Below the pieces are notes generated by a model, which made no database searches, had not been told where the DNA came from, and saw only the letters and a list, made by a program, of their open reading frames with translations. Of a stretch of 64,000 nucleotides of DNA, positions 1 to 64,000 are shown in pieces (within the stretch, counting starts at the first letter, position 1; every line of letters begins with the position of its first letter). Source of the DNA: Lampris incognitus (taxonomy: Eukaryota; Chordata; Actinopteri; Lampriformes; Lampridae); NCBI RefSeq assembly GCF_029633865.1, contig NC_079215.1, positions 56,408,856 to 56,472,855 of the forward strand, in the 5' to 3' direction. A program made the position numbers and the translations under genes.

Positions 1-667
1 CGGGCTCACTGGGTCCATTTCCTGTATAGCGCAGGGCTGCTGGGGCCGCTTTGCTGCTCGGCCTGGCTGGCGTCTCCTCATTGCGCCGGTCGCTCAAGTT
101 AGCCACTGCGCCCATAGCTGCTGGCAACAGGTGATCAGCGCCATCTCGCTGTCTGGCCCCTGGGTTCTCCCGGGCCGGGGTGAACTGCGAGAGTAGGCCC
201 ATGTCTTGCACCGTTCTGCTAGTTCGTTCTCCGAGCACAGCCCCTGCCGACCCTACACAACTATCGCTTTGAGGGCCACCAGGAGAAACCCCCTGCTTCA
301 CCACTTGAGCGATGGGCGACAAACCGGGAGGCTCACCCCGGATATCCGAACGATGACGGGCCCAATCGGCGCGCTGAATGGGAGGTGTGGGGGGACGAAA
401 TCGCTTAGCCACCGCCTCCGCTAGTCCATCGATATGCGCTGTGAGGGCCTCCATCTGCATCTCTATCTGGCGTTGCATCTTAACCTGGGCCTGGCGTTCC
501 ACGTTTTCCATCTGGCGTTGCATCTGAACCTGGGCCTGGTTCATGGTTTCCATCTGCGCCAGGAGGAGCTTCATCCAGGCGTGCTCTCCGGGGTCTTCGG
601 TCCCCACACCAGCACCATCCAGACTCAACTCAGACTGTTCTTCTACATCTCCCTTGTCCTGTGACAT
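1..667 (-). CDS. Gag-like protein of an LTR retrotransposon, N-terminal part, running off the left edge
   Basis: Reading the minus strand from an ATG at 665-667, I followed an open frame without a stop to the window edge, about 222 codons. The N-terminus is acidic. Residues roughly 30-75 are a Gln/Met/Glu-rich heptad-like stretch with a repeated MQRQME pattern, probably a coiled coil. After that the chain is Pro/Gly/Arg-rich and ends with LSDRRNEETPARPSS-like sequence. No zinc knuckle is reached. Identification as Gag is inferred from position: the frame starts 174 bp downstream of a leucine-tRNA primer-binding site (841-858) that follows an LTR-like sequence (861-1462) in the same orientation. 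In Ty3/gypsy elements the structural protein sits exactly there. The frame looks undamaged, so the element may be young. An unrelated chimeric ORF is possible but less likely. Confidence 0.6.
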   Translation of the reverse strand, partial: MSQDKGDVEEQSELSLDGAGVGTEDPGEHAWMKLLLAQMETMNQAQVQMQRQMENVERQAQVKMQRQIEMQMEALTAHIDGLAEAVAKRFRPPTPPIQRADWARHRSDIRGEPPGLSPIAQVVKQGVSPGGPQSDSCVGSAGAVLGERTSRTVQDMGLLSQFTPARENPGARQRDGADHLLPAAMGAVANLSDRRNEETPARPSSKAAPAALRYTGNGPSEP

Positions 668-840
668 TTTCACTTTTCCACTGATTTACGTGACTGCTGA
701 AGAAATTACAGTGCTTCACAAAACGGCTGACTCACTCAGTTGCTAGCTGGGTTAGCTCACAGTGTGCAGGCTGAATTATGCCGCCATGTGACCGGGGCAG
801 GATCCTCCGGTGTTGAGATTATGGCGAATCCCAACCTTTT

Positions 841-858
841 ATCCCACTTCTGACACCA
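841..858 (-). other. Primer-binding site complementary to tRNA-Leu
   Basis: Read on the minus strand this is TGGTGTCAGAAGTGGGAT. It is complementary to the 3' end (including CCA) of leucine tRNAs of the CAA type. It lies two bases inside the LTR end at 861, the standard place where reverse transcription of an LTR element is primed. Confidence 0.75.
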
Positions 859-860
859 CT

Positions 861-1462
861 TGTCGCGGTTTTTCTATAGCCCGGATAACTATGGATGGAG
901 GCGGGGACTTTTAGGTGCGACAAACCGGGCTTCACCACCGTTAGCTAGATAGCTGCGCCAATGCTAGGGCTGGCCTGCTAGTTAGCTAGTTAGCCGTGTG
1001 CTAATGGGTTAGCAAGCTCACCTTGGGACCAGGGCTGGTGATGGAACAGGGCGGCTGAGCTCTAGGCGGGGCGGGAGATGGATGGCTGCTCTCCGGGGTG
1101 CGTGTCTCTCTCTATCCGTACTCTGGCTCCGGCGTGACCGGGTGAATGTCTCTCTCAGTCTCTCTGGGGAAGCTCACGGGGGTAGTCAGCTAGCTACAGG
1201 TACCGAGGCAGTCTGCTGCTAACACTACCACTGCTAGCCACCGTATCTGCTGTCTAGCCCAGGATACGCTAGGTTTCCCTGCTCTATCCCACGCTAAGGT
1301 GACAGTCTACGATATGGTTGCTAAACAGTTCTGGCCTTTGTCTCCCCCGCGGTGTCTAATATAGTTGCGTCTGTGACAGCGCGAGCTAACCTGTGATTGG
1401 TCCTCTAGCTGCACGTGCCCAGTGCAACAGTCCAAGTACATCCCCAGGCATTTCCCACTACA
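861..1462 (-). mobile_element. 5' LTR of the gag-bearing retrotransposon
   Basis: In element orientation the 602-bp segment begins TGTAGTGGG and ends CCGCGACA, so it has TG...CA ends and is followed by the primer-binding site. The right end cuts a tRNA-like LTR (family A) at 1463, which indicates this element jumped into an older one. The other LTR lies outside the window, so LTR-LTR identity and the target duplication cannot be checked. Confidence 0.65.
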
Positions 1463-1578
1463 CTACTAATAAGACCCGTTAGGTCTGACCCTTTAGCCGA
1501 GCAGTTAGTGACGTCGCCTTGTGGTGCAGTACACCCCTGATCGAATCCCGCACCGGGCAAAAAAAATAACCGGTTACA
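1463..1578 (+). mobile_element. tRNA-like mini-LTR, family A, truncated copy
   Basis: From CTACTAATAAGAC to CCGGTTACA this matches family A LTRs at 12803-12937 and 15655-16189. It includes the A-box-like TTTAGCCGAGCAGTTAG and the B-box-like GATCGAATCCC. The first few bases are missing because the gag-type element inserted there. No primer-binding site follows the TACA end, so this is probably a solo LTR. Confidence 0.75.
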
Positions 1579-1819
1579 AAGGCAACAGTTAAAACAAGTT
1601 AGACTATACTGTTGTCACAACGAGGTCATTCTGTTTCGATAACGAAGCCTTCCCCGACTCATTTGGGATTTTAAGAAGCTCTCCCTTTGAGAGTTTTCGT
1701 TCAATTTCAAAGTCATCCATCTCGTATGCTACAATTATTAGCTAGCTACACAGTACACACGCTCTTCTTCCTCTCTGTTTCTGGCGCCCGTGTCAGTTAG
1801 CGACACACGTGACACACGC

Positions 1820-1897
<78 letters not shown>

Positions 1898-2209
1898 CCT
1901 CTCACTATTGAGTCAGTGACGACTGAAAGACAGGAGTTGAGCTGAGTGAGGTGCCGATTCACTTGATTTGATTAGACTTCGTGCAATGAATGATTCTGCT
2001 ACAGTAATAGGATCGTTTAAAACACTAAGAAATGTGTAATTGAAATATATTATTTCACACTGACCAGGCAGCCAAAAACATATAAGGCAGCTGCCATACC
2101 TCGCCATACTCAGTTGACGCCCCTGGATGGATGGATGGATTTAGGTACTCGGCAGATCGAAGAAATAGCTCCTTACCAAGCTGAATACGTTACGAATGTT
2201 AATAAAGTA
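1579..2209. other. Intergenic DNA without recognisable gene
   Basis: Apart from the (GA)n run inside it and a short GGAT repeat near 2125, I see no coding or repeat signature. Short open frames here are not supported by any domain. Confidence 0.5.
1822..1895. repeat. (GA)n microsatellite, about 37 units
   Basis: An uninterrupted GA run of 74 bp, likely length-polymorphic. Confidence 0.97.
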
Positions 2210-2423
2210 GGCGGCGCAGTGGTTAGCGCAGTCGCCTCACAGTAAGAACAGCCTGTGTTTGAGCCCCGGGGTAGTCCAACCTTGGGGGTCGCCCCGGGTC
2301 GTCCTCTGTATGGAATTTGCATGTTCTCCCCATGTCTGCTTGGGTTTCCTCCGGGGACTCCGGTTTCCTCCCACAGTCCAAAGACATGTAGGTCAGGTGA
2401 ATCGGCTGTACTAAAGTGTACCT

Positions 2424-2461
<38 letters not shown>

Positions 2462-2532
2462 GCCCTGTGATGGCCTGGCAGCCTGTCCAGGGTGTCTCCC
2501 TGTCTGCTGTGCCAATGCCTGCTGGGATAGGC
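2210..2532 (+). mobile_element. tRNA-derived SINE, family A, with internal (GT)n
   Basis: The head GGCGCAGTGGTTAGCGCAG followed by CGCCTCACAG and a B-box-like TTTGAGCCC is a tRNA-like promoter. The body carries the fish-wide signature TTTGCATGTTCTCCCC and GGTTTCCTCCCACAGTCC, then a (GT)n run at 2427-2459, then GCTGGGATAGGCT. The usual GGAT tail is missing: the copy stops abruptly at the junction with the gypsy pol sequence at about 2533. Other copies are at 45651, 58504 and 59492. Confidence 0.85.
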
Positions 2533-4573
2533 TCGACCAAAGAGCATGATGACAGGGTGCATCAAGTGTTGCAAAGACTGCAGCAGCGGGGCCTAACTCT
2601 GAATGACAAATGTCAGTTCGCAGCGAAGCAGGTCAAATTTCTCGGATACGTTGTCAGTTCAGAGGGCATACAAGCAGATCCTGAGAAGATTAGGGCAATT
2701 AGAGAGATGCCACGACTCAAAGATGTGGCTGATGTAAAACGCTTCATGGGGATGGTCAACTATGTGGGAAAATTCTCTCCTAACATCGCAGCGCTCACTG
2801 GGCCAATCAGAGAACTCCTGAAAGCAGAAAACATGTGGATGTGGGGAGCAGTGCAGCAGTGTGCCTTTGAAAAGGTGAAAAACGAGTTCAGCTCATCTAC
2901 TGTCCTTGCCCATTACAGTCCAGAGAAGCCGACCAGGGTGTCAACAGACGCATCGTCTTACGGATTAGGAGGGGTCTTATCTCAGCTTCAAGAACCTGGA
3001 GACTGGAGGCCAGTGGCTTTCATATCTCGCAGCATGACTGAAACAGAGCGCAGATATGCCCAAATTGAAAAGGAGGCCCTTGCTGTCACCTGGGCTTGCG
3101 AAAGATTTCAGACCCACCTCCTGGGCCTACACTTTGTGATGCGAACCAATCACAAACCGTTGTTCAGACTTCTCAGCTCAAAGCCGCTGGATGACGTCCC
3201 GCCTCGTATAATGTGCTTCAGATTGAGACTTCTGCGTTTTTCCTACTCAATCGTACATGTACCAGGGAAAAATATTATTGCAGTTGACGCTCTATCAAGA
3301 GCTCCACTCCAGCGTACTGCAACAGAGGAAGACCTTGCGCTTCAGAACGACATCACAGCTCAAATCAATAAGGTCATTCAGCAACTCCCGGCCTCACCTG
3401 AGAAGTTGCTACAAATAAGAAGAGCACAAGAAGAAGGTCCAGTGTCTAAGCAGCTGTCCTCCCTGATCCACACAGGATGGGAAAGAAGCAGTTCTGCGCC
3501 ACAGTTAAAGCCTTTCTGGCAATACAGAAACGACCTGTTGATGGTGGATGGCCTGTTGATGAAAGGAAAGAGAATACTGATTCCAGCAAGCATGCAACAG
3601 GACATCTTGGACAAAATTCACCAGGGTCACCAGGGAATAGTGAAGTGCATGGCCAGGGCCCAGGAAGCAGTGTGGTGGCCTGGGCTGACAAAACACATCA
3701 GAGAGAAGGTACGTCAGTGTGAAATTTGTGCTAAAGAGAGTCAAAATGCCACAGAACATCTGATGACCACACCCTTGCCATCACGCCCATGAGAACGGCT
3801 AGCAGCTGACTTATTTGAGTGGAAGAAGGGTCAGTATTTAGTAGTCATTGATTACTATTCAAGATACATTGAGGTTGCCAATTTAACAAGCACTTCAGCA
3901 ACAGCTGCGATTGTGAAAATAAAAGCTATCTTTAGCCATCACGGGGTGCCGGATACACTCGTCACAGACAATGGACCGCAGTTTGCTGCCGCAGAGTTCG
4001 CAGATTTTGCTAAAGATTACAACTTTCAACATATTACCAGTAGCCCCCGTTACCCGCAAAGCAATGAGGAAGCTGAACGTGCAGTAGACTGTGAAATCCT
4101 TGTTGCAGAAGAGTGAGGACCCTCACAAAGCGCTTATGGTGTACAGAGCAACTCCTCTTGCCCATGGAGTATCACCGGCACAGCTCCTGATGGGGCGCAG
4201 CATCCAAACACCCCTTCCGGTGTGTCCACGCACTCTCAAACCAGCAAGGCCAGACTTGAGAGCTTTTGAGTTGAAAGACCAGGAGCTTAAAAGACAACAG
4301 GGTGAAGGATACAACAGATGACATAGAGCACGGGAGACACCACCACTCCAGCCAGGTCAGAGAGTTTGGATACGGAAAGTTCCACACACAGGAGTCGTCT
4401 CTGGATCAGCAGGGACACCACGTTCATACGTAATCCAAACCTCAACAGGCAGTCTCTGAAGAAACCGTTCTCATTTGAGAGTAGTGCCTTCACTGCCTGG
4501 AAGCCAGCCGGACCCTGGACTACACACCAGAGTTGGCAGGGCAGTCAAGCCTGTTAAAAGACTGAATTTGTAG
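2533..4573 (+). pseudogene. Decayed Ty3/gypsy pol (RT C-terminus, RNase H, integrase)
   Basis: The segment starts inside reverse transcriptase (EHDDRVHQVLQRLQQRGL, then VKFLGYVVSSEGI) and continues into RNase H (STDASSYGLGGVLSQ from about 2943; TNHKPL; VDALSRAP). The integrase zinc-binding HHCC region follows (HQGHQG ... CEIC, 3619-3735), then the integrase core (AADLFEW, VTDNGPQF, EEAERAV). At 3790-3792 a TGA replaces an expected Trp codon. Near 4090 a frameshift moves the frame from RAV- to TVKSLLQK. At 4319-4321 a TGA replaces an expected Arg codon, and a further stop occurs near 4459. The C-terminal tail reads on to a TAG at 4571-4573. The N-terminal half of pol is absent, cut at the SINE junction, so the copy is dead. 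Confidence 0.92.
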
Positions 4574-4955
4574 TTTAGTGTTGCGAGTATACACGGAGCA
4601 GGATAACCTACATACCACAACAGAGAGGATCAGGTAGTCTTCCCTACCTCTCAGTTAGGTTATGTACTTGTCTTGATATGTTCATAGGTCAAAAAAAAAA
4701 AGGAAAATGAGATGTGAAATGTGTGTCTAGAGATGAGATGTGAAATGTGTGTCTAGATATGAGATGTGAAATGTGAAGTTCATTTAACCAGTTTACATAT
4801 GCTCACGTTTACAGAGATGTTTAAGGCGCCAGCTGTTCCCCTGCCTTGTTGGTAAAATCAGCATTAGGCTTTATTAACATATAATTTAATTTTTCTGTAA
4901 AGATCCTGAAAGTTTCAGTTCAAAAGGGGGAGATTTAGTGAGCAGGTTTTGATAT
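4574..4955 (+). mobile_element. 3' untranslated part of the gypsy element with polypurine tract and LTR start
   Basis: This non-coding stretch ends with AAAAGGGGGAGA at 4922-4933, a typical polypurine tract used to prime plus-strand synthesis. Directly after it, TTAGTGAGCAGG should be the first bases of the 3' LTR (an original TG start is probably mutated). A 26-bp tandem repeat lies inside (4707-4780). Confidence 0.7.
4707..4780. repeat. 26-bp tandem repeat, 2.7 copies
   Basis: The unit ATGAGATGTGAAATGTGTGT plus CTAGAG occurs at 4707 and 4733 and partly at 4759. It lies in the 3' non-coding part of the gypsy copy. Confidence 0.9.
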
Positions 4956-5370
4956 TGTAGCGAATTCGGGGGGGGGGGCAACCACAGGAACTGCCTCGGC
5001 GCGAACCCGTATCTCCCGCGCTGCGGGAGACATCGCTAACCGCTCGACTGAAGGGTCAGACCGGTCAGCGAGCGGCCAACGTGTCTACTTATCCATGCAC
5101 GTTACCCTACCCCCCCCCCTCCTTCGGGAAGCGCGTCCCGCGCTTAAGCATATCAGCTGCTTCACGCCTCTGGGCGCATACGCTTCCGATGGCCTTACGG
5201 TCTCACCATCCCACTTCTGACACCAATGTAGCGAATTCGGGGGGCGGTCCGGGAACCGCCACAGCCGGGGCGTGAACCCGTGCCTCCCGCTCCGCAAGCG
5301 ACAACGTTAACCAGTCGACTAAAGGGTCCGACCCGTCAGCCAGCGTGTCTACTTATCCATGCACGTTACA
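4956..5370 (-). mobile_element. Complete miniature LTR element (TRIM-like), family B, with tRNA-like LTRs
   Basis: Two LTRs (4956-5106 and 5227-5370) flank a 120-bp internal region. On the minus strand the 5' LTR runs TGTAACGTGCATGG ... TTCGCTACA, followed by the primer-binding site TGGTGTCAGAAGTGGGAT (5208-5225, leucine tRNA). The internal region ends in a purine tract (GAAGGAGGGGGGGGGG) just before the 3' LTR. The duplicated target ATAT is at 4952-4955 and 5371-5374, and removing the element rejoins the gypsy LTR sequence. Each LTR contains an A-box-like TTTAGTCGACTGGTTAACG and a B-box-like GGGTTCACGCCCC. The last base of the LTR at 5106 is C instead of A. The element has no coding capacity and must rely on proteins of another LTR element. 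Confidence 0.85.
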
Positions 5371-5374
5371 ATAT

Positions 5375-5494
5375 GTAATGAGCGCGCATGCGTAAGCGTT
5401 GAGCCTTGACGATATGCTAGTAAAAGGTCAACATTATGCCGTGGTCTCCGGTCCATTCATTACTAATATATAAGTACTATAAAGTACAAGACAG
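5375..5494 (+). mobile_element. Remainder of the gypsy 3' LTR, split by the TRIM-like insertion
   Basis: Joined across the ATAT duplication, this continues the sequence that follows the gypsy polypurine tract. Its far end is not clear because a foldback element starts at 5495. Confidence 0.5.
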
Positions 5495-5608
5495 TTTTTG
5501 TTCCAACCAGGCAGTTACACACCTGTGTCTCCTAATCAAGTTCCTCAGCAAAGACTCTACTGGTTGATTGGTGGGATGAGGTGTGTAACTGCTTGGTTAG
5601 AACAAAAA
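5495..5608. mobile_element. Foldback (MITE-like) repeat with 30-bp inverted arms
   Basis: TTTTTGTTCCAACCAGGCAG at 5495 continues through TTACACACCT to 5524. Its inverted partner is at 5579-5608 (AGGTGTGTAACTGCTTGGTT then AGAACAAAAA). There is no coding sequence. The pattern is that of a short nonautonomous element of unknown superfamily. Confidence 0.65.
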
Positions 5609-5663
5609 CCTTCACCCACACTTGCCCTTTCTGGAGAAGACTGCCCACCCCCGAGTTAGAACA

Positions 5664-5931
5664 TGTCTCTACCACAGCAGACATTTGGACTGCGCATAAT
5701 AAAAGTTTGGATAAACAAACATTTGATATACATTGGATAAATAAATGCAACATGTAACGTGGGAAAGCAGCGCTGGCATGCAGAAGATTTAAGGGTCGGC
5801 ATACATATAACAATATTGCAAGTGAGCTCGATATCATCCACTCATCCCATGGCCTATCTCGTAAAATCACGGCAACTGTCACGGATAATGGCTCTAATTT
5901 CGTCAAGGCGAAATTAGAGCCATTATCCGCC
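5664..5931 (+). pseudogene. hAT-family transposase fragment
   Basis: The plus strand reads TADIWTAHNKS, then a stop, then ALACRRFKGRHTYNNIASEL and KITATVTDNGSNFVK. These are conserved pieces of the catalytic core of ZBED/hAT transposases, including the Asp of the TDNGSNF motif. Sequence between the first and second pieces is deleted, and the coding match ends in a perfect inverted repeat (5882-5929). It is a relic. Confidence 0.8.
5882..5929. repeat. Perfect 21-bp inverted repeat with 6-bp spacer
   Basis: Positions 5882-5902 are exactly inverted at 5909-5929, separated by TCAAGG. The left arm encodes the TDNGSNF motif of the hAT relic, so the right arm is an inverted copy of coding sequence. 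The right arm also marks where homology to the transposase ends. Confidence 0.95.
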
Positions 5932-5996
5932 ACACAATACCAGGGTTCTCAGAATCCTGAACGGAACCGGTGCCTGAACCAGAGCTACTTTCTGGG

Positions 5997-6277
5997 TGTT
6001 GTGGCTACATCCCACTGAAACCCACTAGCTAGCAATAATATGGCATTGTGGTAGTGCAGGAATGAGGAGACGGAGAGATCGAGTCGAGTCAATTCCGTTT
6101 ACTCGCCACACATAACACCGATACAGCACAATCCCTCGTGGCGACCAGCTAGCCGCTAGGCTGCCTGCAAAGATGGCTCCCCGGAAACCCCAATCAGAGC
6201 TACGTCAGCACTCTTAAATGTCTGCCTTAAAGGAGCAGCAGCCCCTGGTGAATCTATCCTCAAATGTGTACACCACA
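5997..6277 (-). mobile_element. Putative solo LTR, 281 bp
   Basis: On the minus strand it begins TGTGGTGTACACATTTGAGG and ends GGATGTAGCCACAACA. The 7-base ends resemble those of the retroviral LTR at 19668 (TGTGGAG ... CACAACA). No target-site duplication is visible, so the call is tentative. Confidence 0.45.
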
Positions 6278-6288
6278 GCATCATATTA

Positions 6289-6402
6289 TTATGTCATCCA
6301 GCTCCACTTTTGGACAACTCTTTTTTTATCGTCTCGGTAGTCCTTCTTAATTTTTTTTAACTTGTTGATAATTTGTTCTTGCGTTCGAGTGAACCCATTC
6401 TT
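6289..6402 (-). pseudogene. Myb/SANT-like DNA-binding domain fragment
   Basis: The minus strand reads NGFTRTQEQIINKLKKIKKD then YRDDKKR, the third-helix region typical of Myb/SANT-like domains in PIF/Harbinger partner proteins and related domesticated genes. Only about 37 residues remain, ended by a stop. An exon of a cellular gene cannot be excluded, but the surroundings are all mobile elements. Confidence 0.5.
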
Positions 6403-6417
6403 GGCCATGCTGACCCG

Positions 6418-6562
6418 GACTAGAGATGTTGTTGGGCGGTGGAAAGAACACTTTGAGGAGCTCCTGAACTCGGCTAACATGTCCTCAGTGGAGGAGGTAG
6501 AGTCTGAAGACTCGGGGGAAGCCCCACCCATATCACTGGCAGAAGTCTCTGAAGGAGTTAAT
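6418..6562 (+). pseudogene. Rex3/RTE-type LINE, upstream piece
   Basis: RDVVGRWKEHFEELLNSANM then PISLAEVSEG matches the linker before the reverse transcriptase domain in RTE/Rex3 LINEs. The continuation KKLLGGKAAGVDEI is found at 7566, so about 1 kb of foreign sequence separates the two pieces. Confidence 0.8.
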
Positions 6563-7565
6563 GTGGCGGAGGGCTAAGACGAAGAAAAGGGCCAACAACG
6601 CCACCTGGGGAATTGCACCTCAGGAAATACCATTTCTCTTTAAAACCAGAATTAAGGATTTGAAGCTTAGCCAGGCGAACAGATTCGCTACTGAAAAAGG
6701 ACAGAGATGTGGTTCAAAAATATAAATACTTTGTTTAATTAATCAAAATAAGAAAGGACCGGAACTGGAGCTGCTAAGGAAATCAAGAAAAAACCGATTA
6801 AAACCAACATGAAGCCATTGACTCTATTACAAATAATTTGTAAAAAGGATCTTTTAATACAATTAAAAAAATGAAAAAAAGCCACTTAAAAACACCAAAA
6901 AAAACCCAGCCTACACAAATAATGATAACCAAACTAAAAAGCTAGGCTGAGGCCAACTGTGGAAGGCAGACTAACAGGTGTGCCCAGGGGTGCTACCAAT
7001 ACTCACCTTCCGTGCAGCACAGCAAACCCACAGCAAACCTCACAGCAGACTGGTGAACTCTCCACACGTGTCCCAGTGCTCCTACTCACGCACACACACG
7101 TGAAGGGATCTCACCACAAGTGCCTAGCCTCCCACAAGATGACACTCAGGCCGCTGAGAGAAATAAATAACAAAGTAAATCAAATAGGTCAACAAAAAAA
7201 ACAAACTAAAGAAGGGCCAACCCAGTTAGTAATCAAATAAACTAAAGCAAACAAAAGAAACTAAGGCAAAACAGCAGCAGGTGATCCAGCTCTAGCAGGG
7301 AATCTTGACACCAGGAAATACTCCTGATAACCAGCACAACAGTGGCAGCAAACACTAGGGGTTCCACGCTAGAAGTTCAGGAACTGCAGCACCAGCTACC
7401 AGACACATGCGAGGCCGAGGAAGAGAGAAGGCAAAAAAAGGACTGCACAAGTGGTCACAGGTGGCTTAGATAACCCGGCCCTGATGAGGCGATTGGCCGA
7501 GGGAGGAGTCAGGCCTGGAGCTGCATTCACAACCACTCAACCTACCAGTGAAGCATTCCCCACCA
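6563..7565. other. Insertion of unknown type inside the Rex3-type LINE
   Basis: About 1 kb interrupts the LINE between SLAEVSEG and KKLLGGK. It is A-rich on the plus strand and carries no conserved coding domain. I saw no clear LTR or terminal inverted repeat. The flanks TTAA (6561) and ATTAA (near 7564) might be remnants of a duplication. Confidence 0.5.
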
Positions 7566-9044
7566 CATTAAGAAGCTCCTCGGTGGCAAGTAGCTGGGTG
7601 TGGATGAGATTCGCTCTGAGATGCTGAAGGCTCTGGACGTTGTTGGGCTGCCTTGGCTGACACGCCTCTTCAGTGTCGCGTGGAGGGGACAGTACCTATG
7701 GCGTAGCAGACTGGGATGGTGGTTCCCAGATTTAAAAAAGGGGACCGGAGGGTGTGCTTCAATTATCGGGGCATCACACTGCTCAGCCCGCCTGGGAAGG
7801 TCTACTCTAGGGTGCTGGAAAAGAGGCTGCGACTGATTGTCGAACCTCAGATCCAGGAGGAACAATCCAGATTCCATCCTGGCCGTGGACCAACGGACCA
7901 ACTCTTTACCGTTGTGAAAGTGCTGAGGGGGGCATGGGAGTTTAACCAGCCACTCTACATATGTTTTGTGGACTTGGAGAAGGCTTACGATCTTGTACAC
8001 CGGGGCATTCTGTGGGGGTACTGCAGGAGTATGGGGTATCAGGGCAATTGCTACAAGGCATCCGGTCCTTGTATAACCAAAGTAAGAGCTATGTCTGTAT
8101 TCTCGGCACAAAGTCAAACATGTATTTGGTGGGTGTCAGACGCCACCAAGGTTGTCCCTTGTCTCCGATTCGGTTTGTGATGTTCATGGACAGGATCTCA
8201 AGGTGCAGCCAAGGTGAGGAGTGTGTCCATTTTGGGAACCTCAGATTTGCATCTCTGATCTTCGCAGATGGTGTGGTTTTGTTGGCTTCATCAGAACGCG
8301 ACCTCCAGCACGCGCTGTGGCGGTTTGGAGCTGAGTGGGAAATGGCCGGGATGAGAGTCAGTGCGTCCAAAGTCTGAGGCCATGGATCTCTACCGGGAAA
8401 TAGTGGATTGCTCCCCCCGGGTTGGGGATGAGTTGTTGCCTCAAGTGAAGGAGTTCAAGTATCTCGGGGTCTTATTCATGAGTGAGGGTAGGATGGACCG
8501 GGAGGTTGACAGGAGGCTTGGTGCAGCAGCAGCAGTAATGCGGACATTGGACCGGACCGTTGTGGTGAAGAGGGTGCTGAGCCGCAAGGCAAATATCTCA
8601 ATTTACCTGTCAATCTTCATTCCAACCCTCACCTATGGTCATGAGCTATGAGTAGTGACCGAAAGTGTGAGATCGTGGATACAAGCGGCTGAAATGAGTT
8701 TCCTCTGTAGGGTGTCTGAACTCAGCCTTAGAGATAGGGTGAGGAGCTCGGACAGCCGGAGGGAGCTCGGAGTAGAGCCGCTGCTCCTTCGCGTCGAAAG
8801 GAGCCAGTTGAGGTGATTCGGGCATCTGCCTCCTGGGCGTCTTCCTTTGGAGATTTTCCGGGCACATCCAACTTGGAGGAGACCCCGGGGTAGACCCAGA
8901 ACTCGCTGGAGGCCCTACATGTCCATTCTGGCCTTGGAACGCCTTGGGATCCCCCAGGAGGAGCTGGAGGGCGTTGCTGAGGAGAGGGACATCTGGAGTG
9001 CCCTACTTAGCTTGCTGCCACCACGACCCGACCCCGGAGAAGCA

Positions 9045-9105
<61 letters not shown>
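7566..9105 (+). pseudogene. Rex3/RTE-type LINE: reverse transcriptase to 3' end
   Basis: Pieces in changing frames read GGKAAGVDEIRSEMLKALDV, FKKGDRRVCFNYRGITLLS, VDLEKAYDLVHRGILWG, RRHQGCPLSPIRF, FADGVVLLASS, EFKYLGVLF, AEMSFLCRVSELSLRDRVRS and RPRGRPRTRW ... LLPPRPDPGE. These are reverse transcriptase blocks and the C-terminal region of Rex3-like RTE LINEs. The catalytic FADD is FADG (near 8267), and several frameshifts and stops interrupt the frame. The element ends in a (GAT)n run, the simple-repeat tail usual for RTE elements. It is inactive. Confidence 0.9.
9045..9105 (+). repeat. (GAT)n tail of the Rex3-type LINE
   Basis: About 20 GAT units directly follow the last coding block of the LINE. 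RTE-clade elements end in such short repeats instead of poly(A). Confidence 0.9.
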
Positions 9106-9106
<1 letters not shown>

Positions 9107-9109
9107 CTA

Positions 9110-9960
9110 TGACGATGTGCTGAATTGGTTGAGAAGTTATTTAAGAAACAGGCAAAGATTTGTGAAGATAGGTGAGCATAACTCAACATGCATGGATATT
9201 AATTGTGAAGTCCCTCAGGGGTCAGCATTAGGCCCAAAATTGTTCATTCTGTACATAATGATGTATGTAGAGTATCAAAAATATTAAAATTGGTTCTATT
9301 TGCGGGCGACACCAATATTTTCTGTTCTGGGAAGAATTTAAGGCAGCTTTTGGAGGTGATCACAACAGAAATGAGAACACTAAATTTCAACAAAACAAAG
9401 ATTATGTTGTTTAATTGTAAAATAAACACTCAAGTACAAATGATGATAAATAATGTCAACATAGAAAGAGTGTATGAAAATAAAGTGTGGTAATAGACCA
9501 CAAAAGCTGCTGCAAACCTCATATAAAATATGTGCGAGCAAAGCTGGCAAAGAGCACTGCAGTCCTGGGAAAAACAATGCACATTCTGGATCAAAAAGCG
9601 CCATAAAGCATTAGACACATTATATTGTTTACTTGTTTTGCCATATCTGAATTACTGTTTGGGGAAATGAGGGTAGCACCTTCAAAAGCAACCTCCATCC
9701 ATTATGCATACTGCAAAAAAGGGTCAGAAGGATAATTAACAATGTACGTTTTTGCGAACACACTAACATGCTGTTTTAAAAGTCACGTGCCTTGAAGTTC
9801 ACGGATCGACTAGAATTTAACACAGCACAAATAATATATAAAGCAAGAAATTATTTACGGGGGGGGGGTATAATTTGAGAAGAAATTTTAAGGAAACTCT
9901 GTGTTCATACAACTATGTGTATTTCCATCTGTAGAGTGACTTTGTGGAATGGCTCGGATG
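9110..9960 (+). pseudogene. CR1/L2-like LINE reverse transcriptase fragment
   Basis: NWLRSYLRNRQRFVKIGEHN, VPQGSALGPKLFILYI, LFAGDTNIFCSGKN (FADD changed to FAGD) and, after frame changes, LDQKALKHALYCLLVLPYL with LQKRVRRIINN are the palm, thumb and C-terminal blocks of a jockey/CR1/L2-type LINE. There are several frameshifts and stops. The 5' part is missing: it starts directly at the Rex3 (GAT)n tail, which suggests one LINE inserted next to the other. Confidence 0.75.
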
Positions 9961-10030
9961 TGGAGTTCAAATGTTCAGTTCAAAAAGATGTATTTTTAAG
10001 AGGTATAGGGATGAGGAAGGGTTGTGATAA

Positions 10031-10260
10031 CTTTGCATGTTCTCCCCGTGTCTGTGTGGGTTTCTTCCCGAGTGCTCCGGTTTCCTCCCGCCATCAAAAA
10101 GACATGCATGTTAGGGTTAACACGCCTGTCTGTGCCCCTGAGCAAGGCAATGGAGAGAAGAACTGGAGTTGGTCTCCGGGTGCTGCAGAGGACCACTGCT
10201 CCTCCTACAACAGGATGGGTTAAATGCAGAGAACACATTAATTGTGTCTATGTACAAATG
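10031..10260 (+). mobile_element. SINE family B, 5'-truncated copy
   Basis: It starts inside the body (TTTGCATGTTCTCCCCGTGT) and runs through ATGCATGTTAGGGTTAA and TGGAGTTGGTC to GGATGGGTTAAATGCAGAG. It lacks the tRNA-like head seen in the copies at 12242-12592 and 43656-44009. Confidence 0.8.
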
Positions 10261-10969
10261 ACAAACAAAGTGTGTTCTGTATTGTATTTTCACAGGTATT
10301 GGACACAAAAACGGGAGAGAAGGGAAACGATGCAACAAATGAGTATTCTTTATTTCCCTGTTGGGAGAAAATACATTCTACTTATCCAGCCATGCACAAT
10401 TAGTCATTTAGTCAAACTAATAATGCACACTGGCCAAGATTGCTTCCTCTGAATCCAAGCTATGCTCCTCCATCTCTTTTCACTGGCAGCAAACAAAAAC
10501 AATGTGTGGACGGTGGATTCTTGTGTGTTGTTTCTTCAGGCCGCTCAGTCTCGCTTTGCCCCCCCGGAGAAACCTTTGTGCACAAGCTCCTCATATTTGT
10601 AATATGTTTGGCTGCCTATTGTGTTTTGGAAATTCTTTATACTTTATGCCGAGCGACATTCAGCTACGGTAGTGCTTTTGCTTTGTGCTCCTCGGTCCCT
10701 GAAATAATTTGCTGTTGGCAGCCTTTGTTGGATCTATCCACAAACCAGCAGCTTCATCAGCTTCTCCAAGAGCCCCTGTGGAGAACCGGGGGGGGGGGCA
10801 CAATTTCTTGCAAGGAAACTTCCAGAAGGAGGTCTATCATGAAAGGAACAGTGACGGCTGGTGGTGATATTTGTTAACCCACCCGGGTAAATGCATCATA
10901 CCCATCAATAGTCATGCTGCAGCAACAGCAGCATCACATCCCAGATACCACGTTACAGCAACCACACGC
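10261..10969. other. Intergenic DNA without recognisable gene
   Basis: A 145-codon open frame (10440-10877) lies here, but it shows no domain and uses no convincing splice or Kozak context. I treat it as chance. Confidence 0.5.
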
Positions 10970-11498
10970 TATATACCTCGTTATAACAAGTGTTATACCT
11001 CGTTATAGCAAGTGTTATAGCTTGTTATAGCAAGTGTTATACCTCGTTGTAGCAAGTGTTATAGCTTGTTATAGCAAGTGTTATACCTCGTTGTAGCAAG
11101 TGTTATAGCTTGTTATAGCAAGTGTTATACCTCGTTGTAGCAAGTGTTATAGCTTGTTATAGCAAGTGTTATACTTTGTTATAGCAAGTGTTATACCTCG
11201 TTATGGCAAGTGTTATACCTCGTTATAGCAAGTGTTATAGCTTGTTGTAGCAAGTGTTATGCCTCGTTATAGCAAGTGTTATAGCAAGTGTTATACCTCG
11301 TTATAGCAAGTGTTATACATCGTTATAGTAAGTGTTATAGCTTGTTATAGCAAGTGTTATACCTCGTTATGGCAAGTGTTATACCTCGTTATAGCCAGTG
11401 TTATAGCTTGTCACAGCAAGTGTTATACATCGTTATAGCAAGTGTTATAGCTAATTATACCTCGTTATAGCAAGTGTTATAGCTTGTTATAGCAAGTG
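10970..11498. repeat. 22-bp minisatellite with 44-bp higher-order pattern, about 24 copies
   Basis: Two alternating 22-mers, TTATACCTCGTTATAGCAAG+TG and TTATAGCTTGTTATAGCAAG+TG, fill the array. They differ mainly at CCTC/GCTT, giving a 44-bp higher-order unit in part of the array. One unit is shortened near 11280. The shared half TTATAGCAAGTG is highly conserved. Confidence 0.95.
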
Positions 11499-11591
11499 CT
11501 GTACAACACTGTAGAGAAGTACCCACAAGAATGGCCTGATGCCAAAACATCCACTCTCCATCTCTCTCTCTTACTTTATCTCCCCTCCCCC

Positions 11592-11598
<7 letters not shown>

Positions 11599-11652
<54 letters not shown>
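11599..11652. repeat. (CA)n microsatellite
   Basis: About 27 CA units following a short TC run. Confidence 0.97.
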
Positions 11653-11656
<4 letters not shown>

Positions 11657-11725
11657 CCTAATTTTGTCGGATAAATGTTTCAAATCCACAATTCCTTGTT
11701 GGGTCCTGGCCGCGTCTCCTCCGAA

Positions 11726-11803
11726 AAAGCTATCCTGGGAAACAGAAGCATAAAGCTAGCATGGGAAACAGAAGCATAAAGCTAGCATGGGAAACAGAAA
11801 AGG
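11726..11803. repeat. 26-bp tandem repeat, 3 copies
   Basis: The unit AAAGCTAGCATGGGAAACAG+AAGCAT is present three times, the first copy with TCC for AGC. Confidence 0.9.
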
Positions 11804-12241
11804 AATTCTTAACTACACTTGCCGTTAGCCAGCCCCTTTGTTGAAACCAAGTAACACAAATTTAGGATTTTTGTCGTTTGTTCTTTTGAGCTATTTGAAC
11901 ATTATTTGGACGATGTGTCCCCAGTCTCTTCACTTCCTCAAGGCGTCTCATTCACTACGAAGGTGAATGGAAGCTAATACTACTGTGTTTTTCTTGTGAC
12001 TATTTGGTGCTGTTGCTATTCTAGGTTCCACCAAAATAAAAAATAAAAAATCTTCTTAAGGTTTTTTTTTAACAATGCTTTTCTCATCTTTATTGTAAAA
12101 GATAGTGAGGGCATAGTCCTGTTAGCCCATTTACACCAGCCGTCCCTGGTAAGAAACATAGCAGATGGATCCTGGACTTCATAGAATGTCACGAGTTTCA
12201 GTGGGTTTGCATGTGGGCAAGTCAGTTGATTTTTGTGAGAT
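11804..12241. other. Intergenic DNA without recognisable gene
   Basis: Nothing beyond short A and T runs is seen. Confidence 0.5.
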
Positions 12242-12592
12242 ACTTATTGATTCCCGTAGGGAAATTACGCTATGCATTTAACCCATCCTGTGTAGCTGGG
12301 AGCAGTGGGCAGCAGCCGTGCTGCACCCGGGGACCAACTCCAGTTCGTCTGGCCATGCCTCGGTCAGGGGCACAGACAGGAGTATTAACCCTAACGTGCA
12401 TGTCTTATTTTTTTGATGGTGGGGGAAACCGGAGCACCCAGAGAAAACCCATCCCAGACACAGGGGAGAACGTGCAAACTCCACACAGAGGACGACCTGG
12501 GATGACCCCTAAGTTTGGACAACCCCGGGGTTCGAACCCAGAACCTTCTTGCTGTGAGGCGACAGCGCTAACCACTGGGCCACCGTGCCCCA
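12242..12592 (-). mobile_element. SINE family B, near full length
   Basis: On the minus strand the head GGCCCAGTGGTTAGCGCTGT plus the B-box-like GGGTTCGAACCCCG is tRNA-like. The body contains GAGTTTGCACGTTCTCCCC and TGGAGTTGGTCCCCGGGTGC. The 3' end reads GGATGGGTTAAATGCATAG and finishes near CCCTACGGGAATCAATAAGT. Confidence 0.85.
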
Positions 12593-12802
12593 TTTGGCTA
12601 CACGATGCTTTGATTCCCTTTCAGATGACTGAACAAGAAAACGAAATACGGGAAGGACTCGAGGTCAGAGAAGTGAAAGATCACTTCAGTGACATTAAGT
12701 CAGTTGTCCAATTTTTTTTTTATATCAATCTCCTTGTGGTGCCAGGCTCAGTGTTTCAGTCAGCCATGCTGCCCCAGGTGCAAGTTCCAAGTAATAACAT
12801 AG

Positions 12803-12962
12803 TGTAAACTACTAATAAGACACGTTAGTCCCTAGCTAATGGGTCTGACCCTTTAGCCGAGCGGTTAGTGACGTCGCCTTGTGGTGCAGTACACCTCGTA
12901 TCGAATCCCGCACCGGGCAAGAAAATAACCGGTTACATTGGTGGCAGCGGTGGGATCGGGAA
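12803..12962 (+). mobile_element. tRNA-like mini-LTR, family A, with primer-binding site
   Basis: The LTR is 12803-12937 (135 bp, TGTAAACTACT ... GGTTACA). It is followed by TTGGTGGCAGCGGTGGGATC, complementary to the 3' end of AAG/TAG-type leucine tRNAs. About 25 bp of internal sequence match the complete copy at 15655-16189, then similarity stops. The A-box-like TTTAGCCGAGCGGTTAG and B-box-like GTATCGAATCCC are present. It is a truncated TRIM-like element keeping only its 5' end. Confidence 0.8.
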
Positions 12963-13029
12963 GTTTATTGTTGTATGGTTATCTCTCAAACTGGGGATTT
13001 GGTATTCGGATAGTGTAGACAGCTGGAAA

Positions 13030-13252
13030 GATCATAGGAACTTGCTCTCCCATCCATCCAGGATATCTATGACGCACGGTGCACCCGGAAGGCTCTTAGC
13101 ATTGTGAAGGACCCCATCCACCCTTCCCACATCCAACTCACCCTCCTACCCCCTGGCAGGAGGCACCGGAGCATCCGCGCTGCATCCACCAGACTATGCA
13201 ACAGTTTCTTTCCTCAAAGCTGCGAGGCTCCTCAACAGCCTGAACACTTAGA
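13030..13252 (+). pseudogene. LINE 3'-end coding fragment
   Basis: With frame changes the plus strand reads an ILSHPSRISMT-like block, then KDPIHPSHIQLTLLPPGRRH-like and FFPQSCEAPQQPEHL-like stretches. These resemble the HP..LF.LLPSGRR.R ... FFPQA..LLN tail of many fish non-LTR retrotransposons. Only the C-terminal part is present, as usual for 5'-truncated LINE copies. Confidence 0.55.
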
Positions 13253-13429
13253 CCTTCCATAAAATGACTTCGTTGTCAGGTGTGCTTGTGATGTTTAGGT
13301 CTGTGAAGTAGTTCTGTTTTTTAACGCACTTTTAAAAAAATTTTTATGTGTGCTATTTGTTTTTGTGTGGCACCGAGGTCCTTGTGAAATTCCCTTATAC
13401 GTTTGAGACATGCGTATAGGGCAAAGTTC

Positions 13430-14529
13430 TGAATAGGCTTTACAGACTTGCTTGGGTTTCCGTGTACGCAAGAGGGCAGTGTCGAGTCGCGGGATCGGAA
13501 GCGAGCGCTGATTGGCTGCCCGCGGAACATCTGCATCCATAGCCCCGGCGCGGCGACCTGTCAGCCAATGCGCTGGCTGTGACTCAGTTGCCGGAGCGGG
13601 ATAACGTCCAATATTATGTGCGGCTCTTTACGACGGGCCGTCCTGGTACACGCCTCGAAACACGGGAGCGGGGCAGATTACGTCCGAGGTGAATCAACCC
13701 GATGTTGAATCGCAACCCTTGTTGTTCGTGTCACACGTTAGGGGCTATAACGCCTACGTTCAAAACGACACGGTGTAATTAATAGACGGCAAAAGTTATG
13801 AGCCGCATAGAGGCGGCGGCGTTGCCCGTGTGACGAGCACAGCCCCACCGCTCAGCCCCCCGATATAAACACACCGCTTGACGTCGGATCGTAAAACTGC
13901 ACTTTTTTTGGGGGAGCAATCTCGTGTTGCCACGAGGAAGACACTCTCCGGGGCGCCTCGCGCGAAGTTGCCCCGGGGGGGACGCACGTCAGGCCCATCC
14001 CACTCCGGCTCGTCCAAATCCGCTGCGTCCGGCGCACAGCGGAACGCGGCCGGCGGTGGCTTCGCCCGAGCTTTCGCCCTCGACCCCGTCCTGTTCTGAC
14101 CCAACTGAGATGCTTTTCCCTCCCCGGGCGTCGTGGTCGGCACAAAGGAGCGCCGCTCTCCCCCGCGTAAGGTGACTTTACCCGGCACCCCCCGCAGAGT
14201 CTCCTGCGTCGGGAAGGTGAAAATCACGGACCGAGTGTGGATTTGTCGGTCGGCGTTGAAGGAGCCGTCGCCCAGCGTTGAGATGGACCGCCAATAACGT
14301 CCCGATCGGGTCGACGCACGTTGCGTCAGCGGAGCGGAGTCCAGTGTGTGTGTGCCATTAACCGCAAGGCGGACGGATCCATCTCCGCGCAGCGTTATGC
14401 TGCCTTGACACAGCGTTTATCCGCGTTGCCATTTTCTCGTGATATCGGGTACCAGGTGGCCCCGTCTTGGGCTGCGTTAGACCCGCCATCCCCGCTATTT
14501 CTCCCATGCATAGCCTTTGCAGAAGCAAA
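13430..14529 (+). promoter_or_regulatory. sh3pxd2a: CpG-rich likely promoter and 5' UTR of sh3pxd2a
   Basis: This 1.1-kb stretch is far richer in GC and CpG than its surroundings and ends at the first coding exon. It contains an inverted CCAAT box (ATTGG, 13511-13515), a CCAAT at 13565-13569 and a consensus AP-1 site TGACTCA at 13580-13586. No TATA box is evident, as is common for CpG-island promoters. A 143-codon minus-strand open frame (13796-14227) is explained by the low stop frequency of GC-rich DNA. The transcription start cannot be placed from sequence alone. Confidence 0.6.
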
Positions 14530-14601
14530 ATGCAGTTTCGGACCGTGCAGGACGTGAAAGTGGTGGACGTGGAGAAGAGGCGCAGTCCGTCTAAACATTA
14601 C
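14530..14601 (+). CDS. sh3pxd2a: sh3pxd2a (Tks5) coding exon 1
   Basis: The exon encodes 24 residues, MQFRTVQDVKVVDVEKRRSP then SKHY, and ends at a GTGAGT donor (14602). Tks adaptor proteins start this way: DVEKRR.PSKHY is the first strand of their PX domain, which binds phosphoinositides and anchors the scaffold at podosomes and invadopodia. The ATG at 14530 has A at -3 and gives the usual N-terminal length; an in-frame ATG at 14506 would add eight residues. Splicing to 33540 in phase 0 continues the PX domain without a break. VQD and VVDVEKRR favour Tks5 (sh3pxd2a) over Tks4. Teleosts can have two sh3pxd2a copies, and I cannot tell which this is. Confidence 0.85.
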
Positions 14602-14753
14602 GTGAGTTTCCTTAAATCTGCTCTTCAGCATCCACCTCACTTTTGTCAAAGAGCATCTGGCCTAGACAGTTAGAAGGGGGGGGTCCAACGAGCCCTATTT
14701 TAGCCCAACCATGCTCAAGATTGCTGAGAACACTATATATTACTGTCTGCTTG

Positions 14754-14755
<2 letters not shown>

Positions 14756-14785
<30 letters not shown>
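14756..14785. repeat. (AAT)n microsatellite
   Basis: Ten TAA/AAT units, 155 bp after the exon 1 donor. Confidence 0.95.
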
Positions 14786-14925
14786 GCTAATCTCAGCAAT
14801 GGCATCACTATTGGCCCAGAGTGTTCCACAGGATGTGGATGGTCTTTGCAGCAGCGCTGTCACAACTCTGAGTTACAGTCAAAAACACCAACGACCTTCC
14901 GCTCAGCAGCTCCCTGGGCTATGAT

Positions 14926-15137
14926 AGTCTGAGTAGAACTACCGCGGGTCTGAGTAGAACCACTGCGGGTCTGATAGAACTACTGCGGGTCTGAGTAGAA
15001 CTACCGCGGGTTTGGGTAGAACTACCGCGGGTCTGAGTAGAACCACTGCGGGTCTGAGTAGAACTACCGCGGGTCTGAGTAGAACCACCGCGGGTCTGAA
15101 TAGAACTACCGCGGGTCTGAGTAGAACTACCGCGGGT
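14926..15137. repeat. 21-bp CpG-containing minisatellite, about 10 copies
   Basis: The unit GTCTGAGTAGAACTACCGCG+G varies mainly at TACC/CACT/CACC, and one copy has lost two bases (GTCTGATAGAAC). Many units carry a CCGCGG core (a SacII site) with two CpGs. It lies 330 bp downstream of exon 1. Confidence 0.95.
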
Positions 15138-15654
15138 CCTCCCGACGTTGCTTCTCAGGGGGTCTTGTACAAGTCACAGTGAGAGCTACTCGTGTCTGTA
15201 AATCAATATCCCCAAGACCTATCCTGGTCGTCCACTGAGGACAAAACTAATTAGATTTGATTCATTGTCTAGCACGAAAGCCATGGCAGCATCACCTTAG
15301 ATGAAGGACAGTGATTGGTTGCAAGTGCTCTTAACTTATTCCAGATTCTCGTCATTGAGTCCTTGCGCGTATTTACGAGAAGTAACAGCAGCCGGTGCTG
15401 AACCAAGGTGGTGCATTGCACTGTGAATAACATGGCGTGCTGAGAAGCGCAGAGAACTCTGTAGGGCTTCGTGGCGTTCTTCAAATCAAGTGTTCTTTCC
15501 TGCACACATCAGCTCTCTAGAATTAAGCCTCTAGTGAGCTCTTATTTTGGGCAACGCAAGGTAACAACTGATGTGGGAGACATTTCCAAACGTAGAGCAG
15601 GTTCTTTATCAGTGACGTATAATAACCTCTCGCCTGTATGGCGGTCCTAGGTTA

Positions 15655-16189
15655 TGTAACCGGTTATTTTTTTGCCCGGTGCGGGATTCGATCCGTGGTG
15701 TACCGCACCACAAGGCGACGTCACTAACCGCTCGGCTAAAGGGTCGGACCCGTTCGCTAGGGACTAACGTGTCTTATTTGTAGTTCACAGTCGTCACCCT
15801 CTCCCGGAAGCGCGCCCTCGCGTTTTGTTGTTCCCGCGCTCCGAAGAGACTTCTGAGGGTCTGCACACTTCCGGATCCCACCGCTGCCACCAATGTAACC
15901 GGTTATTTTCTTGCCCGGTGTGGGATTCGACCCGGGGTGTACCGCACCACAAGGCGACATCACTAACCGCTCGGCTAAAGGGTCAGACCCGTTAGCTAGG
16001 GGCTAACGTGTCTTATTAGTAGTGTAACGTGCATGGATAAGTAGACACGTTGGTCCTTGACTAACGGGTCGGGCCCTTTAGTCGACTGGTTAACGTTGTC
16101 GCTTGCGGAGCGGGAGACACAGGTTCGCGTCCCGACCATGGCGACGGTTCTCCCAGACTGCCCCCCGATATTCGCTACAGTAGTTTACA
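15655..16189 (-). mobile_element. Complete miniature LTR element (TRIM-like), family A, interrupted by a family B LTR
   Basis: Two 135-bp LTRs (15655-15789; 15894-16022 plus 16184-16189) flank a 104-bp internal region (15790-15893). On the minus strand the 5' LTR starts TGTAAACTACTAATAAGAC and ends GGTTACA. The primer-binding site TGGTGGCAGCGGTGGGAT (15875-15892, leucine tRNA) follows. A purine run GGGAGAGGG lies just before the 3' LTR. The target duplication GTTA is at 15651-15654 and 16190-16193. Both LTRs contain TTTAGCCGAGCGGTTAGTGA and GATCGAATCCC or GGTCGAATCCC, tRNA-like A and B boxes. The LTRs differ at about ten positions, so the insertion is not very recent. There is no coding capacity. 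Confidence 0.88.
16023..16179 (+). mobile_element. Solo LTR of family B, nested in the family A element
   Basis: 157 bp, TGTAACGTGCATGG ... ATTCGCTACA, flanked by a perfect 4-bp duplication GTAG (16019-16022, 16180-16183). Removing it restores the family A LTR end (TTAGTAG+TTTACA). The core has an A-box-like TTTAGTCGACTGGTTAACG, an anticodon-loop-like TTGCGGA between short stems, and a canonical B box GGTTCGCGTCC. A solo LTR forms when the two LTRs of a full element recombine. Confidence 0.88.
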
Positions 16190-17388
16190 GTTACCTCACA
16201 CACCGTGGGTGTCCGACATAAGCCCGTTATAACCCGTTTACCGCTGAGAAGTAATGCTTTTCTCACAAGTACTCCGCAGCGCATCATAGCAAATCACTTA
16301 AGCAAGACCAGAGTCTTGGGGAAATAAGGTCGTTTCCACGTCTCCCTCGGGGGTGAATGAAGTACTCCGATTCTGATTTCGCAAGCCAGTGACCTTTCCC
16401 AACCCAAATTACCCACAATCCCTCTAAAGGGATCATTCGGTGTTTCTTCCTCTGGCGTGCTGCTGGCAGTGGGTTTGCTGGTTGAGAGGAATAAGAGAGA
16501 CACAAGGCCCCACTGGGGAAGATGCTGCCCATCATGTCTACTTGCTTAGCATATTTAGGCTGTCATAAACCACGTGATAATGCTTTAAGAGAGAAATCTA
16601 CAACTGCTGCACCGTTGGAGAGAAAAATCCTTTACACAAGATGTGATTTTGTGACCCCCCCCCCCCCATTGTGAATACCTGCATTTTGAAGGAAATTCAA
16701 AAGCAATATTTGGGAACATTCGCATGTTTACTCGTGAATTTAACTGGGATAATTAGTGCCTGCCTTGCTGGTTTTAAGTCAGGGTTTTCTGTGGTTGCTG
16801 CTGTTTGGTCCTCCTCGTTGGGATTCTGGTCTTGACTTGATAAACCGATCATAGTAAATGACCAGTTTGACAAGAACACAGTTGAGCTCCACACGGCATT
16901 ACAGTTTCAGCAGCCTCTTGGGTCAAATGATGTGAGAACAGCATCAGCACTCGTCCCGGCCCTCTGTGAGCCTCCTGTCATGTGTCCCGCTCACGAGCCG
17001 GACTACAACAGCGGATTGTGGAGGTGCTTTTAGTCCAAGTCTTCCTCTGTCTGGGGAATGGCTGCTGGTTTAGCCGTGGTTCCTACAGCACAGTGAGGTG
17101 TCATGTGACATTTTGGGCATTAACCTATCAGTACACACGTTTTTGACTCCGTGGTAACAGTTTGTGTTGCCCAATATGATTCAAGTTGCACCAAAATGTA
17201 TCACTGCCTGCCAAGGTTGCTCAACAGTCACAAGGCAGGCCTGCATGTACAAGTGGAACACCAAGGCACAAGTTGATCAGTGCCTTTGTAATCACACGTT
17301 CTGCGATCCTGTCTGTGAGAAGAACTATAAGACCTTTACTTGCTGTGTCTATATTCTATATTCTGTCTATGTATGTATATATGTATAT

Positions 17389-17458
17389 CCATCCATCCAT
17401 CCATCCATTATCCCAACTGCTTATCCTGCTCTCAGGATTGCGGGGATGCTGGAGCCTA
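17389..17458 (-). mobile_element. SINE family A, 3' tail fragment
   Basis: CCATCCATCC repeats, then TTATCCTGCTCTCAGGATTG and GGGGATGCTGGAGCCT are the inverted tail of family A. Only about 70 bp remain before a patchwork of simple repeats. Confidence 0.75.
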
Positions 17459-17510
17459 TATACATACATATTATATACTATAATATTACTATTATATGCT
17501 ATATATATCT

Positions 17511-17550
<40 letters not shown>

Positions 17551-17618
17551 ATGTATATTCTGTCTATGTATGTATGTATGTATGTGTGTGTGTGTGTGTG
17601 TGTGTGTTTGTGTGTGTA
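17459..17618. repeat. Compound microsatellite: (TATC)n, (TGTA)n, (GT)n
   Basis: About ten TATC units at 17511-17550, then TGTA units, then a GT run to about 17615. Confidence 0.9.
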
Positions 17619-17808
17619 TATAAATAGCTGTAGGAAAAAACAGTAAAATATAAAAATACAACATCTAATAGAAGTCACATTTGTATCATCTAATGGAGGG
17701 AGGAGGAATAATAAAGACATTGGTTTACCCCCCCCCCCCCCATTAGACGATACACATGTGACATTTATTAGATGTTACATTTTTACTGTTTTTTTCCTAC
17801 AGCTATAT
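17619..17808. mobile_element. Foldback element with about 70-bp inverted arms
   Basis: TATAGCTGTAGGAAAAAACA at the left is inverted as the CTGTTTTTTTCCTACAGC-containing arm at the right. The match extends inward through ACATCTAATA and CATCTAATGG to a loop of about 40 bp containing a C-run. It is a MITE or foldback insertion with no coding capacity. Confidence 0.85.
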
Positions 17809-17889
17809 ATATATATCAACACGGATACAGGAAAGAAGAGACCACTCAACACCATTGACGGTTTCGGAAAAAAATGCTGTGTGTGTATA

Positions 17890-19468
17890 TACACTGCTCA
17901 AAAAAATAAAGGGAACACCTAAAAACACAATATAGACCTCGATGAATGAAATATTTCAGCTGAAAATCTTTATTTATTAGACAGAGGAATGTGTTTAGAG
18001 CAAAATAACCTAAGAATGATCAATGGAAATCAAAATCATTAGCCCATTAAGGTCTGGATTCAGAATCATACTCAAAATCAAAGGGGAAAATGAGAACATA
18101 GGCTGATCCAACTTCTGTGGAAATTCTTCAAGACGATTCAAAATGAGGCTCAGTAGTGTGTGTGGCCTCCACGTGCCTGTATGCACTCCCTACAACGTCT
18201 GGGCATGCTCCTGATGAGACGACGGATGGTCTCCTGAGGGATCTCCTCCCAGACCTGGATCAGGGCATCGGTCAACTCCTGGACAGTCTGTGGTGCGACA
18301 TCGCGTTGGCAGATGGTACGAGACATGATGTCCCAGAGGTGCTCGATTGGATTCAGGTCTGGGGAACGTGCAGGCCAGTCCATAGCATCAATGCCCTCGA
18401 CATACAGGAACTGCTGACACACTCTGGCCACATGAGGACGAGCATTGTCATGCATGAGCAGGAACCCAGGGCCCACTGCACCAGCATATGGTCTGACAAG
18501 GGGTCTGAGGATCTCATCCCGGTACCTAATGGCAGTCAGGGTACCTCTGGCTAGCACGTAGAGGTCTGTACGGCCCTCCAAGGATATGCCTCCCCAGACC
18601 ATCACTGACCCACCGCCAAACCGGTCATGCTGGAGGATGTTGCAGGCAGCAGAACGTTCTCCACAGCGTCTCCAGACTCTCTCACGTCTGTCACATGTGT
18701 TCAGTGTGAACCTGCTCTCATCTGTGAAGAGCACAGGGCGCCAATGGCGAATCTGCCAACCAAGATGTTCTCTGGCAAAGGTCAATCGGGCTGCACAGTG
18801 TTGGGCTGTGAGCACAGGCCCCAATTGTGGACGTCGGGCCCTCATACCATCCTCATGCATTCTGTTTCTCACTGTTTGAGCAGAAAGCTGCACATTAGTG
18901 GCCTGTTGAAGGTCGTTTTGTAGGGCTCCGGCAGTGCTCCTCCTGTTCCTCCTTGCACAAAGGACCAGATAGCAGTCCTGCTGCGGGGTTGTTGTCCTCC
19001 TGCGGCCCCCTCCACGTCTCCTGGTGTACTGGCCTGTCTCCTGGTACCTCCTCCATGCTCTGGACACTGTGCTGGGAGACACATCAAATCTTCTTGCCAC
19101 AGCACGCATTGATGTGCCATCCTGGATGAGCTGCACTACCTGAGCAACTTCTGTAGGTTGCAGATACCGCCTCATGCCCCCTCTAGCGGTGAGGGCACTA
19201 GCAACATGAAAAACTAACCAAAGATCGGCCAGAAAAGATGAGGACAGGCAAATGGTCTGTGGCCACCACCTGCAAATCCATTCCTTTTATAGGGGTTGTC
19301 TTGCAAATTGTCTAATTTCCACCAGGTGGAAATTAGACAATTTACCAACAGGTGAAATTGATTCACAAATCAGTGTTGCTTCCTAACTGGACAGGTTGAT
19401 ATCTCAAAAGTGTGATTGACTTGGAGCTACATTGCATTGCTTATGTGTTCCCTTTATTTTTTTGAGCA

Positions 19469-19471
<3 letters not shown>
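17890..19471 (-). mobile_element. Complete Tc1-like transposon, 1582 bp
   Basis: Termini TAC(AC)TGCTCAAAAAAATAAA + GGGAACAC are inverted at both ends, and TA lies outside each end (17888-17889, 19472-19473). The element contains one uninterrupted transposase gene. A second copy of exactly the same length and strand is at 39674-41255, with roughly 15 differences by eye. Confidence 0.95.
18150..19175 (-). CDS. Tc1/mariner transposase, intact, 341 residues
   Basis: One ATG-to-stop frame. Residues 1-50 form a paired-like helix-turn-helix ([18 protein letters not shown]). Residues 51-60 are a basic GRPR/AT-hook-like stretch ([10 protein letters not shown]). A second DNA-binding unit follows to about 120. 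The catalytic DDE domain has D152 (LFTDESRF), D243 (MHDNARPHV) and E278 (NPIEHLWD), with 34 residues between the last two, the DD34E spacing of Tc1 enzymes. The length fits functional family members (about 340). No frameshift or stop is seen. The enzyme cuts and pastes the flanking inverted repeats at TA sites. Several cysteines (residues 68 and 127) differ from Arg in the sister copy and could weaken it. Transcription would be antisense to sh3pxd2a. Confidence 0.93.
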
Positions 19472-19532
<61 letters not shown>

Positions 19533-19550
19533 TTATATATATTTATATAT
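19471..19550. repeat. (AT)n microsatellite next to the Tc1 copy
   Basis: About 80 bp of AT alternation with three TTTATATATA units. A TA-rich target is expected for Tc1 insertion. Confidence 0.95.
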
Positions 19551-19667
19551 AAATCATGGGTGCTTTGTAAGCGATGAGATACTAGGCGGCTAACTGCTGT
19601 TGAACAATTTAAAAACCAACACCTTTTCTTGCAAGAGAATTCTAACACACAACATTTGAAAATATAG

Positions 19668-20183
19668 TGTTGTGGATTTTTCTTATCCTTTTAATGGGCC
19701 CTTGCCCCAGCAACCTCTGGGAAGAATAATCATCAGACAAATATTGGAGAAAACAGACAATCTTTAATGCATCTGCAGATGGAGAGTCATATAGTCACAG
19801 AAGTCAATCTGTGAGGTTGTGCTCTCCCTTGAGCTGGAGGTAGTGGTTTTTTATAGAGCAGTCTGTCGCGTCATACCCTATGTTCCTTGCATTAACCAAG
19901 GTGTTGTCTTACTAAGGAATGCAGGAAAACATCTACGTTAATCATGTCCTGTGTCCGGTGTGTTTCTGTGGGTCCGTTGCACCTGTCTTCGCTGCACCGG
20001 GCAGTTCCTGGGATGTGGCAACGGGGAGGCAAGCGTGATAACAGTTGGTATGTGGCCCCATCGGAGGCAAGCATAACAGTTGATATGTGTGTCTGCAGTG
20101 AGTGAGAAGTTTCATACACACAGAGAAGTGGAAAACTACACAGTACATACGGAGTGCATATGGAGTACATTTTGTACTCCACA
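19668..20183 (-). mobile_element. 3' LTR of the endogenous retrovirus-like element
   Basis: 516 bp; in element sense TGTGGAGTAC ... ATCCACAACA, directly after the polypurine tract. The bases at about 20115-20180 are missing from the other LTR. Confidence 0.85.
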
Positions 20184-20401
20184 ATTCCCCCCTTTTGTTC
20201 ATTATTGAACAACGAGAGCAATAGGTGACATGGAAATAGTGGAAACCAGCACACATATCACGCGCACACAATAATAAAAAGTAACACGCAACTTAGAAAT
20301 AATACAAATCGGCACACATAACATGCATATACAGAAATTATATACAGACATGAGAACAACCGGAAACGAAAGGTTTAACCAGTGCTCGTCATAAAGTATC
20401 A

Positions 20402-20677
20402 TTCAAACGGGGGAGTCGCTGTCATTGGAGGAAGTGTAGGAGGATTCAGAACCGAAGTCCTTGTGGGGGGGGGCGGGGAAGAGGGGAACAGCAGTGGTGG
20501 AGAGGAGGGAGACGAAACAAGGTCCCCATCCTGTTGGGCAAGGAGGTGATAATACACGAGCTGAGTAGCAATGAGGCCGCGTATCACACGCCGAACTATG
20601 GGCACAATGCAGCAGGTGAGGAGTAGCAGGACACCCAGGAAAAGTGGTGCTGCTTCGGCCAGGCGAGTAAAAGACAT
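20402..20677 (-). pseudogene. Env-like transmembrane C-terminus of the retroviral element
   Basis: The minus frame shows a hydrophobic stretch (LFLGVLLLLTCCIVPIV), then a basic RRVIRGLIATQ stretch and a short Pro/Ser-rich tail. That layout is the membrane anchor and cytoplasmic tail of retroviral envelope proteins, and it sits in the right place, just before the polypurine tract and 3' LTR. Upstream it runs into a LINE-1-type ORF1 fragment in another frame, so the ectodomain is lost. Confidence 0.55.
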
Positions 20678-20689
20678 CAGGACCCATTA

Positions 20690-20900
20690 TCTGCATCAGC
20701 ATCTCCGACATGAACTGCACCGGATCTCTACCGGCCGCTCCACCTTCAGGAATGTTCAGTACATGGAGATTGGCCCTCCGAGATCGGTTCTCGAGGTCGT
20801 CGATTCGGTCCTGCAGAGACAGGTTTTGGGTTCGGAGCATTTTGATGGTGGACTCAGCTGCAGTTAAACGTCCAAAGTTGTCACTGGTTACAGACTCCAC
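20690..20900 (-). pseudogene. L1-type ORF1 (transposase-22 family) fragment
   Basis: LQDRIDDLENRSRRANLHVL and NIPEG ... VQFMSEMLMQIMGPDVF are the coiled-coil to RRM junction of LINE-1-like ORF1 proteins. Its end abuts the Env-like tail. It is a foreign piece within the retroviral element. Confidence 0.75.
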
Positions 20901-21300
20901 AGAGGCAAGGCGATTTCAGACTCTCAAAGCCAAACCCAAACCTGTGGTCTCCAGAGCTAGGAAGCTGGTGCTAGTCTCATCTAGACAACCAGAGGGTCTT
21001 CATGTGTGGAGGATTGGCTGGGCCAGGAGCAGACCACCCTCACCTCCTCTCTCACCCGGAAGCTGACCGGGACACCTTAGAGACCACCCTCACACAGACA
21101 CGGCTCCTAAAGCCGCGTTATGTGGCGGGTTGCTCTTTGTTCTGTGCAGCCGGGAGGTTGTCTTCCCGTGGAGCATACCCCGGGCCCCTGGACCCGGTAC
21201 CACGGGAGTGGGGGTGTTACCCAGCTCATCTGGAGGAGGGGGAGGAGCAGGTGGTGACAATATCTGGAGGGAGAAACTTTCAGAGAGAAACTGCACAACA

Positions 21301-23071
21301 CTGAAAACACTGTCATTCTAGGATCCTGAAGATTCGTAGTCAACTTGATTCAGTGTTCTTCAGATACTTCCGCTATGATCCAGGTTCGTATCCGTTTGCT
21401 TCTTATGAGGTAAAAAATCAAAGAAAACTGTACAGAAGAAGGCTCACAACCGTTCTAGATTTCAATTCCTCAAAATCAAAGAAAACTGTACAGAAGAAGG
21501 CGCACAACCATTCTAGATTTCAATTCCTCATTCCCACTACCCCTCGTTTTACACAAGAACAGAACACATTGTGTCAACCCATTTAACCATGAAGAACAAA
21601 AATGAAATTAGGATATGATCAGTTTGTATGTTAGTTGTTAGTAAACCACAAACAATTTCAAGCAGTGAAATGAATCTGACTTTCATTTCATCCAAGCTGT
21701 TTACAAATGTTCTGAAGTCTGTAATGTTGTAGTTATCTGAAATAAATTCTATTTAAAACTAAAACAGACGAGGGATAATAAAGATAGTTGTTGTCTCAGA
21801 TCCTGAACGTCCAAATAAAACCTAAATTAATAAAATCATAAGGTATCTTGTAAATCATTGAAACAATGAGCTGTTTGAAGACAAGAAACAAATGCCCCCC
21901 ACCTTAACTAAATGAAACAACAAGAAGCCCCTTTCAAGGCCCCAAAAAGAGGGGCGGTGGGGTTTCAAAGGAAAGAAACACTCAATGAACAATACAAAGA
22001 AATTGATGTACCCAGCCAAAACCAAATAAATCAAACCAAAAATGAGTCTTATGAGGAGGCTCAAACTCATGGTAAAAAATAACACAAACATAGCCGTAGC
22101 ATAAACATTTAAAACACATGACTCAGTAGGTTTCATTCATATTCAAATAAAATGTAATTGTCCTCCACACAAGAAATTGTCAAAGAAATGAATACCCTCT
22201 AAAAAAAAAAATCCTAAAATTCACACCTTAGTGTTGAAAAACAAAACAAGTTCAATTTAACACAGAGGTAAGTCAACATAAAACAAATGAAGCAATGGAT
22301 GTCTTCTAATGGAAAGAAAAACAACAGCTTAACAACATAACTGTGGTGTACATTGTCCCTGTTACTCTCAAGGCAACCCCCCATCCCCCCAAGGTGTGAA
22401 GTGGGTAGGCAGTTGGTTCCCACCAGTTATTCTTAAAAATCTCAGTAACAGAAAGAAAAACAGAATAAATAAAATGAAAATATTGCAACTGTGGCGTTGG
22501 ACATAACAGAGTTCTGCTTAACAGTTCAGAAAATGAAACAGGAACAGGAAATCCTTCGGTTTAGGGGAATCCTAAGAGAAGTGAGGACAGGATCAACTTA
22601 AAGTGAAAAATACACCACAAAAACTTTTTCAATGTAAAAAAACAAAAAAACAAATGGATATATCACATTTTAAATGAGGTACCTCAGAAAGAAAAGAAAT
22701 AGATTTCTTGAAAGGATTTGAATAATCAATGCTTCAGGTCGGTGACTTTCTAAAGCCAGTTGTTAATCAAACAGGAACAAAAACAGGGTTGGGTCTGGTA
22801 CGGATGCTAAACGAGGTGGTCTCCGAAAAACCCCTCTCACACCCCAATTGTCAGGAAAACAAAAGGTTTGGAAGAGCCAAAACAAAACCTCCCCCAGCTT
22901 TTATATCCCCATTTAAGCCACTCTCAAGGACTTGCAACTTCTGAACAACACAAAATGGCCAGACGGACAAACACCACAGAACAAACTATGAACACACACA
23001 CAGACAGACAAGTCATGTCAAACACAGAAGCCAGTCAGGGTCAGTCAAGGTGCGGTTTGGTACCAATGGTT
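21301..23071. other. AT-rich non-coding interior of the retroviral element
   Basis: No conserved domain is seen. A 58-bp duplication occurs at 21414-21530. The region may be another nonautonomous insertion, but I could not find its ends. Confidence 0.4.
21414..21530. repeat. 58-bp direct duplication
   Basis: AAAATCAAAGAAAACTGTAC at 21414 recurs at 21472 and the copies match closely for 58 bp. Confidence 0.95.
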
Positions 23072-23362
23072 TCATGTCATAGTCCTCTGTAGCTTTTCTC
23101 TTTCCCTACTTTCACGCTCTTTCTCCCACATTCCCAACATTCTTCCTTGCTCTGCCACATACTCCAACCATGTTGTAGGAATCTTTTCCCTTTCTAAGAC
23201 CTTCGCTTTTCCCTTTTCCATGGACTGTCGGACTTCCATTAGTTTATTCTTGCTCAAAGTTCCTTCAACAGGAAACCCATGATCCTGTATCCAGTCTAAA
23301 ACATGTTTTACCGAGTCTTCACCATATTTCCTTATCATTATCTGGTAGATCGCACCCTCCAT
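23072..23362 (-). pseudogene. Gag-like N-terminal frame of the retroviral element (tentative)
   Basis: A 96-codon open frame begins about 380 bp after the primer-binding site and is rich in Lys/Glu, with a KYGEDSVKHVLDWIQDHGF segment. Its position is where retroviral gag starts, but no conserved motif allows a firm call, and the frame stops early. Confidence 0.4.
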
Positions 23363-23740
23363 ATCTATCGGGGGCAGTTTACTGCCCTTGTTTCTTTTCT
23401 TTTTCTTTTTTTTTTCCTCCTAGTTTTTTTTTCTTTACTTAATCCTACCAGGTAACCACTCTGATTAGTGCGAGACCGAGGGTAAACAGCCGCATTATTA
23501 TCGTCAGTGCACGACCTCATACGCGTTTTAAATGATCATTTTATCATTTAAAGAATCCTGCTTACCCGTGCGATGAATCTCCCAGGGTTTTGCTGAGGAA
23601 TCTCGGCGACACCGACCAAACGGACCACCCGCCTCTCCCTTTCTTCCTCTCAAACCTGCTGAGGTTATTGGGAGATCGGTGACTATGTCCTCGTCCCGAG
23701 ATGATCAGTCAGCCGGTTGTCCGTTGGCGAGCGACGTGAG

Positions 23741-23758
23741 ATCCCACTTCTGACACCA
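23741..23758 (-). other. Primer-binding site (tRNA-Leu) of the retroviral element
   Basis: TGGTGTCAGAAGTGGGAT in element sense, three bases inside the 5' LTR end; identical to those at 841-858 and 5208-5225. Confidence 0.8.
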
Positions 23759-23761
23759 AAT

Positions 23762-24215
23762 TGTTGTGGATTTTTCTTATCCTTTTAATGGGCCCTTGCC
23801 CCAGCAACCTCTGGGAGGAATAATCATCGGACAAATATTGGAGCAAACAGAGAATCTTTAATGCATCTGCAGATGGAGAGACATATAACCACAGAAAAGT
23901 CAGTCTGTGAGGATGTGCTCTCACTTGAGCTGGAGGTAGTGGTTTTTTATAGAGCAGTCCGTCGCCTCATACCCTATGTTCCTTGCATTAACCAAGGTGT
24001 TGTCTTACAGAGGAATGCAGGAAAACATCTACGTTAATCATGTCCTGTGTCCGGTGTGTTTCTGTGGGTCCGTTGCACCTGTCTTCGCTGCACCGGGCAG
24101 TTCCTGGGATGCGGCAACGGGGAGGCAAGCGTGATAACAGTTGGTATGTGGCCCCATCGGAGGCAAGCATGATAACATTTGGTATGTGTGTCTGCAGTGA
24201 GTGAGAAGTTTCACA
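23762..24215 (-). mobile_element. 5' LTR of the endogenous retrovirus-like element, shortened
   Basis: 454 bp; it matches the 3' LTR except that about 66-70 bp of the U3 start are absent. In element sense it begins TGTGAAACTTCTC and still abuts the ATAG duplication. Confidence 0.85.
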
Positions 24216-24759
24216 ATAGATATGTACTGTAAGTTGTGTGTAGTACAATAATAGGGCTGTGGGTAACCAAAATCATCAGTTGACAAGATAACACTTTTAA
24301 TGGCTTGGCTTTTGTTACCTTTTGAGATAAGGTTCAATGAATTTATTTATTTGTGATTTATTTTGCTATTTGCTTGGTGATTTATGTATTTTTTTAACGT
24401 GGACACATAGCAATTCAGCAATGCACTCGTCCCGGAGACTTGTTCTGACATGGTGCAGAACTGGTTTCCTTCACCAGGCAGAGCAGTGCTGCAGGTTCTG
24501 GGCCACTAGCTAGCTAGTAGCGACCGTTCCGTCCATACAGCTGACGCCAGCGAGGCACAGCCGAGTGTAGTGGGAGCCTTTTCACGGCCAAACTGAGCAG
24601 CTCGGCTGTGTTTTGGGGCAGTTGTGTCTCACCAGTCCAGCCCGTGGCCTAGTTTCCCCGGCTAGCTCCTCACGCACCAGGCTCCCTAACTGTGAGAAGA
24701 AACCGGAGAGGTTAAGAGATGGAGGGGAGGGAGGGCGGAGGGGTGAGAGGGAAAAGGAA

Positions 24760-24815
24760 GAGAGAGAGAGAGAGAGAGAGAGTGAGGGCGAGCGAGAGAG
24801 AGAGAGAGAGAGAGA
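24760..24815. repeat. (GA)n microsatellite, interrupted
   Basis: Two GA runs separated by TGAGGGCGAGC. Confidence 0.93.
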
Positions 24816-25198
24816 ATCTGTGACGCCCATTGAATCCCATTGAATCTTGCTCGTTCTCCTTGTGAAAGCAGCTGGAAAAGCTTATCTGCTGAGAGAGGGG
24901 GCATGAGAGCCCGGGCTTTGTCGTACGGAAGTGCTGGTTGGGCCATGGGGGGAGAGCTGGGCGGCTGCTCAGCAAACATGCAGGACACACATGAAACCCC
25001 CCTCTGTCTCGGTGAAACAGTGTGCTCCTCCCGTTGGAGGTGAACAGAAAGCAAGGTTAGATATGGCCGTATTTACTTAAAGCCTCTTTTGCCCTGACGA
25101 GTCCTGGTCCCGTGGCACTTCGTTTTCTCGAGACCCCCGTGTGCTGCTGCAGTGCAGACCAGAGGCCGATCATGTTACTTAGCCCCATAGCACAACCC

Positions 25199-25782
25199 AA
25201 CCCAACTCAAGTCGCTTTTATTTGTGTCGCCCATTATCACACATTACAGATGTGTCTCACACAACATCCTGTCCTCAGACCCTCGCCTCGGATAAGGAAC
25301 AACCCCCTAAAAAAAACCCTTTAACAGGGAGAAAAACTAGGAAGAAACCTCAGGGAGAGCGAGAGAGGAGGGATCTCTCTCTCCCAAGACGGACAACGTG
25401 CAATGCATGTTGTGTTCACACAATTTACACAATACAACACTGAACGGGGATAACACAATTATAACGGGATCATACGATATATGAAGAATATGATGAGGAG
25501 GATGCCAAGCGGTGTCCAGATGCCACCGGAACAGCCCGGGACCCGAGCCACGCGACCACCATCACCATGTAGACCTGACAGGAGGACAGACCACACATCC
25601 ACACAGGGGAGACTCACATCACACCAGTCACACACACGGGAGAAGAGACAAGGACACACATTGGTGACACGTCGGAGTGAGAGAAGGATATAACGTTGAG
25701 ACAGGATGGGGATTTATGCGATCCTGAGGCGTATTTGTAATTCGTGATATTGGGCTACACAAATAAAATTGGCTTGACTTGG
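25199..25782. mobile_element. MITE-like element with about 40-bp terminal inverted repeats
   Basis: The left end AACCCAACTCAAGTCGCTTT + TATTTGTGTCGCCCATTATC is inverted at the right end (GTGATATTGGGCTACACAAA + TAAAATTGGCTTGACTTGG). No coding sequence lies between. Repeats with such ends are common in fish genomes. Confidence 0.7.
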
Positions 25783-26018
25783 TCGGCGGTTTGGATAATG
25801 GATGGGCGGATATCGAAACTACTCAAACATCAATTAGCCTGTCAAACACAGAGTCATATCTGAGTGAGAAGGGTCCCTGTTTGCTAAGGCTTCACCCCAA
25901 AACCGGGGCGTCCATGTTGCACGTGGGTTTGTGATGCCGGGGTCTCAGGATGAACCATTGTTTGGCAGAGTTTAAAAGGCTACATGGTCTAACAGGATGG
26001 AAGGCAGGACTCCAGGGC

Positions 26019-26020
26019 TG

Positions 26021-26084
<64 letters not shown>
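26019..26084. repeat. (GT)n microsatellite
   Basis: About 33 GT units, one GC interruption near the start. Confidence 0.97.
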
Positions 26085-26087
<3 letters not shown>

Positions 26088-26524
26088 AAGTCAGTGAAGT
26101 CATTGTGCGCGGTGCTGTTGGTGGAGTCCTCATGCTGTCACCGATCCCGCCAGAGGCCATGGCTGTGTTTGTGTGCGTCTTCAACCGAGTGCTTGACTCA
26201 GACAGCAGATGTTGTCTTTGTGTCGCGATTTACCGCAATTTCACGGACACGTTGGGAATTGTTTTCCTGTGTCTGACGCAAGATTTGGCTTCTGATCATG
26301 GACATCTTTTTACGGGAGCCTTAAGCTCCCTACGGCGGTGTAGAAACAAAAGCGAGACGTCTCCCGCGCTTTCCCCTCTGCCTCCTCCCAGAAGCTCACT
26401 TTAGAGAGAGTGAAAATGACCTGCCCCCCCCCCCCCACCGCTCTCATCAACTGCTTGCTATTGCACAAATGATTGCATCGTTTAAGGGCAGCTGTGTAGC
26501 ACAGTTGGACAGACACACGCGTGC

Positions 26525-26688
26525 CATGTGTGGCATGGTGTGTGGCATCATGTGTGGCATGGTGTGTGGCATCATGTGTGGCATGGTGTGTGGCATCATG
26601 TGTGGCATCATATGTAGCATCATGTATGGCATGGTGTGTGGCATCATGTGTGGCATGGTGTGTGGCATCATGTGTGGCATGGTGTGAC
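26525..26688. repeat. 24-bp minisatellite, about 6.8 copies
   Basis: Two 12-mers, TGTGGCATGGTG and TGTGGCATCATG, alternate. One unit near 26605 is TATGTAGCATCA. Both strands stay open in several frames. Confidence 0.95.
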
Positions 26689-29600
26689 ACACTCAGCACT
26701 GACTGACTTCTTCATGGGAACAGGAGCTGGTCACTAAGCTGCTGCTGCTGTACCTGCAGCCTGGTCTGCTGTGCTGCATCTCTGTACCACTTAGCGTAGC
26801 TTAGCCAGTCTTGGTCCAGAATGTGTCTGTGTGTGTAAGAGATAAAAGGAGCGGAAGGAAGAGGGAGAAAGGCGGTGGATAAAGTAACAACACAGAAAGT
26901 GGGGGGGGGGGAGTAAAGGTTGGAGGGAGTTAGCGATGTGGAGTTTGGATGACTGTTAATCTGCAAAATTAGTTAAAAAAGATACAGTCTGTGTAACCAG
27001 GCTAGAATTTTCCTTTCTTTCTTTCGGACTAGTTGAAAACGTGTGTGTGTGTGTGTGTGTGTGTGTTTGTGCGTGCGTGTGTGCGTGCGTGTGACCCCGA
27101 GGCTTCTGTGGGTGGGAAGCGATGTGAAAGATGGGAATTTGCTGTGCGAGAACAGCAGCCAGTGGAGGGGAGTGGGGAAGGCAGCGGGGAGGGGGGGCGA
27201 GGTGGATGAAAGATGGATGGCGCATGAAAGATGGATGGTGGCTGGTTAGCCGTTAATAAAGGGGGACGTTTTGGCAGTGATTACACAAACCCACTCCAAA
27301 GCTTTTCCGTAGACCCGCTGCCAAAAGCATTGAATGAAACTGCCGTTAGAGAAAGAATCACACCAGTCACATTTGGTTGGCTATGTAGACACATTTGTCA
27401 GTATTCATTGCCATGTATTAACTTCTTTTACAAGACTAATATGGTGTATTACGACTTTTGACAATAAGGACTGACTCCTGGACGTGGTTAGCCTGGTTGT
27501 GGCGGCATCGGGACAGCCCTCCCAGCTTCATGCCAATAGACTTTCCAGCCATTGACCTTTTTTTGCAGCCATCTCCGTATAAAAGAGTGTGTGGTGTGTG
27601 GTGTGTGGTGTGTGTGTGTGTCTGTTTTATACGTTACTTTAAATAAGACGTTTTAGGCGGGGTTCAGTGCATTTAGTGGCGAGGGCCCACATGCTCTGCT
27701 GGCCAACACCGCCGCGCGCCCTTCTTCTTCTTCTTCCCCGCTTCTTCTTCTTCCCTTGAACAACCGTGACAGCAGGACTCGGCTCTCCTCTCACACCGTA
27801 AGTTCTTCGGTCCATTCTACAACAATTTGTACTCGTCTGCGTGTGCTGTGCTCAGGACGCGTATTGTGTACGGGTTTGTGTCGGCATCCACGACGGCGTT
27901 AAAAAGAGCTAGCATAAAGGGAGCTAGCCTAAGGGAGCTAGCATAAAGGGAGCTAGCATAAGGGAGCTAGCCGTGAATACATGTGTGCGCCATGTGTTCA
28001 CAGCTAGCTCAGCAGAACACGGTGTAATTACATCTGCTACGTGTTCCGTCACAGGGCTGCCATGTTTGTCTCTTATCTCTTATTGTATGCGTGAGTAAGG
28101 CGTGTGTTTTCCCCGTGTGCGTCCTCTGTGGGAATAACAGACGTACGAGGCTTTCGCTGCTTTCTGGGACGCCGAAGCCTCGTTGAAGCCCCCCCCCGCC
28201 TCGTTTCCACGCTCCCTGGTGGTGTTGGTGCATTTTTTTGTTCTTTCCTTTTCTTATCGGGCTTTGGAAACAGCCGACATGTCAGTCATCTCTATAAAGG
28301 GCTGACTTGTGCCGCGGGATAAACATCTGACGTTTCAAGAGAGGAAGTCCACCTCTGAACCAGGGAGAGAACCGCACATCCGATTGATGGCGATGCCTTG
28401 AAACGACCGCGTGGCTTTTGGGGAAGTGCTTTGAACACGTTACCCCAAGTCATACAATAAACCAGCTCATGGACAGTACTGGGACACTGATCTGAACGGA
28501 CCGAGAGGAAAAATCTTGAAAATGGGTTTCACGTGTCATACAACAGGAACAAGCTGTTATATGAGAGACGATTAAAAAGACGAATCCCTTAATAACATTA
28601 AAGCCACCCATCGTATAAAACACAAGTAAGTGGTAATTGTCATCAGTGTTACACGTGCTCTCCTGCTGCCTCATACAGATGGCATTGAATTATGAATCAG
28701 CCTCCTTGTGGTTTTTTTTTAGTCCTCCGTGTCCTTTTCAGCTGTTACCGCCTTCCTTGTTCCAGATGCAGACACCCTACATTTACATTTACATACCAGC
28801 CCGACCTACTTTACTATGCTGATGTTGTGATTTTTCAGCTGAACGTGAAGCTCCACAGAAATGTTAGAAGCAGTGTTTCCCAGGAGTACAAATCGCTTTC
28901 TACCAAGTACACATCGCCTCTTCGCCCTAATTTTACTGCACGCTGGAGTTGTAGAAATGTGGTATTTGTATTTGTCCAGATGTGCTTACTGAGCCAGAGT
29001 ACCTCGCTGCCACCCAGGAGATGGACGTTTTCCTCATGCTTCCACGCCAGATCATTTGTCCACATGCCCACAAACATGTGACGTTGGGAACATGTCAGAT
29101 GTTCACGTTATGTTCATGAACCGCTTAAATGACTTTTTTTTTTGAATTTGTCAAGTCAGCTCATCCTTCATTTTATTTTGTGGATTATATCATTCGTTGA
29201 TTGATAAATTTTGGGTTGTTTCCTTGCCGACACTGGACGAGGCTTTTCCTTGTTCTCCAAATGTTAAATTCAGGATATGTTGGCTCAGCTCGGCACTGGT
29301 GACTGGGTGTACATGAGGTATGAGTCAGCCCGTAAAACATTAGCTGTTTTAGATGTTGTGGAAATATTTGCCAGTCGTCTTAATGACAAGATGGAAAACC
29401 TCCTTAGGTGTCAAAATACTTAGATTTTCAGCCCTAAGCACACGTTGCACAGGATCGAGTGTTGGTTCTCTGATAAGTTTAAATCGAGGAATGATGTTTG
29501 CCACTGTTTAGTTGATTCACATGATGCTGCAGCAGTCTGTATTGTCACGATTTACTGCCTATTTTGGGTTAATGCAGACTATTTTGGGGAACTGGGAGGG

Positions 29601-31070
29601 TATTAGGTTCAAATGTGATATTTTGGGTGTGGGTTGACTGTGACATTTAACTTTCCACTGGTTGCCATCATCGCCCCATCTGCCCTTGGGCCTCAGATCT
29701 TTTACAAAGTTCACGTCTTCCAGGCTGGCTTCCAACTTGTACCTCAGCCTAAGTGAGGTTTTGCTCCACAGTCGAGTTAAGTGAGGCATGATGGGGCAGT
29801 GGTACCCCAGCATACTTTAAAGGTCAGAGGAGTTTATAGAACGCACACACCCACTGGAGCTGGAGAAGCCATCCCACAAATGTGTGTACATATACCACTA
29901 CTACTGCTACACACACACACACACACACACAGTGTAGTTTCTAGTAATGTTTGCACATGGGCACATAGGTATACAACACAAGTTCTGGGCTGGCTTCTTC
30001 AGCCACTCGGAGGCACATCATGTCAGTTAGATAAGTTCATATATATGTGGTCTGGTGTGCACTACCAGCATGGACATATTTCGGGTATTTGTGGATTAGT
30101 GGCAGTGAAGTCAAGTCTATCCACTTACGTCAAGCTCCGGGTCCAGACAGACTGCCCAGAGGGGGTGCTTCAATCACCGTCTCCACCACCCTAACTTTTC
30201 CTTTTTTAAATAACTTTCAACCTCTCTTTTAGTGGTGCTTTGGCGATGAGAGCTCTTCCTCAAGATGGGTTGGCTATATTTATGAATGCTTGTTGTGCAG
30301 TTACAGTTATAAAGACACAGACTCAGTTTACAGTGCCTGCACAATTAAGTGTAAAATATTGTGAGTTTGCACCTCAGCTGTACTCTGGGGGAGCACTTTT
30401 ATTGTCAAGCGCCTATGCTAATTGTCCATGTGGCACCCTACCGTGCTATGTACACATGTTTAACGCTGCTGGTAGCTGGCCCAGTCACTTGATTTGCATG
30501 GGAGGGAACGGGGTTGCAGTGGCTCCTTCCCAGCTATTGCTGGGTTTCTTCCAGCGGCAATAAGACCTTCAGCCGTTGGCTTTTTTTGTGCAGCCTCACT
30601 CACCCTCATTCATTTCAGCTCTGCTCAGACTGCTCTTGGCGAGTAGCAAGGGCTCCAGCGTGAATCACAAGATCAGTAAGAAAGATGAGGAGGAGTAGAA
30701 ATGGCTCATTGGCGAGACGCGTGTGTTTTGGTTTTATTTAAATACTGTCTGTAATGTAACTGGAAATTGATTCTGTCTTCACCTCTGCTCGGTGATGAGA
30801 CGATTTCTTTTTGTATGCTTTTGGAAGTCCAGTAAAGTGAGTAGGCTACTTGCCAGATGTGAGCAGGTTGTGATGGATAGATTGTCCCTGTTGAGTTGTG
30901 GCTGAGAACAATGGGCTTTTTCCAAGCCCCAACTCTTGGTGGGTTTGTCTCTGTGTCTTTAATAACAGCATATTTAAAATAATTGAAGTGGACAGGGAGT
31001 ATTGGTCAAACATATTACCGCCCTAGCATACTTCCAAAATAATCCCTTTCATCTTTACCATCCAAAGCTT
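26689..31070. other. Intron 1 sequence, mostly unassigned
   Basis: Contains a (GT)n near 27040-27090, a GTGTG run at 27585-27622, (CTT)n blocks at 27721-27755, the repeat at 27905-27972 and a (CA)n at 29911-29931. A GC-rich patch at 27700-27840 ends ACACCGTAAGTTC, which could be a donor of an alternative first exon, but nothing else supports this. Confidence 0.5.
27905..27972. repeat. 17-bp tandem repeat GAGCTAGCATAAAGGGA, 4 copies
   Basis: Units alternate between AAAGG and AAGG spacing; each contains the palindrome GCTAGC. Confidence 0.9.
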
Positions 31071-31393
31071 TGGGCCTCATTCATTAATCATTTATAAGTA
31101 CAAATGTGTGCTTACACACCCATGGAATATTTTAGCCCTGAGTTTTGTCTCAGAGACCACGGCAGAACCTGGTAACCCCTGAATTTAGACATCAACTGGC
31201 TAACGCTGATGTCTTTGCAAGCCTGGCTGATGGCTCGATGCAAGAGGTAGACAATAGATGGTAGGGGGAAGGAATTACAAAATAACCATCAGGCTTTGCT
31301 TCTGACTGTCAGACAATCTTGAGCGGTAAAAAAATTCCATGGGTGTGTAAGAACAAATTTGTGTGTACGAAGGATTGATGAATGAGGCCCATT
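31071..31393. mobile_element. MITE with about 60-bp imperfect terminal inverted repeats
   Basis: TGGGCCTCATTCATTAATC at the left is inverted as GATTGATGAATGAGGCCCA at the right. Similarity continues inward (CACACCCATGGAATATTTTA against AAAAATTCCATGGGTGTGTA). There is no coding capacity, and no clear target duplication was found. Confidence 0.8.
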
Positions 31394-31490
31394 GTGAGGG
31401 ACAAATTATCTGCTGGATTAATTTCTCAACCAGAGGAGGCTTGCTCTTAGGAACTTTAGGAAATTTCCAGGCCTCTAGAGACGTTTCTTA

Positions 31491-33163
31491 CACTGACGAG
31501 CCAAAACATTAAAACCACCTGCCCAGTATGCTGTTGGTCTTCCCATGTGCCATCATAACAGCACGGACCCACCAAGGCATGGACTTTACAAGACCCCTGA
31601 AGGTGTCCTGTGGTATCTGGCACCAAAACAATAACAGCAGATCCCTCAAGACCTATAAGATACGAGATGGAGCTGCTGCGGATCAGACTTGTCGGTCCAG
31701 CGCATCCCACAAATGCTCAATTGGATTGAGATCTGGAAAATTTGGAGGCCAGGGCAACATCTTGAACACGTCATCATGTGCCTCAAACCATTCCTGAACA
31801 ATTTGTGCAGTGTGGCGGGGCGTATTATCCTGCTGAAAGAGGCCACAGGTATCATGTCATACTATTGACCTTTCGCAAAGTCCCACCCCCCTTAGTTACT
31901 GTTGCTATGCCCGTCAAGCATTTCAGAACTATCCAGGAAGTAGCCGGAAAACACCAAAACATGAAGGAAGAAATCAGCGCATTGTGTGGGTAAAAGTAAC
32001 AGTAATAATACGTTAGCTGTATTAGCTATCAATACTAGCTAGTAGCAAGCTTAGCTTGGAGCAGAGAGGTATTTTTGTTGATTTTGGATGGATTAAGCTG
32101 GCCATGGGGTCTGCTATACTGCCAAATCTATTGCCGACATTGCGCTTCTTGCGTTCTGGGTTTCGGGAAGGGAAAGAAAATTACGCTCCCTCCAAACCTT
32201 TCACATATCTAGTATCCGATCTGCAGATCCCATAGGCACACCGTTTCAGCATTTTGTTGTGTGTTTGAAAGCTTGACGGACCGTTGCTAAGGTAGGATTG
32301 GACAAGCACCGTTCTGGGGCGGTACTTTGCGAAAGGTCAATTGCCATGAAGGGGTGTACCTGGTCTGCAACAATGTTTAGGTAGGTGGCACGTGTCAAGT
32401 TGATGTCCACATGAATGGCCGGAGCCAGGGTTTCCCAGCAAAATTGCTCAGAGCATCACACTCCCTCCACTGGCTTTCATCTTCCCACAGTGCATCCTGG
32501 TGCCATCACTTCTGCAGGTAAACGGCACACAGGTACACCCCCATCCATGTGATCTAAAAGAGAACAGCACTCACCAGACCGGGTGACCTTCTTCCACTGC
32601 TCCAAGGTCCAGCTCTGATGCTCACGTGCCCATTGTAAGCACTTTCAACAGTGGACAGAGGTCACCATGGACACTGTTATGGACGCAGCCCCATACGCAG
32701 CAGGGTGTGATTCTCTGTGTGCTGTGACACATTCCTCCCATAACCGTCATTAACATTTTCCGTGACTTGTGCCATGGTAGACTTTCTGTCGGTTTGGACC
32801 AGATGGGAAAGCCTTTGTTGCCCTCATGCATTGATGAGCCTTGGGCGCCCAACACCTGTCACCGGTTTGTGGTTTGTCCCTCCTCGGACCACTGTCAGTA
32901 GGTACTCACCAGGAGCACCCAATAAGCCTTGCCATTTCAGAGACGCTCTGACCCAGTCGTATGGCCATAACGATTTGGCCCTTGTCAAAGTCATTTACGT
33001 CTTTACTGCTGCCCATTTCTCCTGCATGCAACAGGTTGACGACGAGAACTGATGGTTCACTTCCCATCTAATCTACCCAGACCTTGACATGTGCCCCTAT
33101 TTGGAGATAATCAGCGTTAATTGGTTCACCTGTGAGTGGTCATAATGTTTTGGCTCATCAGTG
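31491..33163 (-). pseudogene. Dead Tc1/mariner-type transposon
   Basis: Ends CACTGACGAGCCAAAACATT and the inverted AATGTTTTGGCTCATCAGTG are flanked by TA (31489-31490, 33164-33165). The minus strand holds transposase pieces in broken frames. An N-terminal helix-turn-helix (DKGQIVMAIRLGQSVSEMAR) lies near 32960. Then come a WTLEQWKKVTRSGE block in which the first catalytic Asp of SDES is Gly, a QQDN block, and [19 protein letters not shown] near 31720. Stops and frameshifts occur, and a 476-bp MITE interrupts it at 31865-32340. Confidence 0.88.
31865..32340. mobile_element. 476-bp MITE nested in the dead Tc1-type transposon
   Basis: Terminal repeats TTGACCTTTCGCAAAGT and ACTTTGCGAAAGGTCAA, extended by imperfect C-rich/G-rich sequence. 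Transposase homology resumes on each side. No duplication of flanking bases is obvious, so the superfamily is unknown. Confidence 0.8.
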
Positions 33164-33539
33164 TATGTTCCGTCAGATTAAAGATGATAGTGGCATTAAA
33201 TTACCCCCTCCTAATCTTATCCTCTCTTACCCTTGAATTTGTTACCTCAGCCAAAGGGTAGGGGCCAGAAGGTTGATATGTTGAGGGAAGCAGGATGAGA
33301 TCCCCACCTCTCATAAAATGTCAGACGCTGGCAGATTTACGAATGGATTTAAATCAGCTTTGACATCTCATTCGCACCCATGCATACAGTGTGTGTGTGT
33401 GTGTGTGTGCGTGTGTGTGTGCGTGTGCATTTGTGTATCTTTGGCTTGTTCAGCCTCTCACCAGCGTGTAAGGCGTATTAGATGTGGACTTGTTCCTAGT
33501 TAATCTGTTGTTTCAACACTGTACCTTATTTCTTGGCAG

Positions 33540-33620
33540 GTGTATCTCATCAATGTCACCTACTCTGACAGCACCTCCCACATCATCTACAGAAGGTACA
33601 GCAAATTCTTCGACCTACAG
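33540..33620 (+). CDS. sh3pxd2a: sh3pxd2a (Tks5) coding exon 2
   Basis: 81 bp encoding VYLINVTYSDSTSHIIYRRY then SKFFDLQ, preceded by TTTCTTGGCAG and followed by a GTAACC donor, both in phase 0. The peptide is the second part of the PX domain of Tks adaptors. The RRYSKFFDLQ block carries the basic RRY motif that contacts the phosphoinositide headgroup in PX domains. The exon joins the exon at 14530-14601 in frame. The next exon, which should continue the PX domain, is not found before the window ends. Confidence 0.92.
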
Positions 33621-34461
33621 GTAACCCTCACACACACACACTCACACCGCCATGCTTACTCGCTTTTATTTTTAATGAAAAGCCTTGTTTTTGCAACACT
33701 GTCCAATTTCAAACTTGTCAGCATTATGCTCTTCTGGTGCTGTTTCTTGTGGATGAATAACCAGGGCCTTGTGACCATCCACAAACCGTGGTTGTCTCCA
33801 TTTATCTGTGCTGTCTCTCCTCCACACCTCATTGAATCAGTGTGTGTGGGTAATTGGGTTGGGGAACAGGGGAGACATGGTTTGTATTCCTTAAGCTAGT
33901 GGAGATGCAGCAGTGTGCAGCATCCCTCCTCCGCCTCATCACTCGTGCTGGTACCCTGACACACAACATCTGTGGTAGAACAAAGGTTGTTGCAGCTGAT
34001 GTAACATTTGTTGGTAAAGTTCTTTAACAAGATGCCCTCTTTGTAAGCCACAGCAGCTTAACGTCTTCTTCATACTCGCCGCTGGCTGCCTTCTTGTCCT
34101 GCGTATGGCTGCTATGCTGGCGACGTTGAAACGCTGTGCACTGTGTCATTTTTCACAGAGAAAGGTCTGCCCGGCCATAAAAAGGAGCAACTACAAAAAC
34201 ACTTATGATTTGTTTTTTTTTGTGGGTTAGCTACTGTTCTAAATATGCCAGAGATAGAATGTATCACAATGGATATTTGTTTGCATGGAATTCTTCAGTA
34301 CTGCAATTTCAGACCTCATGTTTAAGATGTCAGTGGGCCTCCCTCAGGCTTTGTTTGTATCTTGGAAAATGGGCAGGGGTGGTGATGAAGCCCTGCCTTG
34401 TTCCTTTCAGCCAGCCTACTCAATGCTGAGAGGGAAAGACACATTGCATGTGTGTGTGTGA

Positions 34462-34467
<6 letters not shown>

Positions 34468-34526
<59 letters not shown>
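34468..34526. repeat. (GA)n microsatellite
   Basis: About 29 GA units after a GT run. Confidence 0.97.
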
Positions 34527-34527
<1 letters not shown>

Positions 34528-34840
34528 ACAGTCATATCAGCAAGATATGACCATACCAGTGTGCAGCTATATACCTTTCACCCCATGAAGTCATGTAAAC
34601 ATATAGACGTGCACATGCATAAAGACACACACAGGGTGGATGGGAGACTGGGAGTTTTAAAGTCTCACCACATCGTATCTCGACAACTTAGAACAATGGG
34701 CTATATAAAACACAGGCGCTGAAAAGAGTCCATCTGAGATTTGACAACAATTAGCCAACCAAACCGTATTGTGAGGAGCAATCAACATGTCCTGTAGGAG
34801 CTGGGACCAGAGCCATGGCCCTGCCTGGAGCTCTTCGGGC

Positions 34841-35157
34841 GGTCTGACACGATGCAGAAGTGGGGCAGGCTAAGCTAACTGCTAGCCCATGCAGACCGGC
34901 AGTTCCGATAATACCAAGGTTTGGTCTGGTGGCGGCCTCGCCTAGCGTTGACTTTGTTTTTGGTGTCATCGTGTGGCGTGTGGGGAGGTGTGTTGAAGGT
35001 GTCTGGCTGGGAGAGCTGGCATTGGATCGGCTGGGGGAGCCTGGTCTGCTGCTGCCTGGAGCTGCACCCAAGGAGGAAACACTGAGGGAGGTCTAACAGG
35101 ACGCGGAAACGGGGCAGGCTAAGCTAACTGCTAGCCCATGCAGACCGGCAGTTCCGA
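34841..35157. repeat. Two 68-bp direct repeats, 249 bp apart
   Basis: GGGGCAGGCTAAGCTAACTG + CTAGCCCATGCAGACCGGCA + GTTCCGA at 34862-34908 recurs exactly at 35111-35157. Weaker similarity extends about 20 bp upstream. The spacer is GC-rich. Confidence 0.9.
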
Positions 35158-35622
35158 CAGTCATCCTGGCGTTCGCCCTCTTGGACAGTGAATTTTTTTG
35201 TTGTTGTTGATATGTTGGGTATATGTGTTTTTGTAGTTTTTTTGTACTTTGGATATATGTGTTCTTGTAGTTTGAGGATAGCGGGGGCATACCCCACACT
35301 GACATTTAGGGTCGGCTATAATGTCCACACCTGTGTTTTTTTATTTGAAATGCAAAACACTGTCTCATTAGATCTGTAATCATACCATAAATCTATATTG
35401 GTATCTCCTCTGAGAATAAACAATTAGCTTTAAGTCATCATGTAGTTTTGTCGCTTTCTCGTCATGCTAGTTTCATGTAGGTTTGAGCAGACGCTGTCTC
35501 TCCAGGAGTGAATACTGTCTAAAGGAGCCGACCGTGAATATTCTGAAGGTGTAGCTCCCACAGTGATGAAACCATGTTTGCTTAAAAGATAGCCACATGC
35601 ATACATACATATGTGCTTGTGA

Positions 35623-36218
35623 TGCATCTTCCTCTGTCACACCAGCCACCTGCCTGTCTTCCCTCACCACATTCATAAACCTCCTCTTTGGTCTTCCTCT
35701 TTTCCTCTACCCTGGCAGGTCCATATTCAGCATCCTCCCTCAATAATACCCAGCATCTCTCCTCTACACATGTCCAAGCCATCTCAATCTTGCCTCTCTT
35801 GCTTTGTCTCCAAACCGTTCAGCCTGAGCTGTCCCTCTAATATACCTGTTCCTAATCCTGTCCTTCTTAATCAGTCCCAATAAAAATCTTAGCATCTTCA
35901 ACTCTGCCACCTCCAGCTCCGCCTCCTGTCTTTTCATCAGTGCCACTGCCTCCAAACCATATAACATAGCTGGTCTCACAACCGTCTTGTAAACCTTCCC
36001 TTTAACTCTTGCTGGTACCCTTCTGTCACAAATCACTCCTGACACTCTTTTGCACCCACTCCACTCTGCCTGCAGTCTTCTTCGCCTCTCTTCTGCACTC
36101 CCCATTACTTTGAACAGTTGACCCCAAGCATTTAAACTCATACGCCTTCATCACCTCTACTCCTTGTATTCTCACCGTTCCACCGTCCTCCCTCTCATTC
36201 ACGCGTATGTACTCCATA
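35623..36218 (-). pseudogene. RTE-type LINE, 3' fragment (copy 1)
   Basis: Minus-strand pieces read EFKCLGSTVQSNGECRREAK, GVICDRRVPARVKGKVYKTV, RPAMLYGLEAVALMKRQEAE and RFGDKAREARLRWLGHV. They are the C-terminal part of the same LINE family as 47225-50377. Frames shift several times. The end with the (AGT)n tail is missing. Confidence 0.85.
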
Positions 36219-37209
36219 AATGGACTTTTACTTTAGGTAATTAAAGTAATTATTTCACGTTGTTGGGCAGTTGACATCACACTTGTGATTTATTTAAGGC
36301 CTCTTGCTAAAGTGTCAGAAGGAAACAGGTCTGCAGATACTTTTGTTTATTAAGGGATACAGATGTAGGTGAAGCAACATGCAGAAGCAGAATATCAGAA
36401 ATGAATGTAAACAGTGTCTCCCAGATGAGACATTAGCCGGGCTATGAACTCGTGTCAGGAACACTTTGCATACATAAATGGGATTGATGTTGGCGACTGA
36501 GCCCTGATCTAGCAACCGGCATAAATCAACCAATTCATGAAGTGAAAGTTGACAAAGACGGGTTTGCTTTAATTCACATTTATTGCATATTAAAAGGATG
36601 GCAATATGTTTAAATTAAAACGATTTGTGGGAATGCGTGTTTCTTTCTTTTTGTTCATTTTTTTTGTACATTGGTGCCTCTTGTACTCACCATGCATACA
36701 TTGCACCGCGGGTCCCCGGGTCATTCTAGGAAATATGTAAGGGCCATAGTGAGAAAGTTATGGCAGACACATAACAATAGCCTCAATGTGTTAGTCAAAC
36801 AGGAAGCGACACTTCAGTCACTGGAGGAGAGGGCCATTCTGAAAGGTCCCATTGATAATCAGTGGTGCAGTGCCGGTTTAAAGAAGAAAAAAAAAGACCC
36901 CCCCCCCATACACACACACACGTGAAAGAGAAATCCGAAATAGAATTTTAATAACTATGGAACATGGAACTGAGGCAGAATTGACTTTGTGTGAATGTAT
37001 CCCTTGTGCCTCCTCCCCCGCCGCAGGAGCTGGAGACAGAGGTGAATGGAATGGATGTATGCCTTCCTCCTCGATAGCCACTGCCTCACTTAAGTAAGCC
37101 CGTGGCTTCAAACTGCAAAGGAGGGAACTAATGAAAGTTAATGGGTCATGGATGGCTTGACACAAAATCACCTCCAGTCAGCAGCAGCAAGATTGATTTT
37201 GTTAGCTTT

Positions 37210-38645
37210 GTTGGACAGCAGGGGGCAAATGTCAACCCTGTTCGGCTTCAGCCCAAGGTTTATTGGGTTGTTAAGAAAGGCAGCACTAATACAAGCAAAC
37301 TTCAGCGGAGTTTTGCCAGACTGCCAATAAATGACCACTACTGTTGTTCTTTGTTGGATATTTCTATTTCTAGGAATTATACTACATGTCCTTAAAAGCG
37401 AATGGCGATATATCACCACTGGCACATCAGCATGTGATTCCTTGCTTTTCCAAGATTCCTAAACCTTTCATTTTCACCATCAGACTCCGTGGAATAAAGC
37501 TAGCGCTGGCAAAAATCGCAGTATGGGCTTCTAATACAATGCACCAGTCTAATGTAAGCTGCTCTCAGCACTACGTTGGACAGCAGGGGACAAAGGCCAA
37601 CCCTATTCAGCCCAAAGTTTATTGAGTAGTTAAAAAAAGGCAGCACTCACACGAGCAAACTTCAGCAGAGTTTTGCCAGACTGCTAATAAACGAGCGCTA
37701 CTGTTGTTCAATGCTGGATATTTCTATTTCTAGGAATTAGGGTGAAGTCACACATGCATGAATGCAGGCAAATGACCATTACCTGCTGGGACAAAATTCC
37801 TATCTTGTCATGCTGAATATGGACAGTGCAGGATGTGACGCACACAGAAATCCGTTTGCTGGTTTGTAGTCCGTTTCAGTGGTTGTGGGTTACACTTGAG
37901 TGGTTGTTGGTTTTGCGACGAGAAAATGTACACTGAAGTCCAGAGAAAGATAAATGAATGGTTTCACTTAATTGTCTCACTTTGTTCATTTTATCACAGT
38001 TTCACAGACAAATACGGAGGAAGAACATTGGCGTACAAGTTAAATTTGTTAGCTAGCTTAGCTAAGTTAAGCTAGCTAACAAATACTGTGAAATATGAAT
38101 TTATGTGATTAATACATTTTCCATTTAAATTTTCCATCCAATGCCTGTTTACTGACTCACAGTCAGCCAGGCAGCATGGGCAATGTCATACAATACCGAC
38201 TAGTTAGACACAGCAGCAATCAAAGTCTCCTCCATCCTGGCTCACTAAGAAAACTGCAAAGCCAAGTGGGGTCAACCACACACACACTTCTCTGCTATTG
38301 ATTGAGGCTGAGGATTCGCGAGTCAAAGTTCACCAAAGTTGAACTCCACTCGAAGATGCAAATTTCCCTTGCCACTGGAAGTGAATGTTTTATTCGCCCC
38401 TACGCTCGCATAGAATGGAAGTGAAAGGGAGGCGAATATTCAGCAATGTTAATTTTGCGCATGTGTGACCATACCTTCATACTACGTCTCCTTAAAAGTG
38501 AATGGCGATGTATCATCACAGGCACCTCAGCATGTGATTCCTTGCTTTTCCAAGATTCCTAAACCTTTCATTTGCACCCTCATACTCCCTGGAATAAAGC
38601 TCAAAAGCTTCTAATACAATGAACCAGTCTAAAGTAAGCTGCTGT
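37210..38645. repeat. Partial tandem duplication (A1-B1-A2-B2, unit about 365 bp)
   Basis: Segment A starts TTGGACAGCAGGGG at 37210 and 37576 and ends TTTCTATTTCTAGGAATTA. Segment B (CCTTAAAAGCGAATGGCGAT ... AATACAATGCACCAGTCTAA) is at 37386-37560 and 38489-38640. A 736-bp element splits the second unit at 37741. The copies differ by point changes, so the duplication is old. Confidence 0.85.
37741..38476. mobile_element. Nonautonomous DNA element inserted in the duplicated unit
   Basis: Ends GGGTGAAGTCACACATGC and inverted GCGCATGTGTGACCATACC are imperfect terminal inverted repeats. The flanking unit is interrupted exactly here. A perfect 15-bp palindrome arm TTGTTAGCTAGCTTA is inverted about 7 bp further (38048-38084). 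No coding sequence is seen. hAT-like ends are possible, but the target duplication is unclear. Confidence 0.65.
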
Positions 38646-38865
38646 CCACATTAGGGGATATAGAGTATGAGTGGTCCCTCTGCCTGCTTTTGATTTGGTG
38701 GTCTGCTTTGATGTTTCTGTTTGATCCTGTTTTTCCGGAGGAACCTGGAACCTCTTCTGGCCAAACATTTATCTGGTGCAGAGACTGTTCCTGCAAAAAG
38801 TCTACAAAAGCATGCACATCCAAATGATAAATACTAGGTGCTGGACACAAACGTATGAAAAACGG

Positions 38866-39060
38866 AAAAATAGTCTCCACACACTAGATAATGCTCCCAT
38901 GAACATTTTGATTGTATACCACCAAGTAGTGATGTTTTGAGCGCTAAAGCTCTTCTTCAGACAAAAAAGCAGAGACACAACTTAAATTACCTACTAGGCC
39001 AGGTCACCCGACAGGTCATCTGGTCCTAATGGACTACCTTGGATTGGATACATACAATAG
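38866..39060 (-). repeat. Interspersed repeat, inverted relative to 43495-44390
   Basis: Shares ACCAAGTAGTGATGTTTTGA, CTCTTCTTCAGACAAAAAAG and ACCTACTAGGCCAG with the plus-strand copy about 5 kb to the right. The family is not recognised. Confidence 0.75.
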
Positions 39061-39673
39061 ATATGACAGATAAATACATACATATGCGCAACTTTGCATC
39101 AGTGCAGACAATCTGATAATATGCTCAGCACGTCAGTCAAAGTCCAGATAGTTCAAGGTGGACCATTAGGTAAAATGAACTCATTGTTATTCAGAAGAGA
39201 AGTGTTTTGGACCAAAACCTTGGACATGCTGGCTCCAAAAGGGTTAAACGGGGACTTTGACTTGCGGCCATTTCTGTACTGAGTCTCTTGTGTAAGCTCT
39301 CTGTGGCCAGTCTCCTCTATTAACCAGTTTTGTGTACATATATTTTTGATATACCCTGTGTCTTTTTGATTGCTCTGATGTTGACATTATATCCTCTGCT
39401 TGTGGGTTATATATATATATATATGCCATTCAATATTGCCACCTTTTGAGATTAGCAGAGGCACTCCTAATAAGCTAGGACAGTGGTTCTCAACCTTTTT
39501 GGGGTCCTGGACCCCCTGCGTATTTTTGATCTACCCTGAGGACTCCTCCACCTGATCTTGGGGGAGGGGGGTTGCAATTTGATAGAAACAGTAGAAACTG
39601 CATTTTAAATTGCATTATAGCATTTATTCACTCTTTGGGGCAAAAATAAGAGCTTTCATTTGTAACTTAGATA

Positions 39674-41255
39674 TACACTGCTCAAAAAAATAAAGGGAAC
39701 ACCTAAAAACACAATATAGACCTCGATGAATGAAATATTTCAGCTGAAAATCTTTATTTATTAGACAGAGGAATGTGTTTAGAGCAAAATAACCTAAGAA
39801 TGATCAATGGAAATCAAAATCATTAGCCCATTAAGGTCTGGATTCAGAATCATACTCAAAATCAAAGTGGAAAATGAGAACATAGGCTGATCCAACTTCT
39901 GTGGAAATTCTTCAAGACGATTCAAAATGAGGCTCAGTAGTGTGTGTGGCCTCCACGTGCCTGTATGCACTCCCTACAACGTCTGGGCATGCTCCTGATG
40001 AGACGACGGATGGTCTCCTGAGGGATCTCCTCCCAGACCTGGATCAGGGCATCGGTCAACTCCTGGACAGTCTGTGGTGCGACATCGCGTTGGCGGATGG
40101 TACGAGACATGATGTCCCACAGGTGCTCGATTGGATTCAGGTCTGGGGAACGTGCAGGCCAGTCCATAGCATCAATGCCCTCGACATACAGGAACTGCTG
40201 ACACACTCTGGCCACATGAGGACGAGCATTGTCATGCATGAGCAGGAACCCAGGGCCCACTGCACCAGCATATGGTCTGACAATGGGTCTGAGGATCTCA
40301 TCCCGGTACCTAATGGCAGTCATGGTACCTCTGGCTAGCACGTAGAGGTCTGTGCGGCCCTCCAAGGATATGCCTCCTCAGACCATCACTGACCCACCGC
40401 CAAACCGGTCATGCTGGAGGATGTTGCAGGCAGCAGAACGTTCTCCACAGCGTCTCCAGACTCTCTCACGTCTGTCACATGTGTTCAGTGTGAACCTGCT
40501 CTCATCTGTGAAGAGCACAGGGCGCCAATGGCGAATCTGCCAACCAAGATGTTCTCTGGCAAAGGTCAATCGGGCTGCACGGTGTTGGGCTGTGAGCACA
40601 GGCCCCAATTGTGGACGTCGGGCCCTCATACCATCCTCATGCATTCTGTTTCTCACTGTTTGAGCAGAAACCTGCACATTAGTGGCCTGTTGAAGGTCGT
40701 TTTGTAGGGCTCCGGCAGTGCTCCTCCTGTTCCTCCTTGCACAAAGGACCAGATAGCGGTCCTGCTGCGGGGTTGTTGTCCTCCTGCGGCCCCCTCCACG
40801 TCTCCTGGTGTACTGGCCTGTCTCCTGGTACCTCCTCCATGCTGTGGACACTGTGCTGGGAGACACATCAAATCTTCTTGCCACAGCACGCATTGATGTG
40901 CCATCCTGGATGAGCTGCACTACCTGAGCAACTTCTGTAGGTTGCAGATACCGCCTCATGCCACCTCTAGCGGTGAGGGCACTAGCAACATGAAAAACTA
41001 ACCAAAGATCGGCCAGAAAAGATGAGGACAGGCAAATGGTCTGTGGCCACCACCTGCAAATCCATTCCTGTTATAGGGGTTGTCTTGCAAATTGTCTAAT
41101 TTCCACCTGGTGGAAATGAGACAATTTACCAACAGGTGAAATTGATTCACAAATCAGTGTTGCTTCCTAACTGGACAGGTTGATATCTCAAAAGTGTGAT
41201 TGACTTGGAGCTACATTGCATTGCTTATGTGTTCCCTTTATTTTTTTGAGCAGTA
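39674..41255 (-). mobile_element. Tc1-like transposon, second copy, 1582 bp
   Basis: Same length, ends and orientation as 17890-19471, with TA on both sides (39672-39673, 41256-41257). It sits inside the hAT element. The roughly 15 differences by eye include one that stops the transposase. Confidence 0.95.
39934..40959 (-). pseudogene. Tc1 transposase with one nonsense change
   Basis: Matches the intact gene at 18150-19175 codon for codon, but Trp194 (VMVW|GGI) is changed to a stop at 40378-40380. The two halves, 193 and 143 residues from their first Met, are otherwise open. All three catalytic residues are still encoded; the first lies before the stop and the others after it. Confidence 0.95.
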
Positions 41256-41737
41256 TAGTTAACAAAACAGAATTCTTATGCAGTAACTTTCAGATATATG
41301 TAACAAAACAGAATATGTATTCAGTAACTTTCAGATATATGTAACAACAGAATTTTTATGCAGTAACTTTTAACAATGCAAACGGGAGCGAGATCTCTTA
41401 TTAAAATACAATAAATTACACTTGTGAAACAGATGTAATTAGAGAAAAAAGTCCTGTTACCCTTTATAGTTTAGGTAGATAAAGGTCTCAGTCACATTTG
41501 AGTAAAATAATCCTATTTCTATAAATGTCATAGGATCTTTTTTTAAAGATATTTTATTTTCACGGACCCCTTGCAATTACACCACGGACCACTAGGGGTC
41601 CGCGGACCCCCGGTTGAGAAACACTGAGCTAGGATACATTTTCCTTATTTTCCTTTTCTTTCTATCTTGTTATTACATTATGATGGTTCATACCTGATAC
41701 TCTAGTCATGTGATATTTAAGTTCTGATTTAGCTCAG

Positions 41738-42950
41738 GATAGTTACAAGTACCTGGGTATTCCACAGACAAATGGAAGCCATGAGGAGGCAGCAAGGAGG
41801 TCAGCTACAGCCAGATACCTCTAGAGAGTTAGGTAGGTCCTGAGGAGCCAGCTCAATGGGTAGAATAAGATCCAAGCCATTAACACATGCCCTACTAGTC
41901 ATCAGATACCCAGCTGGAATAATAAGCTGGCCAAAGGAGGAGATAAAGACCACCGATATCAGGACATGGAAACTCCTCACATGCATGGAGGGCTCCACCT
42001 GAAGTCCAGCAGCCTGAGACTGTATGATAAGAGAAAAGATGGGGGCTGCGGGTTAGTGAGTGTCAGGGCCACTATCCAGGATGAAACAAGGAGTATCCAT
42101 GAGTACATCAGAAAGAAGCCCCCCAGGATGAACTGCTGAGTGAGTATCTCAGGCAGCAGAAGACCGATAGTGCGGAGGAAGAAGAAGAAGAGGAGGTATC
42201 ATGGAAGATCAAGCCCCTCCATGGGCTGTACCATCAACAGATAGAAGATGTGTCTGATATCAAGAAATCTTACCAGTGGCTAGAAAAGGCTGGACTGAAA
42301 GACAGCACTGAGGCTCTGATCATAGCAGCACAACAACAGACACTCAGGGCTAGATTGATTGAGGCAGGGGTCTACCACACCAGACAAGATCCAAGATGCA
42401 GGCTGTGCAAAGATGCCCCTGAGACAGTCCAGCACTTAGTTGCAGGGTGTAAAATTCTTGCTGGGAAAGCACACACCGAAAGGCATAATCAAGTGGCTGG
42501 GATAGTGTACAGGAATATCTATACTGAATATAGACTGGAGGTCCCCAAGTCCAAACGGGAGACACAGCCAAAGGTGATTGAGAATGGCAGCGCTAAGATC
42601 ATGTGGGACTTCAAAGCTCCAGACTGACAAGCAGGTGCTGGCTAACCAACCAGACATTGTGGTGGTCGACAAGGAACAGAAGACAGCAGTGGTGATTGAT
42701 GTAGCAATCCCGAGCGACGACAACATCTGGAAGAAAGAGCATGAGAATCTAGAGAAATACCAAAGGCTGAGGGAAGAACTAGATCGGATGTGGAAGGTCA
42801 AATCCACAGTAGTCCCAGTGGTAATAGGAATACTAGGAGCTATGACCACCAAACTGGGAGAGTGGCTCCGGCAGATCCCTGGAGCAACATCTGAGGTCTC
42901 TGTCCAGAATAGTGCAGTCCTAGGAACAGCTAAGGTACTGCGGGAGATTT
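41738..42950 (+). pseudogene. LINE with restriction-enzyme-like endonuclease, C-terminal half
   Basis: Broken frames read KYLGIPQTNGSHEEAARRS, WKLLTMHGGLHLKSSSLRLY, KPLHGLYHQQIEDVSDIKKS, CRLCKDAPETVQHLVAGC (a CCHC zinc knuckle) and NQPDIVVVDKEQKTAVVIDV + AIPSDDNI. The PD...D pattern next to a zinc knuckle is the C-terminal endonuclease of the R2/R4/NeSL group of LINEs, which cut specific targets. Rex6 is a fish member of R4, but I cannot assign the family. A frameshift near 42600 and several stops occur, and the 5' half is absent. Confidence 0.8.
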
Positions 42951-43054
42951 ATTTATATTTATTTTCTTTAGGGACTTTATTGTACATTTTCAGCTTTATA
43001 TGATATATAAGTAACCTTTATATGAGATGGTAACATTTATATGATATGCTGGCA

Positions 43055-43322
43055 CCTCAGGTTGGACGGTTTGGAGACAAAGCAAGAGAGGCAAGATTGA
43101 GATGGTTTGGACATGAGTGGAGGAGAGATGCTGGGTATATTGGGAGAAGGATGCTGAATATGGAGCTGCCAGGGATGAGGAAAAGAGGAAGGCCAAAGAG
43201 GAGGTTTATGGATGTGGCGAGAGAGGACATGCAGGTGGCTGGTGTGACAGAGGAAGATGCAGAGGACAGGAAGAGATGGAAATGGACGATCCGCTGTGGC
43301 GACCCCTAACGGGAGCAACCGA

Positions 43323-43367
<45 letters not shown>

Positions 43368-43368
43368 A
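43055..43368 (+). pseudogene. RTE-type LINE, 3' end (copy 2) with (AGT)n tail
   Basis: GRFGDKAREARLRWFGHEWR, RRMLNMELPGMRKRGRPKRR and AEDRKRWKWTIRCGDP are the last residues of the RTE family found at 47225-50377, followed by CCCCTAACGGGAGCAACCGA and a 45-bp (AGT)n run. Confidence 0.9.
43323..43367 (+). repeat. (AGT)n tail of the RTE LINE
   Basis: Fifteen AGT units directly after the conserved 3' end; RTE elements end in short tandem repeats. Confidence 0.95.
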
Positions 43369-43655
43369 AGATTGTGCATTTTCCTATATGTTATATTTTG
43401 TTTGTATATGCAGTCACACAGTTACTGTGTTTACTGTGCTGAGTATATTATCATATTGTCTGCACTGATGTGGAGTTTTGTATATGTATGTATTTATCCA
43501 TCTATCGTTCTTATCTATTGTATGTATCCAATTCAAGATAGCCCATTAGGACCAAGTGACCTGTCAGGTAATCTGGCCTAGTAGGTAATCTAAGGTGTGT
43601 CTCTGCTTTTTTGTCTGAAGAAGAGCTTTAATGCTCAAAATTTCACTACTTGGTA

Positions 43656-44009
43656 TACTGTATTGATCCCTGTGGAGAAGTTATGCTCTGCATTTAACCC
43701 ATCCTCGCTGTGTAGCTAGGAACAGTGGGTAGCCGCTGTGCAGCGCCCAGGGACCAACTCCAGTTCTTTTCCCATTGCCTTGGTCAGGGGCATAGACAGG
43801 AGTATAAACCCTAACATGCATGTTTTTTTTTTGGTGGTGGGGGAAACCAGAGCACCCGGAGAAAACCCACCGCAGACACAGGGAGAACATGCAAACTCCA
43901 CACAGGATGACCTGGGATGACCCCCTAGGTTGGAAAACCCCGGGGTTCGAACCCAGGCCCTTCTTGCTGTGAGACAACAGCGCTAACCACTGCGCCACTG
44001 TGCCACATT
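43656..44009 (-). mobile_element. SINE family B, near full length
   Basis: Minus-strand head GGCGCAGTGGTTAGCGCTGT and B box GGGTTCGAACCCC, then the family body, ending GGATGGGTTAAATGCAGAGC + ATAACTTCTCC. It interrupts the repeat at 43495. Confidence 0.87.
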
Positions 44010-44069
44010 TTGGCCGAGTTGTGGAGCTCCATTACCCAACTGCCCAATTATCCAAGTGTCTAACAACGA

Positions 44070-44310
44070 ACATAAGATTGAGGAGATGGAATCCGCTCTG
44101 ACTACACTTGATACTACAGTATCGGAGCTCTGGTGGGCAGTAGCCTCGCTGTGAGCCGAGAAAACACGCTTACAAACTCGCGTGGATGACCAGGAAAACG
44201 GGTCTAGGCGTCAAAATATTAGAGTGGTGGGACTTCCAGAAAAACTTGAAAAAGGCAACCCTACCGCTTTCGCGGAATCTGTTCTTACTGTGGTTTTTGG
44301 AGAAGACAGT
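44070..44310 (+). pseudogene. L1-type ORF1 fragment
   Basis: LKTRVDDQENRSRRQNIRVV + GLPEKLEKGNPTAFAESVLT is the coiled-coil/RRM junction of LINE-1-like ORF1 proteins; an in-frame TGA lies just upstream. It is related to, but not the same family as, 20690-20900. Confidence 0.75.
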
Positions 44311-45650
44311 TTTGGTGGTATACCATTCTACTTGGTGATGTACCATTAAAATGTTCATGGGATCATTGTCCAGTATGTAGACTATTTTTCCATTTCCCAG
44401 AGACTGGTCCTCCCAGTAGACCGACTAACCCAAGAAAGAGGAACGTGGGCAGCAGACACCGCAACCATCTACATCATTTGGACAGCAGCTTAATCAAAGC
44501 TTTGGCAAAGGAGGCCGGCTATTCTAAACACTTTTCCTTATCTTAACCAGAAGAGGCTGTCTGTTTGGAATTACGTTGGTTTTACGGCCTTCTAGGCATC
44601 AAAATAAGTGCCCAAAGATAATGCTAAGACTTGATAGATGGATAGATTTTGTCCCTGACTTACTCTTCGCAAAATGTAGCATCCATGGACTAATTCTTAC
44701 AGTTATTCTCTTCTCTGTATTCCCGTTTAAAGGTTGAACTTTTGGTTGCAAAAGGCTTTACCTCCGATTACTCACAAGCTCACTACTCTGTGCAAACACA
44801 GAATGTGAAAGAAGATGGATTTCAATAAAAAGCGCTAACATGTCCTTCAGTTATAATTTAGTGTTTTTGGTAAGCCAAGTGATTGGTGCTACTGCATAGC
44901 CACTTTAAAAGAAAAGACAACATTTACTGCTAATAATATGAATATATGAATATATTAATGCAAAATGCACATTTTGAGAGGAAATCAAAACCCATCTCTT
45001 TATATTGCCGTTCTCTTTCTAGTATCATTTGGGTTGCGAGGGGATTTTACGGTGTGGTGGATTTGGTGTAATTGGTCCTCTAATTGTTACCATTATTTAT
45101 TTACCTCTGGAGTGGACGGGCTCCAATCTGCCGAGCTTCATGAAGGAAGGGAGATGAAAGCAGTCAGAATGAGGGGGTTCTTAGTTAGGGTTGCTGCGAG
45201 TCAAACAGATGAGAGGCGCCATGACTGTGTGTGTGCGCACACTCCAGCAGACACACACCACACTTTCATGCCGAGATGTGTAATCATGCCCACACACACA
45301 CTTTGAAATGAATCACATGGAAAAGGCACCTCCACAGTGCTCCATCTTTTCTGCTTGTTTTTCCACTTGGGCTTCGCCTAAACAACAGCTCATCAGCCTG
45401 GGCAGGATGTGACTGATTCTTCCGGCTCCTTGGCTCTTTACAGGTGTGGTTGTGTCATCAAAGACTGACCAGTGAGTAAAGCACTGTGTCTGTGTGTCTT
45501 TATGAACCAGACCCTTAATCCCTTCCTTCGCCCCCTGGTACCTGGAGGAAATGAAAGACAGCAGGAGCTACAAGGAGGGCAAGCAAAAGGACAGAGAGGG
45601 AGTTGTGGGACATAAGAGGAGGAAGAGGATGACATTGATGATAATCAGTA

Positions 45651-46125
<475 letters not shown>

Positions 46126-46444
46126 GCACGCCCTGCCCTAATTCAGAAGATTTGCACGACATTTCCATGCAAACAAAATTTCATTTTTTAATGCTTTCTA
46201 TCGCTGGTGTGTTTAAAATCTTAACTGATATTAAAAATGTCCAAATCATGAATTGTATTGTACTTGCTCATTTTGGTACTGTTTGGTAGGAGATTCCCTG
46301 GAGAAATAACCAGCGTAAGTCATTCTTGAACACAGAAGCTAAATGTAGAATTAGCCTGGTATTGTAAGTTTAAAGAAGACATGGCTAACAAGCAGTTATG
46401 GCAGACCAAGCTAGCAGAGGCCTTTACGAACAGATAATGCAACT

Positions 46445-47224
46445 TCGGAAACTAAAACCCAGGCTCAACCATCGACTGTATAAAATAATGGACGTAGACA
46501 CCGTGAGGTCACTCATTGGTTTGTGGACTACCATTTCGAAGCCTTGAGTTTGGCTTTTTCCCGTCACCATCTTGATTTTTTGAAACAACATGTGACAATA
46601 TTTGTACGAGAGGGTAGAGCTGGGGAGGACTGGGGGGGTCGATCTGACTGAGAAACCGACGACACTATGCTCACCCACAACCTTCCCGGCAACCTGACTG
46701 TACCTGGCTCCACCATGCAGTCACATTCCAAATTTATCACACGCTAAGACAACAAGACCTACTTGAAATTGCTGTTTCACATGAGCAATATTAGTATAAC
46801 TAAGACATGTGCTGAAATATTTTCTTTTTTACATGTATAGATCATCAAATATACAAGATTCACGAGTCTTGCTTTGCCATTCCATGGTTGACTGCAGCTC
46901 ATTTCAAATTTATCGCACATTAAGACAACAAGACCAACTGGAAATGTCTGCTTCACAGGAACAATATTAGTGTAATTTAAAGATTCACTCAAAAAAAATC
47001 ATTTTTTTCATGGATAGATTATCAGCCGGACAACACCCAAAAACAAGTTCACGTCTATTTAAATGTACAAAGTATTTTAAACGTACACAGTGCCATGTCA
47101 CTCAAAGTAGACACACCCCTAATTATAAATAACCGTAAGCCTTAACATAATTTAGTCGGGTGTGTTGCCTAAAAATTCACCCCGCGTACAGTTGTCATGA
47201 ATGGGGAAATTAGCTATAGAGACT
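46445..47224. repeat. Unclassified fish repeat, left part, with an internal 176-bp duplication
   Basis: The left part (CTCAACCATCGACTGTATAA ... GAGCTGGGGAGGACTGGG) and the right part at 50378-50590 (TTGGAGCCAGCCTCAAGTGG + CCATTTGAGAAACTGCAG) have the flavour of one common fish repeat, now separated by the RTE LINE. Within it, CAAATTTATCACACGCTAAG at 46730 recurs in changed form at 46906. Confidence 0.55.
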
Positions 47225-50377
<3,153 letters not shown>

Positions 50378-50590
50378 GAAATTAGCTATAGAGACTAAAA
50401 CCGTTTTTTTTTGTATCAGGCGGTAAAGATGTTTATTTCTGCTGTAAAGCTGGACATTTTAATACGGGGTCTATGATGATTTGCTCGCTTTTGGAGCCAG
50501 CCTCAAGTGGCCATTTGAGAAACTGCAGTTTTTGTCACTGTTGGCTTCATTTTTTCAGCACCAGAGGTTGCCGCTTGGGTTCAACCACTT
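50378..50590. repeat. Unclassified fish repeat, right part
   Basis: Continues the repeat interrupted by the RTE LINE; starts with the second copy of the 19-bp target duplication. Confidence 0.5.
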
Positions 50591-52925
50591 TTCCTTGGTT
50601 TGGTGGTTGGGGTGGTGTTGACACAACAGCACTGGCAACTTCCAATCCTTCCATTTGGAAGGATGTCATATAGGATTGTAACTTTCAGTGAAAAAAAAAT
50701 CATGTGATGTAATGACAACATTAAAAATGGCAGCGATAAGGATGTTGATTGTTGAAGAATGCAATAGAATAAATCAAAGCTAATGTGAAATGGAATTTCT
50801 AATTAACGACAAAGAGGCTTTTGTAACTGGAGCCCTGAATGTTGTAAAAACTACTAAGGAATTGTTTGGTTGTGTCCCGGCTGTCCCTTGCCTGTGAGAG
50901 AGGTCAATATATTTTCAGCTGCGGTGTGGTTCACGATCTAAAAGAAGAACATACTGTAACTCATTCTTTTTACAAGGACTTGTGGTTTCAATTATTTCCG
51001 TGTGTACACACAAAAGCCATGTCTTTTGCTTTTCCTAGTATGCTCTCATATGAGCCTATTGACAGTTGCTGAATATTTAGAACAGTTAGTACAATATTTA
51101 GAGAAAATATCAATGGTGAAGCCCCTGCACCCCTAATATCCTGCTTTCAGTATTTGAGTGGGTACTTGTCCACAAAAAAAAAAAACCCCCATAAACTTAT
51201 TTTGTCAATTTCCCTGGCATTTCAGTCATAAAGTTGACATTCAAGCTTTGGAATTTATTCTCCTGGGCAAACGGCTGCTTACATTCTGCAAAGCAAATTG
51301 TACAGTGGCTGCTCTCTAAAGGAAGGTCACTGCATGGGGAATCTGTGTAATCTTTACCTATTTGATGGAAACACATGTCTAGACCACAAGGCATTATCGG
51401 TATTCCATCCTTGCATATAATGAGCTGAATAGCCAGGCCGGTAGCTCAGCCTCCTTGTCCTTGAGGCGTTCTCTGGATGTTCTCTGGTACACTGCTTAAT
51501 GAGGGGGGCATTTTTCCAGCTTGAGGATGAAGGATTGCTTTATGTATATGAGAAGGAGAAAAAAAGGGAGGGGGCTGAGAGGCAGAGGAAGAACACCTAC
51601 GTGCTAAACACAGAAGCTGTTTTTGTGTGCCACAATCGGGCACTTGACAGGACGGCCCTGGCTGGGTCCTCTCTGAGCCACGAGTGGAGGGGGAAAGTAT
51701 GCAGCATTTCCCACAGCGCAGGCGAAAGGGGGCTAAATTTAGGTTGAATGAGTACAGTTGCGTTTTTTGGGATGTTTCCATGGCTCAGAACTGGGAGTTG
51801 ACTTGGGCATGATCAGGGAATTAGAGAGAGGGGGGGGGGGGAGAGCAGATGCAGAGAGGAGAAAGATAGACAGTGAAAGGTAAGAGAGAAAAGAGAACCA
51901 CACTACTGGCAAGGCACTACATAACCCAGAATTAAGCTGTTCTGACAGTTTAACCTGAAATAATACATCCTAGAAAAAGGGCACAAAGTTTGGTCATAGA
52001 AAAACAAAAATTGCTCCCCAAACCTCTTTGGAGAAACAAAAGCTTAACTAGGAAACGAGTTTGACTGGGGAAAAAAATCCATGACACTTTTGGCTATTAT
52101 ATACTGTCATAACATGAGCTGAATACTATACTATACTATATACTATACTATACTATACTATAGGCTAGTATAATAGCCCAAAGTCACAGGTAAATTTTGT
52201 TTAATTATCCTTTAGGATAGCCTTAAAAATCAATTTGGATCAAAAAAGAAAACCTTAAAAGAGAATATGGGTGTCCAGACAGGAAGTTTAAAAAACTCTG
52301 CACATTACTAAAATACAGCGAGTGCAACAATGGGCTTAACTTCCTAGCTCACCGACATTAAAAGCAACCAATAGTAAGGAGGGCAAAGGTCAAAGTCACT
52401 GTGCCCAGATAACAGCTTTGTCAAACAGCTGTTTCCGTAGTGTGTTAACCACTAGAAACCAGCAGCGCAGGCTGCTGCTAATCTGAACCCCTTCTGTTTA
52501 CGTCAAGTGCTCAGGTTGGTCTTTGAATGTGTGTATGAAGATGTTTGGAGGTGCCGTTCTCACCCTGGAGTGGTGTCTGTTATGTTAAGCCCCTGCCAAG
52601 GGCAGGGAGTCACTGCTCGTTAAGCAGTTAAGAGATAAGCAGCTTTCCGACATACATTCTATATCTTGATTCTGTCTTGAGATGCGTGCTCAATAATCCA
52701 GATGGTAGGAAAACACATTCTGTGATATTGTTGGAATGATTTTTCCTTCGCTGGCGGTGGTTTTCCCTGTTCACACATAGAGTTTCTAGCTGTAAGATTC
52801 ACAGATAGTGTTTATTCACACATGACCTTCATGGTGTCTTGTGTCTAAATTCTCTGCAGGATGTGTCATACACTAACGTGGCATCTCTAACGTGGCATCT
52901 CTAACGTGGCATCTCTAACGTGATT
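50591..52925. other. Intron 2 sequence without recognisable element
   Basis: Only short simple runs are seen, including a G-run at 51831-51841 and the ACTAT repeat at 52126-52161. Confidence 0.5.
52126..52161. repeat. (ACTAT)n pentanucleotide repeat
   Basis: About seven units with one TATAC interruption. Confidence 0.93.
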
Positions 52926-53374
52926 TAAAAAAAAAAAATGTCCCCCTCTTTTTCTTCCCGACTGTGTTCGGCCAATTACCCGACTTCCGAGCCATCCCGA
53001 TCTCTGCTCCACCCCCTCTGCCGATCCGGGGAGCGCTGCAGACTACCACATGCCTCCTCCGATACTTGTGGCGACGCCAGTCGCTTCTTTTCACCTGACA
53101 GGGAGGAGTTTCGCCAGGGGGACGTAGCGCTTGGGAGGATCACGCTATTCACCCCAGTTTCCCCTCCCCCCCGAATAGGCATCCCAACCGACCAGAGGAG
53201 GCGCCAGTGCAGCGACCAGGACACATACCCACATCTGGCTTCCTACCTGCAGACATGGCCAATTGTGTCTGTAGGGACACCCGACCAAGCCGGAGGTAAC
53301 ACGGGGATTCGAATTGGCGATCCCCTGTGTTGGTAGGCAACGGAATAGACTGCTATGCTACCTGGACTCCCCCT
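52926..53374 (-). mobile_element. tRNA-derived SINE, family C, full length
   Basis: On the minus strand: GGGGGAGTCCAGGTAGCATA + GCAGTCTATTCCGTTGCC and B box AATTCGAATCCCCG, then ACAGACACAATTGGCCATGT, GGTCGCTGCACTGGCGCC and a 3' end near GGGTAATTGGCCGAACACAG + TCGGGAAG. This long SINE with a tRNA-like head is widespread in fish and unrelated to families A and B. Confidence 0.88.
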
Positions 53375-54012
53375 AAAGCGGTTACTACTTCATTCTTAAA
53401 TACTATGAGAATTCCTCATCATACTTGGTCACTAAGATTAATCCTAAAACAAAAAGTCCCAAAACTGGGAATTTCTGGTAAGGGCAACAATCTATATGCT
53501 TAGAGACGAGCTTAAAAAAACTATCATATGCTCATTTGATTTGACATTGTATGACAAACAGAAAGTAGCTAGCTAACCATTCTTTCCACCCCTGGTTCTA
53601 CCTTCATAGTGGAGTACAGGCAGGGTGTTGATGGTGGCTGTCAGCTTGCCCTTGAGACTGTTGTTGGGAGAGACTTTGTCATCAAGACCTCTGAGTGCAG
53701 AGTAAAGTGTCTGCAGCTGAATGCAAAACTGCACGAACTGAATCGCTGCATGTTGAGAGATGTGTGTGGTGAGTGTGGTTTCTTGACATTCTCCTGCTCA
53801 AATAGGCTTGGTCTCCGATGGATGGATTTCACTGATCTATGAGCTTCGGGTTTGGCGGTGGTGTCCACGGTTTGGCTCTCTGTTAATCCGTCAGCAGCGG
53901 TTGCCAGTTTCGGGTCAGCCAAAGTCCTGGGCTGTTGTTGATGGGTTAATGAACAGCAGGTTTGGTAAATAGCAGGACCTGACAAGACATGGACTCCGGT
54001 TACTGCCTAGTC

Positions 54013-54016
<4 letters not shown>

Positions 54017-54062
<46 letters not shown>
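54017..54062. repeat. (GA)n microsatellite
   Basis: About 23 GA units. Confidence 0.97.
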
Positions 54063-54065
<3 letters not shown>

Positions 54066-54699
54066 CAAAACAGTTCCCACATTACCTGTAGTAAAAACCC
54101 ATTCTCTACTTTCCTTACTTTTTTCCTTTTGTTTTTTTTATCGCTCTTTCTGTAATTCGTCTTTCTCTCACTCACTTTCCCTCCACAGATCCACAAACAT
54201 TAAACTCCCAAATTATCTCCTCTCCTCTTACACACTCCATTTCTTTGCATCTTTGTTTTCTTCTCTCCCCCTCCTCCTTCATAGACATTAGGAAAAGGGC
54301 ACAACTCATACAACACCTCTGCAGAACCCTGCCAGTACTTTCACTGGTGTGAAAACTGTAGCACATGAATACTGTTTAACAGAGTCCTACAATCTTGAAC
54401 TTCTTCTGCTGTCGTCATCAGCTTGTGTAATAAAAAATGCCCATCAGCAACTTTCTTCTCGATGACGAGGTTGTAACACTATAAAAACTTGCCTTTTTAA
54501 AGACATTTATGACAAAATGAAACATTGGCTTTTCCCGTTTTTCCATCACAACTTGGCCGAACATTTTTTTTTTGTTGCTAGGAAATAAACACACTCGCTT
54601 GATAACATTGACTAAAAACAAGTTTGATCATGTCTGCCTGAAATCACTGTCGTCATTTAGAACCAGAGGTGAATTTTTATTTAGCGTTCACTCCATTTT

Positions 54700-54890
54700 C
54701 GTGGAAACAAGGCGTGGCAAATTTATTTGCATAGCACATTACATACACAATGCCAATTCAAAGTGATTTACATAGGGCGTAGAAAATACATTGAATAAGA
54801 AATTCAGAATAAGATAAGTAATTTAAAAACAAAGACATGAATTAAAAGATAAAAACATAATAGAAAACTAGAAGAGTGCACTCAGTCGAG
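54700..54890. repeat. Common fish interspersed repeat fragment
   Basis: AAATTTATTTGCATAGCACA + TTACATACACAATGCC ... CAAAGTGATTTACATAGGGC, then an A-rich AAAGACATGAATTAAAAGAT stretch, is a pattern seen repeatedly in fish DNA. I cannot name its class. Confidence 0.5.
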
Positions 54891-55224
54891 TGCAGATCCC
54901 CACCAGGTGTATCTCCTCTTCTCCGGTGCTCCGACTTGGTGATAAACCAGCTGAGAAGTTAGCTCCCTAATGCAGTATAAAATAGGTTTTTCTAAGGTTT
55001 TGAATCGAGAGGTCCTGGATCATACAGTCATAACTGTGCACACACATTACCAGGCTGACATGCCCAGTAGTATGAGAGATTAGCAGCGGACAGAAACACG
55101 CACACACGGTCGGAAAAAACAGTGTTTTTGCTGCCATTATAAGACTTTTGCACAGTGCCCATAAAAGTCGATTGAACAGGAAATACGGGAAAAAAGTTTT
55201 TAATATGCAGCGCTCAGTCTAAAA

Positions 55225-55770
55225 AACCTACCTAATAAAAATGTCTTGCCAGTCAATCTGTGGATGAGCAGCTTCCTAGGCAGACCCTCGTATGAATGTG
55301 ACTGGTATTGCACATTTCATGAAGCTCCTGATGAACTGTTCTTGTGCTGACGTTGCTTGCAGAGGCAGTCTGGAACTTGCTAGTGAGTGTTGCAACCGAG
55401 GACAAACGATTTTTACGCGCTATGCTTAACCCCTTTTTGGGTCTGATCTGTGGTCTTGTGTAGCCTATCACTTCATGGCTGAGCTGTTGTTGCTCCAAGA
55501 CATTTCGAGTTCACAATAACAGACTTACAGTTGACTGGGGCAGCTCTCGCAGGGCAGAGGTTTGACCAAATGACTTGTTGAAAAGGTGGCATCCAATGAG
55601 AGTTCAATGTTGAAAGTCACTGAGCTCTTCAGTATGACCATTCTACTTCTGATGTTTGTCTATAGAGAATGGATGGCTGTGTGCTTGATTTTATACATTT
55701 AACAGCAATGGATATGGCTGAAATAGCCAAAACCACTCATTGGAAGGGGTATCCAGATACTTTTATTCCC
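55225..55770 (-). mobile_element. DNA transposon remnant (Tc1/mariner-like, tentative)
   Basis: The right part (GTTTGTCTATAGAGAATGGA, GGCTGTGTGCTTGATTTTAT, GGCTGAAATAGCC, GGAAGGGGTATCCAGATACT) matches the 3' end signature of a fish DNA element family that normally ends in CATACTTTTGTATA. It runs straight into a LINE at about 55771, so the terminal repeat is cut. Confidence 0.5.
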
Positions 55771-57118
55771 AGAATCTCAGTGTGGCTTCCGCCCGTCCAG
55801 AGGTACAGCAGACATGATATTTACAGCACGCCAACTCCAGGAAAAATGCCGTGAACAAAGGCAGCCTTTGTACATCACTTTCATAGACCTGACAAAGGCC
55901 TTTGACTCAGCAGACCGCCAGGCTCTGTGGAGCATATTATGGCTGCCCTGACAAATACATCAGAATATTGAGGCTTTTACAAGACAGCATGTCAGTCACA
56001 GTGCTCAGCAACAGCAGCTCTGAGTCAGAGCCCTTCACTGTTGAAACAGGGGTCAAACAGGGATACATCACTGCACCCACCCTGTTTGCCATCTTTATTG
56101 CTGCCATACTCCATCTCATTACCGAAGAGCTGCCATAGGGGATCTCGATTCTATACAGAACTGGCGGCAGCCTCTTCAACCTTAATAGGTTCAAGGCCAA
56201 GCTTCTGTATGCAGATGACAACGCCATCGCAGCACACTCTGCAGAAGACCTCCAGGACATTCTGAAGGCCTTTGTCAAAGCAAACAGAGCCCTGGGTCTA
56301 GCATACATCAAGAAGACCCAGGTCTTATATCAACCTCCACCCCACCAGCCATCTACCCAGCCCACCATGAAAGTGGACGACAGAATTCTTGAAAATGTTG
56401 ATCACTTCCCCTACCTTGGCAGCCTTCTCTCCTCAAAAGCTTACATCAACTCTGAGGTCAAATATTGCTTGAGTTGTGCCACTGACATGCCACACTCTGG
56501 AAAATATTCTTTGAAGACCGAGACCCAAAGGCCCAAACAAAACTCCTGGTCTGCCGCAGAGTCATGGACCACCTATCGAAGGCACCTGAGAGCCCTGGAA
56601 CAATACCACCAAAGATCCTTGTGGAAGATCTTGAGGATCAGCTGGAAGGCAGACACATCAACATCAGCGTTCTGGAAGAAGCCAACATGACTAGCATGAC
56701 CACCACAATAATGCAGCACCAACCTCAATGGACAGGCCATGTCATCTGCATGTCCAACACTCGTCTCCCCAAACAGATCCTGCACTCCCAGCTGAAGGAA
56801 GGTCAGCAAGCTCCCGGCACGGAAAAGAAACATTTCAAGGACAATATCAAGACCAGTCTGAACAAATTCATCATCACATCGAGCAACTGGGAACACGTTG
56901 CACTGGATAGGAGCTCCTGGAAGAATCCATGCAGGAAGGAGCTGCATGTCATTAAATGGATCATCACTGTGCCACAGAGAGAAAACGTCAGCTCCGCAAG
57001 GAGAGAGAGAAAAAGGCTCAAGCCCCACCACCAACCACCACCACGTTCCCCTGTCCACACTGCACCAACGTATGTGGATCACGGATCGGCCTCTACAGCC
57101 ATCTGAAGACCCACAAGT
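55771..57118 (+). pseudogene. LINE reverse transcriptase with a C-terminal C2H2 finger
   Basis: Broken frames read SQCGFRPSRGTADMIFTARQ, ITFIDLTKAFDSADRQALWS, GVKQGYITAPTLFAIFI, KAKLLYADDNAIAAHS (catalytic YADD intact), HFPYLGSLLSSKAYINSEVK, QHQPQWTGHVICMSNTRLPK and NKFIITSSNWEHVALDRSSW. The chain ends FPCPHCTNVCGSRIGLYSHL + KTHK at 57049-57118, a C2H2 zinc finger followed by a stop. The 5' part (endonuclease) is missing, and frames shift near 55930, 56140, 56500 and 57000. The clade is uncertain. Confidence 0.82.
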
Positions 57119-57324
57119 AAACAACCCAATGGAGAGGACAGTCATACTCGCTTTGGGTGACTGCTGAGGATGACTATGCATGCATGTCAGCACGAAGATG
57201 TCCATGGGTGAATGCGTTTGCATACAGGCAATATGTTGTCGTTGCTGTATTTGTGTGATCATTTCGATGCGATTGATTTTATTCATGTGTGTGTTTGTGG
57301 ACACATGGTAATGTGACTGTGTTT

Positions 57325-57366
<42 letters not shown>

Positions 57367-57771
57367 GTGTGCACTCATGAGAACCTATGTTGACCTCTGT
57401 GCATGCAGGTCTGTGTTTGTATTTCTGCTGTATTACTGGTGCTTGTGCTGACTAGCCAGGTAATTTATCTGTTTTCACGGTGGCGGCCTTTGAGGATAAA
57501 GACCCTCAAAGTTAAGCTTTTCCACAAACCTTCAAGATAATACCTGTTTAAATAGTCTAAAACTTTCAGCTGGACAATCAGCGTTTATCAGAAACATGGT
57601 AACTGTGTAAGTGTTGGTTTTCAAAGAAAAGTAGTCTAGTCCACCCCCCCACCCCACCCCGTCTCTTGTCTCTTTCTCTCGCTCCTCTTGGCCCACCTTT
57701 ATATCTTTTCCAAACTCAGAACTTTTCATCTCGCTTTTGGGCCCTCATGCAAAGACTGGGCTGTCCATGGG

Positions 57772-57772
<1 letters not shown>

Positions 57773-57835
<63 letters not shown>
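57773..57835. repeat. (CA)n microsatellite
   Basis: About 31 CA units. Confidence 0.97.
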
Positions 57836-57838
<3 letters not shown>

Positions 57839-58503
57839 GGGTGGGCAGTGCCATGAGATCCACACCTTCTGCAGGGTGGCCGGTGGGCCCGGGGTGTGTC
57901 CTGGACTCCTGGCTGTGTGCATGGAAACTCTGAGAATGTTCATGTGGCTAATTTAGGTGCTGTGCCACTCAACTGGCACTGTACACCGCTGAAGGTTAGC
58001 CTTTCTCTTCCTCCTACGTTGTAATGTAGGGAAAGTTGGCTGGCCTACTTACTGAACCAAAACTGGAACAGTCCCCATGTAAGCCGGTGCTGTATCCCCT
58101 TATTGGATGGGGCTTGTGGCTGCGCGGAGCAGTGAAGGTGTTTTTCGGGCACGTGGACTTACTCACTTGAGCAGCTTAATTGGTAAAGTGGACTGAAAAT
58201 GCCACTGAAACATTTATCCGCAACCTCTATTAAATATGAAAGGAGGTCAGACTTTGAGCAAAACGGCAGGGCAGAGCTTGTGGATACGGTGCAACCTGCT
58301 CCTCTCTGGGTGTCCACCTTTTTAATAAGGTCACGTTGTGGTTTAGCTTGCTTTTTTTCTTGTTTTTTTTTTCAAATGTATACTGTGTCAGGATTGTAAC
58401 TTGTTCGGTTCCTAACGTGGCCAGAACAGATTAGATTGTGGATTGTAGTTTAGTGTAGAGTAGATTGCCATCCGTCTTTAATTTTGAGCCGGTGTATGAT
58501 GAG

Positions 58504-58861
58504 CGGGCGGCACGGTGGCACAGTGGTTAGTGCGGTCACTTCACGGCAAGAAGATGCCGGGTTCGAGTTCCGTGGTTATTCAACCTTGGGGGTCGTCCCG
58601 GGTCGTCCTCTGTGTCTGCGTGGGTTTCCTCCGAGGGCTCCGGTTTCCTCCCACAGTCCAAATACATGTAGGTCAGGTGAATCGGCCATATTAAATTGTC
58701 CCTAGGTATGAATGGGTGTGTGTGTGTGGGCCCTGTGTGATGGCCTGGTGGCCTGTCCAGGGTGTCTCCCTGCCTGCCGCCCAGTGACTGCTGGGATAGG
58801 CTCCAGCATCCCCGCGACCCTGAGAGCAGGATAAGCGGTTCGGATAACGGATGGATGGATG
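58504..58861 (+). mobile_element. SINE family A, full length
   Basis: GGCGGCACGGTGGCACAGTG head with B box GGGTTCGAGTTCC, body, a short GT run, GGATAGGCTCCAGCATCCCC and a GGAT tail. Confidence 0.92.
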
Positions 58862-59491
58862 TTTGATGAGCAGTAACCATGTTTTAGTCCATACTCTTGA
58901 CTGCCTCCTGTGGTTGTGGGCTGTGGTGCAGCGTCAGCAGGAACTGGAGAGAGGGAGCGTGGTTGGCGGGAGCAGACGTAACAGCGAGGCATGCGTAATT
59001 AACAAACTGTGCTAATACACCACAGTGAATCTGGTCCTGGTTTGACTGACCCTGACACCGATGAGAACACAGGCGGACGGACTGATCCAGAGAGAGAGGG
59101 AAGGAGCCCGACATCGCTCTGACAGACAGACAGCAGCGGCTGCAGCAGCATGGCGTAATGGCCCATACACAACGTGCAGAGAGACTCTTCATTAAATAAA
59201 GCCTGTGCTCCACCTAACCCATGTCCTCCTTCCATCCGAACCCTCCTATGACAACAGACTTGTCACATGAACTTTTGTGGGCCAAATGTACAGCTAATTC
59301 TGAGCTTCAGCACTGCTGTGCTCTGCATGAAGATAAACAAAGACCCGGAGATATCTCACACCTCGACAATTCTCGGGCTCCCTTTTCTAGGCTGGCTTTG
59401 GTGCTACACAAACACAACTACACAGTTGATGTGAGTGCCAAAGTAGTTCAAGAAACCTGGATTTATTTTAGCGCTTATGTTTACATACTAT

Positions 59492-59852
59492 GTGGTGTGG
59501 TCGCCTCACAGCAAGAAGGTCCTGGGTTCGAGCCCCGGGGTAGTCCAACCTTGGGGGTCGTCCCGGGTCGTCCTCTGTGTGGAGTTTGCATGTTCTTCCC
59601 GTGTGCTTGGGTTTCCTCCGGGTGCTGTGGTTTCCTCCCACAGTCCAAAGATGCGTAGGTCAGATGAATCGGCATTACTAAATTGTCTCTGGGTGTGAAT
59701 GTGTGTGTGTGTGTGTTTGTGTGTCGGCCCTTAGGTGGCCTGGCGGCCTGTCCAGGGTGTCTCCCCGCCTGCCGCCCAATGACTGCTGGGATAGGCTCCA
59801 GCATCCCGCGACCCGAATTCGGATAAGCGGCTCAGATAATGGGATGGAATGG
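59492..59852 (+). mobile_element. SINE family A, near full length
   Basis: Starts inside the head (TGGTGTGGTCGCCTCACAGC), keeps B box GGGTTCGAGCCCC, the body, a GT run at 59698-59722 and GGATAGGCTCCAGC, then a degraded tail. Confidence 0.9.
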
Positions 59853-62800
59853 TTATCTACGTGTATGTAGTGCATCTGTGTAGTAACTTATTCAGTTTTC
59901 AACTATCATTCAGCAACACTGTTCTTTCACTGTTCTTTCATGTTCTTTCACCTCTAAAGAAGTGTTATTTATATGGCAGCAGTTGATAGAATAAATCACC
60001 TAATAAATCACTGCTCAAGATAATCCATCTTATCTTTTTAATAGTGCAACAAGTCTAATGATGATTTATCCTCATACAAACAAGCACAGAAACGTCAGAC
60101 CCCTTCACTTTGACTCTACTACCCACCACTACTACACGTAGAAATGTGCTGCCTGCAGCTCTGGACCCCTCCCGGGAGAAAGAAAGCTGTTTCCTGTTCG
60201 GTGAAAGGGTCTTCCTGGGCAAAGGTTTTCTCTGCAGCCCTCCTGTGGCCACGGCAGACGTGTGGAGTGAGGAAGTGAGGAAGTGAGGAAAGACAGAAGT
60301 TACTACATCCCTGCACCTGTTGTTTCACTAAAGCTGAGAGACCTAGAATCACCCCATGGGGCATAAGACTGTGCCTGGCTGACAGACTGGAGTTCACCCT
60401 ACCCCCCCCCCCCCCCACACACACACACCGGCCAACACTAGCCAGATATAGTTAAAACAAGGCTTCACATTCCATGCTGGTAATGTGTGCCATCCCTCAG
60501 AGCAGCAATTTGTCGCGGTCCGGTGCCAGGGTGCCAATTTATATTTAGCGTGGCATCTGTGAACGACCATGGCTGGACCGGAACGCCTCCCCCCTCCAAT
60601 CAGGCGCAGGCATCTGTCTCCCTGAAACCCAATACCGCCAGGCAGTAATGCATGTCCAGACTGGATTCATGCACGCCGTCTGTCTTTGGGAAGTAAGACC
60701 GACTACGCGGAAAGAGAGATGAAGCTTTGAGGTGGACAAATAGACGAACAACGTCTCTTGCCTTTTCTCCAAGCCATCTTCGTGCTCACGTCCGTGCTCG
60801 TTGAGTGCCCTTTTCCCCCACAGGTCTTAACACCAAAGAACAAGAGTCCAATAAACGACGTAACACACTGCAGCTAAACAAGCTCTTGGCCCGTCCCAAG
60901 TGAAATTCGCTGAAATATATCCAGTATTGATGTATGAATGTTTACATACTGGACAATGAATCAATGTTGGATTGATGATGATGTTTGGGTTTGAAATGCT
61001 GCTACTTCACCCACTCTGCTCCTCATGGAGGCACTTCAGCTCTCTATTTGTAGCTCTGTTCTTCCAGACATTGGAAAACAACAATTTTAATTCAAGTGAC
61101 CATGGCCTCATTATTGCATGTGCTGACATGAGACCATGATGAGTGAGCACACTGAGTCTGTGGACGGCACCACGTTTCTCACAGTGCTGCAGTGGAAATA
61201 TTAATATCACATGCATAACCCTAACCTCTTGTCATGTGGCTCTTGAGTTGTCTCAAAGGTTTGTCTGTTGTGTGTACATGTGGCTATGTTTTTGTGTCTA
61301 TTTGTGGCCCTTCCCAGATGTGTGTGTGTGTGTGATAACACAGCTGTATGTGTGTATATATGTTTGCTTTTATGTGTGTGTGTGTGTGTATGTGTGTATG
61401 TGTGTGTGTTCGTTAGGTGTGCAGGTGAACGGTTGAATGCTTCCATCTGCATGAATTACATGATTGTGAGTCACTGCATCTTATTCATTCAGTTTGATCA
61501 TCGCATTCCTGTGTGGTGTGTGTGTGTGTGTGTGTGTATGTGTGTGCATGTGTGAGTGTTCATTTTTGTCTTTGTCTTTCCAATGGCTGGAGTTGACCCT
61601 CACAGTTGCTCATCATAAGACCTAATGACTACAGACGGGACGTTAGCGAGGAGCCTTGCCACACACCACAGCAGTTCAGCAGCAGGCACCCCCCCCTACT
61701 TCATCCCTTTATCACTCTTAACAGCTCCTTATATGGTACTTCTATTCTTAGCACATGTATGATATGAGGTGGCTTCTGTTAACACGGGATTGTTCGTATT
61801 TGAATCATAGTCCATCTCAGGAGATGCTGGCAGCTGTGCCTGGCCTAAAAATCTTTCATGTAAACGTAAATCCACCTGAACGTCTCCATATGATCTGTGT
61901 GAGAAGGGTAAAGCAGAGGATCCATAGCAAGGGGCTGAGGTTGCCTGCTATCTCTTTTAAAAACAATGGTAGTCTTTGAGTGTATTGTCAATGTGTGTGT
62001 GTGAAGGAGTAGACAGAGAGAGGAAGCATGGGTATGACCTGCAGGACTGTTTCTGACTTAAAACTTGGGGATCTCTTGAGCTCTGGCTGTCGGTCCTTGC
62101 AGGGGCGTTTTGGTTCGTGTGTGCCAGGCTTAACAGCACAGTCTTATGGTGTTGTCGATAAAATATCTCAGGTCTGGAATGCCATGTGGGTTTCTGTAGA
62201 GTCACTGTACCGTATTGTACATCTGTTATTGTAAGAGTAGGACTTACTGTTTTCAAGTGTTGGAAATCATATTTTTTAGAAAAGAAAAAGTCAAACCATC
62301 GTTGTGGACGTTAACTATAGTCAGTCCAAGAACCGTCATGGTTTCTTTGAAAAGGTTCATAGTTGTGCAGGATTAGAAGAAGGGATTACTGTCATTGCGG
62401 ATAGGGTGTTGGTGAGATGAGGAGCATTAGCACAAAACGCTGCATTTCTGCTCAAAGAAAAAAAAAAATCCTACATGTACATGGGCTCCAATCGGTGAAG
62501 CAGTTTTTGGTGGATCTGTGCAATTTAGTTAAATTGAATTTAGTTGATCGATAGAAAAATGAACAATTTTCACTGTGTTAAGATTTCTCCAGTTGTCTGA
62601 AGTCAACACAAAAGGAATGAAGGATGTAAAAGAGACATTGGGATGGTTGACCTGTGTAAACTGGTCCGATAGAGAACAAATACGGGGGGGGGGGGGGTGT
62701 TGACATGGCCAAAGTTGTGCTGATAGGTTTGCCATCATAGGGAAGTTTGCTCAAAAGATAAATAAGGAAGCAAACTGGATTATGGGAAAAAAAAAAACAG

Positions 62801-63007
62801 AATACCTCCTCTTTTAGCTTTGAAAATGTCCGTTGCTGTGCTTGAATGGGCCTAAATTTTTAGAAATCTTACATCAAAAGCAACAAAATGTAAAGGCTAA
62901 ATCAATCTATTTAGACAGTAAGTTAACAAATATTTCTTTGTCCTTAAAATCTTCAGTGACAGAAGAACAATACTAGGTGAAGAGCTATGATCTGAGGCAG
63001 AGGTAAT

Positions 63008-63011
<4 letters not shown>
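59853..63011. other. Intron 2 sequence without recognisable element
   Basis: GT-rich stretches at 61318-61420 and 61517-61557 and a C-run at 60401-60417 are the only notable features. I looked for the next PX-domain exon here and did not find one. Confidence 0.5.

Positions 63012-63048
<37 letters not shown>
63012..63048. repeat. (AT)n microsatellite
   Basis: About 18 AT units. Confidence 0.96.
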
Positions 63049-63053
<5 letters not shown>

Positions 63054-63719
63054 GGTCAATAAATACTATGTTGCCCCGCGTCATGCCCCTAGTTACAGTG
63101 GACAGCAATCAATGAGAGGATAGAAAACATTTGAAAAATATAACCAATGGGATAGGTAGTTACTATGCACAGCAACCTATGGGAGTGGGGGGGGGGGGGT
63201 AGAAAAAATTACAACCAATGGAATAGGGGTTGGGGCTTTTTTGAAAAAGCAAGGATTTAAACGGCCAGGGCACTGTTGAAAAAGCATACATTTAAAATAT
63301 AACAAGATAACATCAAGTGGGGTACTTTATGTATATCTAGTGGAGTGGTGCTGGGGCACAAGTTGGAAGGGCAGAAAGTAAAATTATAAAAATATAACAT
63401 CTTAGCCCTCCTCCTCAAGCTTGTACTGCAATGTATTAAAGTTTTTTCCTACATCTATGTTAATATTCTGCTCCTCGTTTGTTTTCCGGAATAAAATTAT
63501 ATATATATATGTATGTGTATATATGTATGTGTATATATGTATGCGTGTGTGTATATACACTACCGTTCAAAAGTTTGGGATCACCCAAACAATTTCGTGT
63601 TTTCCATGAAAAGTCACACTTATTCACCACCATATGTTGTGAAATGAATAGAAAATAGAGTCAAGACATTGACAAGGTTAGAAATAATGATTTGTATTTG
63701 AAATAAGATTTTTTTTACA

Positions 63720-63882
63720 TCAAACTTTGCTTCCGTCAAAGAATCCTCCATTTGCAGCAATTACAGCATTGCAGACCTTTGGCATTCTAGCTGTTAATTT
63801 GTTGAGGTAATCTGGAGAAATTGCACCCCACGCTTCCAGAAGCAGCTCCCACAAGTTGGATTGGTTGGATGGGCACTTCTTT
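63720..63882 (-). pseudogene. Tc1 transposase C-terminal fragment
   Basis: Reads SNLWELLLEAWGAISPDYLN then LTARMPKVCNAVIAANGGFF and DGSKV with a stop, typical for the end of fish Tc1 transposases. The N-terminal four fifths are absent on this strand. Confidence 0.8.
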
Positions 63883-63936
63883 GAGCAGATTGAGTTTCTG
63901 GAGCATCACATTTGTGGGGTCAATTAAACGCTCAAA

Positions 63937-64000
63937 ATGGCCAGAAAAAGAGAACTTTCATCTGAAACTCGACAGTCTATTCTTGTTCTTAGAAATGAAG
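63937..64000 (+). CDS. Tc1 transposase N-terminus, cut by the window edge
   Basis: An ATG at 63937 starts MARKRELSSETRQSILVLRN, the beginning of the paired-like DNA-binding domain of fish Tc1 transposases. Whether the gene stays open beyond the window is unknown. It points away from the fragment at 63720-63882. Confidence 0.7.
   Translation, partial: MARKRELSSETRQSILVLRNE

Follow-up and report, generated by a model that had tools for sequence, protein, structure and literature searches.

The minus strand at positions 15655–16189 of the 64-kb stretch of DNA analysed here (the window) carries a complete miniature LTR element whose 535-bp span includes a nested insertion. We regard this locus as a non-autonomous TRIM of the Helenus/TRIMp3 kind (family A) into which an LTR of a second family (family B) inserted later. 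Membership of that class, taken alone, can be held with high confidence. The whole reading, in which these elements also use RNA polymerase III (Pol III), we consider probable, and we hold it at that lower level because the family B data are weaker and because the boxes could be fossils. An earlier note on this DNA had proposed an animal family of TRIMs whose LTR carries a tRNA-like core with boxes A and B and can be transcribed by Pol III; such a family remains the best reading, and its transcription by Pol III is inferred. The locus provides an independent case of the Helenus layout recognized from raw sequence, in which a member of one sister family sits inside a member of the other.

Structure of the family A element

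The two LTRs are 135 bp long each, have TG...CA ends in the sense orientation and are identical at 125 of 135 positions; a divergence of 7.4% (10/135) indicates that this copy of the element is not young. They enclose an interior of 104 bp, into which any retrotransposon gene would not fit. The primer-binding site (PBS), one base from the 5′ LTR, is complementary at 18/18 positions to the 3′ end of tRNA-Leu-AAG, on the basis of a sequence labelled tRF-Leu-AAG in PMC9161985, and a GTTA duplication lies outside the element on both sides. The description in the earlier note stands on all of these points, namely the length and ends of the LTRs, the size of the interior, the leucine-tRNA PBS and the outer duplication. 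Its length of 378 bp fits if one 4-bp duplication is included, the element measuring 374 bp without the nested insert and the duplications; similarly, the purine run that it placed before the 3′ LTR is real, albeit ending 7 bases short of it. The features are listed in Table 1.

Four family A LTRs at three places and three family B LTRs at two places were found in the window. In the second family A copy, a full LTR is followed by a PBS matching at 18/18 positions and by the first 27 interior bases, after which the sequence is unrelated; at the third, a degenerate remnant (1458–1578), neither a duplication nor a PBS was seen. The earlier note had allowed that the LTR might be only the end of a long autonomous element, or that the boxes might be absent from the family consensus. 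Within the 64 kb, two-LTR miniature copies do exist, one of family A and one of family B, and A and B boxes recur in the other copies, although their quality varies. All three copies with both ends present are flanked by 4-bp duplications (GTTA, GTAG and ATAT); ATAT, being AT-rich and of low complexity, is weaker evidence of a target duplication.

Table 1. Positions in the window of the family A and family B elements and of their parts
Feature	Position	Strand	Remarks
Family A element
Target-site duplication GTTA, left copy	15651–15654		
3′ LTR	15655–15789	minus	135 bp, TG...CA
Box B GGATCGAATCC in 3′ LTR	15684–15694	minus	10/11 to GGTTCGANTCC
Box A TAGCCGAGCGG in 3′ LTR	15728–15738	minus	11/11 to TRGYNNARNGG
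Internal region	15790–15893	minus	104 bp
Purine run GGGAGAGGG, candidate polypurine tract	15797–15805	minus	7 bases from 3′ LTR
Primer-binding site TGGTGGCAGCGGTGGGAT	15875–15892	minus	one base from 5′ LTR
5′ LTR, sense bases 7–135	15894–16022	minus	
Box B GGGTCGAATCC in 5′ LTR	15923–15933	minus	
Box A TAGCCGAGCGG in 5′ LTR	15967–15977	minus	
5′ LTR, sense bases 1–6	16184–16189	minus	beyond nested insert
Target-site duplication GTTA, right copy	16190–16193		
Nested family B solo LTR
GTAG duplication, left copy	16019–16022		
Solo LTR	16023–16179	plus	157 bp, TG...CA; opposite orientation to family A
Box A	16079–16089	plus	
Box B	16122–16132	plus	
GTAG duplication, right copy	16180–16183		
Two-LTR family B element
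Element	4956–5370	minus	415 bp
3′ LTR	4956–5105	minus	150 bp, without TG start
Interior	5106–5226	minus	
Primer-binding site TGGTGTCAGAAGTGGGAT	5208–5225	minus	
5′ LTR	5227–5370	minus	144 bp
ATAT duplications	5371–5374 and 4952–4955		
Other family A copies
Second copy	12803–12964	plus	full 135-bp LTR, PBS and first 27 interior bases, then unrelated sequence
Third copy	1458–1578	plus	degenerate LTR remnant

The promoter-like core of the LTRs

Boxes were scored against the consensus patterns TRGYNNARNGG (box A) and GGTTCGANTCC (box B). In both LTRs of the family A element box A agrees at 11/11 positions and box B at 10/11, and 33 bases separate them (44 from start to start); the earlier note had correctly placed the boxes in each LTR but had set them about 50 bp apart. 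For each of these two LTRs, none of 1000 shuffles matched the box pair, and over the four family A LTRs the score of the pair was reached in 0, 0, 2 and 3 per 1000 dinucleotide shuffles. The corresponding figures for the three family B LTRs are 0, 35 and 30. The modest pairs (30–35 of 1000 shuffles) are those of both LTRs of the copy at 4956–5370, whose 5′ LTR constitutes weak evidence because its best-scoring pair takes a different, more distant box A. Boxes A and B can nonetheless be aligned, with varying quality, in all seven LTR copies. Thirteen box-pair rows scoring at least 20/22 occur in the window, six in these LTRs and seven in or at the edge of a single dispersed repeat whose head is SINE-like.

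Box A is exact in three of the four family A LTRs and carries one change in the fourth, where it ends in CAG; that of family B begins TAGTC or CAGTC. As for box B, TCGAATCC is kept in 4/4 family A LTRs, the departures from the consensus being confined to positions 1–3, and the motif GGTTC is present in none of these four and in all three family B LTRs.

Judging from its sequence, the LTR core is promoter-like rather than a tRNA. ARAGORN (bacterial settings) predicted no tRNA genes, and the Rfam tRNA model found no match at the gathering threshold in the window, at E 1 in the locus or at E 10 in the 3′ LTR; the two matches listed for the 3′ LTR at E 10 are unrelated and far below the cut-off. 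Compared with shuffles, there is no excess of folding stability (z −0.32 for family A and 0.40 for family B). Accordingly, what the earlier note called a tRNA-like core is confirmed for the A and B boxes and fails at the level of the Rfam tRNA model, so that a tRNA-derived LTR, as a class feature, is seen in the promoter boxes alone. No 5S match appeared in the Rfam scans of the window, the locus and the 3′ LTR. An exact box A core was found in none of the viral and prokaryote contigs scanned, as expected for an animal repeat, and a 17-base word of the LTR core, sought on either strand, was not found in the main text of the full-text papers searched.

At 15971–16092 the LTRs of family A and family B, which run in opposite orientations, together form a long hairpin with a mir-584 score below the cut-off. 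A microRNA gene was considered here and rejected: the match reaches 41.8 bits against a curated cut-off of 80 and extends over the inverted repeat that the two LTRs create. This calls for some caution in annotation, since such LTRs can pass for SINEs and an inverted pair of them scores weakly as a microRNA hairpin.

The nested insertion and family B

The 535-bp span contains a second TRIM piece that is absent from the earlier note, a solo LTR of family B. It accounts, together with one copy of its GTAG duplication, for 161 extra bases (157 of them the LTR), and its insertion point lies six bases into the 5′ LTR of family A. The two-LTR family B copy (4956–5370) has LTRs with only about 76% identity to each other, the 5′ one being nearer to the nested solo LTR (84%), from which we conclude that this copy is either very old or recombinant. 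Near its 3′ LTR the interior has a G-rich run, longer than the purine run of family A. Its PBS, TGGTGTCAGAAGTGGGAT, presumably corresponds to another leucine tRNA. The complement of this PBS occurs among tRNA fragments given without an amino-acid label in PMC12025293. A further exact copy of this type of PBS lies at 841–858 on the minus strand, and the sequence preceding it could be the end of an LTR.

When the LTRs of the two families are aligned and identity is taken in ten-column blocks, with the final eight columns left unscored, columns 21–30 are 84% and columns 41–70, around box A, 72–84% identical, as compared with 55% for the block of box B (101–110) and 0–38% for columns 1–20 and 111–150. 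In this alignment box B is thus less well kept than box A. The interiors have in common the zone of the PBS and a block of 30 columns that ends in the purine run (1/1000 shuffles reaches its score), and the nine-base run of family A, GGGAGAGGG, sits in this alignable block. A single TRIM is thus the most likely ancestor of the two families, the zones of box A, PBS and purine run being the best kept. Such a pattern fits the use of these parts, although common ancestry by itself might account for part of it.

Relation to known elements

The class is an already named one. As set out in Kojima 2024 (PMC10886601), Helenus elements are TRIMs with a tRNA-derived sequence in the LTR, and TRIMp3 is that author's name for the group of TRIMs with a Pol III promoter. 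The hosts given there are fungi, six animal phyla and one plant; among vertebrates they are cypriniform fishes, a catfish, milkfish, sterlet, paddlefish and coelacanth. Animal Helenus elements make 4-bp duplications, and those of vertebrates have tRNA-His, -Leu or -Lys as primers. The screen was for lengths under 1000 bp, and the lengths reported are 311–1263 bp. The same paper finds the box A pattern in ‘most’ elements, calls the GGTTC of box B ‘conserved’, and states that Pol III use by Helenus was not validated. Helenus elements are also mentioned in a 2026 meeting report (PMC12859917).

Families A and B resemble these elements, as characterized in PMC10886601, in having two LTRs and no genes at lengths of 374 and 415 bp, within the reported range, tRNA-like A and B boxes in each LTR (7/7 copies here), a PBS beside the 5′ LTR that is complementary to the 3′ end of a tRNA, with a leucine primer, 4-bp duplications (3/3 copies here), and solo LTRs and several families in one genome. 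A candidate counterpart of the polypurine tract of Helenus is the nine-base run 7 bases from the family A 3′ LTR. They differ from the published description in the box B of family A, which lacks the reported GGTTC, and in the nesting at one site of two sister families whose PBS sequences differ. Four of the Helenus features tested thus agree, and two, the boxes with their departures from consensus and the purine run with its distance from the LTR, fit less clearly. Both families may already be catalogued. Should intact copies of such elements be found, they would open the claim of a Pol III-driven animal TRIM to direct assay.

Two other elements offer a useful comparison, here as portrayed in PMC10886601. 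Cassandra is likewise gene-free, with the Pol III promoter of a small-RNA gene inside the LTR; however, it is a plant element with a 5S-derived promoter, and families A and B are without a 5S match. In addition, the 5S part of the LTR contains both the start and the end of Cassandra RNA; A and B, in contrast, have no TTTT in sense. Ajax, a nemertean TRIM with a partial 5S sequence, shares the TRIMp3 layout and a Leu-tRNA primer but differs in its 5S-derived promoter and its 5-bp duplications.

Proposed replication cycle

Given the LTR boxes, families A and B may be transcribed by Pol III. TFIIIC would bind boxes A and B of the 5′ LTR, and Pol III would start just upstream of box A. The RNA would then extend across the interior and 3′ LTR and end beyond the latter, so that whatever LTR sequence follows the start site would be present at both ends. 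Such a read-through transcript would retain the repeat that strand transfer requires. A leucine tRNA would prime minus-strand synthesis at the PBS observed, and the enzymes for copying and integration would be supplied by an autonomous LTR element, probably of the Gypsy type; such a partner is suggested by the 4-bp duplications and by an argument made in PMC10886601. Integration probably proceeds via a 4-bp staggered cut, as the duplications indicate, and recombination between LTRs would leave solo LTRs, of which the nested family B copy may be an example.

As regards termination, TTTT is missing from the sense strand of all seven LTRs and of the two interiors, while the antisense strand of family A has four, one and one in its three pieces. 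Downstream of the family A copy, a check of 255 bases found none, and the first one downstream of the family B copy at 4956–5370 is at +31. In sequences this short, the lack of sense TTTT may be due to chance. It is tempting to speculate that A and B form a fish Helenus lineage distinct from those published, whose Pol III RNA has no internal terminator, ends in flanking DNA and needs read-through past the 3′ LTR, in contrast to Cassandra with its terminator in the LTR; we advance this as a decidedly tentative idea, which is rather unlikely to be correct as it stands.

Alternative explanations

Three further observations count against the preferred reading: the absence of GGTTC from the box B of family A, the 55% identity of the box B block between families, and the distance of the purine run from the LTR. 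It has to be weighed against a conventional TRIM, driven by Pol II, in which a piece of a tRNA or SINE survives in the LTR as a fossil, with boxes no longer used. The lack of a tRNA model match and of excess folding stability would be expected under this explanation, as would a family A box B that is off consensus within its first three positions, and the age of the copy implied by its 7.4% LTR divergence. Fossil boxes would, on the other hand, fit poorly with a box A that is exact in three of the four family A LTRs and altered once in the fourth, with the conservation of TCGAATCC in 4/4 box B sequences, and with the place of the box A zone among the best-kept parts between the two families. 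We consider this explanation unlikely on balance, though deserving of serious attention.

It could also be argued that these LTRs belong to the ends of a longer, autonomous and gene-bearing element, as the copy at 12803–12964, which retains only an LTR and 27 interior bases, would allow. That each of the two families has a miniature copy with both LTRs in the window, of 374 bp and 415 bp, makes this very improbable; moreover, the long LTR pair nearby (19668–24213), which has a B-type PBS, has LTRs without a match to family A or B.

Finally, the element might be mistaken for two copies of a tRNA-derived SINE (SINE2) lying side by side. Such SINEs have a head with boxes A and B, and a 24-base stretch around box A is identical at 20/24 positions to the head of the SINE-like repeat in the window (0/1000 mononucleotide shuffles reach this score, which is the best of 25 pairs scored). 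Yet SINEs of this kind are without LTRs or PBS and are mobilized by LINEs, and here the TG...CA ends, the 18/18 PBS adjoining the LTR, the same orientation of the two LTRs with the duplication outside them, and the recurrence of this layout in a second family render this explanation scarcely credible. A SINE origin of the tRNA-like core alone was considered as well and was not retained: the 20/24 match is suggestive, but its shuffles preserved mononucleotide content only, it is the best of 25 pairs, and descent of both sequences from tRNAs could account for it.

Other elements in the window

The long LTR element at 19668–24213, on the minus strand, has LTRs of about 450 bp that are 95% identical and the same PBS sequence as family B. 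It was considered as the autonomous partner of families A and B but is not claimed as such: leaving the PBS aside, four comparisons between its internal ends and the interiors of A and B yielded matches of only 7–12 bases. A fragment of a Gypsy pol gene lies at 2401–3792; among the best 12 of its 1937 matches eight are species-named, and all eight are from ray-finned fish, with bivalves and others also appearing among the best 120. This suggests a fish as the probable host, although a mobile gene gives such evidence only indirectly. Two copies of a Tc1-like transposon, at 17887–19473 and 39671–41257, are 99% identical over 1587 bp. The former has an open transposase frame of 378 codons; in the latter the frame is split into two adjoining ORF pieces and is thus interrupted. 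At 10972–11498 there is a tandem array of 22-bp units with higher-order periods of 44 and 66 bp.
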